DNA of 64,000 nt. It comes from Desulfobacula sp. GTDB taxonomy: Bacteria > Desulfobacterota > Desulfobacteria > Desulfobacterales > Desulfobacteraceae. Shown piece by piece: positions 1-64,000 of this stretch. The translations under genes and the position numbers were made by a program. Under the pieces are notes generated by a model. That model made no database searches. It was given only the letters and a program-made list of their open reading frames with translations, and was not told the DNA's origin. Each line of letters begins with the position of its first letter. The first letter of the stretch is position 1. The stretch lies in the NCBI RefSeq assembly GCF_014237455.1, contig NZ_JABZFL010000030.1, positions 1 through 64,000 on the forward strand. Reading direction: 5' to 3'.

Positions 1-13
1 TGTTATCTTCCAT
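1..13 (-). CDS. Start of a gene running off the left edge
   Basis: Only the start codon and three further codons are visible, reading leftward from base 13. The start is credible because the minus strand carries a strong Shine-Dalgarno sequence, AAGGAGA, five bases upstream (about bases 18-24). A long leader with hairpins lies further upstream (see 14-420). Nothing can be said about the product. Confidence 0.45.
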
Positions 14-420
14 TTGGTCTCCTTATTTTGTGTTATTGTATTTTCTTACCCAATTAAATCAATTAACACATTTGAGGTTCTACCTCAAAGGAGACCATCT
101 TTCTCATTTTATCGAAGAACGAGCGAGTTCATGGCGGTCAGCGAAGGTAAGCTTAAACCGTGTTGCAATGTCCATCCAGCGGACGGAAGGGGATCAGCCG
201 GGGACATAACCATATGAAATTATAGATTGTAAATAGCCTGTGACGGGTTAGGCGATATTTTTTATGGCAAATATCCAGTTTTGGAAAAACCAATCGTTTT
301 TTTTGTAAAACAAAATCATATATAGAGGTAACTTATCACTTTCCTATCGACAGGATTTATAAAATATGGTTGAATGAATGTTTTTAAAACAAGTATGGTT
401 TTAAATGTTACGGGAAAATA
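14..420. other. Intergenic region with leader-like inverted repeats
   Basis: No convincing gene between the leftward gene start and the cNMP-binding gene. A perfect 8-bp hairpin lies at 71-89 (TTTGAGGT, 3-base loop, ACCTCAAA). A 10-bp inverted repeat pairs 15-24 with 88-97; the first arm covers the Shine-Dalgarno of the leftward gene, so in that gene's mRNA the two arms could pair and hide the ribosome site. Bases 100-215 are GC-richer with short self-complementary stretches, and an AT-rich region follows to 420. No known riboswitch class was recognised. Confidence 0.4.
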
Positions 421-870
421 ATGAGTAATATTAAAGAAATTTTAAACAAATCATCTATCTTCAGTTCTCTTGGGGAAGATGATATTCAAAGGCTGGAATC
501 ACTTTTTGAGAAACGGGAAATACACCCGGGAGATATCATTACAAATGCCAAAGATGTCGCACAATTCTTTTTTTTATTAAACAATGGTACTGTTTTGCTT
601 GCCATGGAAGAAGGCAGATCAGTTGTTCTAAATACACCCGGGGATTTCATCGGACTGGAATTGTTATCTGCCGGAGGCATTTATAAAACGACCATGACTG
701 TTCTTGGAAATGGAAGTGTGTTTGCCGTACCAAGGCAGGATTTTTTAGCCGTTATTCAGGAAGATTCTGAAGCAGCAGCCACCATTATGGTGTCCTGGCA
801 GGAATATCTTGACAAAACAGCATCGTTTGCAAAAAATATTGAAGACATAAATCTTTTGGAACATTTTTAA
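421..870 (+). CDS. Cyclic-nucleotide-binding domain protein without DNA-binding domain
   Basis: 149 residues matching a single cNMP-binding fold of the CRP/FNR effector-domain type: an N-terminal helix ('IFSSLGEDDIQRL'), the beta roll ('IHPGDIITNAKD ... FFLLNNGTVLL') and the turn 'NTPGDFIGLELL'. The protein ends after the C-helix, so the helix-turn-helix of CRP-like regulators is absent and it probably acts by protein contact rather than on DNA. It sits 13 bases upstream of the OadG-like gene and may sense a signal controlling that pump. The ribosome site is weak. Domain call fairly sure; role unknown. Confidence 0.7.
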   Translation: MSNIKEILNKSSIFSSLGEDDIQRLESLFEKREIHPGDIITNAKDVAQFFFLLNNGTVLLAMEEGRSVVLNTPGDFIGLELLSAGGIYKTTMTVLGNGSVFAVPRQDFLAVIQEDSEAAATIMVSWQEYLDKTASFAKNIEDINLLEHF

Positions 871-883
871 TGGAGGTAGACGT

Positions 884-1333
884 TTGTACGGATTAGAAGC
901 AATCAATGCCAACAATGGGTGGGCTATTTCCGTTGTCGGAGTATCAATCGTATTTTCAGGTCTTGTCATGCTTTCCCTTGTGATCTCACAGCTTCATAAG
1001 GTATTGGCTTTGTGGGAAAATCCTTCAAAGATTAAAGCACTCTTTAAAATAAAACAACCTGAAGATCAGTCAGACAAATTGCAGGAAAAGGAAATAGCCG
1101 ATCAGGCAATTTTTACGGAAAGCCAAAAAGAGGTTGTAAAGCAATTCGGCCTTCTTATAAGAACCATGGAAGATCATTTTTCATTGCCAAGACTGCTCCA
1201 TCTTGCCCAAATCAGTGATTTAAAAAATCCTCATTCAACTCTTAATAACCTTCTCGAAACAAAGATAATTATCCCCGATGGCTCAGGTTTTTTTACATGG
1301 GAAAAAGAGACGTTTGACAAAGCCATTTTATAA
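884..1333 (+). CDS. OadG-family sodium pump decarboxylase gamma subunit
   Basis: 149 residues with one N-terminal membrane helix at about 12-36 and a charged cytoplasmic tail, as in OadG-type subunits that anchor membrane decarboxylases. The N-terminal pattern 'GWAISVVGVSIVFSGL' is typical of the family. The start is TTG at 884 with GGAGG seven bases upstream. The tail is longer than in many OadG proteins and has no proline/alanine-rich linker. The next gene is the beta subunit, which supports the assignment. No carboxyltransferase (alpha) or biotin carrier gene is in the window, so the substrate is unknown. Confidence 0.75.
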   Translation: MYGLEAINANNGWAISVVGVSIVFSGLVMLSLVISQLHKVLALWENPSKIKALFKIKQPEDQSDKLQEKEIADQAIFTESQKEVVKQFGLLIRTMEDHFSLPRLLHLAQISDLKNPHSTLNNLLETKIIIPDGSGFFTWEKETFDKAIL

Positions 1334-1377
1334 TAGAACAAATTTCTTAAAAAAAATGACAAGTAAAAGGAAATAAA

Positions 1378-2508
1378 ATGGATGTGTTATTTATAGAGTT
1401 TTATCACAACACAGGGTTTTACCTGTGGGACTACCGTTACCTTATCATGATTGTTGTAGGGTTGGTGTTTGTCTATCTTGGAATTGCCAAAGATTATGAA
1501 CCGCTGCTCCTGGTTCCCATTGGATTTGGTATCCTCATGGGAAATATTCCCGTATTCCAGGGACTGGGTTTAAGTATTTATGAAGACAACTCAGTTCTCC
1601 ATTATTTATATTTCGGTGTGACACAAGGGATATATCCGCCCCTTATTTTCCTTGGCATAGGGGCTATGACAGATTTTTCCACCCTTTTGGCAAGGCCGAT
1701 TCTAATGCTTTTAGGGGCAGCTGCCCAGACCGGTATTTTTATAACATTTCTGGGTGCACTGGCCCTCGGGTTTGCCCCTAATGAAGCCTCTTCCATCGGA
1801 ATTATCGGTGGCGCTGATGGCCCGACCGCCATTTTCCTTACAGCAAAACTGGCACCCCACTTGATCGGCCCCATTGCCGTGGCAGCCTACTCATACATGG
1901 CGCTGGTTCCGGTTATTCAGCCTCCGATTATGAGGCTTTTGACTTCAAGAAAAGAGCGGTTGATACGAATGGAAGAGCCCAGGGAAGTTACAAAAAGAGA
2001 AAAAATAATTTTTCCCATTGTTGCATTCCTCCTCTGCTGTTTTCTGGCCCCTGCCGCCCTGCCATTGCTTGGAATGCTCTGCTTCGGCAATCTCTTAAAA
2101 GAGGCTGTTGTAACGGAAAGACTTGCTCAGACCGCAAGAAATTCCCTCATTGATACAGCAACCATACTATTGGGGATTACAGTTGGTGCAAGTACTCAGG
2201 GAGATATTTTTCTTGTACCAAGCTCGATTGGAATTTTCGCCCTTGGTGCACTCTCATTCAGTATTGCCACAGCATCCGGCGTTCTTTTTGCCAAGTTCAT
2301 GAATCTGTTTTTAAAGATAAAGATCAATCCGCTTTTAGGGGCAGCCGGTGTGTCTGCTGTTCCGGATTCAGCCCGCGTTGTTCAGATGGTCGGCCAGAAA
2401 GAAGACCCCACCAACTTTTTATTGATGCATGCCATGGCGCCCAATGTGTCCGGTGTTATCGGATCAGCTATCGCCGCTGGTGTATTATGGAGTTTGATGG
2501 CGTCTTGA
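1378..2508 (+). CDS. Sodium-translocating decarboxylase beta subunit (OadB/GcdB/MmdB family)
   Basis: 376 residues, almost entirely hydrophobic with about nine to eleven membrane segments, the usual length for this family. The conserved segment '[14 protein letters not shown]' followed by '[15 protein letters not shown]' contains the aspartate, serine and tyrosine region associated with decarboxylation-coupled sodium export in OadB. These subunits decarboxylate carboxybiotin and pump sodium across the cytoplasmic membrane. It lies 44 bases after the gamma subunit. Oxaloacetate, methylmalonyl-CoA and glutaconyl-CoA pumps share this subunit type and cannot be told apart here. Confidence 0.9.
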
Positions 2509-2565
2509 TTTAAATTTAATAGTTGCCTGAATATATAAAAAGGCAAAATTAAAGGTGGATGGATA

Positions 2566-3021
2566 GTGTCAGAAAAGCCAAAAGAAATTATTATATCAAA
2601 AGAAGATGCCGTTTTCTGGATGGATAAAAATGGTGACTGGCATAATGAACACGGAAAGTTCGAGCATCCTAAAATCATAAAATATTTTAACGCATCCATA
2701 AAAAAAGATAAAAACGGGTATTATATCCACCAGGTGACGGATGAGGTTGATGAAAAAGTATATTTTCCTTATGAAGACACAGCCCTTTTTGTTTTTGATA
2801 TAAAAGTGAATGAAAATATCCTCCTCACATTAAATAACAATGACACAATAAAATTTGATCCAAAACAACTTTTTACCAGGGATGACAACCTCTACATTCA
2901 AACCGCTGAACACCAGGTTAAGTTTAAAGATCGCGCGCTTTTAAAAATTTCAAAGTTTATGGAAGAAAAGAATGGACAATTGTTTTTTAAACTGGAAGGC
3001 AAGACCTATCCTGTTCAATAG
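2566..3021 (+). CDS. DUF1285-like hypothetical protein
   Basis: 151 residues, start GTG at 2566 with AGGTGG upstream. It shows the DUF1285 pattern: an opening '.DGDWHNEHGKFEHPKII' strand-turn, then 'YYIHQVTDEVDEKVYFPYED' and a beta-rich C-terminal half. It is soluble with no signal peptide. DUF1285 proteins have no established function. It sits between the sodium pump genes and the TPP enzyme in the same direction (57 and 22 base gaps), so it is probably co-transcribed. Family assignment rests on motif memory only. Confidence 0.6.
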   Translation: MSEKPKEIIISKEDAVFWMDKNGDWHNEHGKFEHPKIIKYFNASIKKDKNGYYIHQVTDEVDEKVYFPYEDTALFVFDIKVNENILLTLNNNDTIKFDPKQLFTRDDNLYIQTAEHQVKFKDRALLKISKFMEEKNGQLFFKLEGKTYPVQ

Positions 3022-3043
3022 CCATTGGAAGGGGTTAAACTAA

Positions 3044-4654
3044 ATGATTACAGTGGCTCGCCAATTTTCTGAAACGCTTAAGGAAATCGGTGTTCGATAT
3101 GTTTTCGGGGTCCCAAGCGGCAGCATGATTGACTATATTGAGGCCATCCGTAAAACAGGGAAGATTGATTTTATACTTGTCAGTCATGAAGCCAGTGCCG
3201 GCTTTATGGCATATGTCTGTGGCAGACTGACCGGTATTCCCGGCGCTTGTTTTGCCACTTTTGGCCCAGGCGCGACAAATCTTTCAACCGGTGTGGGCGG
3301 AGCACTGCTTGACCGGTCTCCGCTGCTGGCCTTTACAGATGAAATGCCGGAAGAAAAACGGCATCGCACCGTCCAGATGAATATTGATCATCAGGCATTC
3401 TTTAAGCCGATTACAAAGTGGACGACCCGTTTAAAGACCGGCACGGTCAGGGAAACACTTTTAGAGGCTGCCCGGATTGCCGGTTCCGGAATACCCGGAC
3501 CGGTGCACGTCGGAATTCCTTCGGATATCAGCAACAAAAAGAGCCAAGAAGACCACATACAATTAACGCCGCTTCCAAAAAGAAAACCGGCAGCATTGTC
3601 TGTGATACAAACAATGCAGGAGATGTTTTCCCGGGCCTGTAACCCTCTGATTGTTCTGGGAATTACAGCGGTACAGACAGATGTAAAATCCTTGATACAT
3701 GAGGTGATAGAAAAATTCCGGCTGCCTGTTATTCTGACCCCAATGGCCAAGGGAATGGTTTCAGAAGACCACCCTTCATATGCCGGTGTTCTGAATCATG
3801 CACTGGCAAATATTGTCAGCCGGACGTACCAGCAGGCAGATCTGATTCTTGGTATTGGATATGATCCTGTTGAAGTGAATTATGAAGACTGGGTCTCTGA
3901 TGCTCCCATCATTCATATTAATACGGTTCCAGTGGATCTTGATACCGATTCCCATACGATTGCCGCAGACGTTGTCGGGGATATAAAAATCTCACTTCAA
4001 TCGCTTATGACTGTTTCTCATTTGAACAATAAATGGGATATGGATGCAGTGCTGAAGCAAAAACAAAAAATGTTTGCAACTTTACAATCCTGCGAGGGGT
4101 CATTTGGTCCCCTGGCGGTGCTTGAAGGATTGAGAAAAATACTTCCCGATGACGGTATCATGACCTGTGATGTCGGTGCCCATCTGCATTTGATCGGACA
4201 ACAATGGCGGACACCGGAACCCGGATGTCTGCTGATGACAAATGGATGGTCCTCAATGGGATTTGCCATACCGGCGGCAATTGCTGCAAAATTATGTCAT
4301 CCTGAGAAAAAAGTCGTATGTGTCGTGGGGGATGGCGGTTTTTTAATGACGGCAGGAGAAATGGCAACCGCCCAAAGGCTGGATTTGCAAATTGTAATTA
4401 TACTCCTATCGGATCAGGAGCTTTCACTGATTCGGATTAAACAAAAAAAGAAAAATTATCAATGTGGGTATGGTACCCTGCTTTCTGAAAAGGATCATCC
4501 GGTCTCGGATTTTTTTCTTGGCGTTCCGGTTTTAACCGTTTCGGATCAGACGGCTTATAAAACAGCATTGCAAAAAGCATTTGCCTGTTCTGGTCCAGTG
4601 ATTGTCAAGGCTGCAATAAACAGCTCGGAATATGATGATTTGGTACTTAAATGA
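3044..4654 (+). CDS. TPP-dependent 2-oxoacid decarboxylase / acetolactate synthase-like enzyme
   Basis: 536 residues with the three-domain layout of the acetolactate synthase/benzoylformate decarboxylase family. The PYR-domain activating glutamate is E49 in 'VSHEASAGFMA'; 'GPGATN' follows; the PP-domain metal motif is GDG at 429-431. The usual asparagine pair closing that motif reads S456-D457, so the magnesium ligand would be aspartate. No FAD-specific feature could be judged. It ends the OadG/OadB group and its stop lies 13 bases from the convergent DUF362 gene. Substrate unknown; a decarboxylase or lyase on a 2-oxoacid is likely. Confidence 0.75.
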   Translation: MITVARQFSETLKEIGVRYVFGVPSGSMIDYIEAIRKTGKIDFILVSHEASAGFMAYVCGRLTGIPGACFATFGPGATNLSTGVGGALLDRSPLLAFTDEMPEEKRHRTVQMNIDHQAFFKPITKWTTRLKTGTVRETLLEAARIAGSGIPGPVHVGIPSDISNKKSQEDHIQLTPLPKRKPAALSVIQTMQEMFSRACNPLIVLGITAVQTDVKSLIHEVIEKFRLPVILTPMAKGMVSEDHPSYAGVLNHALANIVSRTYQQADLILGIGYDPVEVNYEDWVSDAPIIHINTVPVDLDTDSHTIAADVVGDIKISLQSLMTVSHLNNKWDMDAVLKQKQKMFATLQSCEGSFGPLAVLEGLRKILPDDGIMTCDVGAHLHLIGQQWRTPEPGCLLMTNGWSSMGFAIPAAIAAKLCHPEKKVVCVVGDGGFLMTAGEMATAQRLDLQIVIILLSDQELSLIRIKQKKKNYQCGYGTLLSEKDHPVSDFFLGVPVLTVSDQTAYKTALQKAFACSGPVIVKAAINSSEYDDLVLK

Positions 4655-4667
4655 TCGACCGGTTAAA

Positions 4668-5798
4668 TTATTTTTTATATGACAGTGTTTTTAATTTAAC
4701 CAGATTATACTCTCTTGTTCCAAGCCCTATTTTTTGGGCATAGTCAAGCTGATGTTCCCAGTCAACAGAGGGGTAAAGACCTTTGAACTTATCTTCTCCA
4801 GGGTTTAGATTTGTCTCAAGAACAGTGCCGGGCAGTGCTTTTTGCTGGTTGACAAGGTCGGCACTGGCCTGGTCAATGGCGACAGGATCGATGGATGCGA
4901 GAACGCCCACATTATTAACAATGGGGGATTCGCTGTAAGACAGACAATCGCATTTGGGTGTAATGTCCGTAATAAAGTTGATGAAAAAAGCCTTTTTTTC
5001 TTTGTTTTTAAGGACACCAAAAGTATGTTCCATCATTTTTTCAAGAAACACCGGGACGGTCTGATTCCAGTTGATATTCACCGATTCAGTCGGGCACCTG
5101 ACAATGCATTCAGCACATCCGATGCATTTATTTTTATCAAGATAGGCTTTTTTTTCTTCAAGATGAATGGCGCCTGCAGGACAGTGTTTTTCACATTCGG
5201 CGCACCCGATACAGGTTTTTCTTTTTATTTTTGGGCTGACATTGGAATGTTGGTCAAGTTTCCCTCTTCTGGAGGCACATCCCATGCCAAGGTTTTTCAG
5301 AGTACCGCCAAACCCCGAGAGCTCATGGCCTTTAAAATGGGCCACAGAAACCAATGCATCTGCATCAATGATCTCAGATCCGATATAAACATGTTTGCAG
5401 TTTTTCTGGCCCACGTTAATTTTTGTTTCATTTTTCCCCCTTAACCCATCGGCAATAATAATGGGAGTGGCATCCATAGAAGAATAAGAGAATCCATTTT
5501 CAATGGCCGTATGAATATGAGAGATAGAATCTGATCTTGTCCCCACATAGAGGGTATTGGCATCGGTGAGAAAAGGGCCGGCCTTATATTTTTTTATGGT
5601 CCGGATGATTGTTCTGATAAAAACCGGACGGATATAGGCAGTATTGCCCTGCTCGCCAAAATGAATCTTTACGGCGGTCAGATCATTTTTGTTTAAAATG
5701 TTTTCAATCCCTGCTTTTTCAACAAGCCTTGAAAGTTTCTGGGGAAGGTTTTCCTTTGAAGTGGTTTCTAAATCTATAAAAAAAACATCAGCAGTCAT
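4668..5798 (-). CDS. DUF362 protein with two [4Fe-4S] ferredoxin clusters
   Basis: About 376 residues. The start was placed at 5798 because AGGAG lies seven bases upstream; an in-frame ATG at 5873 has no such site. The N-terminal and C-terminal parts match DUF362 ('VKIHFGEQGNTAYIRP', 'VSVAHFKGHELSGFGG'). Two ferredoxin motifs, 'CIGCAECEKHCP' and 'CIGCAECIVRCP', sit at about residues 187-230. Such proteins are common in strict anaerobes and presumably carry electrons to an unknown acceptor. No signal peptide is obvious. It converges on the TPP enzyme gene. Confidence 0.85.
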   Translation of the reverse strand: MTADVFFIDLETTSKENLPQKLSRLVEKAGIENILNKNDLTAVKIHFGEQGNTAYIRPVFIRTIIRTIKKYKAGPFLTDANTLYVGTRSDSISHIHTAIENGFSYSSMDATPIIIADGLRGKNETKINVGQKNCKHVYIGSEIIDADALVSVAHFKGHELSGFGGTLKNLGMGCASRRGKLDQHSNVSPKIKRKTCIGCAECEKHCPAGAIHLEEKKAYLDKNKCIGCAECIVRCPTESVNINWNQTVPVFLEKMMEHTFGVLKNKEKKAFFINFITDITPKCDCLSYSESPIVNNVGVLASIDPVAIDQASADLVNQQKALPGTVLETNLNPGEDKFKGLYPSVDWEHQLDYAQKIGLGTREYNLVKLKTLSYKK

Positions 5799-5920
5799 TG
5801 TTTTCTCCTGGCAGGGTTTATATATTTTAGTTGTAAGAAATAAATTGTCAATTCTGATTTCCTCAATATTCACAACTATTAAATACGCTAACCAGTTGAG
5901 AATTACAATATACTGGATGC

Positions 5921-5960
5921 AAAAACAAGCTGTCTTTGGGAATAATCCCGAAAGACAGCC
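5921..5960 (-). terminator. Rho-independent terminator after the dehydrogenase-CBS gene
   Basis: Read on the minus strand: stem GCTGTCTTTCGGGA, short loop, TCCCAAAGACAGC (5929-5959 with one bulged base), followed by a T-rich run (complement of 5921-5925). It lies 33 bases past the stop of the gene at 5992-7869, so it ends the Lrp-panB-dehydrogenase operon. Confidence 0.8.
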
Positions 5961-5991
5961 TGTTAAGGGTAAAGAGGTGCGATTGGATCGC

Positions 5992-7869
5992 TTATGTCAT
6001 GGTTTGCAACAGCCGGAAGAGTGTTCTTCGGGCAAGTATGTCACCTGAAATGACACCGACCACTTTGTCTTTCTCAACAATGGGCATGGCTGATATTTCA
6101 TGATTCTCCAGCTTCCGGATACAGTCAATAATGGTGGCATCGGGGCTGCTGGTAATTACGTCTGCAGTCATGATTTTGGTCAATGGAGAATCCATGGGCA
6201 GTTGTGACGCCATGGCCCTGGTAATATCCCAGGAGGTTACGATACCGATGAGTTTGCCTTTTTCAGACACGACATTGACGATGGTAACATGGGCATCCAC
6301 TATCAATTGAGCTGCATCGGTCACGCTTTTGTCTACACCGATGGTGGGGGCTTCTTCCATGATATCCCGTGCTGTCCTTGATTTTTCTTTTGATGCAATT
6401 CTCTGAACACTTATTCTTTCTGCAATTTCACAGGGCAGGCTGTCTGCATCTTTGCAAAGACCGTCAATGAGTTCTCCCATATTTCGCCGGATAACTGTTT
6501 CAAGCTTTTCAACAGCAGCTTTTCTGCGAATTTCCGCAAGATTTGCAAAATCACTTCGGTTTTTTTCAAGCCAGGGTTCAATGGCGTTGGGATTTCCTAG
6601 AAGGTCTTTGGGAATCAGCAGATGATTCGGTGTCGGAATAATCCTTTCATGGGCAGCATAAATGACCCCGCCTGAGTTTACCAGGTAATCCGTTGCAATC
6701 AGCACACCTTTGTCCCTGTAAACATGACGTTCCATTCTTCTGCGCTCCGCTTTTCTTGCAGGGTTCGGAGAATAGGTGTTTGCCCCTTCAACAATGATCT
6801 GCCATTTTCCCATCCTGTCCGTGGTCATGGATGGGCTTGAGGCGGCATCCACATCCAGGTAGTTGAATACGGGCGATGCCGGAACCAGACAGAATGCGGA
6901 TTCGGTTAGAAGGTTGTTGGGAGAGTTGGAAAAGACCATGTTTTTTAATTCAGGATGGTCCTCGTGCATGATTTGATCATGAAAATATTTCTGGGTCACG
7001 GTACCAAATTCTTTCCACATATCAAAGAGCTGTTTCCAGGGGAGCCCGTTCGAATTTAAAAGATAGCCGTCTACATCACTGATTCCTTTAATAATGGGGC
7101 AGTTTTCAGAATCATAATCATGGAAAATTCTTCCCACATGGGCACCCACAGCCCCAAATCCCTGGATGAGAATGTCTAGGTCCGAAGGGTTGGGGATGAC
7201 CATGTTTTTAAACTGGGGCAGTTGCTTTAATTTGGGCAGGTGTTCGAGCAGGGCTTTGGTGGCTACCACAATACCATTGGCAGCACCGCCGAGTTCATCG
7301 ATTCTGTTGCCGCCCATATCAGCCGGTTTTGATACGACATTGTTCAGGCCGTTTTCAATGGCAAAGGTTTTCATGTCCGCGTCATTGGTCCCCACATCCG
7401 GGCCGGGGATATAGATGTCCTTATATCGTTTTAAAAGTTGTCCAAATCCTTTTATGACTTCATACCGGCCTTCTTTAGAAAGATTTTCAGGTCTTACAAT
7501 ACCGGATTTTCCACCGCCAAAGGGAAGGTCGGCTGCGGCATTTTTAAGGGTCATGCCCCTTGCAAGATTATGGATAATATCCGGGGTGATATCCGGCAGC
7601 ATTCTTGTGCCGCCCATGGACGGCTGACCCATGGCAAGGTTGTCCACCACAAGGAATCCGCCGATCTCCACAGGACTTTCTTCATTCCACATGCAGGACA
7701 CCAGCCTTGGCCCCAGGCGGTCTACTTTTATGCCCAGGCGTTGAAGACGGTCAACATTCAGGGGACCGAATTCAAGAAATCTCGAAGGACCTTCCTTGAT
7801 CAGGCGGTTTTTCCAGATACTTTCGGGCAGGGTATCGTGCAAAAATTGATGCATTCTTGACGGAATCAT
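5992..7869 (-). CDS. Glu/Leu/Phe/Val-type amino-acid dehydrogenase fused to a CBS domain pair
   Basis: 625 residues. Residues about 40-480 form an amino-acid dehydrogenase: the substrate/catalytic lysine segment 'LPFGGGKSGI' at about 118, 'GPDVGTND', and a nucleotide-binding 'IQGFGAVGAHVGR'. Residues about 500-622 are two CBS repeats ('DIMEEAPTIGVDKSVTDAAQ', 'KIMTADVITSSPDATIIDCI'). The enzymes reversibly deaminate amino acids to 2-oxoacids with NAD(P). CBS pairs usually bind adenine nucleotides, so allosteric control by energy charge is a reasonable inference. It is last in an operon after an AsnC/Lrp regulator, panB and an unknown gene. PanB uses 2-oxoisovalerate, the deamination product of valine, which hints at valine or leucine as substrate. 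Confidence 0.85.
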   Translation of the reverse strand: MIPSRMHQFLHDTLPESIWKNRLIKEGPSRFLEFGPLNVDRLQRLGIKVDRLGPRLVSCMWNEESPVEIGGFLVVDNLAMGQPSMGGTRMLPDITPDIIHNLARGMTLKNAAADLPFGGGKSGIVRPENLSKEGRYEVIKGFGQLLKRYKDIYIPGPDVGTNDADMKTFAIENGLNNVVSKPADMGGNRIDELGGAANGIVVATKALLEHLPKLKQLPQFKNMVIPNPSDLDILIQGFGAVGAHVGRIFHDYDSENCPIIKGISDVDGYLLNSNGLPWKQLFDMWKEFGTVTQKYFHDQIMHEDHPELKNMVFSNSPNNLLTESAFCLVPASPVFNYLDVDAASSPSMTTDRMGKWQIIVEGANTYSPNPARKAERRRMERHVYRDKGVLIATDYLVNSGGVIYAAHERIIPTPNHLLIPKDLLGNPNAIEPWLEKNRSDFANLAEIRRKAAVEKLETVIRRNMGELIDGLCKDADSLPCEIAERISVQRIASKEKSRTARDIMEEAPTIGVDKSVTDAAQLIVDAHVTIVNVVSEKGKLIGIVTSWDITRAMASQLPMDSPLTKIMTADVITSSPDATIIDCIRKLENHEISAMPIVEKDKVVGVISGDILARRTLFRLLQTMT

Positions 7870-7893
7870 TTGTAAATTTCCTTATGCTTTAAA

Positions 7894-9156
7894 TTAATGT
7901 AGATTTTTCGCTGCAATGATACCGGTGCCTGACTTGATCAATGCCTGTGCTGTCAGGTTGACGGAATCCTGTTTGTCAAGATAATTGGTTTGGAGTTCGT
8001 CCATCAGATCATTATCCAGAACTTCCTGTTTGGATAAAAAGTATTCAAGAATGTTGGATGGGTGTTCTCTTTCTTTCTCTACAGCAATTTCTCCACCTTC
8101 ATGTTTTGCAGCCATATTAGGAACTTCTTTGGCAATTTCAATGAGTTCATCTCTCCTGTTGTAGGGTTGATTCACAATTGACTGATAAGTTTCAGTGATA
8201 TGGTGCTCAAAGCGAACCTGTTTTTCCAGGCCCAATTGTTTTCTAATAATATTTGCCTGTCGGATGGTTTCATTGTTCACGGAGTTGGAAAGGTTAAAGC
8301 CCACAAGAGATGTGGTGCCATCTTCCCGGGAGAAGAGTTTGGCAGTCATGAGTGTCCACATGATAAAGTATGGATTGTCATTGCCCACGTATACGGAGAT
8401 CTTAAATTCAATGTCCACACCCAGCCTGTGCATCATGTATCCTAAAAGAATAGTACCGGAATTTACGTTCAACACCTGCTGAATCCCATAGCTAGTATAA
8501 TAATGGAGGTATTCTTCAGCCCATTTTATAGGATAGTCATTGGGCTGCCCGATACCGCCAAAATACCCGGTAATGGTGCCAGGGCCGCCAAGGTGAACAT
8601 TGCTGCCATCGGTTCCCCGGGTATCAAGGGATTCCACGTAGGTGGCACCGATAATCTGCATGGCAAGGGCTGTAGCCATGATATCCCCGTTATCTTCAAC
8701 CTGTTCGGCCATGTTTCTGACCCTGATAATCCGGCCCGGCATGAGCTGTTTTTTTTCAATGGCCTGTTTGGCCTGGGCCATCAGCCAGGGGAAAAACTGC
8801 AGGGCACTGATTTCAAGGGTTACAGCATTGATAGAATCAATAGATGAGGCATCGGCATCTTTTCCCAGAATATTTTTGCAATAGTCATCCATTGAAATAA
8901 AAGCTTTCTTATCCCTTTGTTCCATCAGCCATTCAAGGTCGGCAACATAGGGAGAGTTTATTTCTTTAAGACGTTTCATTAAGGTTTCAGGGTGTCTGGC
9001 CTGTTGAGCTTTTTCATTAATGGCTTTGGCACCGCCAAATTTTTCAATCAGGTCACAAAGTTCTTTAACTTGTTTGTTGTCAGGACTTGTGACGAGTTGA
9101 TTAACGATGTCGAGATCTTTTGTTTTAATTTTAAGCATTTCTTTAAGGTCCGTCAT
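7894..9156 (-). CDS. Unrecognised 420-residue conserved-looking protein
   Basis: I do not recognise this family. It is soluble, without signal peptide or membrane segments. The N-terminal 110 residues are helical and charged; the middle (about 130-290) has glycine-rich loops such as 'GTDGSNVHLGGPGTITGYFG' and 'VLNVNSGTILLGYMMHRLG', suggesting an enzyme core, possibly a barrel; the C-terminal 90 residues are helical and acidic. No cysteine motif, Walker motif or dinucleotide motif was found. It lies 24 bases after panB and 24 bases before the dehydrogenase-CBS gene, so it is almost certainly in the same operon and likely acts on the same amino-acid/2-oxoacid pathway. Confidence 0.7.
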   Translation of the reverse strand: MTDLKEMLKIKTKDLDIVNQLVTSPDNKQVKELCDLIEKFGGAKAINEKAQQARHPETLMKRLKEINSPYVADLEWLMEQRDKKAFISMDDYCKNILGKDADASSIDSINAVTLEISALQFFPWLMAQAKQAIEKKQLMPGRIIRVRNMAEQVEDNGDIMATALAMQIIGATYVESLDTRGTDGSNVHLGGPGTITGYFGGIGQPNDYPIKWAEEYLHYYTSYGIQQVLNVNSGTILLGYMMHRLGVDIEFKISVYVGNDNPYFIMWTLMTAKLFSREDGTTSLVGFNLSNSVNNETIRQANIIRKQLGLEKQVRFEHHITETYQSIVNQPYNRRDELIEIAKEVPNMAAKHEGGEIAVEKEREHPSNILEYFLSKQEVLDNDLMDELQTNYLDKQDSVNLTAQALIKSGTGIIAAKNLH

Positions 9157-9180
9157 GGTGATTCCTTTCTTTTTGGGCTT

Positions 9181-10029
9181 TTATTTTTTTATTTGTGCCA
9201 GAAATTTTTCTTTTTCCCCTGCCATCATATGGTAACAGTGCTGGTCTTCCGGGAATCTGCCTTCCCGAACATCTGCACAATAGGCTTTCATGGCATCGGT
9301 GATGATGCTGGCAACATCGCAATATTTTTTAACAAATTTCGGGGTGAATGCCTGGAATTGACCGATGAGGTCGCTGACAATCAAGAGCTGCCCGTCACAT
9401 TCTTTTCCCGCACCAATTGAGAATACCGGTATGGTCAGGGTGTCGGCAATATATTGAGCTACTTCCGGGGGAACTGCTTCCACCAGAAGCATCTGGGCCC
9501 CGGCCTCCTGAACAGCCAGGGCATCTTCAACAACCAGGGCGGCATCTTTGGCTGTTCTGCCCTGAGCTTTGTGGCCGCCCAGCGCTCCTGAACTCTGGGG
9601 GGTCAGGCCAATATGCCCGATGACAACAATCCCTGCTTCCACAATAGCCTTGATTCTTGAAGCCACCCGGGTGCCGCCCTCAAGTTTGATGGCATCTACG
9701 TCTGCTTCTTTGAGGAAACGGCCGGCATTATATACCGCATCCACATCAGAGGTCTGGTAACTCATAAACGGCATGTCACCAATAATAAATGTGTTGGGCG
9801 CACCCCGTCGAACCGCATCACTGTGAACAATACATTGGTCCATAGTGACAGGAACCGTCCCCTTGTATCCATAGACACACATGCCAAGGGAATCACCCAC
9901 AAGAATCATATCAAGTCCTGCTGCTTCTGCAAACTGGGCAGTGGGGAAATCATAGGATGTCAGCCAGGTGACTTTTTCATTCTTTTTCTTCATTTTATAA
10001 AAATCATGGATTGCTTTTTTCTTAGCCAT
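9181..10029 (-). CDS. panB: 3-methyl-2-oxobutanoate hydroxymethyltransferase (PanB)
   Basis: 282 residues, slightly longer than usual. It makes ketopantoate from 2-oxoisovalerate and 5,10-methylene-tetrahydrofolate, the first committed pantothenate step. Family motifs: 'TSYDFPTAQFAEAAGLDMILVGDSLGM' region near the N-terminus with the metal-binding aspartate, 'VHSDAVRRGAP', 'IKLEGG', 'GHIGLTPQS', and 'IGAGKECDGQ'. It is second in an operon led by an AsnC/Lrp regulator and followed by an unknown protein and an amino-acid dehydrogenase, an arrangement more like a branched-chain amino-acid module than a pantothenate operon. Confidence 0.92.
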   Translation of the reverse strand: MAKKKAIHDFYKMKKKNEKVTWLTSYDFPTAQFAEAAGLDMILVGDSLGMCVYGYKGTVPVTMDQCIVHSDAVRRGAPNTFIIGDMPFMSYQTSDVDAVYNAGRFLKEADVDAIKLEGGTRVASRIKAIVEAGIVVIGHIGLTPQSSGALGGHKAQGRTAKDAALVVEDALAVQEAGAQMLLVEAVPPEVAQYIADTLTIPVFSIGAGKECDGQLLIVSDLIGQFQAFTPKFVKKYCDVASIITDAMKAYCADVREGRFPEDQHCYHMMAGEKEKFLAQIKK

Positions 10030-10064
10030 TTTATTCTCCTTTTTAGATTATTCGTGTGTTTTTA

Positions 10065-10532
10065 TTAACCTGAAGCTGCGTCAATAGGCCATCCCTGGTC
10101 GGGTTTGACCTCTGCGTATACAATAAATGTTTCGATTTTTCCCATGCCGGGAATGGTGGCCAGCTTCTCTTTGATCAATTTGCCAAGATCGCCTATGTCC
10201 GGGGCAACGACATGGAGAAGATAATCAAACCTGCCGGTAATATGGTAGCAGGCACGGACATTGGAAATCTTATTGATTTCATTTTCCAATAGTTCAATAT
10301 CCTTGACCCGGTGCCGGTCAAGGGAAATACAGGCAAACCCCTGGGCTTTCAGCCCCAGCTTTGCTGGATCCACAATCGCCCGATATCCTTTAAGAATTCC
10401 CTTGTCTTCAAGCTTTTTGACCCGGTCCAGCATGGTGGATGGCGCAAGTCCGGTCTCTTTGGCAAGCTCAGTGTTTTTTTTTCGTCCATCCTGCTGCAAT
10501 GCTTTTAAGGTGTGTCTGTCAATATCATCCAT
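10065..10532 (-). CDS. Lrp/AsnC family transcriptional regulator
   Basis: 155 residues: N-terminal winged helix ('DRHTLKALQQDGRKKNTELA' with recognition helix 'APSTMLDRVKKLEDKG') and a C-terminal RAM ligand-binding domain ('ACYHITGRFDYLLHVVAPD'). It leads the panB-unknown-dehydrogenase operon, 35 bases upstream of panB. Family members respond to amino acids and usually repress themselves; palindromes fitting that lie just upstream (10580-10681). Branched-chain amino acids are the likely effector by context. Confidence 0.9.
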   Translation of the reverse strand: MDDIDRHTLKALQQDGRKKNTELAKETGLAPSTMLDRVKKLEDKGILKGYRAIVDPAKLGLKAQGFACISLDRHRVKDIELLENEINKISNVRACYHITGRFDYLLHVVAPDIGDLGKLIKEKLATIPGMGKIETFIVYAEVKPDQGWPIDAASG

Positions 10533-10818
10533 GGGGTCTCCAAGATTAAATTCGTTATTTTGGTCAAATAGATACAGAACAATTCGATAATATATTATTT
10601 ATACCGAATAAAATTGCAATGTCAAGGATAAAAATTTAATAACTTACCAAAAATTGCTAAAATTATCGAATTTTATTCGATGGAAAAAAGTAAGATCATT
10701 ATTGGAGAGGCTTTCGCACCTGGTATAGAAACTTGACTTTAAGGTGCTAATTATATTATTAATCGGGTCATTAAAAGAAAAAAATTTTAACCTTTCATTA
10801 TAAAATTAAGGAAAGATT
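10533..10818. promoter_or_regulatory. Divergent promoter region with Lrp-type palindromes and purH promoter
   Basis: Between the minus-strand lrp operon and plus-strand split purH. A 7-bp inverted repeat with 3-base spacer, ATCGAAT-TTT-ATTCGAT, occupies 10665-10681, and a related pair ATTCG ... CGAAT spans about 10582-10606, both in AT-rich sequence as expected for AsnC/Lrp operators. A sigma-70-like promoter for purH could be TTGACT (10733-10738) with TATTAT (10754-10759, 15-base spacer). The operator assignment is inference from position and symmetry. Confidence 0.5.
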
Positions 10819-11502
10819 ATGGGCAAGAATGTTGTGGAAAAAATTGATGATCAGGTGGAAATCAAGACCCTTCTGATGAGTGTGTCTGACAAATCAGGCC
10901 TGGAGTCCTTTATTCCGGGACTGGTTGAGTTGAACCCGGAAATTTTGATTCTGTCAACCGGCGGGACATATGGTAAAATAAAAGAGATCCTGGGGGATAA
11001 AGCAGATACGTGTTTAAAACAGGTGTCAGACTATACGGGTCAGCCTGAAACCCAGGGAGGACTTGTCAAAACCCTTGATTTTAAAATTTATCTGGGTCTG
11101 TTGACAGAAACCTATAATGATGCCCACCAGGAGGATTTAAAAAGAACCGCTGCCCGTGCCATTGATATGGTGGTGGTGAATCTTTATCCCTTTAGTGAAA
11201 CCATTGCCAGACAAGGGGTGAGTTTGGAAGATGCCAGGGGAAATATTGATATCGGCGGCCCGACCATGATCCGGGCATCTGCCAAAAACTTTATCCGGGT
11301 GGCATCGGTGGTTGATCCTTCCACCTATCCTTTGATTCTGGAAAAACTTAAGGCCAATAACGGATCTTTATCCTTTGAGGACAGGTTTGGGCTTGCCCAA
11401 AAAGCATTTGAGCACACAGCAGTCTATGATAAAACCATTGCCGGTTATCTTGCCGAAAAATCGATAAATGATGTTAAATCATGCTATAAATCAGGAGAAT
11501 AA
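10819..11502 (+). CDS. purH: IMP cyclohydrolase domain of PurH, encoded separately
   Basis: 227 residues covering only the N-terminal, methylglyoxal-synthase-like domain of PurH, which closes FAICAR to IMP. Motifs: 'SVSDKSGLESFIPGL', 'LSTGGTYGKI', 'VVNLYPF', 'NIDIGGPTMIRASAKN'. In most bacteria this is fused to AICAR transformylase in a protein of roughly 520-535 residues; here a stop codon at 11500-11502 separates the two, with the second gene starting three bases later. The split looks genuine, since both halves have clean ends and the downstream gene has its own ribosome site. Confidence 0.9.
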   Translation: MGKNVVEKIDDQVEIKTLLMSVSDKSGLESFIPGLVELNPEILILSTGGTYGKIKEILGDKADTCLKQVSDYTGQPETQGGLVKTLDFKIYLGLLTETYNDAHQEDLKRTAARAIDMVVVNLYPFSETIARQGVSLEDARGNIDIGGPTMIRASAKNFIRVASVVDPSTYPLILEKLKANNGSLSFEDRFGLAQKAFEHTAVYDKTIAGYLAEKSINDVKSCYKSGE

Positions 11503-11505
11503 GCC

Positions 11506-12756
11506 ATGTCCAAAGATCTCAAAGCGATGTACAAAACAATTATGGATGATCATTTTACCCCGCAGATGGAAGTGTCTTTTGTTGATGGAGATAAGCGACA
11601 GACCCTTTTTTATGAAAAAGTTTCATGGGTGATTGACGGGGTGAACAAGGGATTAAGGTATGGTGAAAATCCAGGGCAGGAAGCAGCGCTTTACCGGCTT
11701 GTCAACGGCAACCTTTCCCTTGGCGATGCCCAGACCATTACCCCGGGTAAATACCTGGTGTCTGATATTGAATTACTGCAATCAGGCAAGCATCCGGGAA
11801 AAACTAACCTTACCGATGCGGACAATGCCTTGAACATCTTAAGATATTTTACCGATACCCCGTGCGCCGTGATTGTCAAACATAATAATCCTTGCGGGGC
11901 TGCAAGGGCGCAAAGCCTTGAAGAGGCCTATCACAAAGCTTATATGGCGGACCGTGTGGCAGCCTTTGGCGGTTGTATTGCACTGAATAAGGCCGTTGAT
12001 AAGGCCACGGCACAGGCCATCGCCAGCCAGTATGCAGAAGTTGTGGTGGCACCGGAATTTGAAGACGGGGTTATCGATATATTGGGTGCCAGGAAAAATT
12101 TACGGGTAATCCGGATTAATAATATTGATACGCTTCAAACCTTTATCGGTGAACGGGTGATTGATTTTAAAACCCTGATGGACGGTGGGATGGTGGCTCA
12201 ATGGTCCTTTGTTCCCCAAACCCTGTCTGAGAAAGATCTGGTTGTGGCGGTAACCGAGTATAAAGGAGAATCATACAAGATCAACCGAGAGCCTGCAAAA
12301 CAGGAGTATGAAGATATGCTGTTCGGATGGCTGGTGGAATCCGGCATTACCTCCAATTCAGTGATTTATGTGAAAGACAATGTCACCGTAGGGATCGGAA
12401 CGGGTGAGCAGGACAGGGTAGGGGTTGCAGAAATTGCCGTAGACAAGGCCTATAGAAAACTTGCTGACAGGTACTGCTTTGAAAGACATGAGATCTCCTT
12501 TGCCGATCTGACGGATGCTGATAAGAGAGAGCAAATTGAAAATGATGTTAAAGAAGTCAAGGGCGGTCTTATCGGATCTGCCATGGTGTCTGATGCATTT
12601 TTCCCTTTCAGGGACGGTATTGACGTGGGACTTGCGCAGGGGGTGAAAGCCGTGGTTCAGCCTGGCGGGTCTATGAACGATTATCAGTCTGTTGAAGCAT
12701 GTAATGAGAATGATGCAACAATGGTTTATACTGGGCAGAGAAGTTTTAAACACTAA
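11506..12756 (+). CDS. purH: AICAR formyltransferase, separate from IMP cyclohydrolase
   Basis: 416 residues of the AICAR transformylase type, converting AICAR and 10-formyl-tetrahydrofolate to FAICAR. The catalytic Lys-His pair is in 'VIVKHNNPCGAA'; 'LRYGENPGQEA' and the C-terminal 'AVVQPGGSMND' and 'MVYTGQRSFKH' are also diagnostic. It is about 100 residues longer than the corresponding domain of fused PurH because of extra sequence in the middle (about residues 230-330). CAGGAG lies eight bases upstream of the ATG, inside the end of the cyclohydrolase gene, so the two are translationally coupled. Confidence 0.9.
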   Translation: MSKDLKAMYKTIMDDHFTPQMEVSFVDGDKRQTLFYEKVSWVIDGVNKGLRYGENPGQEAALYRLVNGNLSLGDAQTITPGKYLVSDIELLQSGKHPGKTNLTDADNALNILRYFTDTPCAVIVKHNNPCGAARAQSLEEAYHKAYMADRVAAFGGCIALNKAVDKATAQAIASQYAEVVVAPEFEDGVIDILGARKNLRVIRINNIDTLQTFIGERVIDFKTLMDGGMVAQWSFVPQTLSEKDLVVAVTEYKGESYKINREPAKQEYEDMLFGWLVESGITSNSVIYVKDNVTVGIGTGEQDRVGVAEIAVDKAYRKLADRYCFERHEISFADLTDADKREQIENDVKEVKGGLIGSAMVSDAFFPFRDGIDVGLAQGVKAVVQPGGSMNDYQSVEACNENDATMVYTGQRSFKH

Positions 12757-12777
12757 ATTTATTTATATTGGATTTTT

Positions 12778-12814
12778 AAAAAAGCAGGGCAGAGATTTCT
12801 TGTCCTGCTTTTTT
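12778..12814. terminator. Bidirectional terminator between purH and the RNB gene
   Basis: Inverted repeat AAAAAAGCAGGGCA (12778-12791) and TGTCCTGCTTTTTT (12801-12814) with a 9-base loop. The flanking A and T runs allow use from both strands. It sits between two convergent genes and reaches the stop codon of the RNB gene. Confidence 0.85.
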
Positions 12815-14844
12815 TATACAAACAAAGAGAGCTGGTCACGTCTTGCATCAGCATGTTGGATGGTGACCTGGACGATATCCCCGTACTTGAGTTTGATTCC
12901 GCTTGGGGGAAGTTTTGCTTCAAACATGAATTCCTTTATCAGCACATTATAGTGATCCCTGTGACAATCAAGAACCAAGGCTTCATAGGTGCTTCCCCGC
13001 ATGGATTCCAGATACTTGATAATCCAGTATCGCTTTCTTGATGCCTGTACCCTGCCGACATTGGCAATGGTCAGTGAAATGGATTGGAGAATGTTTTCAA
13101 GTTCAGCCTTGGAGTAAGCTTTGTGATATCCGAAAATAGCCTTTATCTGCCGCTGTGTCAGAAGGTCATGATATCTTCTGATGGGGGATGTAGCGGTGGC
13201 ATATGCTTTGACACCCAGACCCGAATGGATTTCCGGATCTGTTCCGACCATTGCACGGCTCAATTGTTTTCTTTGCATAAAATTCAGGGTTAAAGAGGTT
13301 TCAATACCTTTGAACAGTCTTTGTTTAGGTGCTGGTTGGGATCTGAAAACAGCAGGCATGTTGTTGTTTGCAAGAAATTCAGCCATCAGGGAATTGGCAA
13401 AGATCATCATTTCAGAGACCAGCATGCGTGCAGGGTTTTCCCGGTCAATTTTTAAATATCCGATCTCCTGATTTTCTTCGATCCATACATTTACTTCAGG
13501 CAGAGTGATCTGAATAGCGCCGGCTTTGAGTCTTTTTTCCCGCAATAGTGTTGCAATTTTATAGAGGGTGGTAATGGGGTCATTTTTGCCGTTTAACAGG
13601 TTTGCCTCGGTATAGCTCATCTGCGTATGAACTTTGATGATACTGGGGACAATATCGTATTCCAGAATTTTAAAAAAGCGGTTCATTTTAATGATGGTGC
13701 TGATACCCGGTCTTATTTCATTTTCTTTCAGGCTGCAAAGATTTTCAGAAAGATTGGGCGGTATCATGGGCAGTTTATCATCGGGCATGTAAATGGAACT
13801 GGCCCGATCCCTTGCCGCAAGATCTATCGGGTCATTGGATTTAACATAGGCATCAACATCAATGATATGTATTCCGAGCGTATATCCGGTTTCCGTATTT
13901 TCAAGGCTTATAGCATCATCAAAATCAAGTGTGGACTGGCCGTCAATAGTGATCAAGGGAGTATTTATCAGGTTCTTTCTTAACGGGTCGTCAAAAAAGT
14001 TAGTCTGGGCGCTTGCCAGGTTTTTTTCCTGTTCCAGCACATCTCGAGAAAAGACAGTGGGGATTTGCATGGCCAAAAGATTGGTATTCTCATTTTGATC
14101 CCATACCCCCGCCTTTACAAATACATTAAATAATTGTTCAGGTGAATTAAGGGGTGATTTTTTGATAATATTTCTGGCAGTCAGGTAGGAAGCAGAATCA
14201 TTGTTAAACAGATAATAGGATTTTAAAACATCAATGATATTTTGATCAATCCTAGTGTTGCTGCCGTTTTTATTGTTTAAAACATCATTGATCCATGCAG
14301 CACCTTTTTGGATCAGGATTTCCCTTTTTTCAGCCTCTTTGATCTGTCTTTTTTTGGTTTTAACCTGTTCGGCCGTATAAGGGGCAAAGATTATTTTATT
14401 GAATTTAAAATAGAGCCTGTCGTGAAAAAAGGCCCGAATAACCGCTGCTTCATGGTCCGAAGTCAGGGGGGGATCAAAACAGAAAAGGGTCATGGTTTCG
14501 ATATCAATGTCTTCAGATTCTTCATGAAGAATTTCCCATAATTCTTTAATGTCTATGGCCTCGGAAAGTTTTTTTCGGTTTTGTGTGAGCTGTTTTAACT
14601 GGGTGACAATGGAGTCCCTGGAAATAGAAGTGTCAAGGCATATCTGTGATATATGAGACAATCGTTTTTCAGAAAAATTAACTTCCCGATTATTCTCATT
14701 GAGTAATCTTAATTTGCCTTTTTTTTCCTGTAATATAACAGCAGAAATAATTTTCTGCTGGTCAATATACTCTACAATATTCCCTTTAATCATGATTCCG
14801 ACAATAGCAGGAAGGGGGTGTGTTGTCAAATGAACAAGAGACAT
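12814..14844 (-). CDS. RNase II/R family exoribonuclease (RNB domain)
   Basis: 676 residues. The RNB catalytic domain starts at about residue 290, with the metal-binding aspartates in 'ITIDGQSTLDFDDAISLE', followed by 'YVKSNDPIDLAARDRASSIYMPD' region and the 'TSPIRRYHDLL' motif; an S1-like domain closes the C-terminus. The N-terminal 280 residues are not typical cold-shock domains, resembling instead the RNB proteins of delta-proteobacteria and cyanobacteria. A second in-frame ATG at 14793 gives 659 residues and leaves a roomier divergent promoter; neither start has a clear ribosome site. Role: 3'-5' RNA degradation. Confidence 0.85.
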   Translation of the reverse strand: MSLVHLTTHPLPAIVGIMIKGNIVEYIDQQKIISAVILQEKKGKLRLLNENNREVNFSEKRLSHISQICLDTSISRDSIVTQLKQLTQNRKKLSEAIDIKELWEILHEESEDIDIETMTLFCFDPPLTSDHEAAVIRAFFHDRLYFKFNKIIFAPYTAEQVKTKKRQIKEAEKREILIQKGAAWINDVLNNKNGSNTRIDQNIIDVLKSYYLFNNDSASYLTARNIIKKSPLNSPEQLFNVFVKAGVWDQNENTNLLAMQIPTVFSRDVLEQEKNLASAQTNFFDDPLRKNLINTPLITIDGQSTLDFDDAISLENTETGYTLGIHIIDVDAYVKSNDPIDLAARDRASSIYMPDDKLPMIPPNLSENLCSLKENEIRPGISTIIKMNRFFKILEYDIVPSIIKVHTQMSYTEANLLNGKNDPITTLYKIATLLREKRLKAGAIQITLPEVNVWIEENQEIGYLKIDRENPARMLVSEMMIFANSLMAEFLANNNMPAVFRSQPAPKQRLFKGIETSLTLNFMQRKQLSRAMVGTDPEIHSGLGVKAYATATSPIRRYHDLLTQRQIKAIFGYHKAYSKAELENILQSISLTIANVGRVQASRKRYWIIKYLESMRGSTYEALVLDCHRDHYNVLIKEFMFEAKLPPSGIKLKYGDIVQVTIQHADARRDQLSLFV

Positions 14845-14886
14845 GAAAATCTTGTAAATTAAAGGGAAATACGATAGAATAATTTT

Positions 14887-15489
14887 ATGGGAAACAAAGA
14901 GAATAAACAGAAAAAAGACTTAAAAAAACAGAACAAAAATGATCTGCCGATTTTTGATTCTGATCATGATTTTTCAAAGGCATTTGAAAAAAATGAGATA
15001 AAGACAGACAAAAAAACAATTCAAATAAACAAGCATGGGGTGCCGGTGTTGGATACTCTGTCTGGTGACCGGAATTTCACAGAAAATAGAGGCGAAGAAG
15101 ATTTTGCCGAATTGTTGGAGGAATCTTTTAAAAACGGGGAAGTAAAACCTGTAAAGAAAACATCTCCCATGCCTGTAAAAAAAAGATTAAAGCGGTATCC
15201 GCCTGTTGAAGTTGAGCTGGACCTGCATGGTTACAACGCCATCGGGGCCCAGGTCAAAGCCAGGTCGTTTATCCTTTCTTGCAAACATCAGGGATTCTTT
15301 ACATTAAGAATTATTGTTGGAAAAGGGCTCCATTCAGATCTTGGGCCGGTATTGCCTGATGTTGTTGAGGATATATGCAAAGAAATGAAAAAACAGAACC
15401 TGGTTATCGGGTATGAATGGGATAAAAAAAAGAAATCTAAAAGCGGTGCTGTGATTGTTTATTTGAAACAATTTGAACGCTTTGAATGA
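14887..15489 (+). CDS. Smr domain protein
   Basis: 200 residues. The N-terminal 95 residues are lysine/glutamate-rich and probably disordered. The C-terminal Smr domain shows 'VELDLHGYNAIGAQ', 'LRIIVGKGLHS' and the closing 'GAVIVYL'. Smr domains, also found at the MutS2 C-terminus, nick or bind branched DNA or act on RNA at stalled ribosomes. The gene is divergent from the RNB gene with 42 bases between starts, and its stop codon abuts the convergent mltG gene. Confidence 0.88.
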   Translation: MGNKENKQKKDLKKQNKNDLPIFDSDHDFSKAFEKNEIKTDKKTIQINKHGVPVLDTLSGDRNFTENRGEEDFAELLEESFKNGEVKPVKKTSPMPVKKRLKRYPPVEVELDLHGYNAIGAQVKARSFILSCKHQGFFTLRIIVGKGLHSDLGPVLPDVVEDICKEMKKQNLVIGYEWDKKKKSKSGAVIVYLKQFERFE

Positions 15490-16512
15490 TTATTTTTTTC
15501 TAAGCTGGTACTTTTTGACTGCCTGATTGTGCTCTTGGATGGTTTTTGAAAATTGATGGGTGGTATCTTTTTTGGAAACAAAAAACAGATACCCGGTTTG
15601 AGCAGGATACAAGGCTGCCTGCAATGATTTGGCTCCGGGGTTTGCAATGGGACCCATGGGAAGCCCCTTGATTTGATAGGTATTATAAGGGGTTACCATT
15701 TTAAGGTGTTTTCTTTTAATGTTGCCGTCAAAGTTTTTTATGCCGTATATGACGGTGGGATCACTTTCCAGCCGCATATTTTTTTTTAGTCGATTATGAA
15801 AAACCGAAGAGATCAAGGGCCTTTCTGAAGCATCTCCCGTCTCTTTTTCAATAATGGATGCAAGGGTCACAATATCATGGACAGAAAAGCCAAGAGTTTT
15901 TGCCCGGGCTTTCCATTGTTCAGTGAAAATAATTTTAAAACGTGTAACCATAGTGGTAATGATATCTTCACAGGAAGTATCCTTTGGGAAAAAATAAGTG
16001 TCCGGGAAAACCCAGCCTTCCAGAGTTGTTGATTGGATTCCTAACGAGAGGATAAAGGATTTGTTATGGCAAAGATCCACAAATTTTGTAATATTGCAGA
16101 AATTTGCCTTTTCAACTAAACCTGCAACCTCTTTTATATTCAATCCTTCCGGAAGAGTTATCCTGTATAATCTAACTTTGCCTTTGATAAGGATTTTAAG
16201 AATCTGGTCAGGGGATTTTGATGCAGACAGAAGATATTCTCCCGCCTGAAGGTTTTTGCCGGCTTTTTTTATTTTTGTGAATAATGTAAAATATGTTCTA
16301 TTTGATATGATGGATTCTTTTTCAAGGTTTTTTGCAATGACCGCAAGGCTTTGACCGGCTTTGATGGTAAAAATTTTTTCAACGGCAGAAGGATTTACGG
16401 GTTTTTTAATAAAGGATGTTAACTCAAGGTAAAAGAAAAGTCCGCAGCTTATCAGGAAGGCAAAAAGTACGAAAATAGAAACAATAATTATTCTTAATTT
16501 GTTTTTGGCCAT
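15490..16512 (-). CDS. mltG: Endolytic murein transglycosylase MltG
   Basis: 340 residues with one N-terminal membrane helix at about 8-30, a LysM-like segment ('FTIKAGQSLAVIAKNLEKE') and the YceG catalytic domain. Diagnostic stretches are 'EGWVFPDTYFFPK', the catalytic-glutamate segment 'LASIIEKETG', 'SVFHNRLKKNMRLESDPTVIYG' region and 'YNTYQIKGLPMGPIANPG'. It cleaves nascent glycan strands in the periplasm, terminating peptidoglycan polymerisation. It follows the rnf operon but is separated from it by a hairpin. Confidence 0.93.
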   Translation of the reverse strand: MAKNKLRIIIVSIFVLFAFLISCGLFFYLELTSFIKKPVNPSAVEKIFTIKAGQSLAVIAKNLEKESIISNRTYFTLFTKIKKAGKNLQAGEYLLSASKSPDQILKILIKGKVRLYRITLPEGLNIKEVAGLVEKANFCNITKFVDLCHNKSFILSLGIQSTTLEGWVFPDTYFFPKDTSCEDIITTMVTRFKIIFTEQWKARAKTLGFSVHDIVTLASIIEKETGDASERPLISSVFHNRLKKNMRLESDPTVIYGIKNFDGNIKRKHLKMVTPYNTYQIKGLPMGPIANPGAKSLQAALYPAQTGYLFFVSKKDTTHQFSKTIQEHNQAVKKYQLRKK

Positions 16513-16530
16513 ATTATTTGAAAAAGCATA

Positions 16531-16570
16531 AACGGATAAAGAGTATCCAGCACGACACCCTCTATCCGTT
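16531..16570 (-). terminator. Probable terminator after the rnf operon
   Basis: Inverted repeat AACGGATA (16531-16538) and TATCCGTT (16563-16570), with GAG/CTC pairing further inside. Read on the minus strand it follows the last rnf gene by 28 bases and is followed by a short T-rich run. The 3-prime T tract is weak, so read-through into mltG is possible. Confidence 0.5.
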
Positions 16571-16597
16571 ATAATGTTCTAAATTACAGCTTTAAAA

Positions 16598-18688
16598 TCA
16601 ATTCGCTTTTGCTATTGGAAAATCAATATCTGGATTATAACAAATCCTACAGCAGTTCAGGCATCTTTCAGCTTCTTTATGGGCCGCATCCTCCGGCAGA
16701 ACAAGATCAACCTCAATCATTGAATCAAGTCTTTGATCAACAGGAATTTCCGGCATTTTTGCCCGGGCGGTTTTTTTGATACCATCCACTTTCGTGAAAA
16801 TAGATTCAGGAATTCGTTTTTGCTGTAAAGAATCCTTTACCGGTTCGACCGGTTCTCCTTTTAGGAACAGGTCAATGGATCGGGCGGCACGCCGTCCACT
16901 GCCAATGGCATCAACAACAAGGGCAGGTCCTGTGGCAGAATCTCCTCCTGTAAAAATATAGGGGATGGAAGCCTGCAGGATTGCCGGGTCATTGTCAATG
17001 GTATTCCATCTTGTCAGTTCCAGCTCAGTCATCCTTTTATGAGGGTCTTGTTCTTTAAAAGAGGCATCCGGAGATTGACCAATGGCCGAGATCACCATTT
17101 CCACATCAAGAAGGGTTTCGGAACCTTCAATAGGTACTGGTCGACGTCTACCGCTGGCATCGGGTTCACCCAGTTCCATTTTAAGGTATTCGAGCTGGGT
17201 CGCCTTGCCGTTTTCATCACCAATGACTTTAGTGGGGGCAGCCAGGAAAACAAATTCAACGCCTTCTTCTTCAGATGCAACAATTTCAACCTCATTGGCC
17301 GGCATCTCATTTCGGGTTCTTCTGTAAACGATGTATACCTTTTCAAGACCAAGCCGTAAAAGAGTTCTTACACAGTCAATTGCGCTATTCCCGCCGCCGA
17401 CTACAGCAGCAGTTTTCCCCAGTTTTATTTTTTCACCACTGGAAAATCTCTGGAGAAAATCAATTCCTTTAAAACAGCCGTCAAGATCCTCTCCTTCAAT
17501 GCCAAGGGAATAATCCTCCCAGGCACCCACTCCAAGGAACACTGCTTCATAGCCCGAGGCCATCAATGATCCTAATCCAAAGTCAACACCAAATCTAACA
17601 TTGCAAAAATCCTTGATTCCAAGGTCAAGAATTCCTTGGATTTCCCAATCCAGAACCTTTTTGGGGAGCCTGTACTCTGGTATGCCATATCTGATAATGC
17701 CGCCAAGCTTTGGCATGGCCTCAAAGATATCCACCTGATGTCCGATTCTTCGAAGGAAGAATGCACAGGAAAGCCCGGCCGGTCCGCCACCGATCACGGC
17801 CACCTTTTTGCCCGTATCCGGGGCGCATTTAATGGGAATTCTGGAACCTGAATTCATTTCATAATCAGCAACAAATCGTTTAAGCTGGTTAATGGAAACC
17901 GCCTCATCTTCAATTCCTCTTCTGCACTCATCTTCACAAGGATGGGGACAGACCCTGCCACAGGCAAGGGGCAAAGGATTTCTCATGCGGATGGTCTGGA
18001 CAGCTTCCTTATATTTGCCTTCCCTGAGCTGGTTGATATATCTGGGAATATTAATTTCAGCAGGACAGGTCTGGGCACAGGGTGCCAGAGCATCCTGTGC
18101 CTGGTTAAACTTCATGAGTTGTTCAGAAAGGGTTTTTACCACAATAATATCTTTTGGGCATGCCTGCTGGCAAGCACCGCAGCCCACGCATTTGTCATCA
18201 TCCACAACAGGATAGCCGTTGGCCCCAAGTTTAAGAGCATCAAACTGGCAGGCCTTTACGCAATCACCAAGACCAATACATCCAACACCACAAACCCGTT
18301 TCCCGCCAAACACAAGTGCCATGGCCTTGCAGGAGGAAATTCCCATATAGTGGTATTTATTATCGGCTCGATTTCCGCCTTCACACATATTATAGGAGAA
18401 CAGGCTTTCAGCAGCGCCTGCATCAACTCCCATTATTTTTGCAACTTCTTCCACGCCTTCCTTGCTTGATATAACACATACAGAAGGTGGGGCTAAACCA
18501 TTTACAACGGCTTCTGCAGCAGAAGAACATCCTGCATATCCACAACCACCGCAGTTTGCAGCGGCAAGGTTATTTTCCACCTGTGCGATTCTCGGATCTT
18601 CATATACATAAAAGACCTTGGATGAAAGGCTGAGCACAATACCGCATACCGCACCGATGCCTAACATAAACAATAAAGCTGGGATCAT
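16598..18688 (-). CDS. rnfB: RnfB fused to a GltD-like NAD(P)H oxidoreductase
   Basis: 696 residues, more than twice a normal RnfB. Residues 1-195 are RnfB: a membrane helix at about 4-25, the Fe-S domain with Cys46, Cys49, Cys54 ('NCGGCGYAGC') and a later cysteine near 71, then two [4Fe-4S] ferredoxin motifs ending 'CVGCGACQQACP'. Residues about 203-640 are a glutamate synthase small-subunit-like flavoprotein: N-terminal cysteine clusters ('CAQTCP', 'CGRVCPHPCEDECRRG'), an FAD site 'VAVIGGGPAGLSC' and an NADPH-type site 'AAVVGGGNSAIDC'. The C-terminus adds 'CLNCCRIC'. It is the last gene of the rnf operon. I infer that ferredoxin electrons reaching RnfB could be passed to NAD(P)H, or the reverse, within this one chain. 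Confidence 0.9.
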   Translation of the reverse strand: MIPALLFMLGIGAVCGIVLSLSSKVFYVYEDPRIAQVENNLAAANCGGCGYAGCSSAAEAVVNGLAPPSVCVISSKEGVEEVAKIMGVDAGAAESLFSYNMCEGGNRADNKYHYMGISSCKAMALVFGGKRVCGVGCIGLGDCVKACQFDALKLGANGYPVVDDDKCVGCGACQQACPKDIIVVKTLSEQLMKFNQAQDALAPCAQTCPAEINIPRYINQLREGKYKEAVQTIRMRNPLPLACGRVCPHPCEDECRRGIEDEAVSINQLKRFVADYEMNSGSRIPIKCAPDTGKKVAVIGGGPAGLSCAFFLRRIGHQVDIFEAMPKLGGIIRYGIPEYRLPKKVLDWEIQGILDLGIKDFCNVRFGVDFGLGSLMASGYEAVFLGVGAWEDYSLGIEGEDLDGCFKGIDFLQRFSSGEKIKLGKTAAVVGGGNSAIDCVRTLLRLGLEKVYIVYRRTRNEMPANEVEIVASEEEGVEFVFLAAPTKVIGDENGKATQLEYLKMELGEPDASGRRRPVPIEGSETLLDVEMVISAIGQSPDASFKEQDPHKRMTELELTRWNTIDNDPAILQASIPYIFTGGDSATGPALVVDAIGSGRRAARSIDLFLKGEPVEPVKDSLQQKRIPESIFTKVDGIKKTARAKMPEIPVDQRLDSMIEVDLVLPEDAAHKEAERCLNCCRICYNPDIDFPIAKAN

Positions 18689-18725
18689 AATATCACCTTA
18701 TATTTTTGAACTTTCTCTTTGTTTT

Positions 18726-19298
18726 TTAAACCATTCCTTTAAAGGACATAAATGTCAACGCAATCACACCTGCTGTAACAAGAGCGATAGACGTATCCTG
18801 TAATGGTTTGGGTACTCTGGCAAGATTGATTCTCTCCCGAACACCGGCAAACAAGATCAGGGCCAGCCCGAAACCCACTGCATAGGAAAAGGAGGAAACA
18901 AGGGCACCTAAAAATGAGTATTCATTACTGATGTTTAAAAGACATGCCCCCATTACTGCACAGTTAGTTGTGATTAACGGCAGGAAAATACCAAGTCCTG
19001 CATAGAGTCCGGGAATGCTTTTTTTCAAAAACATTTCAACAAACTGGACAAGGGAAGCAATGACCAGAATAAATGAGACGGTCCTTAAATATTCCACGTC
19101 AAGTGCTTTTAACAAGTATGTGTCCACTATCCAGGTGATCATCCCTGCCATGACCAGAACAAAAATAACGGCCATTGCCATACCCACAGCAGTCTCCATC
19201 TTTTTCGATGTGCCGAGGAACGGGCAGTTGCCAAGAAACTGGGCAAGGAGAATATTGTTAATGAAGACACCTGCGATGAAGATTTCAAAATATTCCAT
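18726..19298 (-). CDS. rnfA: Rnf complex subunit RnfA
   Basis: 190 residues with six predicted membrane helices, the family's normal length. Diagnostic segments: 'INNILLAQFLGNCPFLG' near the N-terminus, containing the cysteine region linked to the intramembrane Fe-S site shared with RnfE, and 'ITTNCAVMGACLL' in the middle. RnfA and RnfE form the membrane core for ion transport coupled to ferredoxin:NAD electron flow. It lies between rnfE (12-base gap) and the rnfB fusion (37-base gap). Confidence 0.95.
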   Translation of the reverse strand: MEYFEIFIAGVFINNILLAQFLGNCPFLGTSKKMETAVGMAMAVIFVLVMAGMITWIVDTYLLKALDVEYLRTVSFILVIASLVQFVEMFLKKSIPGLYAGLGIFLPLITTNCAVMGACLLNISNEYSFLGALVSSFSYAVGFGLALILFAGVRERINLARVPKPLQDTSIALVTAGVIALTFMSFKGMV

Positions 19299-19310
19299 TA
19301 ATAGTCTCCT

Positions 19311-19928
19311 TTATTTTTCCCCAATAAGATTCATGATTGCCAGCATCAGGCCAAGCGCCACAAATGCACCGGGTGCTTCGACCATAAATGTGAAAGGATT
19401 GAAGCCGGGAAAGCTGGTTGCCATATCAAAAACAGAGTTACCACCCCATATAGTGATGGTGCCTGCACCTAAAATTTCCCTAACCGCACCAAGGGCAGCC
19501 AGAGACAATGTAAACCCAATGCCGATGCCCATACCATCCGCAACTGACATGACAGGACTGTTCTTGCTGGCAAATGCTTCTGCCCGACCAAGAACAATGC
19601 AGTTTACAACGATCAAAGGGATAAATATACCCAGTTTAAGAAATAATGGATATGTATATGCCTGCATTACGAGCTCCACAATAGTAACAAATGTGGCGAT
19701 GATTACAATATAACAGGCGATTCTGACTTTTGACGGTATCACGTTTCTAAGAAGGGATACCAACAGGTTTGAGAAAACAAGAACAAAGGTGGTCGCAATA
19801 CCCATGCCAAGTCCGTTTTCAACTGTTTTGGTTACTGCAAGAACCGGGCAAAGCCCTAAAACAAGCCTGAAAGGAGGTATTTCAGCCCATAGTCCTTTTG
19901 TAAATTCTTTTGCCAAGGATTGTGCCAT
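19311..19928 (-). CDS. rnfE: Rnf complex subunit RnfE
   Basis: 205 residues, six membrane helices, paralogous to RnfA. Motifs: 'ELPPFRLVLGLCPVLAVT'-type N-terminus (here 'IPPFRLVLGLCPVLAVTK') and 'FIPLIVVNCIVLGRAEAFA', whose cysteines match the intramembrane cluster ligands described for Rnf/Nqr. It follows rnfG by 23 bases in the rnfCDGEA order. Confidence 0.94.
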   Translation of the reverse strand: MAQSLAKEFTKGLWAEIPPFRLVLGLCPVLAVTKTVENGLGMGIATTFVLVFSNLLVSLLRNVIPSKVRIACYIVIIATFVTIVELVMQAYTYPLFLKLGIFIPLIVVNCIVLGRAEAFASKNSPVMSVADGMGIGIGFTLSLAALGAVREILGAGTITIWGGNSVFDMATSFPGFNPFTFMVEAPGAFVALGLMLAIMNLIGEK

Positions 19929-19951
19929 ATCTAAACTTCTCCTCTTTTGCC

Positions 19952-20536
19952 TTATTTAATCTGTTTTAAGATTTCAGGTTTGAGTTTTTTATACAGATCC
20001 TGTGCCTGGATGGCTGCCAAAGTTACAGCCTGTGAGGTGATAGTGGCACCGGACATTGCATCGATTGATCCACCCTGACCTTTTAATGCCAGATTTGCAT
20101 CCATGGTTTTTTCTTCAAATTGAGAAACAAATTCAGGGTCGTCCTTGGCCCTTGCACCCAGACCAGGAGTTTCAGAATGTGTTGTCACACGGGCGGCAAC
20201 AATCTGGTCGCTGTCAAGGTCGATACCAACCATTAGACCTACATCACCGCCATAACCGCCTTTGCCTTTTGTTTGAAACGCAACAGCCTTAGATCCGTCT
20301 TCAAGTTTGGCAGGGAAGAATTTATATTTTATTCCCTCATGCTCAATCTCAAATTTTTCCTTGGCAGGGTCATTGGATACTTTTCCGAAAATATCATTCA
20401 TGGCAGGTGCCAGCTGGAATTTAAAAATTTGTTGTTCGATCCTGTCTTCAGTACCGGATTTTACAGAGGCAAGCAGCCCTCCTGAAACAGCTGTCAAGAC
20501 TGTTAAAACTATAATCATACTCATCATTTCACGCAT
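19952..20536 (-). CDS. rnfG: Rnf complex subunit RnfG (covalent FMN subunit)
   Basis: 194 residues: one N-terminal membrane helix (about 5-25) and a periplasmic FMN-binding domain. The flavin-attachment motif SGAT is intact in 'DAMSGATITSQAV' near residue 165, so the threonine for phosphoester-linked FMN is present. 'THSETPGLGARA' is also typical. It overlaps rnfD by 8 bases, consistent with coupled translation. Confidence 0.93.
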   Translation of the reverse strand: MREMMSMIIVLTVLTAVSGGLLASVKSGTEDRIEQQIFKFQLAPAMNDIFGKVSNDPAKEKFEIEHEGIKYKFFPAKLEDGSKAVAFQTKGKGGYGGDVGLMVGIDLDSDQIVAARVTTHSETPGLGARAKDDPEFVSQFEEKTMDANLALKGQGGSIDAMSGATITSQAVTLAAIQAQDLYKKLKPEILKQIK

Positions 20537-21497
20537 TGTTCACACCCTTTCCCAAAGCTTTTGGTCTTATAATGTCAATGAGGGGGTTTACAACATTTAA
20601 TAAGAGGATTGCCAATACAGTACCATCTGCATAGGCACCGATGTTTCTCATCAGGATGATCATTACTGCAGCAGAAAAACCGTAAATGAGCATGGGAATT
20701 CTGTTTACAGGAGAGGATGAATTCTCTGTGGCAAGAAAGAATGCCCCGATCAGGGTATACCCTGAAAATAGATGGATCACAGGGCCTGCATAGGTGTCCG
20801 GGTTTGCCATGCTGAACGCCAAGGCAGTTACAATGATGCCCACAATAAAAGACACTGGAATTTCCCACCGGATATATCCTCTTAAAATCAGGTAGATACC
20901 ACCGATAATCAGGCCAAGCCCAAAGGTAGAACCAATGGCCCCCACCTGTTTGCCCATAATAAGGTCGCTCATGGGAAATACGCCTGCAACCTCATAGGCG
21001 CCCTGGAATTTAAGGGCTGCCAGCGGTGCAAGGGCGGTAAAATCGAATTCATAATTGACATAGGCAGCATCGAAATCGAAAAAGACTTTCCAGGAAAGCA
21101 TTAAGAATGCCATTCCCACAAGGGCCGGGTTAAACGGGTTTGCCCCGATACCGCCAAAAATCATTTTGCCGATAATCACTGCTACAAAAGTCCCGGTAAC
21201 GACAAGCCACCATGGGGATGTGGCCGGAAGCATCATGCCAAAAATAAGCCCGATGACTGCGGAATCCAGGTCACCGATAGAGATCTTTTTTTTGGATATC
21301 ACATTCATGATAAGTTCCCAGACCATAGCACTGGAAAGAGATAGTGCAAGTACACCAAAGGCAGGTGCACCAAACTGAATAATACCAAAAATGACCGCCG
21401 GAAGGGTGGCAATCATTATATTCAGGTTCATTTGAAAAAGACTGTCTCCGTCATGCCAGAAAGGTGCATGGGATACTGTTAATTTGTTATTAGTCAT
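20529..21497 (-). CDS. rnfD: Rnf complex subunit RnfD
   Basis: 322 residues with about eight to ten membrane helices. The start at 21497 is preferred because GGAGA lies upstream and the protein then begins 'MTNNKLTVSHAPFWHDGD' like other RnfD proteins; it overlaps the end of rnfC by 8 bases. Family segments include 'GGIGANPFNPALVG'. Where RnfD proteins normally carry a [ST]GATPL-type flavin-attachment motif, this one reads 'FTALAPLAALK' (residues 153-163), so the acceptor threonine appears to be missing or moved. Function: membrane electron carrier of the Rnf complex. Confidence 0.93.
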   Translation of the reverse strand: MTNNKLTVSHAPFWHDGDSLFQMNLNIMIATLPAVIFGIIQFGAPAFGVLALSLSSAMVWELIMNVISKKKISIGDLDSAVIGLIFGMMLPATSPWWLVVTGTFVAVIIGKMIFGGIGANPFNPALVGMAFLMLSWKVFFDFDAAYVNYEFDFTALAPLAALKFQGAYEVAGVFPMSDLIMGKQVGAIGSTFGLGLIIGGIYLILRGYIRWEIPVSFIVGIIVTALAFSMANPDTYAGPVIHLFSGYTLIGAFFLATENSSSPVNRIPMLIYGFSAAVMIILMRNIGAYADGTVLAILLLNVVNPLIDIIRPKALGKGVNNA

Positions 21498-22773
21498 TGG
21501 CAGTCTCCAAAGCTCTAAGTTTAAAAAGCTCATGTTTTCCTAATCTGATATACTGGTATAAAGGTATCCTTGCGGTACAGGTATAAGCGCAAAGACCACA
21601 TTCAATACAGGACTCAAGATCATATTTATCGGCTGCCTCTTCATACTGGTCAGCCTCAAGGTATCGTACAAGAATATTCACAGGAACATTTGCAGGACAG
21701 ATCCGGATACAGTTGCCGCAATTAACGCAAGGATTGTCTGATAATTCCGGAATAATATCTCTGTCCTGAATCATCACCGTATCCATATCCGGCTGGACAG
21801 GATGGTGAGGGGTGTATGTAGCAAATCCCTTCATGGGCCCACCGATGACAATTCTGTCCTGTTCGTTGATATGAATATTGAAGGCATTGAAAATTTTGCG
21901 TAAAGGTGTCCCAATGGTGGCCTTGATCCTGTATTGAGTTCCCTGTTTTCCAATAACCGTCAGAATTTTTTCAAACCCTGCAGATTTTGTTTTGTATGCG
22001 TTGGCTAAAGAAACCACAGCCTCGGCGCTGATAAAACTAACACCCATGTCTTCCGGGGCTTTCCCTGCAGGAAGTATCATGCTTAAATGGTCTTTTAAAA
22101 TCATTGCCGGTAAATTGGACGGATATTCCATTGAGGTTTTGAATACCTGAATCGAATCAAACTTTCCTTGAACATTTAAGCTTTCCGGAACCATGATACA
22201 TAGTTTTGGGACATGGGTTATCTTTTTTAAAACTTTTGCTCCCTCTTTTATCTCATCCAAAAACTTTAAGGTTATATACTGATTGGTTGTTGATAAAAGA
22301 TCCATATCTGAACAGGTAATGACAATGGTATTAATTTTAACGTCATCACTGGCAAGAATTTTTAGCGGCGGTGCCCCCGGCAGTGTCCTGAAGTATTCAT
22401 CAGCAGAGGCAATATCATCTTTTAAATCGTATGTTATCGAATTTGTCTGGGTTGTCTGGCCCTGATTACTTTTGATAACAAGATAGGTGGATGTGCTGCC
22501 AAAATCATCCGAATAAGTGTCAATAGCGCTGATGGTTCCTGCAACGGGAGAAATTGTATACTCTGTACTTTGATTGTAAAGGCGTAACTTTTCTCCCTTT
22601 TCAACCGCGTCCCCTTTTTTTATTAAAGCCTGTCTTGTGTTGTCAATGGGCTCATTTAATAATAAAGTAAGGTTGGACGGGATGGGTATTGGCTCCGACT
22701 CTTTAGGATCCGGTTCCACAAGATCATAGCTGAGTCTTGGTTTGGTTAACGTGAAAAAAGATCGTTTAATCAT
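21490..22773 (-). CDS. rnfC: Rnf complex subunit RnfC
   Basis: 427 residues, the short form lacking long C-terminal repeats. The N-terminal half carries a barrel-sandwich segment ('KKGDAVEKGEKLRLYN') and the middle an NADH/FMN-type domain ('IVIGGPMKGFA'). Two [4Fe-4S] motifs close it: 'CVNCGNCIRICP' and 'CIECGLCAYTC'. RnfC is the peripheral NAD-interacting subunit. It is the first rnf gene, 74 bases after the tetraheme cytochrome gene. Confidence 0.94.
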   Translation of the reverse strand: MIKRSFFTLTKPRLSYDLVEPDPKESEPIPIPSNLTLLLNEPIDNTRQALIKKGDAVEKGEKLRLYNQSTEYTISPVAGTISAIDTYSDDFGSTSTYLVIKSNQGQTTQTNSITYDLKDDIASADEYFRTLPGAPPLKILASDDVKINTIVITCSDMDLLSTTNQYITLKFLDEIKEGAKVLKKITHVPKLCIMVPESLNVQGKFDSIQVFKTSMEYPSNLPAMILKDHLSMILPAGKAPEDMGVSFISAEAVVSLANAYKTKSAGFEKILTVIGKQGTQYRIKATIGTPLRKIFNAFNIHINEQDRIVIGGPMKGFATYTPHHPVQPDMDTVMIQDRDIIPELSDNPCVNCGNCIRICPANVPVNILVRYLEADQYEEAADKYDLESCIECGLCAYTCTARIPLYQYIRLGKHELFKLRALETAND

Positions 22774-22847
22774 AATAAGTCCTTGTTTTGTAAAAAGCTT
22801 AGATCATTTATTATTGTTAATCTTTAAGATATAAAAATTTAAATTAA

Positions 22848-23213
22848 CTATAATGAATGACACGTATTACATTCTACCGGACCTGCGCCAACATCTTCAT
22901 GGCATCCCTGGCACTGAGCATGAAATGCATCAGTTCTTGATGGCAAGTCTTCATCACCTGTGTCTTCATGACACTCACTGCAGTTGTAGGTTTCATCATC
23001 TTCAATGTTATGATGGCAGTCCAGGCAATCATCTGTATAATCGCCTGTGTGTACTGAATGGGTGAATAAAACTTTGCCGGCTTTGTTCTGAAACATCATG
23101 CGTACTGGTTCTTCAGGTGCAGGGGGAGTAAAAGAGGCATAGCATATAATTCCTGTGATCAAAAATATGATCATAATTAATAGTGCTACTTTTAGGTCTC
23201 GTTGTGATGTCAT
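22848..23213 (-). CDS. Tetraheme c-type cytochrome (c3/c7-like), Rnf-associated
   Basis: 121 residues. An N-terminal hydrophobic stretch at about 9-30 acts as signal or anchor, so the rest is periplasmic. Four CXXCH heme motifs are present: CLDCH, CSECH, CQGCH and CNTCH, each near extra histidines that could be distal ligands. The position directly upstream of rnfC matches the multiheme cytochromes reported beside rnf genes in Desulfovibrio and Methanosarcina, where they are thought to exchange electrons with RnfG. I infer a link between Rnf and the periplasmic cytochrome pool. Confidence 0.9.
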   Translation of the reverse strand: MTSQRDLKVALLIMIIFLITGIICYASFTPPAPEEPVRMMFQNKAGKVLFTHSVHTGDYTDDCLDCHHNIEDDETYNCSECHEDTGDEDLPSRTDAFHAQCQGCHEDVGAGPVECNTCHSL

Positions 23214-23317
23214 AAATACTTCTCTCTTGTCTAAGGGTTAGAGTTCATGCGACAAACCCACAACTAGCATGGCGTTATATTACATCATAGTTGTCTTGGC
23301 AAGGAAAAAATTTAAAT

Positions 23318-23779
23318 TTAGGGTGTGGTGCAATCGGCTGGGATAATTTGTGGTTTTTTTCTGACAAGGAAAGGCTTATAGGCCTCTTTTTTTGAAAGGG
23401 AGTTGTTTTTTTTCCGGATGATATAAAAGGAGAATCCAAAAAATAAAAATCCTGAAATCATGGAAGCAAAGGAGGGGTCCATTTGAAGAGAAGGTGCAAG
23501 ACTGTTTCCGATCACTGCACCGATGATCAGTAAAATAATGGGGAATACATATAAAAAAAATGTTAAAAAAAGCATGGGTTTGGTTTCAAGTCCAATGACC
23601 ACATGATCCCCTTTTTCAACATTGAGTGTGTTTTTAACATCAACAGTTATTTCTTTTTGATTATTGGCTGTTCCGCAGCTTTTTTGGGAAGAGCAGGACT
23701 CACAGGCACCGGATCTGGTTGTTTTTATCCAGGCAACAGACTGGTTTGCTTTGGTTACAATTCCGTTTTCAGTGATCAT
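23318..23779 (-). CDS. rseC: RseC/MucC family membrane protein
   Basis: 153 residues. The N-terminal cytoplasmic part has a cysteine cluster (CESC-x3-KSC, about residues 26-35) typical of RseC, followed by two membrane helices at about 75-122 and a charged tail. RseC proteins are associated with Rnf/Rsx complexes (SoxR-reducing system) and are thought to deliver a cofactor or electrons. It stands 104 bases upstream of the cytochrome gene, at the head of the rnf cluster. Confidence 0.85.
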   Translation of the reverse strand: MITENGIVTKANQSVAWIKTTRSGACESCSSQKSCGTANNQKEITVDVKNTLNVEKGDHVVIGLETKPMLFLTFFLYVFPIILLIIGAVIGNSLAPSLQMDPSFASMISGFLFFGFSFYIIRKKNNSLSKKEAYKPFLVRKKPQIIPADCTTP

Positions 23780-23878
23780 AGTTTAATTATCTCTTATCAG
23801 GTTCTTGGCATTATAGCTCTTCGTCTTTTAAAAGGATAAACGTGATGTATAATGATGTCAAATTTTTTTTGTTTTTTC

Positions 23879-23905
23879 TTGACAAAAAAAATGTGTTGAT
23901 ATAAT
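23879..23905 (+). promoter_or_regulatory. Sigma-70 promoter of tRNA-Asn
   Basis: Perfect -35 TTGACA at 23879-23884 and perfect -10 TATAAT at 23900-23905, with a slightly short 15-base spacer. The tRNA begins 28 bases after the -10. Confidence 0.8.
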
Positions 23906-23933
23906 CTCACCAAGTCTTATTCAAAGGCGCTGC

Positions 23934-24009
23934 TCCCCAGTAGCTCAGTTGGCAGAGCAATTGGCTGTTAACCAATGGGTCCGCGGTTCAAATCCGTGCT
24001 GGGGAGCCA
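23934..24009 (+). tRNA. tRNA-Asn (anticodon GTT)
   Basis: Complete cloverleaf of 76 bases including an encoded CCA (24007-24009). The acceptor stem TCCCCAG pairs with CTGGGGA, the anticodon loop is CTGTTAA with GTT at 23967-23969, and the T loop is GGTTCAAATCC. It stands alone, convergent with the acyltransferase gene. Confidence 0.97.
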
Positions 24010-24083
24010 ACTTAAAAAACATCTCCCATGGAAATTTTAACTGGATTTTTTTCAGTCGGCTTAAAGGTCTTTTTTGTCCGGGT

Positions 24084-24734
24084 CTAAAGAAATAGTCTGG
24101 GCCTCATGGTGTTTTCAAGATATTGGCGATGGTGTTCAAAATTATTTCCGTTGTCGGAGGGTTTAAACCGGATTTCCCGGCCAAAGGTGATGCAGACCCG
24201 TGAAAAGGGTTTGGGCAGCATGAATCTATCCCATGAATTGAAAAACCAGGCCTGCTCTGTCGAGGTATAAAGGGGAATCACAACCGCATCTGCCTCAAGG
24301 GCCATCTTAATGGCACCGGCTTTGACTTTGCCGATGGGCCCGGTCGGTCCGTCAAGAATATGGGCACCAAGCCGGTACGTCTTTAAATGGGTGATCATCA
24401 TATCCATAGCTTCCCCCCCCCCCCGTGAAGAGGACCCTCTGGGGGTATGCCAGCCTGTCCTTTTGGCCACCCCTGAAATCAAATCCCCGTCTTTGCTCTG
24501 GCTGATCATCAGACCGGGGTTGTATTTGGAATAGGTCTTGAAATGGCGGATGGCTGGGAAAAACTGCTGGTGCCATGCACATAAAAGAACGGGGGTTCCC
24601 TGTTTCCGAAGCTTCTGCCAGTGCCCCTCATTTTTTACCCTGAGCCTGAAGGTCATACTATAAATTTGGATAAGGTAATAGGCAAAAAAAATAAAGGGCC
24701 GGGTATAAATAATAAATTTTAATTTTTTAAACAT
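24084..24734 (-). CDS. DUF374 lysophospholipid acyltransferase family protein
   Basis: 216 residues from the ATG at 24734 (GGAG upstream); an in-frame ATG at 24767 would add 11. It has one N-terminal hydrophobic segment and the DUF374 motifs: 'AWHQQFFPAIRHF' with the acyltransferase-like histidine, 'SQSKDGDLISGVAKRTGW', 'RGSSSRGGGEA' and 'DGPTGPIGKVKAGAI'. It probably transfers an acyl chain onto lipid A or a glycerolipid at the inner membrane. The segment RGGGE is encoded by a run of 12 consecutive G bases (24413-24424 as C on the plus strand). The frame is intact as given. Confidence 0.85.
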   Translation of the reverse strand: MFKKLKFIIYTRPFIFFAYYLIQIYSMTFRLRVKNEGHWQKLRKQGTPVLLCAWHQQFFPAIRHFKTYSKYNPGLMISQSKDGDLISGVAKRTGWHTPRGSSSRGGGEAMDMMITHLKTYRLGAHILDGPTGPIGKVKAGAIKMALEADAVVIPLYTSTEQAWFFNSWDRFMLPKPFSRVCITFGREIRFKPSDNGNNFEHHRQYLENTMRPRLFL

Positions 24735-24847
24735 TGGCTGCTTCTCCAAATTGAAATCCACAGGCACTTTAACAGATATATAGGGTAAAGTAATCTCCTA
24801 ATTTATTTACAGAAAATTAACCGGATATTACGGACTTGATTTATAAA

Positions 24848-25690
24848 TTATGATCTTAAGAACTTATGGATAATCAGCAGGACAAGGTAAACCGCACCGC
24901 TTAATACAATGATGGTAGGTCCGCTGGAAAGGCTCCATGAGTAGCTCAGGCATAAGCCGGTCCACGTAAATAAAGTGCAGAATAAACAAGAATAAAGCAT
25001 CATCTGCCACAGCCTTTTTGCATAAAAGGAGGCAATAGCCGAAGGAATCGTCAACAGGGCAATCACCAGCACAATCCCCACGATCCTGACCATAAGCACC
25101 ACGGTCAGGGCAGTAAGGATGAGCAGCAGAAGATAGAAAAAACTAGTATTGATTCCTCTTAAGGAGGTGAACTCATTGTCAAAACAAACACCAAAAAACC
25201 GGTTGAAAAAAAGGATGGAAACACTAAGAACCAAGGCATCCAGGCATGCAACATACAAAAGATCTTTACTTGAAATCAGCAGGATATCGCCAAACAGATA
25301 GGAACTGAGATTGAAATAACCCGGCGTCCTGTCAATGAGCAAAATACCCGATGCCATACCCACGGCCCAGAGCGTACCGATAATGGTGTCCTCCCTCTCC
25401 TTTGCATGAAGGCTGACAAGTCCCACGGTCACAGCGGCAACGATTGCGGCAAGCACGGCTCCTAACATCGGATCAAACCATGTGAGCCCTGCATTTACCT
25501 GGAGAAAAAGTGCCAGCCCAATGCCGCCGAATACGCAGTGGGAAATGGCTCCGGCAAGGTATCCGATTTTTTTTATGGTGACAAATGTTCCGATGATGCC
25601 AAAGGAGATGGAGGCAAGGGCACCCATGATAAATGCATATTTTAAAAACAGGTTGTCAGGGTCAAAGATTGCATAAACCATATCAATCAT
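24848..25690 (-). CDS. znuB: Metal ABC transporter permease (ZnuB type)
   Basis: 280 residues with eight to nine membrane helices, ABC-3 family. The start at 25690 has GAAGG upstream and overlaps the ATPase gene by 8 bases. Typical segments are 'FGIIGTFVTIKKIGYLAGAISH' region near the N-terminus and 'VRIVGIVLVIALLTIPSA' toward the C-terminus. With the ATPase and binding protein it imports zinc or manganese. Confidence 0.9.
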   Translation of the reverse strand: MIDMVYAIFDPDNLFLKYAFIMGALASISFGIIGTFVTIKKIGYLAGAISHCVFGGIGLALFLQVNAGLTWFDPMLGAVLAAIVAAVTVGLVSLHAKEREDTIIGTLWAVGMASGILLIDRTPGYFNLSSYLFGDILLISSKDLLYVACLDALVLSVSILFFNRFFGVCFDNEFTSLRGINTSFFYLLLLILTALTVVLMVRIVGIVLVIALLTIPSAIASFYAKRLWQMMLYSCLFCTLFTWTGLCLSYSWSLSSGPTIIVLSGAVYLVLLIIHKFLRS

Positions 25691-26438
25691 GAGTGTGTCC
25701 TTCTTCGCTGCACCTGTGATCATGCCGTACCATTTTCAGATCGCCATGATAAATATCCTTTATCATGGCTCCGTTTATCAGAGTTGTGGGGTGAATGACG
25801 ACCTGACGGTTCACACATATAACGCTTTTTACATATTTTGAAACAAATCCGAGATCATGGGATACCAGGAGAATGGTCATTTTTGCGTTCAGTTTTTGTA
25901 AAATGGAAAATAGATTCTCTTCTGTCTCATGATCCACATTAGCAGTGGGTTCATCCAGCAAAAGGATATCCGGGCTGCTGCATAAAGCCCTGGCAATAAG
26001 AATACGCTGTTTCTGACCGCCGGAAAGTTCGTTAAATTCTGTGTTGACAAAGGCTGTCATCCCTACTTCATCAATGGCAGTTAATACCTCGACCTTGTCC
26101 TTTTTTGAAAACCACAGGTTTGATTTTGCGAGCCGTCCCATGAGAACCACATCCATTACGGTTGCCGGAAAGTCCATGTCCAGGTGGGCATACTGGGGCA
26201 TATACCCCATCTGCTGTCTGACCTTGTCCGGAGATTTTCCAAATACACGGATCACCCCTCTATCCGGTTTAATCAAACCAAGGATCAGTTTGAGCAGGGT
26301 GGTTTTTCCGCCGCCGTTGGGGCCGACAATGCTTGCAAATTCTCCTTTTTTAATCACAAGGTCGACATTTTCCAGAACATTACGCTGCTTATACGCAAAC
26401 GAGATATTATTTAATATGATTTGATGATCATTTTGCAT
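25683..26438 (-). CDS. znuC: Metal ABC transporter ATP-binding protein (ZnuC type)
   Basis: 251 residues. Walker A 'VGPNGGGKTTLL' at about 37, signature 'ELSGGQKQRILIARAL' at about 138, Walker B 'ILLLDEPTANVD' and H-loop 'VSHDLGFV'. The C-terminus 'HDHRCSEEGHTHD' is histidine-rich, which fits a metal transporter. It couples ATP hydrolysis to the ZnuB-type permease encoded downstream. Confidence 0.92.
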   Translation of the reverse strand: MQNDHQIILNNISFAYKQRNVLENVDLVIKKGEFASIVGPNGGGKTTLLKLILGLIKPDRGVIRVFGKSPDKVRQQMGYMPQYAHLDMDFPATVMDVVLMGRLAKSNLWFSKKDKVEVLTAIDEVGMTAFVNTEFNELSGGQKQRILIARALCSSPDILLLDEPTANVDHETEENLFSILQKLNAKMTILLVSHDLGFVSKYVKSVICVNRQVVIHPTTLINGAMIKDIYHGDLKMVRHDHRCSEEGHTHD

Positions 26439-26498
26439 AATTTAAACCTTGATGAATACGGTTGCCTTTCCGCATCGTGCCGGGAAAATCCGGATCAT

Positions 26499-27392
26499 TT
26501 ATTTTTTTAATACCCCGGCAATGGATTGAGCAATGTTTTCCATGTTGGCCAGGTAATCATAGGAAAGGGGATCTATGAACACCACCACACCGTTTATGGC
26601 AGATGCAATTTTTTCTGCTGTATTCCGGTCAAACTGGGGCTGCGCAAAAATCACCCGTGTTTTTTGTTTTTTTGCGAGCTTGATAATGTTGGAAAGCGTT
26701 TTCCCTTTGGGCGTTTTCCCCATAGTTTCAATCGCAACCTGTTTCAAATCGTAAGCATCTGTAAAATACCCGAAAGATGGATGGAACACAAACAGATTTT
26801 TCATCTTTAAATCTTTGAGTATGGTTTTCAGACGATGGTCAAGCTCGTCCAGATCTTTTACAAACAGCTCGTAATTCTTTTTATACTCGTCCCTGTTGTT
26901 CTGATCAATGCTGTAAAGCGCCTCAAAAATTGTATGGGCCTGTGTTTTTACAATCAGCGGACTCATCCAGATATGGGGATCTTTACCAACAGAGTCATGA
27001 TGATTTTTATTATCCTGATGCTCGGCGTTATGATCCTGTTCCTCCATTTCTCTCAATATGATGCCCTGACGGGTATCCACAACCTTTGCTCCGGCAATGG
27101 CTTTAATTTTATGCAAAATACCATTTTCAAAAGGAACTCCGATCCTGAAATAAACATCTGCTGACATGAGTTTTTTTATCTGGTCCGGGGAGGGGGAATA
27201 GGTGGCAGGGTTTTTGCCCGGTTTTACCAGGACATCAACTTTTACATTGGTCTTGCCGATTCTTTCAACAAAATATTTTTGGGGCATAATACTGACATGG
27301 ACGTTAAGGGGCTGCTTTGCAAAGGTGTTTAAGGGCATCAGCCATACCAGGACAGCAGCTAAAAGTATATAATATTTTATAAGGGCTTTCAT
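26499..27392 (-). CDS. znuA: Zinc/manganese ABC transporter substrate-binding protein (ZnuA type)
   Basis: 297 residues with a signal peptide at about 1-25. Cluster A-1 fold: 'NVHVSIMPQKYFVERIG', 'PSPDQIKKL', and after a histidine/aspartate-rich loop ('EEQDHNAEHQDNKNHHD') the motif 'DPHIWMSP' with a metal-ligand histidine. Later 'FVFHPSFGYFTDAY' and 'FIDPLSYDY' supply further ligands. The acidic, histidine-rich loop is characteristic of zinc-specific ZnuA rather than manganese proteins. First gene of the znuACB operon. Confidence 0.92.
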   Translation of the reverse strand: MKALIKYYILLAAVLVWLMPLNTFAKQPLNVHVSIMPQKYFVERIGKTNVKVDVLVKPGKNPATYSPSPDQIKKLMSADVYFRIGVPFENGILHKIKAIAGAKVVDTRQGIILREMEEQDHNAEHQDNKNHHDSVGKDPHIWMSPLIVKTQAHTIFEALYSIDQNNRDEYKKNYELFVKDLDELDHRLKTILKDLKMKNLFVFHPSFGYFTDAYDLKQVAIETMGKTPKGKTLSNIIKLAKKQKTRVIFAQPQFDRNTAEKIASAINGVVVFIDPLSYDYLANMENIAQSIAGVLKK

Positions 27393-27438
27393 TTTTTTAT
27401 TAGCAGATCAGATTTTAACCTATTGGGGTGATTAATAC

Positions 27439-27466
27439 TTGACATATAAACCTTTCCAAGAATAAT
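27439..27466 (+). promoter_or_regulatory. Candidate promoter of the two-component operon
   Basis: TTGACA at 27439-27444 and AATAAT at 27461-27466 with a 16-base spacer, about 100 bases upstream of the histidine kinase and in the gap between it and divergent znuA. No Zur-type palindrome was recognised in the gap. Confidence 0.5.
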
Positions 27467-27564
27467 GTTCTATACGTGCAAGATCAGGTTGTACCCGATA
27501 TTTATAAAAAATGCCACAAAAGTTGTGGTAATGTATAAGCGATTAATTTGGAAGACAGCTAAAT

Positions 27565-28587
27565 ATGCAAATTTTAAATCCCTCTCGATGGTATCTTCAT
27601 CCTGTCTTCATTTTTACCTGTTCCATTTTCGCCCTGGCCACATTTCTTGTGCTGACGGTCAGCTGGTACATGGAAATCACATCGGCTCTGGAAGTGATTG
27701 TTCTGAAGTTTCATATTGATCCAAAATTAATTTTTCCTTCAAAAACCGGGATGACCATACTGATCTTAAGTGCTTTAATTGCAGTGGTATTGATCGGTAT
27801 TCTTCTTGCATTTATTTACTACCAGAAAACTGTCAATCTTTTCAGGCTTCAGCACAATTTTATTTATAATTTTACCCATGAGCTCAAAACCCCTGTAACC
27901 TCTTTAAGGATTTATCTTGAGACATTTATCCGGCACTCGTTAGAGCCTGATGAAATAAAAAAATACAGCAAAAACATGTTGGAAGATATTGATCGGCTTA
28001 CGGAAAATATTAACAGCATTCTTAATCTTGCCAGGATTGAAAGTCAAAATTTTGATTCCGAAGTTACCAGAGACAATCTGATCAAGCTTGTAAAAAATTT
28101 TTGCAACAAAAATGCCTCTCTTTTTCGAGATCTGAATATTGAAATTGAAAATCAATCTACCAACCGGATGGTCTATCCGGTAAATCTGTTTTTATTTGAG
28201 ATGCTTTTAATGAACATCATTTCTAATGCCATTAAGTATAATGAATCCCCAACGCCGAAACTTACCATCCGGTTTAAAAGCTTTATACAAAAAGTGACCA
28301 TTGAGTTTATAGATAACGGGATCGGTGTTGATAAAAAGGAAGCAAAAAAAATTTTCAGAAAGTTTTATCAATCCGGCCGGAATCATAAAAATGAGGTCTC
28401 GGGATCGGGTCTTGGGTTGTACCTTGTTTCCAGCATTGCCAACATCCATGGGTGGAGAGCATCGGCTACAAGCAAAGGGAAAGGAAAAGGTGCCACTTTT
28501 ACGATTAGCATTCCAAGAGCAAGCATTACCAATGTCAGGGAGAAGAATTTATGGAAGCGATTGAAAAAAAGCGTATTCTGGTCATAG
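27565..28587 (+). CDS. Membrane sensor histidine kinase
   Basis: 340 residues. Two membrane helices at about 15-37 and 66-90 frame a short periplasmic loop of under 30 residues. The dimerisation box is 'FTHELKTPVTSL' with phospho-acceptor His105. The ATPase domain has N-box 'NIISNAIKYN', G1 'IDNGIGVD' and G2 'SGSGLGLYLV'. The minimal sensor loop suggests it detects something in the membrane or a partner protein. It overlaps the response-regulator gene by 37 bases. Confidence 0.92.
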   Translation: MQILNPSRWYLHPVFIFTCSIFALATFLVLTVSWYMEITSALEVIVLKFHIDPKLIFPSKTGMTILILSALIAVVLIGILLAFIYYQKTVNLFRLQHNFIYNFTHELKTPVTSLRIYLETFIRHSLEPDEIKKYSKNMLEDIDRLTENINSILNLARIESQNFDSEVTRDNLIKLVKNFCNKNASLFRDLNIEIENQSTNRMVYPVNLFLFEMLLMNIISNAIKYNESPTPKLTIRFKSFIQKVTIEFIDNGIGVDKKEAKKIFRKFYQSGRNHKNEVSGSGLGLYLVSSIANIHGWRASATSKGKGKGATFTISIPRASITNVREKNLWKRLKKSVFWS

Positions 28588-29303
28588 AAGATGAAGTGCA
28601 TATTGCAGACGGGATCCGTTTGAATCTTTCCCTCCAGGGGTATCAGGTAAAAATTGCCATAGATGGCCTTGATGGCCTTGATCAATGGCGGTCCTGGAAA
28701 CCGGATTTGATTGTCCTTGATATTATGCTGCCCATGATCGACGGGTTTTCTATTTTAAAAACCATTCGGCAGGAAGATGAAAAAATTCCTGTGCTCATCC
28801 TTTCTGCCAGGGGGGATACAAAGGATAAAGTCAAAGGGCTTCGATACGGTGTAGATGATTATTTGTCAAAGCCGTTTGACCTGGAAGAGTTTCTTTTAAG
28901 GGTTGAAAGGTTAATCAAAAAAAAGACCTGGTATGAAGATGACAAAAAGGAGAGAAAACCGGGATATAACCTGAAGGTCACACGCAAAATATTTGAAGGT
29001 GACTATTATGATTTTGGGGATAATCATATTGATTTTGTCACTTTCAAAGCCCGATGTGCTGTCGGTGAAATTATTTTAACAGAGCAGGAAATTGTACTGT
29101 TAAAACTTTTTATTGAAAACAAGGGAAAGCCGATGTCAAGGGAAATGCTGCTGACTGCGGGCTGGGGATATTCAAGAGATACCTCCACAAGGACAGTGGA
29201 TAATTTTATCGTCAGATTTCGAAAATATTTTGAAAAAAAACCTAAAAAACCAATTTATTTCATCAGCAGGCGGTCCGTGGGGTATGTATTTGACCATGAT
29301 TAA
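28551..29303 (+). CDS. OmpR-type response regulator
   Basis: 250 residues. Receiver domain with phospho-acceptor Asp57 ('IVLDIMLPMIDGF') and 'YLSKPFDLEEF'; C-terminal winged helix ending 'RTVDNFIVRFRKYFEKK' and 'SRRSVGYVF'. The linker between domains (about 122-160) is longer than usual. The partner kinase is the overlapping upstream gene. Targets cannot be read from the sequence; the adjacent znu operon is one possibility, by proximity only. Confidence 0.92.
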   Translation: MEAIEKKRILVIEDEVHIADGIRLNLSLQGYQVKIAIDGLDGLDQWRSWKPDLIVLDIMLPMIDGFSILKTIRQEDEKIPVLILSARGDTKDKVKGLRYGVDDYLSKPFDLEEFLLRVERLIKKKTWYEDDKKERKPGYNLKVTRKIFEGDYYDFGDNHIDFVTFKARCAVGEIILTEQEIVLLKLFIENKGKPMSREMLLTAGWGYSRDTSTRTVDNFIVRFRKYFEKKPKKPIYFISRRSVGYVFDHD

Positions 29304-29406
29304 TGCCGACCGAAAATCGCCAATTATTGTTTTTCAGTGCTAAGGTTAAGAAAGAATTTGTTTGATTTCAAAAAACAGAAGTCTTATGGTGGGAAAGGAG
29401 GTAAAC

Positions 29407-29487
29407 ATGGATTGGTTAAACTTTCCAAAGCAAGAAAAATTTATGCGACAGGATCATAAGGAGCCAATATGTACAATCGTATTATGA
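29407..29487 (+). CDS. Possible 26-residue leader ORF before the antitoxin
   Basis: A short frame with a very strong ribosome site (AAAGGAGGTAAAC before ATG at 29407). It ends at TGA 29485-29487, overlapping the first codons of the DUF433 gene in another frame. The peptide is basic and aromatic at its start ('MDWLNFPKQEKF') with no known similarity. Translation could couple to the antitoxin, which has its own AAGGAG. It may instead be a decayed gene start. Confidence 0.35.
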   Translation: MDWLNFPKQEKFMRQDHKEPICTIVL

Positions 29488-29696
29488 TAAATGCTAAAAT
29501 ATGCCATGGTCAGGCATGTATCAAGGGGACAAGAATCCCTGTACACCAGATCATCCGCATGCTTGCCAATGGGGATAAAATCGAAGAACTTCTGGAAGAT
29601 TACCCCTCACTTAAACAAGATGATATTTATGCCTGCCTGGATTATGCTGCATCTCTTGCAGAAGAGCAGGTTACTCCTATTGAACACGCTATATGA
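29469..29696 (+). CDS. DUF433 antitoxin-like protein
   Basis: 75 residues of the DUF433 (VapB-like) type: 'ICHGQACIKGTRIPVHQIIRMLANGD', then 'DYPSLKQDDIYACLDYA', a compact winged-helix fold. It is paired with a DUF5615 PIN-like protein with a 4-base ATGA overlap, the standard layout of this toxin-antitoxin type. It should neutralise the toxin and repress the operon. Confidence 0.9.
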   Translation: MYNRIMINAKICHGQACIKGTRIPVHQIIRMLANGDKIEELLEDYPSLKQDDIYACLDYAASLAEEQVTPIEHAI

Positions 29697-30052
29697 AAAT
29701 ATTTGTTGATGAGAATATCCCCTTGGTAACGGTAAGGGAACTCATCCTTCAGGGGTATGATGTTATAGATATCCGTGGAACCGATGACCAGGGCATCATG
29801 GATGAAATTTTATGGCAAAAGGCTCAGGATCTTAAATGCCTACTGATTACAACTGATAAAGGGTTTGCCATCCACCGGGATGAACCACACCACGGCATTT
29901 TAATCATCCGTCTTAAACAGCCCTCCCGACAGAAGATCCATCAGCGGGTTCTCCAGGCTCTCAAACGATATCCCCCCAAACAATGGCCCATGCTTATGGT
30001 GGTTATGCGCGATGCTGTGCAAAGCACATGGAAGTCTCACCACACAAAATGA
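29693..30052 (+). CDS. DUF5615 PIN-like toxin
   Basis: 119 residues. PIN-like Mut7-C fold with acidic residues at 'FVDENIP', 'GTDDQGIMDEILW' and 'TTDKGF', which would form the nuclease site. DUF5615 proteins pair with DUF433 antitoxins and are presumed ribonucleases. The stop is followed by a non-coding stretch to 30146. Confidence 0.9.
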   Translation: MKIFVDENIPLVTVRELILQGYDVIDIRGTDDQGIMDEILWQKAQDLKCLLITTDKGFAIHRDEPHHGILIIRLKQPSRQKIHQRVLQALKRYPPKQWPMLMVVMRDAVQSTWKSHHTK

Positions 30053-30146
30053 TAAGATTCCAAGCCTCTTAGGAGCATAATTGATCTCGGTAGCCGCCTT
30101 TTTCAATCAAAAAATTTTAGGTTTTGGTCAGGCACTCGGGAAAAGC

Positions 30147-30875
30147 TCAGTCTGAAACAAGAGATAACACATAATCATCATCAATGAATGTTGAATAAAC
30201 ATCCACATCAATTTTCTTTTTGTTATGCCAAATTTCATTATTGATGACTTCCACCCGGTGAAGGCTTTCATTAAATCCTTTTTTTATATATTTTAAATAG
30301 GCTTCTTTGATGGTCCAGTTTTTGAAAACAGGAACAGGCCCGGCATCATTTTTCAAATTTAAAATTTCATTTGGTGTAAATGCTATTTTCATAAAAGCGG
30401 CATCCGGCTTTTTTGCGATCTTTTCAATATCAATACCAATAGTTTGATCTTTGTTTTTGCAGCATGCAGCTGCCGTATAATCGTTGCTGTGGGACAATGA
30501 AACAGGAATATCAGGGTGATGGGTAAGATAGGGGGCGCCCTCATCAAGATAGGAAAGCATGATTTGATCAAGGGAAGCGTTCTCCAAAAAAAAGTGTTGC
30601 ATCATCTGTTTGATCAGATATCGGCCACTTATCCATTCTATCTGTTTTTTCAGGGCTTTGAAGCTATTGATGGTGCTGATTTCATCATCGTTTAAAAAGG
30701 GGTTGATAAAATCATCTTTTTGAAATATCTCATTTATCATTGATTTGAAATTATGATACCTGCCTTTAATGAAAATCGAATCAATGATATCCGGTATTCT
30801 GGAATACCAGATGGTGACGCCTGGTTTTGGAGACAGGGTGTTAATGTGGATTTCATTTTGAAAATTTGAAGTCAT
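30147..30875 (-). CDS. 4'-phosphopantetheinyl transferase superfamily protein (Sfp type)
   Basis: About 242 residues from ATG 30875; a TTG start at 30893 is also possible. Sfp-family motifs: 'PVSLSHSNDYTAAACC', 'IGIDIEKIAK' with the magnesium-binding D and E, and 'FKNWTIKEAYLKYIKKG' (WxxKEA). It transfers the phosphopantetheine arm of CoA to a carrier protein. No carrier, polyketide or non-ribosomal peptide genes are in the window, so the partner is elsewhere; the primary acyl carrier protein is possible. Confidence 0.88.
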   Translation of the reverse strand: MTSNFQNEIHINTLSPKPGVTIWYSRIPDIIDSIFIKGRYHNFKSMINEIFQKDDFINPFLNDDEISTINSFKALKKQIEWISGRYLIKQMMQHFFLENASLDQIMLSYLDEGAPYLTHHPDIPVSLSHSNDYTAAACCKNKDQTIGIDIEKIAKKPDAAFMKIAFTPNEILNLKNDAGPVPVFKNWTIKEAYLKYIKKGFNESLHRVEVINNEIWHNKKKIDVDVYSTFIDDDYVLSLVSD

Positions 30876-30997
30876 GGTAGGTTTATATCTCAACCGCTTT
30901 TGTTTGACAATATTTTAAGGAGGATTTGTGGCCGATTATTGATATGTCCCAACCCAGCAGAGAAGTAAGACCAGACCCCCGCTAAATGTCGAAATCA

Positions 30998-31141
30998 TCA
31001 AAATAATGGTGCCCAACCGGCATTGTTTGACCCTTTTTGCGGCCCCCCGCCCTTTGTTATCTCATCGTATATGATATAATCAAAGACCTCATTATCACCG
31101 AATATATTGTCATCTTCTTCAAAAAAATCATCTTCCATCAT
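30998..31141 (-). CDS. Small acidic protein of 47 residues
   Basis: A short frame starting ATG ATG at 31141/31138 just after a GGGGGG stretch. The first half is strongly acidic ('MMEDDFFEEDDNIFGD ...' about 13 of 25 residues D/E), followed by a glycine/asparagine tail ending 'NNAGWAPLF'. The gene lies 22 bases after the end of the next upstream minus-strand gene. The composition argues for a real product, possibly a nucleic-acid mimic or interaction peptide, but no family is recognised. Confidence 0.45.
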   Translation of the reverse strand: MMEDDFFEEDDNIFGDNEVFDYIIYDEITKGGGPQKGSNNAGWAPLF

Positions 31142-31163
31142 GCCCCCCGCTTGTGCTATCAAC

Positions 31164-31538
31164 TCATTGTTTTAGGCTGTTTAATTCCGACCGTGATATA
31201 AATATTTCCTTTGCCTTGTTCAAATATTCTTCTATAGAATATGGACTATCAACAGACCCGTATGTTGGCTTTGTTCCTTTTTTATCCATAAATGCCAAGG
31301 CTATAAGTAAACCAGAATCAATTTTCCCATCCAATTCTGGTATTTTTAATAATTCTTTCCGCAAATCATGAAGAATACCTGCATGGCTGTTCTGAACATT
31401 ATTTGTTTTTAATGCCTGTTCCCACCATAAACGAGGGATGTCCATTGACAGGTAAGACAAAATACATTTTGCTCTTGATTCGAGATTATCCTCGGAGTTG
31501 TCCAAACAAAATGATAAACTTTGCAGCCATAAGCTCAT
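31164..31538 (-). CDS. Hypothetical protein, 124 residues
   Basis: Unrecognised, soluble, mostly helical, with no cysteine or nucleotide motifs. It begins 'MSLWLQSLSFCLDN' and contains 'YLSMDIPRLWWEQALK'. The start overlaps the end of the preceding minus-strand frame by 53 bases, which is unusual and may mean a frameshift joins the two, or that this start is wrong. Between the transferase gene and the McrBC genes, in AT-rich sequence. Confidence 0.5.
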   Translation of the reverse strand: MSLWLQSLSFCLDNSEDNLESRAKCILSYLSMDIPRLWWEQALKTNNVQNSHAGILHDLRKELLKIPELDGKIDSGLLIALAFMDKKGTKPTYGSVDSPYSIEEYLNKAKEIFISRSELNSLKQ

Positions 31539-31707
31539 AGCATTCCCTATAAATTAAACCTCTTTTAAAGTACCACAGAATCATTCTATGCTTCAAATCA
31601 ATTCGGGATAATCTTCGAAAAACCTTGAATTCTCCTCCCCTTAGTGCGATAAAATCCATAACAAACTCAGTTCCATATTCATCATAACCTGAAACGGGGG
31701 GCATCAT
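31486..31707 (-). CDS. Hypothetical protein, about 73 residues
   Basis: Unrecognised. The likely start is the ATG ATG pair at 31707/31704 preceding 'MMPPVSGYDEYGTEFV'; longer in-frame starts extend into sequence with a competing plus-strand frame. The rest is basic and aromatic ('FKVFRRLSRIDLKHRMILWYFKRG'). Its 3-prime end overlaps the 124-residue gene in another frame; a single frameshift could make one protein of about 180 residues. Confidence 0.35.
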   Translation of the reverse strand: MMPPVSGYDEYGTEFVMDFIALRGGEFKVFRRLSRIDLKHRMILWYFKRGLIYRECYELMAAKFIILFGQLRG

Positions 31708-31944
31708 GTATCTATCTGAAGAGAAACGGGCTGAAATCAGGGAATGTATTGAAAAGCAGCAATCTAATCCCAATATCAATCCCGAACAAAATAAAAAGAA
31801 CCATATTAAATGTTTTCATAATACAACAGGGGGAAGGAAAGTTTCCCAAATTTTATTTGGCGATAGAAATGGGAAAGAAGTGTTTACACCGTTTTGAGAT
31901 GAAGTGTTCATTTGTGATACATTGTATTGTTTAAAAGGATTGAT

Positions 31945-34827
31945 ATGAATTCAAAAGAGGACCAAACAAGTGTTCAAAAAAAAATAATCGAAAAATATAA
32001 AGAATTAGTAAAGCAAGATAACAATGAGGATGAAGTTTATAAATGGGAGCTGGTAAAAGAATTTCAATCCAGATGGGATATCGATGCTGAAGATTTTCCT
32101 GCCATGATTAAAAGTATAAATTTCTCCAATCTGATGTTTCATCATTCCAAAAAATTTATGGATATCTCTGATAACTACTCTGAAGATATAAGGGGAATGT
32201 TTAAGGATTTGTTTAATGAGAATAAAGATCTTAGGGAAAGAATCTTAAGCTTTCAAAAAAGAGCAAATGAATTGTTTGCCGAATATGAACCGGAACTAAA
32301 AGCTCAACAAGATGAAAGAGCCATTTCTACGTATTTGACTTTTAGGTATCCTGAAAAGTATACTTTTTATAAATCATCATTCTATAATAAATATACAAAA
32401 CTCCTTGGATTACAATCACATAAAACAAATGAAAAGTTTATCCATTATTTGTCGTTGATTGATTCCTTCATTGAGGATTACATAACTAAAGACAAAGAGC
32501 TGCTGAGTATTTCTAAATCGTATTTAAGTTCAAATTGTTATGATGATTCTAATTATAAAATTTTAGCTCAGAATATTCTTTTTCGAGTTCTTGACAACTC
32601 TGACTTTACAAAAAAAGCAACCGATTCGAATTATTGGATTTTTCAAGGAAATCCCAAGGCATTTGATTTCGAAAAAGGATTAAAAGATGATCTTATTGAT
32701 AATTGGACTGTAACAACACACAAAGATAAAATAAAAAACGGCGATAAAGTAATTATTTGGATTACCGGTAAAAATTCTGGTTGCTATGCTTTAGCTGAAG
32801 TAACCCATGATCCAATGGTTATCGAAGAATCTAAGGATGATCATCTGTGGAATAAAAAATCGAAAGAAAGCTTAAAAGCTGGAATAAAAATTACCCATAA
32901 TCTGATTGAGAAACCCATTTTAGAGAAGAATTTAATTGATTTAAAAGAGTTCTCGAACTTGAAGGTTGGAAATCAAGGAACAAATTTCACATTAAAAGAA
33001 ACTGAATATTTAAAATTTTTAGAATTGGCGAATTCAACGGGAGAAAAAAAATACTGGATGTATGCACCTGGAGAGGGAGCCAAAAAATGGGATCAGTTCT
33101 ATGATGAAGGTTATATGGGGTTAGGTTGGATTGATTTAGGCGATTTGGAGCAGTATGAAACAAAGCAAGACATAGCTGATAAACTTATGGAATTGGATGG
33201 TACTGGGAAAAAAAAATATAATGATGCATCAGCAAATTGGGATTTTAAATATACTATATCCATTGGGGATATAATCATAGCCAAAAAAGGAACAAGTGAC
33301 TATTTAGGTTATGGTGTAGTGGAATCGGATTATTATTATGATGAAGATAGAGATACATACAAAAAATGTCGAAAAGTGAGTTGGAAAAAAAAAGGCGTTT
33401 GGAAAGAACCAGATGAAGGTCCAATTGTTCAAAAAACTTTGACTGATATAACCAAGTATCCAAAATATGTTGAAAAACTTATCAAGCTGATAGGAATTGA
33501 AGAAGGGGATATTCCAACTAAAATGGAGTTACCACTCAATACTATAATATACGGTCCTCCTGGAACGGGTAAAACATATCGATTGAAAAATGAATTTTTT
33601 GAAAAATTTACCGATGAACAATCAACCCAAACTAAGGAAGCATTTTGTGAAAATTTAATTCAAGATACTTCCTGGTGGCAGATAATAAGCATTGTGATGC
33701 TTGATTTAAAAAAAGCAAAAGTTCAAGAAATATTCGATCATCCATTGTTACAGGCGAAAATAAGAATTTCAGAAAACAAAACCCCTAAAAATACAATTTG
33801 GAGTTGGTTACAACGGCATACTAAAGATGATTGTCCAAATGTGAATTTCAAAAAGCGTGATAATCCCCAATTTTTTGAAAAAGATACTCAATCGACCTGG
33901 ACAATTGATGAAGAGATCGCTAAGGCTGAAACACCTGATTTTTATGAAGTTTTAAAGGAATATCAAAATTTCAAACCAAAGACAGAATCAAAAAAAAGAT
34001 ATGTATTCACCACATTCCATCAATCATTCAGCTACGAGGATTTTATAGAAGGTATTAAACCTAAGCTGATGAAGTCTGAAGAGAATTTAGAATCCCAGGA
34101 TATAAGTTATCACATTGAAAATGGAATTTTTAAAAACATTGTCAATAAAGCTATAAATGACCCGAATAAAGATTATGCGATTTTCATTGATGAGATTAAC
34201 AGGGGGAATATTGCAAATATATTTGGTGAACTGATAACCCTTATTGAAGAGGATAAACGAAAGGAATGTAAAAATCATATTTCAGCCATCTTGCCATACT
34301 CTAAAACAGAATTCTGGGTTCCTAAAAATCTATACATTATTGGGACAATGAACACCGCTGACCGGAGTGTTGAGGCTCTGGACAATGCTCTTAGAAGAAG
34401 ATTCTCATTTTTGGAAATGAATCCCGAACCCTCAAAATTATCCCAGGAAGAGTTTGCTTGTGAAGGGGTGAATTTGGAAAAACTATTATCAGCAATTAAT
34501 AACCGGATCGAAAAACTATTGGATAAAGATTATTGTATCGGTCATTCATATTTTATGAATTTTAATGATCGGAAAAATCCTTTAGAGGATCTCAAGATGA
34601 TATTCTCAAATCGAATCTTACCATTGCTGCAAGAATATTTTTATGGTGATTGGGGAAAAATAATGCTTGTTCTTGGGAAAGGTTTTATTGAAAAGAGAGT
34701 TGAATCCGTGACCTTTCTTGCAACTGAAGATTACGATGATTTTGAAGACTATGATGAGAAACCTGTTTTTAATTTGGTCTCGTCTGATACCTGGACATTA
34801 GAGACCTTTAAGAAGATTTATGAATAA
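31945..34827 (+). CDS. mcrB: McrB-type restriction GTPase with tandem EVE-like domains
   Basis: 960 residues from ATG 31945 (AAAAGG upstream). Domains in order: a helical N-terminal domain (about 1-220) resembling those before EVE domains in McrB homologues; EVE-like domain 1 (about 225-365, 'YWIFQGNPKAFDFEKGL', 'GDKVIIWITGKNSGCYALAEV'); a second EVE-like domain (about 370-510, 'YWMYAPGEGAKKWDQFYDEG'); then the McrB AAA+ motor with Walker A 'GPPGTGKT' at about 537, an insertion containing 'WSWLQRHT', Walker B 'IFIDEINRGN' at about 748, 'GTMNTADRS' and arginine finger 'RRRFSF'. EVE domains bind modified bases, so the target is probably modified DNA. It overlaps mcrC by 8 bases. Base composition is clearly AT-richer than the core genes. 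Confidence 0.92.
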   Translation: MNSKEDQTSVQKKIIEKYKELVKQDNNEDEVYKWELVKEFQSRWDIDAEDFPAMIKSINFSNLMFHHSKKFMDISDNYSEDIRGMFKDLFNENKDLRERILSFQKRANELFAEYEPELKAQQDERAISTYLTFRYPEKYTFYKSSFYNKYTKLLGLQSHKTNEKFIHYLSLIDSFIEDYITKDKELLSISKSYLSSNCYDDSNYKILAQNILFRVLDNSDFTKKATDSNYWIFQGNPKAFDFEKGLKDDLIDNWTVTTHKDKIKNGDKVIIWITGKNSGCYALAEVTHDPMVIEESKDDHLWNKKSKESLKAGIKITHNLIEKPILEKNLIDLKEFSNLKVGNQGTNFTLKETEYLKFLELANSTGEKKYWMYAPGEGAKKWDQFYDEGYMGLGWIDLGDLEQYETKQDIADKLMELDGTGKKKYNDASANWDFKYTISIGDIIIAKKGTSDYLGYGVVESDYYYDEDRDTYKKCRKVSWKKKGVWKEPDEGPIVQKTLTDITKYPKYVEKLIKLIGIEEGDIPTKMELPLNTIIYGPPGTGKTYRLKNEFFEKFTDEQSTQTKEAFCENLIQDTSWWQIISIVMLDLKKAKVQEIFDHPLLQAKIRISENKTPKNTIWSWLQRHTKDDCPNVNFKKRDNPQFFEKDTQSTWTIDEEIAKAETPDFYEVLKEYQNFKPKTESKKRYVFTTFHQSFSYEDFIEGIKPKLMKSEENLESQDISYHIENGIFKNIVNKAINDPNKDYAIFIDEINRGNIANIFGELITLIEEDKRKECKNHISAILPYSKTEFWVPKNLYIIGTMNTADRSVEALDNALRRRFSFLEMNPEPSKLSQEEFACEGVNLEKLLSAINNRIEKLLDKDYCIGHSYFMNFNDRKNPLEDLKMIFSNRILPLLQEYFYGDWGKIMLVLGKGFIEKRVESVTFLATEDYDDFEDYDEKPVFNLVSSDTWTLETFKKIYE

Positions 34828-36076
34828 AAATATAATACAAGTTTTCGAGCATCAGTTGCTTAAGGTCAACGGTGACAATAAGTTTGATGAGCGCCATTTT
34901 AATGCGTTAAAGAATTATGGATATAAAACAGGTGAAAAGTATTATTCTGTAGGTCATAAAAGGATCAAATTTTCAAATTATGTGGGTGTGATCCAGGTTA
35001 AAAATTTGACCATTGAAATTTTGCCAAAAGCTGATTCCAACGATGATAACGCAAAAGCAAAAAGTAAATGGCACGATGCACTAATTTCAATGCTTCAAGA
35101 ATGTAAATTAATTAAATTAAGCTCAATATCAAATGCAAAATTGAAATTAAAATCAGCTTCAATCCTTGATTTATATTATGAAGCATTCCTGACAGAAGCA
35201 GAAAGGATTGTCAGGCAGGGTTTAGTAAAATCATATCGAAATGTATCCGAAAATCTCAACAAGATTAAAGGGAAAATTAATTTTACAAAACACACTCTAA
35301 AAAACTATCTGCATAAGGAAAAATTTTTTGTTGAGCATAAAGTCTATGATGAGAATAATAAATTCAATCAGATCCTTTTAAAAGCATTAATCACTCTTGA
35401 AAAATTATCCAATAATCCCCAATATTTAATTAGAATAAAAAGATTGTTGTTAGATTTTGAAAATGTCAGAGAAAAAAATGTAACCAGTTCATGGTTTAAA
35501 AACCTCAAATATGGGCGAAACTCAGAGCGGTATAAATATGCAGTTACTCTTTCGAAACTTATCATCCTCAAATATTCTCCGGATTTGAAAGGTGGGAAAG
35601 AAGATGTTTTAGCCATTATGTTTGATATGAATATGCTGTATGAGAATTATATCTACAGGAAACTAAAAGCATTACAGCGCGATTCAATGATTCCAATTAC
35701 AAGAGTCCGTGGGCAGAATAGACGACCCTTTTGGGAAACAAGAGGTCTTAGAGCAGATATCGTCATTGAAACTGAATCAGATAATTTTGTGATTGATACT
35801 AAGTGGAAAGTTTTAAAATCTAAAACGCCATCTGATGATGATTTAAAACAGATGTTTGTTTACAATCTTCATTACGATACCGATTTGAGCATTTTGCTTT
35901 ATCCAAAAACAACATTGAGTACAAATGGCAAGAAACCTTTTAGAAATTTAAAGTTTCAAGATAAAAATTGTCAGTTAGCGTTTACAGATCTATTTGATAC
36001 AGATGGACAACTGGAGAAGCGTTTGGGTCATCGTATTTATGATGAGTTATTGAAGGATGAGATAGAACCAATTTAA
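34820..36076 (+). CDS. mcrC: McrC nuclease subunit
   Basis: 418 residues. The N-terminal part binds McrB ('FSNYVGVIQVKNLTIEILPK' region) and the C-terminal part is a PD-(D/E)XK nuclease with 'GLRADIVIETESDNFVIDTKWK', giving the D ... D-x-K catalytic set. It cuts DNA when driven by the McrB motor. The gene begins 8 bases before the mcrB stop. The C-terminal 'LLYPKT' and 'FRNLKFQD' match McrC homologues. Confidence 0.93.
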   Translation: MNKNIIQVFEHQLLKVNGDNKFDERHFNALKNYGYKTGEKYYSVGHKRIKFSNYVGVIQVKNLTIEILPKADSNDDNAKAKSKWHDALISMLQECKLIKLSSISNAKLKLKSASILDLYYEAFLTEAERIVRQGLVKSYRNVSENLNKIKGKINFTKHTLKNYLHKEKFFVEHKVYDENNKFNQILLKALITLEKLSNNPQYLIRIKRLLLDFENVREKNVTSSWFKNLKYGRNSERYKYAVTLSKLIILKYSPDLKGGKEDVLAIMFDMNMLYENYIYRKLKALQRDSMIPITRVRGQNRRPFWETRGLRADIVIETESDNFVIDTKWKVLKSKTPSDDDLKQMFVYNLHYDTDLSILLYPKTTLSTNGKKPFRNLKFQDKNCQLAFTDLFDTDGQLEKRLGHRIYDELLKDEIEPI

Positions 36077-36107
36077 ATTTTTTGATGATGAAGTGGGTTT
36101 AACTGAT

Positions 36108-36290
36108 ATGACTTATAATTTTGATCTGGACAAATGGTATGATAGTGAATTGTATTTAATTCAATTGAAACTAAAAACCGGTGAAATAACCCAAAATGAA
36201 TATGATGACGCTGTGGAAATCCTGGATAAAAAATTTGAAGAAATGTGGAAACGATTGGATGGGACTTATCAGATAGATTTAAATAATTGA
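36108..36290 (+). CDS. Small hypothetical protein, 60 residues
   Basis: Start at ATG 36108; a GTG at 36093 is also in frame. Acidic and helical ('WYDSELYLIQLKLKTGEITQ', 'DDAVEILDKKFEEMWKRL'), no known family. 31 bases after mcrC and in the same direction, so probably a passenger or accessory of the restriction locus. Confidence 0.5.
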   Translation: MTYNFDLDKWYDSELYLIQLKLKTGEITQNEYDDAVEILDKKFEEMWKRLDGTYQIDLNN

Positions 36291-36365
36291 AACCATACAT
36301 TAAGAGAAGAATATGATTGTTTAGCCAACACCAGCCGGGAAAGAGAACTAAGCATAAGGGGAAAA

Positions 36366-36959
36366 ATGATAACCGATCAAGATAAAAAAAAATTAAAAAG
36401 CAAAATATCAAGATATAAATCCGCATTAAACAAAGAAAAGAAAATTCATGGTTTTATTAACGACGGTGCTGGTAAAAGATATATACTGTTTTCCCTGTAT
36501 TTTTTGCTGGATGATTTAAAAAAATCTAAAAAGTATTTCGAATGGTATAAAGCAGAGTTTGATGATGACTCTGGGGAACCTGTTCAAAAATTATGTTGGG
36601 CTGTGAGCCTGTTTAGAATGAAGCATATGGATGAAGGCAAATATATGCTGGCTGATTTAATGCTATCAAATCTTTATATAATACCAAAAGTTCTTGGCCT
36701 GGATATTAAAAAGTATGATATCTGGCATTCCTCAAGTGATGAATTTATTGATTATTTCGATTACATTCCGAATGAGGTTCTGGAATCGTTAAGCGAAAAA
36801 GATAAAAATTGGATTGAAGAATCCTATGATTCTTTTGTATTCAAACGTATCAGACAAAGATATATTGAAATATACCACAATTTGTTAACGATAAAAGATT
36901 CTGAAGAACGTGGTCAAATCCTTGAGGAATCATATTCTTTGCTTGATCAACTTAAATAG
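36366..36959 (+). CDS. Hypothetical protein, 197 residues
   Basis: Unrecognised. AGGGG lies six bases before the ATG. Helical throughout, with paired-helix spacing reminiscent of TPR folds ('FSLYFLLDDLKKSKKYFEWY', 'MDEGKYMLADLMLSNLYIIP'), and a C-terminal 'RIRQRYIEIYHNLL' helix. No catalytic motif. It lies between the restriction genes and another unknown gene in the same direction. Confidence 0.65.
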   Translation: MITDQDKKKLKSKISRYKSALNKEKKIHGFINDGAGKRYILFSLYFLLDDLKKSKKYFEWYKAEFDDDSGEPVQKLCWAVSLFRMKHMDEGKYMLADLMLSNLYIIPKVLGLDIKKYDIWHSSSDEFIDYFDYIPNEVLESLSEKDKNWIEESYDSFVFKRIRQRYIEIYHNLLTIKDSEERGQILEESYSLLDQLK

Positions 36960-36986
36960 TTAAAAAATAAGGACCATTTTCCAAAC

Positions 36987-37910
36987 ATGGGGCCAATATC
37001 AAAAAAAGTAATTGCAGGATTTAAAAAAGCTAAAAACCAAAAAATTATAGACTTTAAAGAGCTTAAAGAAGCAAAAGCATATTCACAAGATCTGCATAAA
37101 ACAGTGGTCTCAGAAGATGATTTGGAAAAGTATGATCCTCTCCATGCGGTCTATATCTATGTACAAAACAAGGTTTCACTCCTCGTAGAACAATTATCCG
37201 ACTTGCCTGCTTTATCGAAACTGACAAATATTCTTGAACAGGCAGATGATATTTATTTGCCGTCATCCCCCCCAAAGAGTCCACTTACAAAGTCTTATTT
37301 CACATGCTGGGGATTTTTTGATCTTTGTGTTGGAATTAAAAAAGAATCCTTTGGGACTGTCATTCTTGATCTATTGAAAAATCTAAAAGCAGATCCTTGG
37401 TTGATCAAAATTATTGAATGTATGCAAAGCTCCAGAATGGGAATTTTTATCCATAAGAGGAATTTGGATAGATATGTAATTTTAGAGGAGTTGGTAACCA
37501 GGGAAGAAATAAAAGTTATTGTACCTGCCGGTTATCAGGGAAAGAAAGATGAGATATGGTATGCCCGTGTGATGCCAGATCCATATAAAAATTTGAGTTA
37601 TGGATACTCATTAGTATTTACAACCCCATATATCCTTGTAGATATAAATGGCAATCTGGGATCTTCAGCAAAACGGGATGATTGGGAAGCGTTCTTTGAT
37701 CGGAATTTAAAAGCAGCAGGGAAAAAAGACAAAATCAAAGCATATAAATCCTTTATGAAATACGGGAAAAACAAATATTTTTGGAATGAATATATTTTTG
37801 AAGGTTATGTGAACTATCAAGAAGATATGATAATGCTTGCAGGATTTCCAGATATTCCTTTAAGCATGCCCCATTCAGAAGAAAGCCAAAAAGAACGGGG
37901 GGAAATATAA
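36987..37910 (+). CDS. Hypothetical protein, 307 residues, probably frameshifted near its end
   Basis: Unrecognised. The first 30 residues are lysine-rich; the middle is alpha/beta with 'IFIHKRNLDRYVILEELVTRE' and 'DEIWYARVMPDP'. It stops at 37908-37910 right after a run of six G bases (37897-37902). Reading in the frame obtained by removing one G gives 41 further sensible codons through 'FEEELESWMTDPDVYGG' to a stop at 38032-38034. The neighbouring non-coding sequence does not otherwise look coding, so the tail probably belongs to this gene, in this strain or before a mutation. Confidence 0.6.
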   Translation: MGPISKKVIAGFKKAKNQKIIDFKELKEAKAYSQDLHKTVVSEDDLEKYDPLHAVYIYVQNKVSLLVEQLSDLPALSKLTNILEQADDIYLPSSPPKSPLTKSYFTCWGFFDLCVGIKKESFGTVILDLLKNLKADPWLIKIIECMQSSRMGIFIHKRNLDRYVILEELVTREEIKVIVPAGYQGKKDEIWYARVMPDPYKNLSYGYSLVFTTPYILVDINGNLGSSAKRDDWEAFFDRNLKAAGKKDKIKAYKSFMKYGKNKYFWNEYIFEGYVNYQEDMIMLAGFPDIPLSMPHSEESQKERGEI

Positions 37911-38034
37911 AAATGAAATCCATAAACAGATATTTGAAGAAGAACTTGAATCTTGGATGACTGATCCGGATGTCTACGGTGGACCCCAATATCAAGACAG
38001 TTTTTTACTCAATTTAAGCGTCATGTTCGCATGA
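37911..38034 (+). pseudogene. Displaced C-terminal segment of the preceding gene
   Basis: An open stretch without its own good start whose translation 'NEIHKQIFEEELESWMTDPD' continues the 307-residue protein if one G of the run at 37897-37902 is dropped. Either a true frameshift, a programmed/slippage site, or a sequencing error. Confidence 0.5.
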
Positions 38035-38060
38035 ATCTTCCAAGAAAATTTGGCCTGGCT

Positions 38061-39824
38061 CTACCCATCCTTTAGTAAAAAATGAGGGATAAATCTGGGA
38101 TCAATGTTTTTGGGAGAGACAGCGCTGTATTCCTCTTCAAGTTCTTTGATTAAATCTGTTAAGACCTCAAGAAATTCTTTTGTCAGATTTGATTCGTTTA
38201 TGCCGGTGGCTTCTGCTGTCCAGGTGATCAGGTCGTTTAATTGTATCTGTCCGGTTTTGCCGGTGTCCGTGGATGAAAACAGGGCAATGAAAAACTCTTT
38301 GAAAGTGGTCGTGTTAATGGGTTTGAGGGTGGGTTCCAGGTTCAGGCGATCTTTTGTCCACAGGGTTAAAATTAATGTTTTATAGGTTAAGATGCCTTCT
38401 TTAAAAGAGGTGATATCTACGGTTAATTTGTCCAGCATTGTATCCAGAGCGATGACTTGTTCCAGGGTTCTGCTGGTCTGGAAAATGTCTGAAAGGGAGC
38501 TGAAATTCCGATATACTTCTTTGCCGGATGCATAATTGTCATAATACAATGGACGCTCAAGGAATAGACCGCCTATTATGCCTAAATAATTTTCTCCAAA
38601 AAAACTTAGGGGAAGATGATTCTTGTTGGCAAAGCTTTGTTTAAACCAGTTGAGTGCTTTTGTCTTCAGGGTGATGCCCGCCCTTGAGCCGGTTCTGAAG
38701 ATGTCTTCAAGAAAATATTCCTGGATAACCTCTTTGGCAAGCTCTGGTTTGCAGTTTCCTTTCAGAATGACCTCGAGCCCGAGATTTAGATACGCACAGG
38801 CCTTTTTAATGACTTTTCCCAGAATATCTCTGGATTGAATTTTCACTTTATCGGCAGAAATAATTTTATTAATTAATGCGGCAAGCTCGGATTCCAGATG
38901 AAGGATGACCGTAGAATCGAAAAATTTAAGGGAGGTTACAAACAGGTCATCTCCTTCAATAAATGCAGAGAAAAACTGGGGGGGTAAGGGAATCTCCGGA
39001 TCAAACGGTTCTTGCCTGAAAAGAGAATTGTCCGGCCGTTTGCGAAGTGAAGAAAGTCGGGTGGGCTGATAAATGCCAATGGCTTCATGGGTTGGCAAAA
39101 ATCCTTTTTCAGCCAGTCGGATGGTTTTAAGCCGGAATTGTTCTTCTTCGACTTCAGCCGGCAGTACAGATCGGGTTTCCAGTAAAAGCCCATGAAAGAC
39201 CGACAGATCCATATCTGCCACAGTTCTTACCATTTTTTCGATCAATTCCCAGGCGTCCTGTTTGTCTTCTGGCTTTGGGCTGTCGTCATCTGGGGTCTTA
39301 TCGGTGTCTTCGTCAGAGGGTTGCGGTTTGTTGGGAAACCGGAAATAAAATTTGTCATCAAGGGTGATATAATCATCAAAATCATCCGGGGTTGGATCGT
39401 CATGTTCCCTGACGCAGATGTCCATGTTTTTAAACAGATAGAATTCAAAAAAATCAGGTTTTTCTTTGATGACCCATCGCAGAAGCCTTTTGGGATCCGC
39501 CTGGAAAAGCAGATCAAATGTCTTTGTCATATATTCAAGATCAAGCCGGTCATTGTCCCAGGCTTCCACATCCAGGATATATTCCCATTGTTCCGACGTG
39601 GCCATGGACAGGACGGGGATGAAATCAGAGGGTCCTATTTTGTGCATGAGATAATAGAGGTCCTGGTCTGGAAAAGACTGTACCATTGTGGCTGGTGACG
39701 GGGCATCAAGAATTAATTCCAGGGCTTTTTCAGAGTCACTGACAAGGATTTCATGGCGCACTGCCCGAAGTTTCAATTCCTTTTTTTGAATATTGACAAG
39801 TTTATAATTTTCTTTTTCGGTCAT
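38061..39824 (-). CDS. DUF6178 family protein
   Basis: 587 residues from ATG 39824 (CAGGA upstream), starting one base after the radical SAM gene ends. The N-terminal region matches what I recall of DUF6178: 'LELILDAPSPATMVQSFPDQDLYYL', 'WEYILDVEAWDNDRLDLE' and 'RLLRWVIKEKPDFFEFYLF'. Soluble, acidic insert at about 185-205. The family is known almost only from Desulfobacterota and has no assigned function. It is last in a tight operon with rdgB, a nitroreductase and a radical SAM protein. Confidence 0.8.
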   Translation of the reverse strand: MTEKENYKLVNIQKKELKLRAVRHEILVSDSEKALELILDAPSPATMVQSFPDQDLYYLMHKIGPSDFIPVLSMATSEQWEYILDVEAWDNDRLDLEYMTKTFDLLFQADPKRLLRWVIKEKPDFFEFYLFKNMDICVREHDDPTPDDFDDYITLDDKFYFRFPNKPQPSDEDTDKTPDDDSPKPEDKQDAWELIEKMVRTVADMDLSVFHGLLLETRSVLPAEVEEEQFRLKTIRLAEKGFLPTHEAIGIYQPTRLSSLRKRPDNSLFRQEPFDPEIPLPPQFFSAFIEGDDLFVTSLKFFDSTVILHLESELAALINKIISADKVKIQSRDILGKVIKKACAYLNLGLEVILKGNCKPELAKEVIQEYFLEDIFRTGSRAGITLKTKALNWFKQSFANKNHLPLSFFGENYLGIIGGLFLERPLYYDNYASGKEVYRNFSSLSDIFQTSRTLEQVIALDTMLDKLTVDITSFKEGILTYKTLILTLWTKDRLNLEPTLKPINTTTFKEFFIALFSSTDTGKTGQIQLNDLITWTAEATGINESNLTKEFLEVLTDLIKELEEEYSAVSPKNIDPRFIPHFLLKDG

Positions 39825-39825
39825 A

Positions 39826-41529
39826 TTAGTGTCCTGATATTTTTTGATGACAAATATTAATGTAGTGGTTTGTTTCGGGACTTTCCCCAAATTTTTCAAA
39901 GAAGTCCAATGCGTGTTTAAACCGGCCCGTATTCATCAGGCAGACCCCCATACAGATATTTAAATTTTTATTTTCAGGTGAATGCTCCAACCCTTTTTCC
40001 AAAATGGAAATCGCATCATTAAAATTTCTCTGTTTTTGGTGCAGCATGGCAAGCCCTAAAAATGCTCTGGAATCCGGAGCAAATGATAATGCTTTAGTAT
40101 ACAGCAGTTGTGCTGTTTTGTCCTGGTTTTTGATCCGGATGTCGGCAGCGTATTCTCCATGGGAAAATGTCATGGCAAGCCTGGATAGAAAGTCGGCATG
40201 AAAGGGGATTAATTCTTTTATATTGACAAGATCCACTTGCCGGGCAAAGGCATCAAGATTATTGTAAAATTCAGATCTTAAACGATCGCCAAATGCTTTG
40301 ACTTTTGCAAAATCAAGATGATCATCCACTTCAAACCAGGGAATGTCTTCTATCTTTTGATACCATATATCATCAGATATTAAGTGCTGGTTGACCATTT
40401 TTTGATACAGATAGGTCCCCGGGAAAATGACCAGCAGATAAAATATGGCACTCAAAGGCCTGATATCTTTTAGAAGGTCAATACTTTCCTGTATGGTTTT
40501 GTCTGTTTCTCCGGGTGAGCCATAAATAAAGTAGGCCCGGGGCAGTATGCCATAGGATGCGGTCAGGGAGAAAGTATTTATGATTTTGTCACGTTTAATG
40601 GGCTTGCCAAGAATTTTTCGGATTTTTTCAGACCCTGATTCAACGCCGAAACTCAATTGTATGCATCCGGCCTTTCTCATTGAAAAAAGAATGTCCTCAT
40701 CAATGGCATCCACTCTTGAAATAGCATTCCAGGTGATGTTAAGCTTTCTGTTGATAATATGATCGCAAAACTCAATCACCTGCTGCTTATCCGTTGTAAA
40801 GGTATCATCTGAAATATAAAAATGGGTAACGCCTTTTTTTACAAGACTTTCCACTTCATCGGCAAACCATTTTGGAGAATGAAACCTTAGCGTTTGATTT
40901 CCCCAGAATTTTGGTGATCCGCAAAAGGTGCACTTGCCGGGGCAGCCCCGTGACATGGCAAGGTGCTGATATATAAAATATTTAGACGGGTGAACCAGTG
41001 TGTCAAGTACTTCAACCCGGTGCCTTGTAGAAGTTCGGACAATGCGGTTATCTTTTTTAAAGACAAGACCGTTAATATTTTTAAAGGGCCCAATGCTTTT
41101 ATTTTCAAGTTGAGTTATAAGTTCAAGAAAGGTGATTTCACCCTCTCCTGCAACAATAAAATCAATGTCAGGACAGGCAGTCAAAAGATGGCGGGCAAGA
41201 AAGGTCGGTGCAGGCCCGCCAAAAACAATGGTGATATCCGGGTTGAACTGTTTGGCTGCTCTTGCACATTCCATTGCGTTCCAGCGGTTCGGATTGATTA
41301 CGGAAAACCCGATAACATCCGGTTGTTCGGTTGTGACAAGTTTTTTAAACACTTTAACAGGGTCGTCCCTGCCATCTGCCAGGTTGACAAGTTTTGTTTC
41401 AAATGAGTTTTCAATTAGCAGCGCCCCAATATAGTAGAGCCCTATGGGAACGATGTGGGCATCTTCCCCGGAAATTCTTGTATCAAGACAAGAGGGGTTT
41501 ACAAGAAGAATTTTTTTTTGCTTTACCAT
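39826..41529 (-). CDS. B12-binding-domain radical SAM protein with TPR-like C-terminus
   Basis: 567 residues. An N-terminal cobalamin-binding Rossmann-like domain (about 1-145, 'ILLVNPS', 'IGFSVINPNRWNAMECARA'), a radical SAM core with 'MSRGCPGKCTFCGSPKFWG' (CxxxCxxC, about residue 195), and C-terminal helices with TPR repeats at about 480-550 ('AFLGLAMLHQKQRNFNDAIS'). Members methylate or rearrange unactivated carbons, or are of unknown function. It overlaps the nitroreductase gene by 7 bases. Substrate unknown. Confidence 0.88.
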   Translation of the reverse strand: MVKQKKILLVNPSCLDTRISGEDAHIVPIGLYYIGALLIENSFETKLVNLADGRDDPVKVFKKLVTTEQPDVIGFSVINPNRWNAMECARAAKQFNPDITIVFGGPAPTFLARHLLTACPDIDFIVAGEGEITFLELITQLENKSIGPFKNINGLVFKKDNRIVRTSTRHRVEVLDTLVHPSKYFIYQHLAMSRGCPGKCTFCGSPKFWGNQTLRFHSPKWFADEVESLVKKGVTHFYISDDTFTTDKQQVIEFCDHIINRKLNITWNAISRVDAIDEDILFSMRKAGCIQLSFGVESGSEKIRKILGKPIKRDKIINTFSLTASYGILPRAYFIYGSPGETDKTIQESIDLLKDIRPLSAIFYLLVIFPGTYLYQKMVNQHLISDDIWYQKIEDIPWFEVDDHLDFAKVKAFGDRLRSEFYNNLDAFARQVDLVNIKELIPFHADFLSRLAMTFSHGEYAADIRIKNQDKTAQLLYTKALSFAPDSRAFLGLAMLHQKQRNFNDAISILEKGLEHSPENKNLNICMGVCLMNTGRFKHALDFFEKFGESPETNHYINICHQKISGH

Positions 41530-42110
41530 GAACCCATGATAATGTCGGCAAGTTTTCTTTTGGGAACATGATGGATCTGGTTTTCATCGCGCCAGTATTT
41601 GATATCCCCGGCTTCATTTAATTCATCAATCTGGATCTCTTCAACCGGTTTTCCCAAAGCCACCACCAGTTTGACTTTCAGGTGATCCCCGATATCCAGA
41701 AACACTTTGAGCTTCTTGATATTGGTAGAGCCGAACATACATCCGCCAAGCCCCATAGCCCTTGCTCCCAGAAGCATGGTCTGGGCAGCGATGCCGTGAT
41801 CACACCAGAATTTGTCGGAAATAGTGTGGTCACCCATGATGACAATATAGGCGGAAGGCCGTTCTTCTTTTACAGGGCCTTTCCAGTCTTTGAGATATGC
41901 GGCCCAGCCAAGACAGGAAAAGATCTCTTCATTTTTATTCTCATCGCAGCAGATCACATATTTCAAGGGCTGCATATTGGCACCCGATGCACAGTTTCTG
42001 GCAAGATCAACCAGTTCCTTTAAGGTTTTCTCGTCAATTTTATGGGAGTTGTCAAACCGTCGGCAGGATCTGTTCTCTTTTACAAGGTTTTTAAAAGATG
42101 ATGGGTTCAT
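41523..42110 (-). CDS. Nitroreductase family flavoprotein
   Basis: 195 residues. FMN-binding nitroreductase fold: 'ENRSCRRFDNSHKIDEKTL' at the N-terminus with the phosphate-binding arginines, 'CASGANMQPLKYVI', and 'GARAMGLGGCMFGS'. It lacks the fused ferredoxin some anaerobe homologues have. Reduces an unknown acceptor with NAD(P)H or reduced flavin. It overlaps rdgB by 4 bases and the radical SAM gene by 7, so the products are made together. Confidence 0.88.
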   Translation of the reverse strand: MNPSSFKNLVKENRSCRRFDNSHKIDEKTLKELVDLARNCASGANMQPLKYVICCDENKNEEIFSCLGWAAYLKDWKGPVKEERPSAYIVIMGDHTISDKFWCDHGIAAQTMLLGARAMGLGGCMFGSTNIKKLKVFLDIGDHLKVKLVVALGKPVEEIQIDELNEAGDIKYWRDENQIHHVPKRKLADIIMGSW

Positions 42111-42757
42111 GAATTACCTCCTTTGTATTCAACAGGTTTGAATATTGGCATATTCATATCAATCCACTTAATGATTTTATCAATTTCACTTGCAATTTCC
42201 TTTAATGCTTTGCCCCGATGGCTGACCTGCCCTTTTTTTTGAATGCTCAGTTGAGCAAAGGTTTTATTAAAGTCAGGATAAAAAAAGAGGGGATCATATC
42301 CAAACCCGTTGTCACCAGCGGGTTCTTTTGTAAGAACACCGTTGCATTCCCCTTCATAGGTTAATGCGGCACCTGTGGGAACTGCTATGGAAATGACACA
42401 CTTAAAGGCGGCATCCCGGTTTTCTTTGCCTTTCAAGTCATCCAGCATTTTTTTAACATTGTCTTCATCCGATGCATTATCGCCTGCATATCTGGCAGAA
42501 TAGACACCTGGCGCACCGTCAAGTGCTTCAACACAAAGCCCGGAGTCATCAGCCATGGCAGGATGTCCTAAAATCTTTGCTGTAAACGAGGCTTTTTTAT
42601 AGGCGTTGTCATCAAAGGTTTCTCCATCTTCAATGACTTCAGGGATAGGGCCGAAATCATCAAGGTTTTTGATATCAATGGGAAAGTCTTTTAAAAGCTC
42701 CCTGATTTCCCTTGTTTTTCCCCTGTTTCTGGTTGCAAGAACAATTATTTGTTTCAA
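42107..42757 (-). CDS. rdgB: Non-canonical purine NTP pyrophosphatase (RdgB/HAM1)
   Basis: 216 residues. Motifs: 'VLATRNRGKTREIRELL', 'FDDNAYKKA', 'ADDSGLCVEALDGAPGVYSA', 'GYDPLF' and 'SHRGKAL'. It hydrolyses ITP, dITP and XTP to keep them out of nucleic acids. First gene of the rdgB-nitroreductase-radical SAM-DUF6178 operon. Confidence 0.95.
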   Translation of the reverse strand: MKQIIVLATRNRGKTREIRELLKDFPIDIKNLDDFGPIPEVIEDGETFDDNAYKKASFTAKILGHPAMADDSGLCVEALDGAPGVYSARYAGDNASDEDNVKKMLDDLKGKENRDAAFKCVISIAVPTGAALTYEGECNGVLTKEPAGDNGFGYDPLFFYPDFNKTFAQLSIQKKGQVSHRGKALKEIASEIDKIIKWIDMNMPIFKPVEYKGGNS

Positions 42758-42917
42758 TGGTTTGCTCCATATTAATTTTCAGGTTTAGTTTGATTTGGAA
42801 TAATATAAGATCAAGCACACATTTTGTAAACCCCGGCAGATTTTTTAAAAAAGTCATCTTGTGGTTGCCATTCAGGATATCATAATATAAAAAGGTTTTT
42901 AAAAAGAGGAATATCAT

Positions 42918-43727
42918 ATGTCTGAATTTGCCAATGCCATGGAAGTGTTTAAGCTTTTGGATAAATCCAATTGCAGGAAATGTAATGAGCAAACCTGTCT
43001 TGCCTTTGCCTCAAAGGTCTTTTTAGGAGATAAGCCCCTTAATCAATGCCCGGTTTTAAGCCGGGAAGTGATTGAACAATATCAGGGCAGACAAAAGAAA
43101 AAAATGACAATTGAAGCATATCGTGAATCCTTGCTGGCAGACCTGAAAAATGAAATAAAATCCTGTGATCTGGAATTTTCTGCCCAAAGGGTGGGGGGCG
43201 TTTTTTCAAAGGGGAAGCTTACCATCAGGATTTTTGGCAAACGGTTTTCCATTGATCGTGATGGCAACATGTTTTCGGATATCCATATCAATCCCTGGGT
43301 TTCCGCATCTGTTCTGGGGTATGTACTTCACTGCAAAGGTGTTCCCCTGACAGGGAAATGGATACCCTTCAGAGAGCTTGAAGGCGGTCATGAAAGGAAT
43401 GGCCTGTTTGTCCAGCGGTCGGAAAAACCATTGAAAAAAATTGCAGATACCTATACCCGCCTGTTTGAAGACCTGATCCTTATTTTTAATGGCAAAAAGG
43501 TAGAGAATCATTATGAATCCGATATATCACTGGTCCTCTATCCGTTGCCCAAATTTCCTATGCTGATCTGCTACTGGAAACCGGAAGACGGGCTGGCATC
43601 TGATCTTCACCTGTTTTTTGATTCATCGGCCGATATGAACGCCACGATAGATATTGTATATGGAATTGCTGCCGGCATTGTTGTCATGTTTGAAAAAATT
43701 TCATTAAAGCATGGCGTGGCCCTTTAA
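42918..43727 (+). CDS. DUF3786 protein with N-terminal Fe-S domain
   Basis: 269 residues. Residues about 15-45 carry a four-cysteine motif 'NCRKCNEQTCLAFASKV ... QCP' like the [4Fe-4S] domain of corrinoid Fe-S protein AcsC/CdhE. The rest (about 70-260) is DUF3786, with 'LFEDLILIFNG' and 'LYPLPKFPMLICYWKPEDG'. Such proteins occur in anaerobes with corrinoid or Wood-Ljungdahl enzymes; function not established. Ribosome site AGAGGAATATC precedes the ATG. Confidence 0.82.
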   Translation: MSEFANAMEVFKLLDKSNCRKCNEQTCLAFASKVFLGDKPLNQCPVLSREVIEQYQGRQKKKMTIEAYRESLLADLKNEIKSCDLEFSAQRVGGVFSKGKLTIRIFGKRFSIDRDGNMFSDIHINPWVSASVLGYVLHCKGVPLTGKWIPFRELEGGHERNGLFVQRSEKPLKKIADTYTRLFEDLILIFNGKKVENHYESDISLVLYPLPKFPMLICYWKPEDGLASDLHLFFDSSADMNATIDIVYGIAAGIVVMFEKISLKHGVAL

Positions 43728-43957
43728 CGGATTCAAAACTGTACGCATTACGTATCTGAACCCTTTTAACAGAAACAAGGGAATAATTTCTATTTCAAAC
43801 TTGACGTAACAAATTTTGATATTTTCTAAAAAAATATTGTGTAATATCTCCAGTTGTGGGAAGGCATAACATGTATCATGAATTGTTTATGTTAAATTCT
43901 AATGGCATTATTTTGTGTTCTGAATTTTGTTGCGATAACTGAGAGGAGGAAATCAAA

Positions 43958-44404
43958 GTGGATAAAATTTGTCCCGAATGCATAGATGAGTATGCCCCTG
44001 AGAAAGTAAAATGTGATAGATGCAATTCCAAACTTATACCCGTAAATGAATTTAAAATTAAAGCGATATGGCCACATTGTAAAAAATGTCAAAGTGCTAT
44101 TTCTGAATCAGCTGAAAAATGTGAAAAATGTGGACAATCCTTATACATTATCCCCTTTTTTCCTAAAATTTCGGCATTAATAATGGGTCTTGCAGGCATC
44201 TCCTGTGCAGGCTTTTTATTGGAACGGATGGGAGCTTCTCGGACTGTCATGAATGGAGTTGCATTCCTTGTGGGCGTAATTATTTGGGGGGTTTTAAATA
44301 AACAAAATCATGTGACTAAAAAAGAAGGCGATATCGCTTGGACTAAAATATCTCAAAAATCTAAATTTAATTTTCGAAAGAAAAAAAGGGATGCAATGGG
44401 CTAA
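43958..44404 (+). CDS. Zinc-ribbon membrane protein
   Basis: 148 residues, GTG start with a very strong GAGAGGAGG ribosome site. Two CxxC-type zinc ribbons in the N-terminal half (CPEC ... CDRC, about 5-22; CKKC ... CEKC, about 46-63), two membrane helices at about 70-115, and a basic tail. No known function. A perfect 16-base sequence shared with the cassette region (see findings) lies upstream at 43798-43813. Confidence 0.65.
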   Translation: MDKICPECIDEYAPEKVKCDRCNSKLIPVNEFKIKAIWPHCKKCQSAISESAEKCEKCGQSLYIIPFFPKISALIMGLAGISCAGFLLERMGASRTVMNGVAFLVGVIIWGVLNKQNHVTKKEGDIAWTKISQKSKFNFRKKKRDAMG

Positions 44405-44503
44405 AGGGTTATCCGTTACCGTTAAATTTGATTCTTTTTAAAATAACTGGTATGACCTCTTACCAGATAAAATTTAATTTATTCATATGAAATAGGTGGA
44501 ACC

Positions 44504-45184
44504 TTGGTAGAAAAATTATTAAAACCTGCTGAATTTGCTGAAAAACAATTGCTGGAAGCGATTTTAGGATCAAAATATAGACCCGGTGAAGCGCTTCCGG
44601 CAGAAAGAATTCTTGCCACTGAACTTGGGGTGACAAGGCCTACGCTGAGGGAGACCCTGCAACGGCTGTCAAAGGAAGGATGGATCACCATACGGCACGG
44701 CAAGCCGACAAAGGTGAATGATTATCTGGAAAACGGCGGGCTTGGAATCTTAGGGTCCCTGGCAAGATATGGTAAGAATTTATCCACAGACATGGTGTCT
44801 CATTTACTGGAAGTCAGAACCGCAATGTTTCCCAATATCGCTCAGAAAGCCGTATCCAACAGTCCTGAAAAGATTTTAAACTATCTTAAAAAATCAAAGA
44901 CCTTAAAAGATCGACCCGATGCCTATGCCGGATATGACTGGGGATTGCAGATGCTCATGGTTAAGGCAACAAACAATCCGGTTTTTAATATGATTTTAAA
45001 TGATTTTGAACCGCTCTATGCAGTCCTGGGAGAGATCTATTTTCAAAAAAAAAATGTCAGAACCGCTTCATTGACATACTACAGGGACCTGATTAAGGCA
45101 CTGGAACAAACCCATATGGATGTAAAGTCCATTGTTGAAAAGATCATGATTCGTGCAGAGAAGATATGGCAGGTTATAAGATGA
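44504..45184 (+). CDS. fadR: FadR/GntR family transcriptional regulator
   Basis: 226 residues, TTG start with AGGTGG upstream. The N-terminal winged helix has 'GSKYRPGEALPAERILATEL' and recognition helix 'TRPTLRETLQRL'; the C-terminal FadR-type helical domain ('VSHLLEVRTAMFP') binds acyl-CoA in the E. coli protein. It leads the glpD-kinase-AGPS-like group and overlaps glpD by 4 bases, so it probably controls that operon in response to long-chain acyl-CoA or a similar ligand. Confidence 0.85.
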   Translation: MVEKLLKPAEFAEKQLLEAILGSKYRPGEALPAERILATELGVTRPTLRETLQRLSKEGWITIRHGKPTKVNDYLENGGLGILGSLARYGKNLSTDMVSHLLEVRTAMFPNIAQKAVSNSPEKILNYLKKSKTLKDRPDAYAGYDWGLQMLMVKATNNPVFNMILNDFEPLYAVLGEIYFQKKNVRTASLTYYRDLIKALEQTHMDVKSIVEKIMIRAEKIWQVIR

Positions 45185-46740
45185 AGCTTTCTGATATAAA
45201 TAAAGAATATGATATGATTGTAGTTGGCGGCGGAATCAATGGGGCCGGTATTTTTTATGAGGCCGTAAAAAAAGGGTATCGTATGCTTCTTGTCGAAGCA
45301 AAGGATTTTGCCTGGGGAACGTCAAGCAGGTCGTCAAAAATGGTTCATGGGGGATTAAGATATCTTAAACAGGGAAAGTTTCTCTTAACAAAAGCGGCTG
45401 TAAAGGAGCGGGAACGATTATTGAAACAATACCCCGGACTTATTACCCCTTTGAAATTTATCATGCCCGTGTTTGATGATTATGGTCCTTCCAGATCATC
45501 CATGAAAATCGGTCTTTCCATTTATAGTTTCATGGCTCGGGAAAAGCAGCATAAAAGTTATACAAAAGCGCAGGCCATAGAGAAAATTCCCGGAATCAGA
45601 AAGAAAAGCCTGGTATCGGCTGTTGGATTCAAGGATGCCCAGGTGGATGATGCACGGCTTGTATTAAGGCTGATTTACGAAGGGTGCCTTTTAGGCGGGA
45701 CAGCACTGAATTATACAAAAGTGACAGGGATTGAAAGGGATCGGAAAGGACATCTGGCTGCGGTTAACGTTATGGATGAAACATCCGGAACATCAGTTGA
45801 AATCAAAACAAAGGTCCTGATCAATGCCACCGGTGCATTTGCAGAAACCCTTCATCCATCTCCGATGAAAGGATTTCACATACGGCCGTTAAGGGGCAGC
45901 CACCTGGTTTTCCCCGAAAGTATATTCCCCCTGGACCGGGTTATCAGTTTTATCCACCCGCAGGATTTGCGGCCTGTCTTTCTGTTTCCCTGGGAGGGAT
46001 CGGTTCTGTTGGGCACAACAGATGTTGATCATGATCAGGATATGGAAATGGAGCCGTTTGTGACCATTAAGGAAGCCCGTTATTTAATGGATGGACTAAG
46101 TCATATTCTGCCGGATCTTGACTTGTCTTTGAAGGACTGCATATCTTCGATTGCCGGGGTTCGACCGGTATTAAGCAAAAAAAAGAAGGCGGCATCGCGG
46201 GAGTCAAGAGAACATGTGGTATGGAAGGATAAGGGCCTTATAACTGTTACCGGAGGGAAACTCACTACGTTTCGAATGCTTGCCAATGATGCATTAAAGG
46301 CGGCAAAATCATACCTGCCAAAACCAGCGGTCCCAAATTCCGGACAAAAGATAAAAGGCCAACCTTGTGATGAAATATGTCAGAACGGATCAAAAAATGT
46401 CCAGGAAAGGCTTTTGGGCCGGTATGGATCTTTTGGCTGTCAAATGATCAGGCAGTACGACAAACAATTGTTCAGTCCGATTGAAAACACAAAAAGCCTT
46501 TGGGCGGAAATTTGTTATGCAGCTGAATACGAAAATATTTGCCATCTTTCCGATTTGTTATTGCGGCGGGTCAGGATCGGCCTGCTTCTTCCCGAAGGTG
46601 GGAAAAAATTGCTGGACAGGATTGAAACCTTGTGCAAACCTTATCTTTCATGGGACAATAAAAAGTGGAATATGGAGAAGAAAGCCTATATAAAACTATG
46701 GGAAACATATTATTCTCCGCCTGAAGAAAGGGAGCTTTGA
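45181..46740 (+). CDS. glpD: Glycerol-3-phosphate dehydrogenase, GlpD family
   Basis: 519 residues from ATG 45181 (ATGA overlap with fadR). FAD site 'MIVVGGGINGAGIFYEAVKKG', followed by 'WGTSSRSSKMVHGGLRYL', 'RPLRGSHLV', and 'LLGTTDVDHD'. The enzyme oxidises glycerol-3-phosphate to dihydroxyacetone phosphate at the membrane, passing electrons to quinone. With the downstream AGPS-like gene its product, DHAP, could be the ether-lipid backbone precursor. Confidence 0.92.
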   Translation: MKLSDINKEYDMIVVGGGINGAGIFYEAVKKGYRMLLVEAKDFAWGTSSRSSKMVHGGLRYLKQGKFLLTKAAVKERERLLKQYPGLITPLKFIMPVFDDYGPSRSSMKIGLSIYSFMAREKQHKSYTKAQAIEKIPGIRKKSLVSAVGFKDAQVDDARLVLRLIYEGCLLGGTALNYTKVTGIERDRKGHLAAVNVMDETSGTSVEIKTKVLINATGAFAETLHPSPMKGFHIRPLRGSHLVFPESIFPLDRVISFIHPQDLRPVFLFPWEGSVLLGTTDVDHDQDMEMEPFVTIKEARYLMDGLSHILPDLDLSLKDCISSIAGVRPVLSKKKKAASRESREHVVWKDKGLITVTGGKLTTFRMLANDALKAAKSYLPKPAVPNSGQKIKGQPCDEICQNGSKNVQERLLGRYGSFGCQMIRQYDKQLFSPIENTKSLWAEICYAAEYENICHLSDLLLRRVRIGLLLPEGGKKLLDRIETLCKPYLSWDNKKWNMEKKAYIKLWETYYSPPEEREL

Positions 46741-46741
46741 T

Positions 46742-48292
46742 TTGGAGCAAAAAACAATTCTTGCAGTTGATTGTGGAACCCAAAGCCTTAGAACCATTCT
46801 CTTTTCTCAAAAGGGCGAGGTGCTCGCAAGGATTCAGATTGAATATGAACCCTATTTTTGCAAGCATCCCGGTTGGGCAGAACAGGACCCTGAACTTTAT
46901 TGGAACAGTCTTATTAAGGCCTGTCACAAGTTAAAGCAGTTAAACTCGAAATTGTTTGAATCCATCGCCGGGGTAGGGGTAACAACCCAGCGAGCCAGTA
47001 TGGTGAATGTGGATGAAAAAGGTGTTCCCCTGCGGCCTGCAATCATATGGCTGGATCAGAGAAGATCTAAACCTGTTTGGGGGCAAAAAGTGCCTTTAAA
47101 TATCGGCCTCAATATTTTGGGCCTGAAAAAAAAGATAGATGGTATTCAATCCCAGGGCAAATGTAACTGGATCATGCAGAATCAGCCTGAAATCTGGGAG
47201 AAAACACATAAGTATCTTCAGATTTCAGGTTTTTTAAACCACAGGCTGACCGGGAATTTTGCAGATTCCGTGGCGTCACAGATCGGGCATATTCCGTTTT
47301 GTTATAAAAAACACTTATGGGCAAAAAAACATCAATTGGCAAGAAAATTGTTTCCCATTGAAAAAGATAAACTTCCGATTCTTGTGCCGCCCGGGGAGAT
47401 TTTAGGCAGGATCAGCACCACGGCTTCACAGCAAAGCGGAATTAAAAAAGGTATTCCCGTGATTGCCTGCGGATCTGACAAAGGATGCGAAACTTTGGGG
47501 GCAGGGGTTGTAAATTCCGAAATGGCAAGCTTAAGCTTTGGTACGACAGCAACGGTTCAGACCTTGTCTGAAAAATATGTTGAGCCCATAAAATATTTGC
47601 CTGCATACCCGGCTTCGGTTCCGGGGTTTTATAATCCTGAGGTGGAGATTTTTCGCGGATTCTGGATGATTACATGGTTTAAAAAAGAGTTTGCGCATAA
47701 AGAGGTAAGCCTGGCAAAAAAAAAGGGTATTCCGGCGGAAGAAGTGTTAAATCAATGCCTTGAGAGAACTCAACCCGGGGCCATGGGGCTTATTGTACAG
47801 CCTTACTGGGGGCCGGGCTTGGATCATCCCGATGCCAAAGGTGCCATGATCGGATTCGGGGACGTCCATACAAAAGATCATGTGTACCGTGCGGTTATTG
47901 AAGGACTGGGGTTTGCCCTCTGGGAGGGGTTGGAAAAAATTCAGGGCAAAACCAGGATAAAAATAGAAAAAGCCGCTGTTTCAGGCGGTGCATCACAAAG
48001 CGATGAGATCTGCAGGATAACGGCAGATATTTTCAATCTTCCCATGGTTAAAGGGCAGACCCATGAAACATCGGGCCTGGGGGCAGCCATTCTTGTGGCC
48101 AGGGGCCTTGGATGGTTTTCAAGCATAGATGAGGCTGTGGGGAATATGGTCCATATGAAAAAAATTTTTGAACCCAACCAAAAGCATGTTCAGATTTATA
48201 AGGCCTTGTATTCAAGGGTTTATGCTAAGATGTACGGGGCTCTCGAACCCTTGTATTCACAAATTCGTGACATAACAGGATATCCCAAATAA
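46742..48292 (+). CDS. FGGY-family carbohydrate kinase, glycerol kinase-like
   Basis: 516 residues with TTG start one base after glpD. Two actin-like ATPase domains: 'LAVDCGTQSLRTILFSQKG', 'AIIWLDQRRSK', 'LSFGTTATVQTL' and the FGGY signature region 'VSGGASQSDEICRITADI'. Glycerol kinase is the natural guess beside glpD, but the sequence also resembles FGGY kinases for other polyols or pentoses, so the substrate is uncertain. Confidence 0.85.
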   Translation: MEQKTILAVDCGTQSLRTILFSQKGEVLARIQIEYEPYFCKHPGWAEQDPELYWNSLIKACHKLKQLNSKLFESIAGVGVTTQRASMVNVDEKGVPLRPAIIWLDQRRSKPVWGQKVPLNIGLNILGLKKKIDGIQSQGKCNWIMQNQPEIWEKTHKYLQISGFLNHRLTGNFADSVASQIGHIPFCYKKHLWAKKHQLARKLFPIEKDKLPILVPPGEILGRISTTASQQSGIKKGIPVIACGSDKGCETLGAGVVNSEMASLSFGTTATVQTLSEKYVEPIKYLPAYPASVPGFYNPEVEIFRGFWMITWFKKEFAHKEVSLAKKKGIPAEEVLNQCLERTQPGAMGLIVQPYWGPGLDHPDAKGAMIGFGDVHTKDHVYRAVIEGLGFALWEGLEKIQGKTRIKIEKAAVSGGASQSDEICRITADIFNLPMVKGQTHETSGLGAAILVARGLGWFSSIDEAVGNMVHMKKIFEPNQKHVQIYKALYSRVYAKMYGALEPLYSQIRDITGYPK

Positions 48293-49974
48293 TGAAAAAA
48301 TATGATTTTATACCGGACTGGCTGGAAAGAGAACCGGATCAGCAAACCTTCAGGTCCATATTCAAATGGGGAGCAAAGGATCGATTTAAACATCCAGGCC
48401 AGGGATTTTTCAGTATCATAAAAGAGGAGCTCGGACTTTCAAATGCGGATTTTCAAACCCCTGTCAACTTGGGGAACAAGACTGTTGAAAACACGCGGAA
48501 AACAAGGATTACGAAAGAAGATATTACCCTGTTTGAAACCATTGTCGGGCGGGAGAACCTTTTTCTTGATACCTATTCCCGGCTGAAATATTCCACTGGT
48601 AAATCCATGGAAGATATTTTTGATTTAAGACAGGAGAAAATTGAAAATATTTGTGATATTGTCTTACGTCCGCGCAGTAAAGAGGACATCATAAAAATCG
48701 TAGCCCTTTGCCGTGAAAAGAAAATCCCTGTCCATGTGTATGGCGGCGGAAGTTGTGTCACCATAGGGCTTACCTGCCCAAAAGGTGGAGTTACCCTGGT
48801 GATGAATACCCACATGAATAAAATGATTAAATTTAATGAAGTCAATCATACCATTACGGTTGAACCGGGTATGATGGGCCCTGAGTATGAAGACTTGTTA
48901 AATCATGCCCCTGAAAAACTGAATGCAGAAAGGCGGTATACCGGAGGTCATTTCCCCCAGAGTTTTGAATTCTCTTCGGTTGGCGGCTGGGTGGTTACCC
49001 TTGGTTCGGGTCAGGCATCATCATATTATGGAGATGCCTGCGACCTGGTGATCAGCCAGGAGTATGTCACTCCGACAGGCACCTTTAAAACCCATGATTT
49101 TCCCGCAACTGCCACAGGGCCTAAGATCAATGATATCATGAAAGGATCTGAAGGATGTTTTGGGGTGCTGGTTGGTGTAACCATGAAGATTTTTCAATAT
49201 CAACCTGAAACCGCAAGACAGTTCACTTTCATGTTTCCAAAGTTTGAAACTGCCATCAATGCAGCACAACAGATCAGCCAGGCGGAGTCTGGCATGCCCT
49301 CCATCCTTCGGCTGTCTGATCCTGAAGAGACGGATGTGGCCATGAAAATGTACGGCCTTGAGGGCAGCCTGCCGGACAAATATATGGGATTTAAGGGCTT
49401 GAAACCTGGGTCGCGGTGTCTTTTAATGGGCCAGACAGACGGGGAAAATGGCTTTTCAAAAAATTTATTTAAACAGATTAAAAAAATCTGTAAAACAAAT
49501 CAGGGACTTTATTTAACCGGATATCCCATGAAAAAATGGCAAAAGGGAAGATTTTCAGATCCCTATATGCGGGATGCCTTAAATGACTTTGGTGTACTGA
49601 TTGATACTCTTGAGGCGTCCGTTACCTGGGACCATCTTCAATCACTTTATCATGCTGTAAGAGGGTACATCAAAAAACATTCCCACACCATTTGCATGAC
49701 CCATGCATCCCATTTTTATGCCCAGGGAACCAACCTGTATTTTATTTTTATTACAAAGATGCAGGATGTGGATGAATTCAAATTGTTTCAGCGGGGCATC
49801 ATAGAAAAAATTGAAGAAAATTTTGGATCATTAAGCCATCATCACGGGGTGGGCAGAATGATGGCGCCCTTTATGGAGAAGCATCTGGGCACAGAGCAGA
49901 TGGATGTATTGCGGGCCATAAAAAAACATTTTGACCCCCATAACATTATGAACCCGGGGGGGCTTGGATTATAA
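48292..49974 (+). CDS. FAD-linked oxidase resembling alkylglycerone-phosphate synthase
   Basis: 560 residues; ATG overlaps the kinase stop by one base. PCMH-type FAD domain: 'VHVYGGGSCVTIGLTCPKGG', 'TITVEPGMMGPEYEDLL', 'RYTGGHFPQSFEFSSVGGWV'. Near the C-terminus is 'LSHHHGVGRMMAPF', a histidine cluster like that required by AGPS, and 'FDPHNIMNPGGL'. AGPS swaps the acyl chain of acyl-DHAP for a fatty alcohol, making the ether bond of ether lipids. Bacterial homologues with other substrates exist, but the operon partners favour glycerolipids. Confidence 0.78.
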   Translation: MKKYDFIPDWLEREPDQQTFRSIFKWGAKDRFKHPGQGFFSIIKEELGLSNADFQTPVNLGNKTVENTRKTRITKEDITLFETIVGRENLFLDTYSRLKYSTGKSMEDIFDLRQEKIENICDIVLRPRSKEDIIKIVALCREKKIPVHVYGGGSCVTIGLTCPKGGVTLVMNTHMNKMIKFNEVNHTITVEPGMMGPEYEDLLNHAPEKLNAERRYTGGHFPQSFEFSSVGGWVVTLGSGQASSYYGDACDLVISQEYVTPTGTFKTHDFPATATGPKINDIMKGSEGCFGVLVGVTMKIFQYQPETARQFTFMFPKFETAINAAQQISQAESGMPSILRLSDPEETDVAMKMYGLEGSLPDKYMGFKGLKPGSRCLLMGQTDGENGFSKNLFKQIKKICKTNQGLYLTGYPMKKWQKGRFSDPYMRDALNDFGVLIDTLEASVTWDHLQSLYHAVRGYIKKHSHTICMTHASHFYAQGTNLYFIFITKMQDVDEFKLFQRGIIEKIEENFGSLSHHHGVGRMMAPFMEKHLGTEQMDVLRAIKKHFDPHNIMNPGGLGL

Positions 49975-50007
49975 TACACTGGAAGAGTCAATATTCAGGA
50001 GGACAAC

Positions 50008-50442
50008 ATGGATGATAAAACCCGTCAGCAAGCCATCAATGATCATATTCAAAAAGATGCGTTTGCCAAGTATCTTGGAGCAAAGGTGGAAATTGTTAAA
50101 CCCGGTTACAGCCGTGTGTCCCTTATCGTTAAAGACCATATGACCAATTTTCACGGCACAACCCATGGCGGTATTATTTTTGCCATCAGTGACATGGCAT
50201 TTGCAGCCGCCTGCAATTCTCACGGCAAAGTTGCAGTTGCCCTGAATGTGAGCATCTGTTTTTTAAAACCCAGCTATCCGGGAGATCATCTGGTTGCAGA
50301 GGCAGAAGAGGAACATAATGGCAGGCGGACAGCATTGTATAATATTAAAATTTATAATAAGAATACGGGTGAACTGGTGGCAAAAAGCCAGGATCAGGCA
50401 TATAGAAAGAAAGAATGGTTTATACCCCAATTAAATAGATAG
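50008..50442 (+). CDS. PaaI-family hotdog thioesterase
   Basis: 144 residues. Hotdog fold with 'NFHGTTHGGIIFAISDMAFAAAC', containing the HGG-D arrangement of PaaI-type acyl-CoA thioesterases, and 'VALNVSICFLKPSYPGDHL'. GGAGGA precedes the ATG. It probably hydrolyses an acyl- or aryl-CoA; as part of the glpD/AGPS-like group a fatty acyl-CoA is plausible. Confidence 0.88.
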   Translation: MDDKTRQQAINDHIQKDAFAKYLGAKVEIVKPGYSRVSLIVKDHMTNFHGTTHGGIIFAISDMAFAAACNSHGKVAVALNVSICFLKPSYPGDHLVAEAEEEHNGRRTALYNIKIYNKNTGELVAKSQDQAYRKKEWFIPQLNR

Positions 50443-50452
50443 AGAGGACAAA

Positions 50453-50935
50453 ATGGAACTAAAAACCATAACCATTGAAAATCCGGATGAATTAAATTTT
50501 ATTCTTGGTCATTCCCATTTTATAAAAACGATTGAGGATATCCATGAGGCCATTGTCTGTACAGTGCCCAATGCTAAATTCGGTGTTGCATTCTGTGAAG
50601 CATCCATGGAGTGCCTTGTCAGGCACAGCGGTACAGATGAGGAGATGATAGAGCTGGCAAAGAAAAATGCCTTTGCACTTTCAGCCGGTCATTCTTTTAT
50701 CGTTTTTATGAAGGATATGTTTCCTATTAATGTTCTCAATACTATTAAAAATGTACCTGAAGTTGCCAGGATCCATTGTGCAACAGCGAATCCTGTTCAG
50801 GTAATTCTTGCCCAGACAGATCAGGGCCGGGGAATTCTCGGAGTCATAGACGGATTCTCATCCAAGGGTATTGAAACCGAGGAAGATATTGAAAAACGCA
50901 AAGGGTTTTTGAGAATGATCGGTTATAAACAATAA
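50453..50935 (+). CDS. Adenosine-specific kinase (DUF355) family protein
   Basis: 160 residues. Matches the small adenosine-specific kinase family first described in Pyrobaculum (PAE2307): 'FGVAFCEASMECLVRHSGTD', 'GHSFIVFMKDMFPINVLN', 'RIHCATANPVQVILAQTDQG RG' region. Reported to bind or phosphorylate adenosine. AGAGGAC upstream; 10 bases after the thioesterase, last gene of the group. Confidence 0.85.
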   Translation: MELKTITIENPDELNFILGHSHFIKTIEDIHEAIVCTVPNAKFGVAFCEASMECLVRHSGTDEEMIELAKKNAFALSAGHSFIVFMKDMFPINVLNTIKNVPEVARIHCATANPVQVILAQTDQGRGILGVIDGFSSKGIETEEDIEKRKGFLRMIGYKQ

Positions 50936-51528
50936 GCAAGAAAATCTGAAACCTCAGGGTCCCGGGTCTTAAGACCTCAAGACAAAATTTGTTATGGTTA
51001 TCTGTTATATTGGCAGTAAAACTTACAAGTTTGAAGGGGTTGTTTTGCTTTAACCCGGCCGGGGTACGGGGCATGCTTGCGATGAATCCGATTGGACCTC
51101 TTACAGCTTCTAAATTCCGTTGCGCTGACCGGTAAAAACTCGTTTCACTCAGACACTTTACCGGTTTTAACGCTCCACTGCATTAAGAATCTGTACAGAT
51201 GCCCAATCAACGATTCCCTGCAACCATACCCCGACCTCCTGAATAAAATCCAAAGCCAAAAATCTATCTGTAATTTGGGTTATGCTAAGTCTCCAACTTG
51301 ACGTAACAAAATCATAATTGTCCGTTTGATTGTGTCAATTTCCCATATATTTAACTGGGAAGCTTTTGTAAAGTGAGCGTTATTTCAGGTTTTTTTGAAA
51401 AATAGGCATCTTTACATATATACAAACAAAATTTAATTTGATATTGCATTACTGATCAATATCTCAAATTGTTTTACATCGCATATCATTCAAATATGGA
51501 AGATATGGGGGTAACCGCTCAATTACTT
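50936..51528. other. Gene-poor region with inverted repeats before the cassette genes
   Basis: No convincing gene. It holds a 12-base palindrome GGTCTTAAGACC (50965-50976), a 9-bp inverted repeat ACCGGTAAA (51128-51136) and TTTACCGGT (51157-51165), and the sequence AACTTGACGTAACAAA (51295-51310), repeated exactly at 43798-43813. A minus-strand frame from about 51327 to 51167 reads without stops but has no start. An RYYYAAC motif lies at 51349-51355 and the GTTAAGC that begins the cassette at 51529. Confidence 0.5.
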
Positions 51529-51535
51529 GTTAAGC
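51529..51535 (+). repeat. Integron-type recombination core (GTTAAGC)
   Basis: GTTAAGC fits the GTTRRRY consensus of integron R' boxes and stands 12 bases before the ATG of the first cassette gene, the usual cassette layout. No clear folded attC stem was found on its left side, so the left half may be an attI or a degraded site. Confidence 0.45.
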
Positions 51536-51547
51536 CACTATGAACCA

Positions 51548-52432
51548 ATGAAATATGATCAACACCAAAATATAACGTCTTTATGGCAAGAGTTCTTACA
51601 AAACTACGAATGGATGGTCTCTGTTGCCCGACCTTCTGATAGTAATAGGTTCGCCGATATAAAGGGACGACTCGAAATCGTTGCCCAAAATTACGACCCG
51701 AACACCAACAAGGTCACAAGAGACTTCCCGGAGCGTGAAATCTTTTTGACCTCCTATGAAGCGAAACGATTCAACCAAGCCATAGCATACTTGAAAATGC
51801 TAAATGTCCATCATCTTCCAATTAAAAAGATTCGGTCAATGTGCATGGGGCCTCCTTATCATCTTGAAGAAGACCCAGAGATTTTCAACTCGGAGGGCCG
51901 TGATATACAATTCGAATTCATATTGGCGGCATTCCTGAAACGGGCTGGATTTCAAATAGAGGAAATTTTTGATGACATCCAAATATCATACGCAACAAGT
52001 CTGATAAGATACGAATGCAAACGTCCCGCATCTTTAAGGAATATTGGCAGAAACTTCGATAGAACCCTCTCTCAATTAGCGTCTAAAATAGCCACAAAAG
52101 AAAATGAATATGGCTTTGTTGCACTCTCAATAGAAAGGTTGAACGATTTTGATCAGAAACTTTACCGTGGGGACGATATAGGCGTTGTATTTGATGAGTT
52201 GATTCGAAACAAAGATGTAATCCTAGCTGATCTCCAATCAAAGTTGAAGATATCATCCCAAAATAGGATTCTCGGACTTCATTTGTTCGTTAGTACGTTT
52301 CTATGGAACAAAGGCTCTGGTTCTTTTATGGACGTAACTGCGCATTTCACTGAAAGGCTCAGTCAGGAGCCTGTGACGCCTTTGCATGACTACATCTTTA
52401 ATGCGGTAAGGCAAAAATTAGAAGAGGCTTAA
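51548..52432 (+). CDS. Cassette-borne protein with PD-(D/E)XK-like motif
   Basis: 294 residues from ATG 51548. Unrecognised family, but residues about 115-160 show a helix with glutamate ('FEFILAAFLKRAGFQIE'), then 'EIFDDIQISY' and 'IRYECKRPASL', the spacing expected of a PD-(D/E)XK nuclease core (E ... D ... ECK). The stop codon lies inside the RYYYAAC box of the attC that follows, exactly as in integron cassettes. Possible roles are a nuclease or an inactive relative; no experiment-based function is known to me. Confidence 0.65.
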   Translation: MKYDQHQNITSLWQEFLQNYEWMVSVARPSDSNRFADIKGRLEIVAQNYDPNTNKVTRDFPEREIFLTSYEAKRFNQAIAYLKMLNVHHLPIKKIRSMCMGPPYHLEEDPEIFNSEGRDIQFEFILAAFLKRAGFQIEEIFDDIQISYATSLIRYECKRPASLRNIGRNFDRTLSQLASKIATKENEYGFVALSIERLNDFDQKLYRGDDIGVVFDELIRNKDVILADLQSKLKISSQNRILGLHLFVSTFLWNKGSGSFMDVTAHFTERLSQEPVTPLHDYIFNAVRQKLEEA

Positions 52433-52493
52433 CCATGCAATTCAGCGGAAAACTAGGCCCGCGGGCTATTTTCCGCTGATCGCAGCGTTAGCT
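52427..52493 (+). repeat. Integron attC recombination site
   Basis: 67 bases bounded by GCTTAAC (52427-52433, RYYYAAC) and GTTAGCT (52487-52493, one base off GTTRRRY). Inside, TCAGCGGAAAA pairs with TTTTCCGCTGA, TGC pairs with GCA nearer the ends after short unpaired spacers, and the stem continues through TA/TA to GCCC/GGGC. Single extra bases (a C and a G) protrude on the same arm only, the strand-marking feature of attC hairpins. Confidence 0.8.
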
Positions 52494-52508
52494 ATGGAGG
52501 GATTCAAG

Positions 52509-52949
52509 GTGGGCAGCGATTTGCTTGAACAGATTCGAAAAACTGATGTAAGAGTACTTTCCTTAGGAATGATTGCTTTTCTCGCGCTCATCGGGCCAGC
52601 GATGATTGAGATTTACATTGTCGACCCTGACTTATATCGGACTCTAACGGTGTCAAAATTACTTTTCCTTGCCATCGGAGCGACTCTTCCCGTCGCCATC
52701 CTTAACACTTTGCTTTGTTTTGCAGCAACGAAGCATGATAAAACATCACAAACTCTACCAGGAACACCAGATCTAAATGTCGCTGCTGGACTCTTCATTA
52801 CTGCTTTGATTTTTTATATTGACATTGGCCTGCAATTTTTCGTCGGCTATTCGTTTAGGGTTTTTGTGATAGTTTACATAGTCATAGAATTTGCAGTAAT
52901 CTCGTGGAGTTTTGTGCAAATATATAATACTCGTAAGACAGCTAAATAG
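52509..52949 (+). CDS. Cassette-borne four-helix membrane protein
   Basis: 146 residues. Start taken as GTG 52509, which has GGAGGG eight bases upstream; an ATG at 52494, immediately after the attC, is also in frame. Four membrane helices at about 20-42, 54-76, 93-112 and 118-138. No known family. Second gene of the integron-like cassette block, with no second attC found behind it. Confidence 0.6.
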   Translation: MGSDLLEQIRKTDVRVLSLGMIAFLALIGPAMIEIYIVDPDLYRTLTVSKLLFLAIGATLPVAILNTLLCFAATKHDKTSQTLPGTPDLNVAAGLFITALIFYIDIGLQFFVGYSFRVFVIVYIVIEFAVISWSFVQIYNTRKTAK

Positions 52950-53040
52950 CCAATTCATCGGAGTGTTTCGCAGTCGGGCATGGATGCCCAGTGGAGGTCT
53001 GATTGCCTTGCAATGAGCGGATTGCCTGCGATTTTTGTGA

Positions 53041-53133
53041 AAGTTTAAAAGGCCTGGAATGTTAAAACGGCGGACTGTTTGAGGACATATTTGCCCGCAG
53101 TTTCCGCCGTTAAATGAAAGGCCTTTTGAACTT
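53041..53133. repeat. Large two-tier inverted repeat
   Basis: Outer arms AAGTTTAAAAGGCC (53041-53054) and GGCCTTTTGAACTT (53120-53133) match except one position; inner arms AACGGCGGA (53066-53074) and TCCGCCGTT (53103-53111) match perfectly, with CTG/CAG continuing the stem. Loop of about 20 bases. It lies between the cassette genes and the panP end. It could be a structured transcript end, a cruciform or the footprint of a small mobile element. Confidence 0.6.
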
Positions 53134-53211
53134 TAAAAAATCGTTCAGGCACTAGCGAGTGTAAGGTAAACAGACCGGAAACGGGTGTTGGTTAGAATTC
53201 TTTCAGGGCGT

Positions 53212-54831
53212 TTAAAGATTATGAAAAATGGATTCCTGCTCGTCAAGGATCTCATTCAGAATATCAACATTGGTCATTGGATTCATAATAACAGATCTTA
53301 ACACAACAGTGTTGTAATGGTTATCCAGTGAGGTTTTCAGCCGGGTTCTTGATACAAAGCTAAACCCTGCTTCCCTTTGAATTCTCTGGATTTTAATATT
53401 GATGTCATCCAGGAAGGCATTAAGTCTTTGCCGTTCTTTTTTATCAGCAGTTTCCAGTTTTTTCTGCATATCCACAGGAACAATCCTGTACGTCAGGATA
53501 TTCAACTGGGGCTTGGTAACCAGTTGAAAGAGAGGTCTTTGTTCAATCATTTTTGCAAACTGCCCGGCTATTTCAATTCCATGTTCAATCATCAGTGCAT
53601 ATCCTTTTGAACCCATAATCTTAAGGGCGCTGTCAAGGATCAGAGAGTTGGCTTCTCTTGATCCTTCAAGGGTTTTTATCCCCAGATCAACACTGCCGGG
53701 CCTGTTAACATACCTTGCATGGTATACAATCTGATCCAGGGCTTTGGGATCTTTGAAATAAACCATGCCCGAACTCATGGGCATGTAAAATTGTTTGTGA
53801 CAGTCAATGGTGACAGAATCCGCCTTTTCAATACCTTTCAGAAGATGCCTGTATTTTTCAGATAAAAGCACGGGTCCTCCCCAGGCTGCATCCACATGGA
53901 AATGAATGCCCCGGGTTTTGCAGATATCTGCAAGTTTGGGCAAGGGATCAATAATCCCTGTTTCAGTAGCACCGGCAATACCGATGATGGCGACGATTTT
54001 TGTTTTTTTGTCTGCCTGAAGTTCTTTGATTTTTTTTTCAAGTTTTACCAGGTCAATGCTTCGGTTTGAATCGATATCTATGGGGATAATATTCTGGTTT
54101 CCCAGTCCCAATATACCCCCGGCTTTTTTTAGGGAAAAATGGCCTCTTTTTGAGACAAGGACCACGGCTCTCTCAAGATCGTGGGCTTTCATAGCCTCAA
54201 AAAAACCATTTTTTTCTATGCTTTCAAAGTTTTCTTTAGGGGAGAAACTTTTGTTTCTGGCCACCCACAGAGCGGTAAGGTTTGCTGTTGTTCCGCCGGT
54301 TGTGAAAACACCCAGGGATGTTTCCGTGTTCTGAACATGCTTAAGATAGAAATGGTCGTCAAAGTTGAAAATCAGCCGGTGTATTTTGGCAAGGATTTGT
54401 TTTTCCAGTATGGATAAGACCTTTGAGGTTTCAAGTTTGATTACATTCTGGTTTAAAGCGGCAGTGATGGCTTTTAAGTGAACCATGAAAAAAGGGATAG
54501 CAGACGTCATGTGACCGATAAAATAAGGAGAAGTTATATTGACAGCCCTGGGGGCAATTTCATCAATGATATCCTTGATCACATCAGCCAGTTTTTTTTG
54601 CGGGTTTTTGTTGATCCTTGTATCTGTGTACTCTTCGGCCAGCTTAATCAGGCTGATTTCTTCGGTCACTCCGACATGCCTGTTTAAAAAATCATGAAGA
54701 CCAAACAGAATCTGTTCCATATATTTGACAAGGGTCTTCCTGCTGTTCTCATCTTCGGGTCTGATAAACACCCTGTGAAGGGTGTCCCAGTCTGCAACAA
54801 GAGAAGGCGGGCTGTTTTTTATTCTGGGCAT
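53212..54831 (-). CDS. panP: PLP-dependent aspartate 1-decarboxylase (PanP-like)
   Basis: 539 residues, close to the 547 of Vibrio PanP. Group II decarboxylase fold: 'FIGHMTSAIPFFM', 'GVFTTGGTTANLTALWVARN', 'FHVDAAWGGPVLLS' with the PLP-stacking aspartate, and 'TIDCHKQFYMPMSSG' with the PLP lysine. PanP makes beta-alanine from aspartate for pantothenate and replaces PanD in some bacteria; glutamate decarboxylase activity cannot be excluded. It starts 10 bases after korC and is probably co-transcribed with the kor genes. Confidence 0.82.
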   Translation of the reverse strand: MPRIKNSPPSLVADWDTLHRVFIRPEDENSRKTLVKYMEQILFGLHDFLNRHVGVTEEISLIKLAEEYTDTRINKNPQKKLADVIKDIIDEIAPRAVNITSPYFIGHMTSAIPFFMVHLKAITAALNQNVIKLETSKVLSILEKQILAKIHRLIFNFDDHFYLKHVQNTETSLGVFTTGGTTANLTALWVARNKSFSPKENFESIEKNGFFEAMKAHDLERAVVLVSKRGHFSLKKAGGILGLGNQNIIPIDIDSNRSIDLVKLEKKIKELQADKKTKIVAIIGIAGATETGIIDPLPKLADICKTRGIHFHVDAAWGGPVLLSEKYRHLLKGIEKADSVTIDCHKQFYMPMSSGMVYFKDPKALDQIVYHARYVNRPGSVDLGIKTLEGSREANSLILDSALKIMGSKGYALMIEHGIEIAGQFAKMIEQRPLFQLVTKPQLNILTYRIVPVDMQKKLETADKKERQRLNAFLDDINIKIQRIQREAGFSFVSRTRLKTSLDNHYNTVVLRSVIMNPMTNVDILNEILDEQESIFHNL

Positions 54832-54841
54832 GGTCTGTTTT

Positions 54842-55387
54842 TTAATATTTTTCTTTTTTACCCATTTCCAACCCCAGGCTCAGGGCTTTTTTATTCATTT
54901 CCATAAAATCTTCAGGGATCGTAGTTTCAAGAACTTTCAGAATGGATGCAGGTTTGATAAGCCCGGATACACCAATCAGGGCTCCCAGCATGCAGATATT
55001 GAACACAATGGGTTTGCCGATTTTTTTTATCACAGTATCATACATGGGAAGAGCGATATGTTTGGCATCCACTTTTTTTTCAATGGTGACATATTTTGAA
55101 TCCACTAAAAGCAGGCCGCCGGGTCTGATGATGGCAGAAAATTTATTATAGCTTTCCTGGGTCAGGCAGACCAGAATATTTGGCTGGATCACTTTTGGAA
55201 AATATATTTCAGAATCATCAATAATAATATCGCTTCTGGTGGACCCGCCCCTTGCTGCCGCACCGTAGCTTTGGGACTGGATGGCACTTTTGTTTTCAAA
55301 AATCGCTGCAGCCTTGGCAAGGATGATGGCAGCTGTTATGACGCCTTGTCCTCCTGAACCTGAAAAGACCAATCTTGAACGTTCCAT
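54842..55387 (-). CDS. korC: 2-oxoacid:ferredoxin oxidoreductase gamma subunit
   Basis: 181 residues of the POR_N gamma type: 'RLVFSGSGGQGVITAAIILA' at the N-terminus and 'SQSYGAAARGGSTRSDIIID' after it. The subunit completes the KorABCD enzyme that oxidatively decarboxylates a 2-oxoacid (2-oxoglutarate most likely) to an acyl-CoA, reducing ferredoxin. It overlaps korB by one base. Confidence 0.9.
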   Translation of the reverse strand: MERSRLVFSGSGGQGVITAAIILAKAAAIFENKSAIQSQSYGAAARGGSTRSDIIIDDSEIYFPKVIQPNILVCLTQESYNKFSAIIRPGGLLLVDSKYVTIEKKVDAKHIALPMYDTVIKKIGKPIVFNICMLGALIGVSGLIKPASILKVLETTIPEDFMEMNKKALSLGLEMGKKEKY

Positions 55388-56211
55388 TATGCTTTTCCTT
55401 TCATTGCTGTTTCGATTATTTTATCATATGCCTCACAGTATTCAGGGATATCCGTATTCTCAATAAAAATTCCTCTCTGGATCAAATCAGGATTCTTCTC
55501 CAGTTTTTTGGATCCTATTTTAACTGTGTTGGTCTTATAACCTTCCATCATCTGGATGGCGTCTCCTTCCTTATTTTTCCGTCCGTAATAGGTCGGGCAT
55601 TGTGTCAGGATTTCTACAACGGAAAATCCTTTGTGGGAAATACCTTTTTTAAGAAGGTTTTTGCATTCATTGGCATGGAAAACAGTGGATCTGGCAACAA
55701 AGGTTGCGCCGGCACTTTTGGCCAGTTCAACCACATCAAAGTTTCTGTCAATGGTTGAATAGGGCGCTGTTGTCGCTTTTTTGTCAAGGCCGGACAAAGG
55801 AGAAAACTGCCCGCCGGTCATACCGTAAATCCTGTTGTTCATAACAATGGCTGTGATATCAATGTTTCTCCTGGCTGCATGGATAAAATGATTACCACCA
55901 ATGGCAAGGGCATCTCCGTCACCCATGGGAACAATGGCTTTTAAGTGGGGTTTTGACAGCTTGACACCTGTTGCAAAAGAAAGGGCTCTTCCGTGGATAG
56001 TATGAAGAGAGTGAAAATCAACATATCCTGAAATTCTGGATGAGCACCCAATGCCTGAGGTTATTACGATTTCATTTTTATCAAGACCCAGTTCATGAAC
56101 AGCCCGCAGCAAAGATCCCAAAACAATGCCATGGCCGCAGCCGGGACACCAGATATGGGGAAAGAACCTTGGCCGAATATAGTCTTTAAAATTAAATACT
56201 TGTTTTGTCAT
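55387..56211 (-). CDS. korB: 2-oxoacid:ferredoxin oxidoreductase beta (TPP) subunit
   Basis: 274 residues. TPP-binding domain: 'WCPGCGHGIVLGSLLRAV', 'VPMGDGDALAIGGNHFIHA' (GDG motif) and 'AIVMNNRIYGMTGGQFSP' (closing NN), with TSGIGCSSR typical of KorB. The cysteine CxxCG near the N-terminus belongs to this subfamily. One base after korA. Confidence 0.93.
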   Translation of the reverse strand: MTKQVFNFKDYIRPRFFPHIWCPGCGHGIVLGSLLRAVHELGLDKNEIVITSGIGCSSRISGYVDFHSLHTIHGRALSFATGVKLSKPHLKAIVPMGDGDALAIGGNHFIHAARRNIDITAIVMNNRIYGMTGGQFSPLSGLDKKATTAPYSTIDRNFDVVELAKSAGATFVARSTVFHANECKNLLKKGISHKGFSVVEILTQCPTYYGRKNKEGDAIQMMEGYKTNTVKIGSKKLEKNPDLIQRGIFIENTDIPEYCEAYDKIIETAMKGKA

Positions 56212-56212
56212 G

Positions 56213-57367
56213 TTATACTCCCTTCCCCTGGATCATCCTCAAAAGGGATTTAATGTCGGTTGGTGAGATCAATTGTCCATCGATCCTGTTGGCAAGGAAA
56301 ACAGTTTGGGGATTGTCAACCGCATTTTTTACCTGGGTGACCACCTGTCCCATGTTCATTTCAACCACGATAACAGCCTTGGCACCCGCACATTTTTCTT
56401 TGACCATTTCAGTTGGGAAGGGCCAGAGGGTTTGCAGTTCAAGAACACCAAGTTTTACACCCCTTGATCTTCTGTTTCTCGCTAAATGAATGGCGGATCT
56501 GGCAGATGATCCATAGGAGATCAGTATATATTCCGCATCATCCATCCAGTATTCTTTATGCATGCTGATCTCATGGACATTGTTTTCTATTTTATCCACA
56601 AGGTGTCGCAGAAGCTCGCTGACGACTTCTGGATTGTTGTTGGGAAACCCCCACATATCATGGAAGAGACCCGTGACATTATATCGATGTTCTGCGCCGA
56701 AATCGGACATGGGCAGCCTGCCGTCCTCTCTTGGAAGGTATGGGTGATAATCAATCCCTTTTTTGACAGAAGTTCTAAGACGTTCAACTACCGGGATTTC
56801 TCCTGGTTCGGGAATCACAAGCTTTTCGCGCATATGCCCGATGACTTCATCCAGCAGGAGGACTACAGGGGTTCGATAGGTTTCAGCCATGTTAAAGGCA
56901 TCAACCGTTATTTTGAAGACATCCTGATGATTGGATGCCGTCAGAGCAATAATGGCGTGATCACCGTGAGTGCCCCATCTGGCCTGATTTACATCCCCCT
57001 GGCTGACATGGGTTGGGTTGCCTGTTGAAGGGCCGCCGCGCTGTACATTGGCAATAACACAGGGAATTTCAGCCATACAGGCATAGCCTAAGGCTTCCTG
57101 TTTAAGGGAGAAGCCCGGGCCGGATGTGGCCGTCATTACCTTGTTGCCTGTGAGCGAAGCGCCAATAATTGCACCCATTGATGCAATCTCATCCTCCATC
57201 TGGATAAACTTGCCGCCTTTCTGGGGAAGCCGTGTTGCAAGATGTTCCATTATTTCAGTGGACGGAGTGATCGGGTATCCTGCGAAAAAATCTATCCCGG
57301 CATAGATAGCGCCTTCTACACAGGCTTCATTTCCCTGGACAAACCTGATATTATTCTTGTTTTTCAT
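56213..57367 (-). CDS. korA: 2-oxoacid:ferredoxin oxidoreductase alpha subunit
   Basis: 384 residues: 'FVQGNEACVEGAIYAGIDFFAGYPITPSTEI' region typical of KorA, with YPITPS substrate loop, and a C-terminal transketolase-like domain ('VVVEMNMGQV'). The order D-A-B-C matches 2-oxoglutarate:ferredoxin oxidoreductase operons; oxo-isovalerate or branched-chain acids remain possible. It overlaps korD by 17 bases. Confidence 0.93.
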   Translation of the reverse strand: MKNKNNIRFVQGNEACVEGAIYAGIDFFAGYPITPSTEIMEHLATRLPQKGGKFIQMEDEIASMGAIIGASLTGNKVMTATSGPGFSLKQEALGYACMAEIPCVIANVQRGGPSTGNPTHVSQGDVNQARWGTHGDHAIIALTASNHQDVFKITVDAFNMAETYRTPVVLLLDEVIGHMREKLVIPEPGEIPVVERLRTSVKKGIDYHPYLPREDGRLPMSDFGAEHRYNVTGLFHDMWGFPNNNPEVVSELLRHLVDKIENNVHEISMHKEYWMDDAEYILISYGSSARSAIHLARNRRSRGVKLGVLELQTLWPFPTEMVKEKCAGAKAVIVVEMNMGQVVTQVKNAVDNPQTVFLANRIDGQLISPTDIKSLLRMIQGKGV

Positions 57368-57581
57368 GTTCCACTTCCTGCTCTTCTATGATTTGTATTG
57401 CTAAATCAGGGCATCGAAGTTCGCAAAGTTTGCATGCGATGCAATCTTCAGGCCTTGCCGCTTTTGCCTTCCCGTGCTTGTCAAATTCAAGTACGTTTTT
57501 GGGACAAAAGTGAATGCAGATACCACACCCTTTACACCATTCTTTGTCAATTAAATGTTTGACTGTTTTGCCTTTTGCCAT
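57351..57581 (-). CDS. korD: 2-oxoacid:ferredoxin oxidoreductase delta (ferredoxin) subunit
   Basis: 76 residues with two [4Fe-4S] motifs, 'CKGCGICIHFCP' and 'CIACKLCELRCP'. It relays electrons from the TPP subunit to soluble ferredoxin. First gene of the korDABC-panP operon; the acidic tail is read in overlap with korA. Confidence 0.92.
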   Translation of the reverse strand: MAKGKTVKHLIDKEWCKGCGICIHFCPKNVLEFDKHGKAKAARPEDCIACKLCELRCPDLAIQIIEEQEVEHEKQE

Positions 57582-57927
57582 AATATCCTCTTAATAGATA
57601 ATAAATATCTGTAAATTAAGGCCTTTCATTAAGTGATTTAAATTCGTATGTCAAGGATAACCATCATTAAAATAGATATTATCCATCATTTTTTATTTTA
57701 TAAAAAAATGCAAGAAAAAAATTAAAGTATCTGCTCATGAGACATAAGCAATTTCAAATTTTATGTGTTAGAATCGGGGCGGGAATAATGATATTCATAG
57801 GGGCAAAATTGTGATAAATAAAAATCGGGTGATAATAAACGAATGATATACTTAAAACCTTCTGCAACAGAGGTGGTAACTATAGATTGACTATTAAATT
57901 GATAGATTCCAGGGAGGAAAGGTAAAT
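57582..57927. other. AT-rich divergent intergenic region (kor / trmO)
   Basis: No gene seen. It contains promoters for two divergent transcripts, unassigned, and a loose inverted repeat AGATAATAAATATCT / AGATATTATC between about 57597 and 57692. No riboswitch, sigma-54 box or tRNA recognised. Confidence 0.5.
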
Positions 57928-58428
57928 ATGCAGGAAAAATTTAATTACAAACTTGAACAGATAGGGACAATAAAAACGCCATATCGGGATAATGCGCCCT
58001 ATCAGCCTATAGATACGGACGAAGGAGAATTTTATATAAAGATCAACCATCAATATCTCGATGGGTTGAACGAACTCAAAAAATTTTATTATATTTATGT
58101 TATTTATTATGCACATCGGATAAATCGGAAAGCAGAAATGGTGGTTGCGCCACCATGGGCTGGAGGGAAAAAAGTAGGCCTTTTCGCCAGCAGATCCCCA
58201 GTCCGCCCTAATCCTATCGGATTAAACGTTGTTCGCATTAAAACCATTATTAAAAATAGAATTTATACCTCAGGGCTGGATGTGTTCGATGGAACCCCCT
58301 TACTTGATATCAAACCATACATAAAAGATCTTGATGATAAATCCGATGCGAATTATGGGTGGATTGAAGGAGTAAAAAATAAGGAGCACCTGTCTTTGCA
58401 CATTAAAGGTATTCCACATGATGATTAA
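57928..58428 (+). CDS. trmO: TrmO (TsaA/UPF0066) tRNA methyltransferase-like protein
   Basis: 166 residues of the TrmO family, which methylates N6 of threonylcarbamoyladenosine-37 in tRNA using SAM. Motifs: 'QIGTIKTPYRDNAPYQP' at the start, 'VGLFASRSPVRPNPIGLNVV' and 'LDVFDGTPLLDIKPYI'. The C-terminal extension of some TrmO proteins is absent. AGGAAAGG upstream. In anaerobes short TrmO-like proteins are sometimes near molybdoenzyme genes, as here. Confidence 0.85.
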   Translation: MQEKFNYKLEQIGTIKTPYRDNAPYQPIDTDEGEFYIKINHQYLDGLNELKKFYYIYVIYYAHRINRKAEMVVAPPWAGGKKVGLFASRSPVRPNPIGLNVVRIKTIIKNRIYTSGLDVFDGTPLLDIKPYIKDLDDKSDANYGWIEGVKNKEHLSLHIKGIPHDD

Positions 58429-58490
58429 ACCGGAATGAAAGCAATTTTGAAGCAATTTTTATCAACCCGTATAACAATAGCGTGATCCAG

Positions 58491-59312
58491 ATGACTCCCC
58501 CTCTTGTCAGCGTTATCTTGCCCACATTTAACCGTGCCTGGACGCTGAAGGATGCCATTGAATCTGTCCTTTTTCAGGATTACCCCAGAATCGAGCTGAT
58601 CATTGTTGATGATGGGTCAGAAGACAATACACAAGAATTGCTCGAGGCCTATAAGAATAAAAGTATTATTTTAAAACAAAAAAACTCAGGTGTCAGCGTT
58701 GCCAGAAATGCAGGGATAAAAGAGAGCAGAGGAGAATTTATTGCCCTGCTGGATTCCGATGATGCCTGGGATAAAAGAAAGATATCCTGCCAGGTGGAGT
58801 TTTTAAAACAAAATCCCGACGCCCTGATTTGTCAGACCGAAGAGATCTGGATAAGGAACGGGAAGCGGGTAAATCCTAAATTTAAGCATAAAAAACCGTC
58901 TGGGATGATATTTGAACCGTCATTGGAGCTGTGCCTGGTAAGCCCGTCTGCAGTTATGATGAGAAGAGAACTGTTTGACATGAAAGGGTATTTTAATGAA
59001 AAATTTACGGTCTGTGAAGATTATGACCTCTGGCTCAGGGTCAGTTCAACCCTGCCGGTCTTTCTCATTGATAAACCCTATACCATAAAAAGGGGGGGGC
59101 ACGAAGATCAACTTTCAAGTTTTCATTCCCAGGATAAATTCAGAATCCGTTCATTAATGAATCTTATAGAGTCAAATAGCCTGACACGGGATCAGGCAAA
59201 AAAGGCAAAAAAGATTTTGAAAAAAAAATGTACTATCTATGGCAGTGGCTGCATAAAAAGGGGAAAAAATAAAGAAGGGGAATACTATTTAAGTATAGGG
59301 CGATCAGTTTAA
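58491..59312 (+). CDS. Glycosyltransferase family 2
   Basis: 273 residues from ATG 58491; a GTG at 58482 is in frame. GT2 core: 'VSVILPTFNRAWTLKDAIES', 'IIVDDGSEDNTQELL', 'VARNAGIKESRGEFIALLDSDD' (DxD metal site) and 'CEDYDLWLRVS'. Transfers an unknown sugar, probably to cell-surface glycan. The segment 'IKRGGHED' is encoded by eight consecutive G bases (59092-59099). Its end overlaps the convergent IclR gene by 4 bases. Confidence 0.88.
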   Translation: MTPPLVSVILPTFNRAWTLKDAIESVLFQDYPRIELIIVDDGSEDNTQELLEAYKNKSIILKQKNSGVSVARNAGIKESRGEFIALLDSDDAWDKRKISCQVEFLKQNPDALICQTEEIWIRNGKRVNPKFKHKKPSGMIFEPSLELCLVSPSAVMMRRELFDMKGYFNEKFTVCEDYDLWLRVSSTLPVFLIDKPYTIKRGGHEDQLSSFHSQDKFRIRSLMNLIESNSLTRDQAKKAKKILKKKCTIYGSGCIKRGKNKEGEYYLSIGRSV

Positions 59313-60073
59313 ACAGGGGTTTCAAGTATTGTACTGATTTTTTTTGCAGCGGTTTTGACCAGTTGACTGTGATTTTCCATTTTCGTTCGATCCAGGCTGG
59401 CCTTGAAACCAACCACCCAGAGTGCAGCCGGATAATTTCCATATCCGGTGATGGGCGCTGCAATTGCACAAACACCTGATATATATTCTTCCTCATCCGT
59501 GGCATATCCATTTTTTCTAATCTGTTCCAACCGGTTGAAATACGCTTCAGGGGATGTGAGTGTTCTGGAGGTAAATTGGGTCAGTGTATTTGAAAACAAT
59601 AAGTTCTTTGCCTCTTCAGGCTTCATCTGAGCCAGAAAGACTTTTCCCGCTGAGCCTGCCAGCAAGGGCATGGATGTTCCAATGGGCGAAGTAATCTTAA
59701 AATCTTTCTTTGATTCGACACTGTCAACAATGATGATTTTGTTTTCATTCCTGAGACCAAGAAAAATAGTTTCCTGGCATTGTTCCATCAGTTCTTCCAT
59801 GTGAGGTCTGGCGATTTTTATCAGATCAATTTTGGCGTTGGCCATTTTCCCAAGCTCAATCAGCGTGAGGCCTATGACATACCGCTTAGTTATGGAATCC
59901 CTCTTCAGCGCGCCCTGTTCCTCAAGTGCTGCCGTGATGCCATGAACCGTACTTTTGCTGATGTCAAGCTGACTGGAAATGTCACTGATTCTCATGCCTT
60001 GATTAGTATTTGCTACAGCCTTTAATATCCTAAGTGCTTTTTTAACAATGGGCGCTTTATATTGTTTTATCAT
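59309..60073 (-). CDS. IclR family transcriptional regulator
   Basis: 254 residues. N-terminal winged helix ('ALRILKAVANTNQGMRISDIS', 'DISKSTVHGITAALEEQG') and the IclR effector domain ('GTSMPLLAGSAGKVFLAQM', 'GVCAIAAPITGYG'). It is divergent from the AOR operon with 229 bases between, where two near-identical palindromic boxes lie. It probably controls itself and the AOR genes in response to an aldehyde, aromatic acid or other carbon compound. Confidence 0.9.
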   Translation of the reverse strand: MIKQYKAPIVKKALRILKAVANTNQGMRISDISSQLDISKSTVHGITAALEEQGALKRDSITKRYVIGLTLIELGKMANAKIDLIKIARPHMEELMEQCQETIFLGLRNENKIIIVDSVESKKDFKITSPIGTSMPLLAGSAGKVFLAQMKPEEAKNLLFSNTLTQFTSRTLTSPEAYFNRLEQIRKNGYATDEEEYISGVCAIAAPITGYGNYPAALWVVGFKASLDRTKMENHSQLVKTAAKKISTILETPV

Positions 60074-60075
60074 TG

Positions 60076-60168
60076 TTCACCATAATGAATCTTTTTTTAT
60101 ATTGCAATTAAAAATTAGCTTGACATATATGTAGTAATAATATTAATGATATATTCACTATTATGAAT
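60076..60168. promoter_or_regulatory. Two IclR operator-like boxes and AOR promoter
   Basis: TTCACCATAATGAAT (60076-60090), directly before the iclR start codon, and TTCACTATTATGAAT (60154-60168), share 13 of 15 bases and have TTCA/TGAA symmetry, like 14-15 bp IclR-family operators. A perfect -35 TTGACA at 60120-60125 reads toward the AOR genes; the best -10 is weak (TATTAA at 60141), so the second box would overlap the transcription start. The arrangement suits self-repression and control of the AOR operon. Confidence 0.6.
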
Positions 60169-60302
60169 TGTTTAAAAAAGCAACACTTAATTATAGGTGT
60201 GATAATTCAGGGTAAGATAAAATAAAGGCTGAATCAAATTAGACACGATAAAAATTAGCGTTTATTTTTTATTTAAATCGATAATTAACAAAGGAGGTCA
60301 CT

Positions 60303-60566
60303 GTGGCAGTTGATACCAATAAGTTGTCAGGCGCCGAAAGTCTGCGTAAAACCAGAACATACGGTAAGTTTAGATGCCATAATCCAACCTGTATGGGAAG
60401 GCTGGAACCAAAACCGGGAGACAAACATGTAAAATGCCCGGTTTGTACCTGTGAATTTCGTGTCGCATGGATTCGTCCTGATTTCCCAAGAATCCGTGGG
60501 CCCGTCTGGGAAGTGAACAAAAAAATTGCTGAAAAAGCATTCAAAAAGAAGATGGGGGGTAAATAA
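60303..60566 (+). CDS. Small zinc-ribbon protein upstream of AOR
   Basis: 87 residues, GTG start with perfect AAGGAGG five bases upstream. A four-cysteine ribbon: 'CHNPTCMGRLE' and 'CPVCTCEFR' (about residues 22-57), with basic ends. No known function. It ends one base before the AOR start, so both are translated together; probably an accessory or electron-transfer/metal-binding partner of the AOR protein. Confidence 0.7.
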   Translation: MAVDTNKLSGAESLRKTRTYGKFRCHNPTCMGRLEPKPGDKHVKCPVCTCEFRVAWIRPDFPRIRGPVWEVNKKIAEKAFKKKMGGK

Positions 60567-60567
60567 T

Positions 60568-62508
60568 ATGGCGTTGGATAGGAAAATAGCATATATTAAC
60601 CTTACCACGGGAGAGATAGAGGTCAAACCAATTCCTCTTGATGTCAGAAGGAAATTTCTCGGTGGTAGAGGTCTTGATGCATATCTTTTATTGAATCATT
60701 CTAAAAAAGGCTGTGATCCGCTGGGACCGGATAATCCGCTAATCGTCAGTGGTGGTATCCTAACAGCTACCTGTGCATCTGCAACCGCAAGAACCCATGT
60801 GATGGCCAAATCTCCCTTAACAGGGCTTTTAGGTTCCTGTAATATGGGGGGGTTCTTTGCCCCTGAAATGGCATGGGCAGGTTTTCATCATCTTGTGATT
60901 AAAGGAAAAGCTGAAAAACCGTCTTATATTTATATCCATAATGGTGAAATTGAAATTCGTGATGCTAAAAATATCTGGGGTGAAACCACTACGGATACCC
61001 AATGGGCCATAAGGGATGAGTTGAATGACCAGGAAATAAAATCGCTTGTCATCGGACCTGCCGGTGAAAATCTTGTGGTATTTGCCAATGTCATGACAGG
61101 GATTAAAAATGCCGGCGGCAGAACCGGAATGGGTGCGGTCATGGGCTCCAAGAACCTTAAGGCAATCGCCTGCAGGGGAACCATGGACATTAATATTGCC
61201 CATCCCATTGAAGCCCTTGAATATAATAAACGGTTCATCGATCAAATTACATCTGCCAAGGTAAACAAGACCCAGGGGACTCTGGGAACACCTTTTATCT
61301 GGGGGGCGACCAATTCCTGGGGCGGAGTGCGTACCCGGAACTTTCAGTATAACCAGTGCGAATATGCAGATGACATCGAACCGGAAGCAATTGATGAAAT
61401 CTGTGAAGATACAATGGGACCCTATCATATGTCAGGCTGTTTCGGCTGCCAGGTTCATTGCCGTGCTCAGTACAGAATTCCTTCCGGCCCCTTAAAGGGG
61501 AAATACGATGAAGGGCCTGAATATACATCTCAGGGTGCATTCGGCGGTGAAACAGATACGCCAAGGGCTGAAACAGTTCTTGTTGGGAACCATCTTGTTG
61601 ATCAATATGGTATGGATAACCTTGAAACCGGTTCTTTGATTTCATGGGCAATGGAACTTTACGAAGAAGGTATTATTTCCAGCAAAGATACAGACGGACT
61701 GGATCTTAAGTTTGGCAATGATGAAGCTGTTCTTGAAATGATTGAACGCATCTGTTTTAGAAAAGGCAAAGTTGCCGATGCCCTTGCAAACGGTGGTATT
61801 CCAGCTTCAAAGACATTTGGCCAGAATTCCTTTGATTATCTCATCCAGGTAAAGGGAATGAGCAATCTTCATTCCGATGAAAGAGCTACTCCGGCACTGG
61901 CATTGAACATTGCGACTTCTTCCAGGGGATCGGATCATTTAAGAAGCCGCCCGGCCATTGATCTTTATCATTTGCCTGAAAAAGTATTGAGAAAAATTTA
62001 TTCCAGCCCGATTCCCTATGAAGGGCCCCTGTCTTCCGAGCACACGGAATATATCGGGAAAGCCTGGGAGGTTTTCTGGCAGGAAAACTGCTATATGGGA
62101 GTAGACTGTCTGGGTATCTGCAAGTACCACACCACTTTCCTTGGCGCGACACTGCCAAATTTTGAAGACTGGCCAAAAGTGCTGTATTACAACACCGGGC
62201 TTGAATTCACACCTGAAGAGCTGTGGGATATTTCAGAACGCTGCAACATGGTAGAAAGACTTTTCAACTTAAGGGAAGGTTTGACTAGAGATGACCTTGA
62301 AAAGGGCGATATGATCAATCATCGGTATTTTGATGAGCCCTGCAGAAGAGGTGCACCTGATGTTGTTGGACTAACAATAGACAGGGAGAAATTCACCGTG
62401 ATGATTGATGAATTTTATGAGCACAAAGGACTTGATAAAAAAGGCAAACCAAAGGCAAAAACCCTGAAGCGGCTTGGGCTGGCAAATGAGCCCTCTCATA
62501 TGCTGTAA
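60568..62508 (+). CDS. Aldehyde:ferredoxin oxidoreductase family protein (tungsten/molybdenum)
   Basis: 646 residues from ATG 60568. AOR family: 'KFLGGRGLDAYLL' and 'TATCASATARTHVMAKSPLTG' near the N-terminus bind the bis-pterin cofactor; the [4Fe-4S] cluster ligands are C291, C294, C298 ('SGCFGCQVHC') and C518 ('DCLGIC'). Such enzymes oxidise aldehydes to acids with ferredoxin, or, as BamB, reduce benzoyl-CoA. The next gene is a four-cluster polyferredoxin and a MoaD-like gene lies nearby, as in AOR clusters of denitrifiers and sulfate reducers. Aldehyde oxidation versus BamB-like activity is not settled by the sequence alone. Confidence 0.93.
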   Translation: MALDRKIAYINLTTGEIEVKPIPLDVRRKFLGGRGLDAYLLLNHSKKGCDPLGPDNPLIVSGGILTATCASATARTHVMAKSPLTGLLGSCNMGGFFAPEMAWAGFHHLVIKGKAEKPSYIYIHNGEIEIRDAKNIWGETTTDTQWAIRDELNDQEIKSLVIGPAGENLVVFANVMTGIKNAGGRTGMGAVMGSKNLKAIACRGTMDINIAHPIEALEYNKRFIDQITSAKVNKTQGTLGTPFIWGATNSWGGVRTRNFQYNQCEYADDIEPEAIDEICEDTMGPYHMSGCFGCQVHCRAQYRIPSGPLKGKYDEGPEYTSQGAFGGETDTPRAETVLVGNHLVDQYGMDNLETGSLISWAMELYEEGIISSKDTDGLDLKFGNDEAVLEMIERICFRKGKVADALANGGIPASKTFGQNSFDYLIQVKGMSNLHSDERATPALALNIATSSRGSDHLRSRPAIDLYHLPEKVLRKIYSSPIPYEGPLSSEHTEYIGKAWEVFWQENCYMGVDCLGICKYHTTFLGATLPNFEDWPKVLYYNTGLEFTPEELWDISERCNMVERLFNLREGLTRDDLEKGDMINHRYFDEPCRRGAPDVVGLTIDREKFTVMIDEFYEHKGLDKKGKPKAKTLKRLGLANEPSHML

Positions 62509-62528
62509 AAGTTTGAAAGGAGTATATC

Positions 62529-63029
62529 ATGGAAAATAAGGAGAAAGTCCTTATGATAAACCCTGAAAAATGTACAGGGTGCAGGTTATGTGAACTGGTA
62601 TGTGCGGTTAAACATGACGGGGTTTCCAACCCTGCCAGAAGCCGTATAAGAGTGATGAAATGGGAAATGGACGGGGTTTATATCCCCATGGCCTGCCAGC
62701 AGTGCCAGGATGCGCCGTGCATGGGTGTCTGCCCTGCCAATGCGATTTCCCGCAATGATGAGCTCAACACAATTGAAGTGGATTATGACAAATGTATCGG
62801 CTGCCGCTCATGCGTAGCAGTCTGTCCATTTGGTGCCATGGGTTTCAATTCTATTGACAGAAAGGTCTTCAAGTGTGATCTGTGTGATGGAGATCCCCAG
62901 TGCGTCAGATTCTGTGAAGTTGGAGCCATTGAGTATGTTGATGCAGATGATGTTGCCATCTTTAAAAAACAGGAAGCAGCTGTAAAATTGCATGCAACAA
63001 GCCATAAGGTTGCTTTGAAAGAAGCATAG
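62529..63029 (+). CDS. Polyferredoxin with four [4Fe-4S] clusters, AOR-associated
   Basis: 166 residues with sixteen ligand cysteines in the DmsB/HycB pattern: 'CTGCRLCELVC', 'CQQCQDAPCMGVCP', 'CIGCRSCVAVCP' and 'CDLCDGDPQCVRFC'. It is cytoplasmic, without a Tat signal. It follows the AOR gene by 20 bases with AAAGGAG before its ATG and probably forms an electron wire from the AOR subunit to ferredoxin or NAD, like AorA or BamC proteins. Confidence 0.9.
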   Translation: MENKEKVLMINPEKCTGCRLCELVCAVKHDGVSNPARSRIRVMKWEMDGVYIPMACQQCQDAPCMGVCPANAISRNDELNTIEVDYDKCIGCRSCVAVCPFGAMGFNSIDRKVFKCDLCDGDPQCVRFCEVGAIEYVDADDVAIFKKQEAAVKLHATSHKVALKEA

Positions 63030-63064
63030 CTTTATAAAATCTTTCATAAGGTTTTAAGTTAGTT

Positions 63065-63106
63065 TATACTGCGCGTTCCAGAAAATAGTCTGGAACGCGC
63101 AGTATA
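63065..63106. terminator. Strong hairpin terminator after the AOR operon
   Basis: Perfect 18-bp inverted repeat TATACTGCGCGTTCCAGA (63065-63082), six-base loop, TCTGGAACGCGCAGTATA (63089-63106), followed by ATTTT. It stands between the AOR-polyferredoxin genes and the convergent MoaD-like gene and could end transcription from either side. Confidence 0.75.
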
Positions 63107-63207
63107 ATTTTGGAGATTTAAAATTTGAGTAGTGAGTTATGAGAAAAAGCTGTTTTGTAAAACACCTGATTTATTGGAGGTAATGTGACTTAAAAAATAT
63201 AAGAAAA

Positions 63208-63480
63208 TCAGCCGCCTGCAAGAAAGGTAATAATCTGGATCTCATCGCCATCTTTCACCTTTTTTCCCAACTCTCCGGGATATGCGCTCTCTTTGTTCAG
63301 GTAGATTTCAATATAATGGACCAATTCACCTTTTTTATCAAATATCTCCTTTTCCATGCCTGGATACAAGGCAACAAAATTGTTTAATGCTTCGCCAACA
63401 GTGCTTCCTTCAACTGTTATTGTTTTTTTGCCATTGGTGTGCCGGCGGTGGGTAACATGCATATGTATGGTTATGCTCAT
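63208..63480 (-). CDS. MoaD/ThiS family sulfur-carrier protein
   Basis: 90 residues with the ubiquitin-like fold and the required C-terminal Gly-Gly ('IITFLAGG'). 'EGSTVGEALNNFVALYPGME' and 'KVKDGDEIQI' are typical of MoaD. It would be thiocarboxylated and donate sulfur to the pterin cofactor. It lies on the opposite strand from the AOR genes but close enough to serve the tungsten/molybdenum cofactor of that enzyme. Confidence 0.88.
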   Translation of the reverse strand: MSITIHMHVTHRRHTNGKKTITVEGSTVGEALNNFVALYPGMEKEIFDKKGELVHYIEIYLNKESAYPGELGKKVKDGDEIQIITFLAGG

Positions 63481-63712
63481 TCCAATTTATCCTTGCTGAT
63501 CCCTTTATGCTATAAAAAAGCTTATTTACTTTTGAAGGTTGATTCTCTTTGTTTTTATTAATAGAATATTCCGGTCATGAACACAATGATTTTTTGGCTT
63601 TAATATAGCTATATCGTGATCCGATCTTGACAATAAATTGGCCTTGGTTTAATGTTGCCGGAACGTTTAATGATACTAACGTGTTAAGATTATTAAAAAA
63701 GGAACTGAACTT

Positions 63713-64000
63713 ATGAAAAATGAAAATTTTGATCTCTCAAGTCTGGATAAAACTTTGAAACCAAGATTGATTGTTGACATGCTGACTAGAATTGTAGTTC
63801 ACTACAGTTTTTGGTTTACCGAAGTCAGGCACCAGATGGGCATGGACAAGGCCTTGGAAGTTCTTGAAAAGGCGACAAAAAAAAGCATTTCGATTGGATT
63901 GAAAAGATTTTCAAGTGTTTTGGATTTTGAGCTTGAAGATGGTTTGCCTAAGGCATTGGTGGAAATGGAGGAAGAAAAGATTGAGGCCCTGATAGGTGCC
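63713..64000 (+). CDS. DUF6125 family protein, truncated by the window edge
   Basis: The first 96 codons of a gene continuing past the right edge; AAGGAAC precedes the ATG. 'RIVVHYSFWFTEVRHQMGMDKALEVLE' region and 'VLDFELEDGLPKALVEM' match what I recall of DUF6125, a family of Desulfobacterota and other anaerobes with no assigned function. It is helical and carries no cysteine motif in the visible part. Confidence 0.7.
   Translation, partial: MKNENFDLSSLDKTLKPRLIVDMLTRIVVHYSFWFTEVRHQMGMDKALEVLEKATKKSISIGLKRFSSVLDFELEDGLPKALVEMEEEKIEALIGA

Follow-up and report, generated by a model that had tools for sequence, protein, structure and literature searches.

The DNA analyzed here is a stretch of 64,000 nucleotides (hereafter the window), in which a cluster of genes lies on one strand in the order RseC-cyt-C-D-G-E-A-B (Table 1). 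All six subunit genes rnfABCDEG are there: the products of rnfA, rnfB, rnfD, rnfE and rnfG score above their NCBIfam cut-offs, and rnfC was assigned from a match below the cut-off together with its fold. The listed start of the rnfD open reading frame (ORF) overlaps rnfC, and the real start may be further in. RnfG reads SGATITS, which corresponds to the SGAT motif as described in PMC4023990. Elsewhere in the window, two adjoining ORFs (10819-12756) resemble the halves of PurH, with a stop between them (named by eye).

Table 1. Features of the rnf cluster, from its head to the end of the rnfB fusion; residue numbers refer to the respective protein.
Feature	Coordinates	Strand	Basis or remark
RseC/MucC-like gene, head of cluster	23318..23779	-	PF04246, 1.6e-33
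Tetraheme c3-type cytochrome gene, upstream of rnfC	22848..23213	-	4 CxxCH; Cytochrom_CIII, 4e-13
rnfC without FMN/NAD motifs	21490..22773	-	Alignments, domain searches; RnfC fold
Missing FMN loop site in rnfC, residues about 128-140	22354..22392	-	Window reads TLPGAPPLKI
Two [4Fe-4S] motifs of rnfC, retained, residues 349-399	21577..21729	-	
rnfD	20529..21533	-	TIGR01946 above cut-off
rnfG	19952..20536	-	RnfG_DVU2794 model above cut-off; SGAT motif for covalent FMN
rnfE	19311..19928	-	TIGR01948 above cut-off
rnfA	18726..19298	-	TIGR01943 above cut-off
Fusion: RnfB part, residues 1-190	18119..18688	-	Membrane helix, FdI cluster motif, one ferredoxin dicluster
Fusion: junction and Fer4_20-type Fe-S domain, residues 191-290	17819..18118	-	
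Fusion: GltD/NfnL-type FAD and NAD(P) domain, residues 291-620	16829..17818	-	Domain matches, fold, dN/dS
Fusion: FAD motif GGGPAG, residues 300-305	17774..17791	-	
Fusion: NADP-type site GGGNSAIDC...YRRTRNEMPAN, residues 431-465	17294..17398	-	
Fusion: C-terminal cysteine motif RCLNCCRIC region, residues 676-683	16640..16663	-	

The last rnf gene of the cluster (16598-18688, minus strand) is a single uninterrupted frame of 696 codons whose product begins as RnfB and continues as a GltD/NfnL-type flavoprotein. Residues 4-198 match the rnfB model TIGR01944 of NCBIfam (74.0 bits, cut-off 68.7), GltD-type models, among them PRK12771 (496 bits, below its cut-off of 516), cover residues 194-684, and the Pfam domains Fer4_20 and Pyr_redox_2 were found above their cut-offs. 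The FAD motif, the NADP-type motif, the Fer4_20 cysteines and a C-terminal RCLNCCRIC are all present, and together with the domain matches they bear out the first-pass annotation, which had RnfB fused to a GltD-type protein that carries FAD and NAD(P) motifs and cysteine clusters of its own. Rnf complexes that bear this fusion have been published before, from Desulfobacteraceae, under the names “Tol2-type” Rnf or “Rnf2”, and the window is a member of this group. The YRRTRNEMPA of the GltD module aligns closely with the motif of NADP(H)-bound NfnI of Pyrococcus furiosus; from this likeness the module would most likely prefer NADP over NAD, in line with the NADPH role that the first-pass annotation had proposed.

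The predicted single-chain model of the fusion (mean pLDDT of 76.2) matches NfnABC, StnABC, NfnL, GltD and DPD, and the solved proteins nearest to the module, in sequence as in fold, belong as subunits to the bifurcating NfnABC, StnABC and NfnI. This kinship speaks for an NfnL-like bifurcation, in which the GltD FAD would split the electrons of NADPH and send one to ferredoxin and one to the Rnf chain. We consider such a reaction improbable, given that non-bifurcating enzymes, namely DPD and the GltD of glutamate synthase, have the same fold, and that no NfnS-type partner was recognized among the ORFs of the cluster, which were read by eye.

A match across the RnfB-GltD junction at 56% identity or more was found in 47 of 58 related genomes, the window's own included (hand count among the matches listed), and a 48th genome of the same set (G003) yields a fragment that ends short of the junction. 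Some of the junction-spanning matches include a stop; in the one inspected (L010), it is the normal terminal stop and the alignment runs past it. Across 395 genomes drawn from the phylum, with the best five candidates per genome scored, 43 have a match that covers RnfB and the first part of GltD jointly (hand count). These counts indicate that the fusion is real and conserved, extends past the order and is absent from some genomes. For copies with an intact NADP motif (type I; type II copies have a degenerate one), three pairs gave a dN/dS over residues 291-620 of 0.042, 0.052 and 0.071, values close to or lower than those of the RnfB part in the same pairs (0.111, 0.062 and 0.102); synonymous sites were saturated in a fourth pair. 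Such low values indicate that the type I flavin domain is under purifying selection. Recurrence of the junction in relatives, established by the genome survey that the first-pass annotation had proposed, and purifying selection on the flavin domain together rule out an assembly or frameshift artefact. Because the GltD tree contained three outside rows only, it lends slight support to a single origin of the fusion, and the RnfB tree has long branches and unsettled bootstrap values. Two proteins of about 600 residues (L078, 8970-10757; L080, 8898-10697) match the ferredoxin and GltD parts of the fusion and are without its N-terminal RnfB part, and their genomes have an unfused RnfB.

The second departure from canonical Rnf concerns RnfC, which we aligned with RnfC of Azotobacter, Clostridium tetanomorphum, Acetobacterium woodii and relatives. 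Two motifs that the motif-intact RnfC proteins of the alignment retain, the FMN loop GxxGxGGAxFP and ECEP, are both missing from the window RnfC; from knowledge of the family rather than from a ligand list, we take these two motifs to form the FMN/NADH site. Pfam searches returned no match to the Complex1_51K and SLBB domains in the window RnfC, which scores 169 bits against the rnfC model (cut-off 246). An intact but divergent FMN site in Rnf2 RnfC was also considered and ruled out by the alignment and by the negative outcome of a search for near-miss motifs. RnfC has a NuoF-like fold (PMC9588780), and the predicted single-chain model of the window protein (mean pLDDT of 84.6) resembles the RnfC fold best and NqrA next. 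That the fold is retained is the point in favor of the earlier view, in which NAD reduction stays with RnfC and a second nucleotide site comes in with the GltD module; set against the lost FMN loop and ECEP motif, the missing 51K and SLBB matches and the low score, this view has become very improbable. Likewise, the statement that all other Rnf subunits are present stands as far as genes are concerned and fails for the flavin/NAD motifs of RnfC, and the bifurcation between NADH and NADPH within the complex that had been envisaged would need a second nucleotide site, of which none was seen. The window's genome also carries an nqr-like set, whose NqrA-like subunit (contig C5, L170, 7604-9028) has two RnfC-like cysteine motifs at its C-terminal end and, judged by its sequence, looks intermediate between RnfC and NqrA. 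The NqrA-like subunits of L178 and L179 likewise keep two such motifs.

Does the state of RnfC go with that of RnfB? In a strict recount, 135 distinct RnfC proteins besides that of the window were sorted by the RnfB in reach, at loci found with RnfB, RnfC and RnfG queries, 80 of which were retrieved with the motif-less RnfC as query and are motif-less by choice, with RnfB unselected. Motif-less RnfC was accompanied by a fused RnfB with an intact NADP motif in 52 cases, by one with a degenerate NADP motif in 10, by a fused but cut or broken RnfB in 2 and by an unfused RnfB in 13, whereas motif-intact RnfC was accompanied by an unfused RnfB in 19 cases and by a fused one in none. No RnfB was in reach of 34 motif-less and 3 motif-intact RnfC, and for 2 motif-less RnfC it was cut by the end of the sequence. 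With the window included, all 65 fused RnfB in reach of a RnfC are thus paired with a motif-less RnfC, which does not support the first-pass reading of the module as an addition rather than a replacement; one locus (L111) was left out of the fused count because its RnfB lies 5.2 kb off on the opposite strand. At three loci (L135, L140 and L151), a motif-intact and a motif-less cluster stand back to back. In L151, RnfB is unfused in the motif-intact cluster and fused in the motif-less one; at L135 and L140, the locus ends before the RnfB of the motif-intact cluster is reached.

A two-way link between the fusion and the loss of the RnfC motifs is ruled out by the 13 motif-less clusters with an unfused RnfB. 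An unfused RnfB of 266-270 residues with a second ferredoxin domain stands beside motif-less RnfC at L032, L073-L075, L077, L079, L081, L118, L121, L122 and L128. One branch (support 100/99) of the 66-row RnfD tree separates 46 motif-less rows from 19 motif-intact ones; this split indicates that the loss of the RnfC site was one old event, wider than the fusion. Since the compared clusters are related and motif loss is a single change on this tree, the counts given above are not independent observations. NqrB of the window's genome falls among the motif-intact Rnf on a long branch, and an arrangement in which the 19 motif-intact rows are held together without NqrB was not rejected (p-AU of 0.27). 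Tentatively, the flavin site would have been lost independently in Nqr and in Rnf2.

Most motif-less clusters are further marked by a cytochrome gene. A multiheme cytochrome gene, defined as one ORF with at least three CxxCH at most 2.5 kb upstream of RnfC, accompanies 98 of 106 motif-less RnfC and none of 22 motif-intact RnfC; 7 other motif-less RnfC had too little sequence to be counted. The eight motif-less clusters without such a gene are L063, L064, L066, L070, L072, L075, L183 and L228. The best match to RnfG_DVU2794 among 198 genomes (G194, 282.7 bits) lies in a cluster that starts with a cytochrome gene of ten CxxCH, in which RnfC is motif-less and RnfB unfused. A similar RnfC occurs in 30 of 59 genomes of the same family, and all 14 loci inspected combine a motif-less RnfC with a multiheme ORF (3 to 10 CxxCH across the rows listed, and 4 to 10 where the ORF is upstream of RnfC). 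We call these clusters Desulfovibrio-like because of the name of the RnfG_DVU2794 model and of the gene order dhcA-rnfCDGEABF reported for Desulfovibrio (PMC4841214). Our literature searches found no earlier printed report of the association of motif-less clusters with cytochrome genes, or of a single lineage of motif-less clusters that includes the Desulfovibrio-like ones.

The Desulfovibrio-type Rnf is treated in the literature available to us as a ferredoxin:NAD oxidoreductase. Attempts with Desulfovibrio vesicles to couple an ion gradient to the reduction of NAD+ by ferredoxin are described as unsuccessful (PMC4841214), and Rnf has been proposed for Desulfovibrio to connect NAD(P)H or ferredoxin with the pool of cytochromes (PMC4287179). 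In D. alaskensis, rnf is needed and the decaheme gene dhcA is mostly dispensable or unimportant for fitness, which led its authors to place dhcA outside Rnf electron transport under the conditions used.

At the other end of the complex, the window RnfB aligns with residues 8-195 of the 274-residue RnfB of C. tetanomorphum, whose second ferredoxin domain (206-261) has no counterpart ahead of the GltD part. The RnfB half of the fusion stops where clostridial and acetogen RnfB (C. tetanomorphum, A. woodii) continue into further ferredoxin domains, and the unfused RnfB of a motif-less cluster (L032) aligns over residues 5-263 with residues 5-263 of C. tetanomorphum RnfB. By these alignments, the GltD module occupies the place of the second ferredoxin domain of clostridial RnfB, the region near whose outermost clusters ferredoxin is thought to dock in C. 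tetanomorphum (PMC9588780). The replacement, and the fact that RnfC keeps both [4Fe-4S] sites, unlike the relic NqrA without redox cofactors (PMC11889175), are compatible with a complex of reversed polarity, in which NADPH would react at RnfB and ferredoxin at the RnfC clusters, in the cleft vacated by FMN and NAD; the complex would still be a ferredoxin/NAD(P) pump with its ends exchanged. We find this unlikely. It leaves the cytochrome gene unexplained, no docking of ferredoxin at RnfC is known, and the argument from the missing domain is weakened by Azotobacter RnfB, which has 174 residues and one dicluster and is also without a second ferredoxin domain, so that absence of this domain is no proof of lost ferredoxin binding.

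The window's genome contains a second full-length RnfB-GltD copy (G000:C94:3288-5342, L040), which has 38% identity to the first and a degenerate NADP site and adjoins a formate dehydrogenase-like gene (named by eye). In the GltD tree, 15 of 18 rows with a degenerate NADP motif form one clade (support 100/100), and a type II copy occurs in at least 40 of the 58 related genomes, as counted by hand from identity ranges, the NADP site having been read in the fetched loci. We found no earlier printed report of this second paralogue. The own genome combines two RnfB-GltD copies with one Rnf core, its second RnfD-like match belonging to the nqr-like set. In G001 and G018 (97% and 78% complete), the window's next gene after rnfB, presumably MltG-like, comes straight after rnfA, at 8 and about 150 bases, respectively, and the cluster of G038 (98% complete) is without rnfB; all three genomes have type II only among the matches listed. 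In G402, G239 and G384, type II is located inside the cluster and type I elsewhere. From one core with two copies, from the genomes with type II only and from those with type II in the cluster, we infer that types I and II are RnfB subunits that serve one core. Orphan type II genes at C94 (L040), L028 and L177 have neighbors that resemble formate dehydrogenase or NuoF genes, an assignment made by eye or from weak RnfC matches; the products of these neighbors are possible electron partners of the orphans.

In the one type II pair compared, dN/dS is 0.16 for the FAD/NADP domain and 0.05 and 0.03 for the Fe-S parts. The type II module seems likely, on sequence grounds, to be non-catalytic, with a role as an Fe-S wire or in assembly. 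The same could be supposed of the GltD module in the complex at large, as a longer Fe-S wire or an assembly aid, given that type II lacks the NADP motifs, that its FAD/NADP domain is less constrained than its Fe-S parts in that pair and that it is apparently the sole RnfB beside the core in three genomes, among the matches listed. Type I, on the contrary, retains the FAD and NADP motifs in a strongly constrained domain, which makes this generalization rather improbable.

With the end step of RnfC missing and a nucleotide module at the first step, the simplest reading is that NAD(P)H is exchanged at RnfB. We therefore favor, with a probability of roughly 0.6, an Rnf2 that would be an Rnf-type ion pump whose pyridine-nucleotide site has been relocated from RnfC to RnfB. 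The FAD of the GltD module would oxidize NAD(P)H, most likely NADPH (or reduce NADP+), and electrons would pass through the Fe-S clusters of the module to RnfB and on to the membrane core of RnfA/E and RnfG, where Na+ or H+ would be moved. At the far end, they would exit or enter via a partner other than NAD. The single partner that we would name first, at somewhat less than even odds, is a periplasmic cytochrome reached through RnfG; otherwise a one-electron carrier could react at the RnfC clusters. The type II protein would be an alternative input subunit of the same core, and a bypass of the pump, as had also been suggested, may occur.

A broader proposal, which we advance with distinctly less confidence, is that Rnf2 could stand next to Rnf and Nqr as a third type of pump, one that couples ion transport to electron transfer between NAD(P)H and cytochrome c (or another non-NAD acceptor). 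It would have lost the flavin site of RnfC and gained a nucleotide-flavin module at the input, in parallel to Nqr and through a module of another kind, and it would have two interchangeable input subunits, of which one can use NADP and the other cannot; the Desulfovibrio-type Rnf, being of the same motif-less lineage, would not reduce NAD at RnfC either. If the nucleotide site has moved, energy schemes of marine sulfate reducers that include Rnf2 as a ferredoxin/NADH pump are wrong, and those of Desulfovibrio may be wrong too. The lineage, the cytochrome and the paralogue narrow the question of the Rnf2 reaction to a form that can be checked in the laboratory.

Several known systems share parts of this organization. 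The family of NfnL, NfnABC, StnABC, GltD and DPD has the FAD site, the NADP motif and the Fer4_20 domain in common with the window module, which differs in being fused to RnfB with no NfnS-type gene seen in the cluster. Like the window, the canonical ferredoxin:NAD+ Rnf of A. woodii and C. tetanomorphum has six subunits, the RnfC fold, two RnfC clusters and the SGAT motif of RnfG; unlike it, it has the FMN/NAD motifs in RnfC and further ferredoxin domains of RnfB in place of GltD, along a U-shaped path described as ferredoxin-RnfB-RnfA/E-RnfG-RnfD-RnfC-NAD (PMC11889175). The Rnf of Methanosarcina acetivorans, likened here by description and not by RnfC sequence, also has a multiheme cytochrome gene, there co-transcribed with rnf, and by the published account can use neither NAD nor NADP; the portions of that account available to us do not mention a GltD fusion (PMC4023990). 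In Na+-NQR, the RnfC counterpart NqrA is without cofactors and the NADH flavin domain is at the input side, in NqrF (PMC11889175). The differences are that NqrF, a FNR-like protein with a [2Fe-2S] cluster, is not in the window cluster, which has RnfB-GltD instead, and that NqrA keeps no clusters. Term counts on the accessible text of a 2025 review of Rnf and Nqr (PMC12174285) return neither “Desulfo” nor “NADPH”, and in the portions available of PMC5109826 and PMC11887813 neither a second paralogue, nor a lineage shared with Desulfovibrio-like clusters, nor the exchange of a ferredoxin domain for GltD is mentioned. These last two sources describe the system closest to ours. Desulfococcus multivorans is a sulfate reducer that forms Rnf1 as well as Rnf2. 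The D. multivorans genome paper reports a “different type of Rnf”, first found in D. toluolica Tol2, with a RnfB of about 700 residues that has NAD-binding sites and a RnfC without the NADH-oxidoreductase and ligand-binding domains, and its authors leave the mode of action to verification (PMC5109826); the 2025 paper that names Rnf2 places it in the core genome of Desulfobacteraceae and finds it abundant and constitutive in six strains (PMC11887813). The window agrees with these descriptions in its RnfB of 696 residues with a nucleotide-binding domain, in its RnfC without 51K and SLBB domains and in the cytochrome gene of its cluster.
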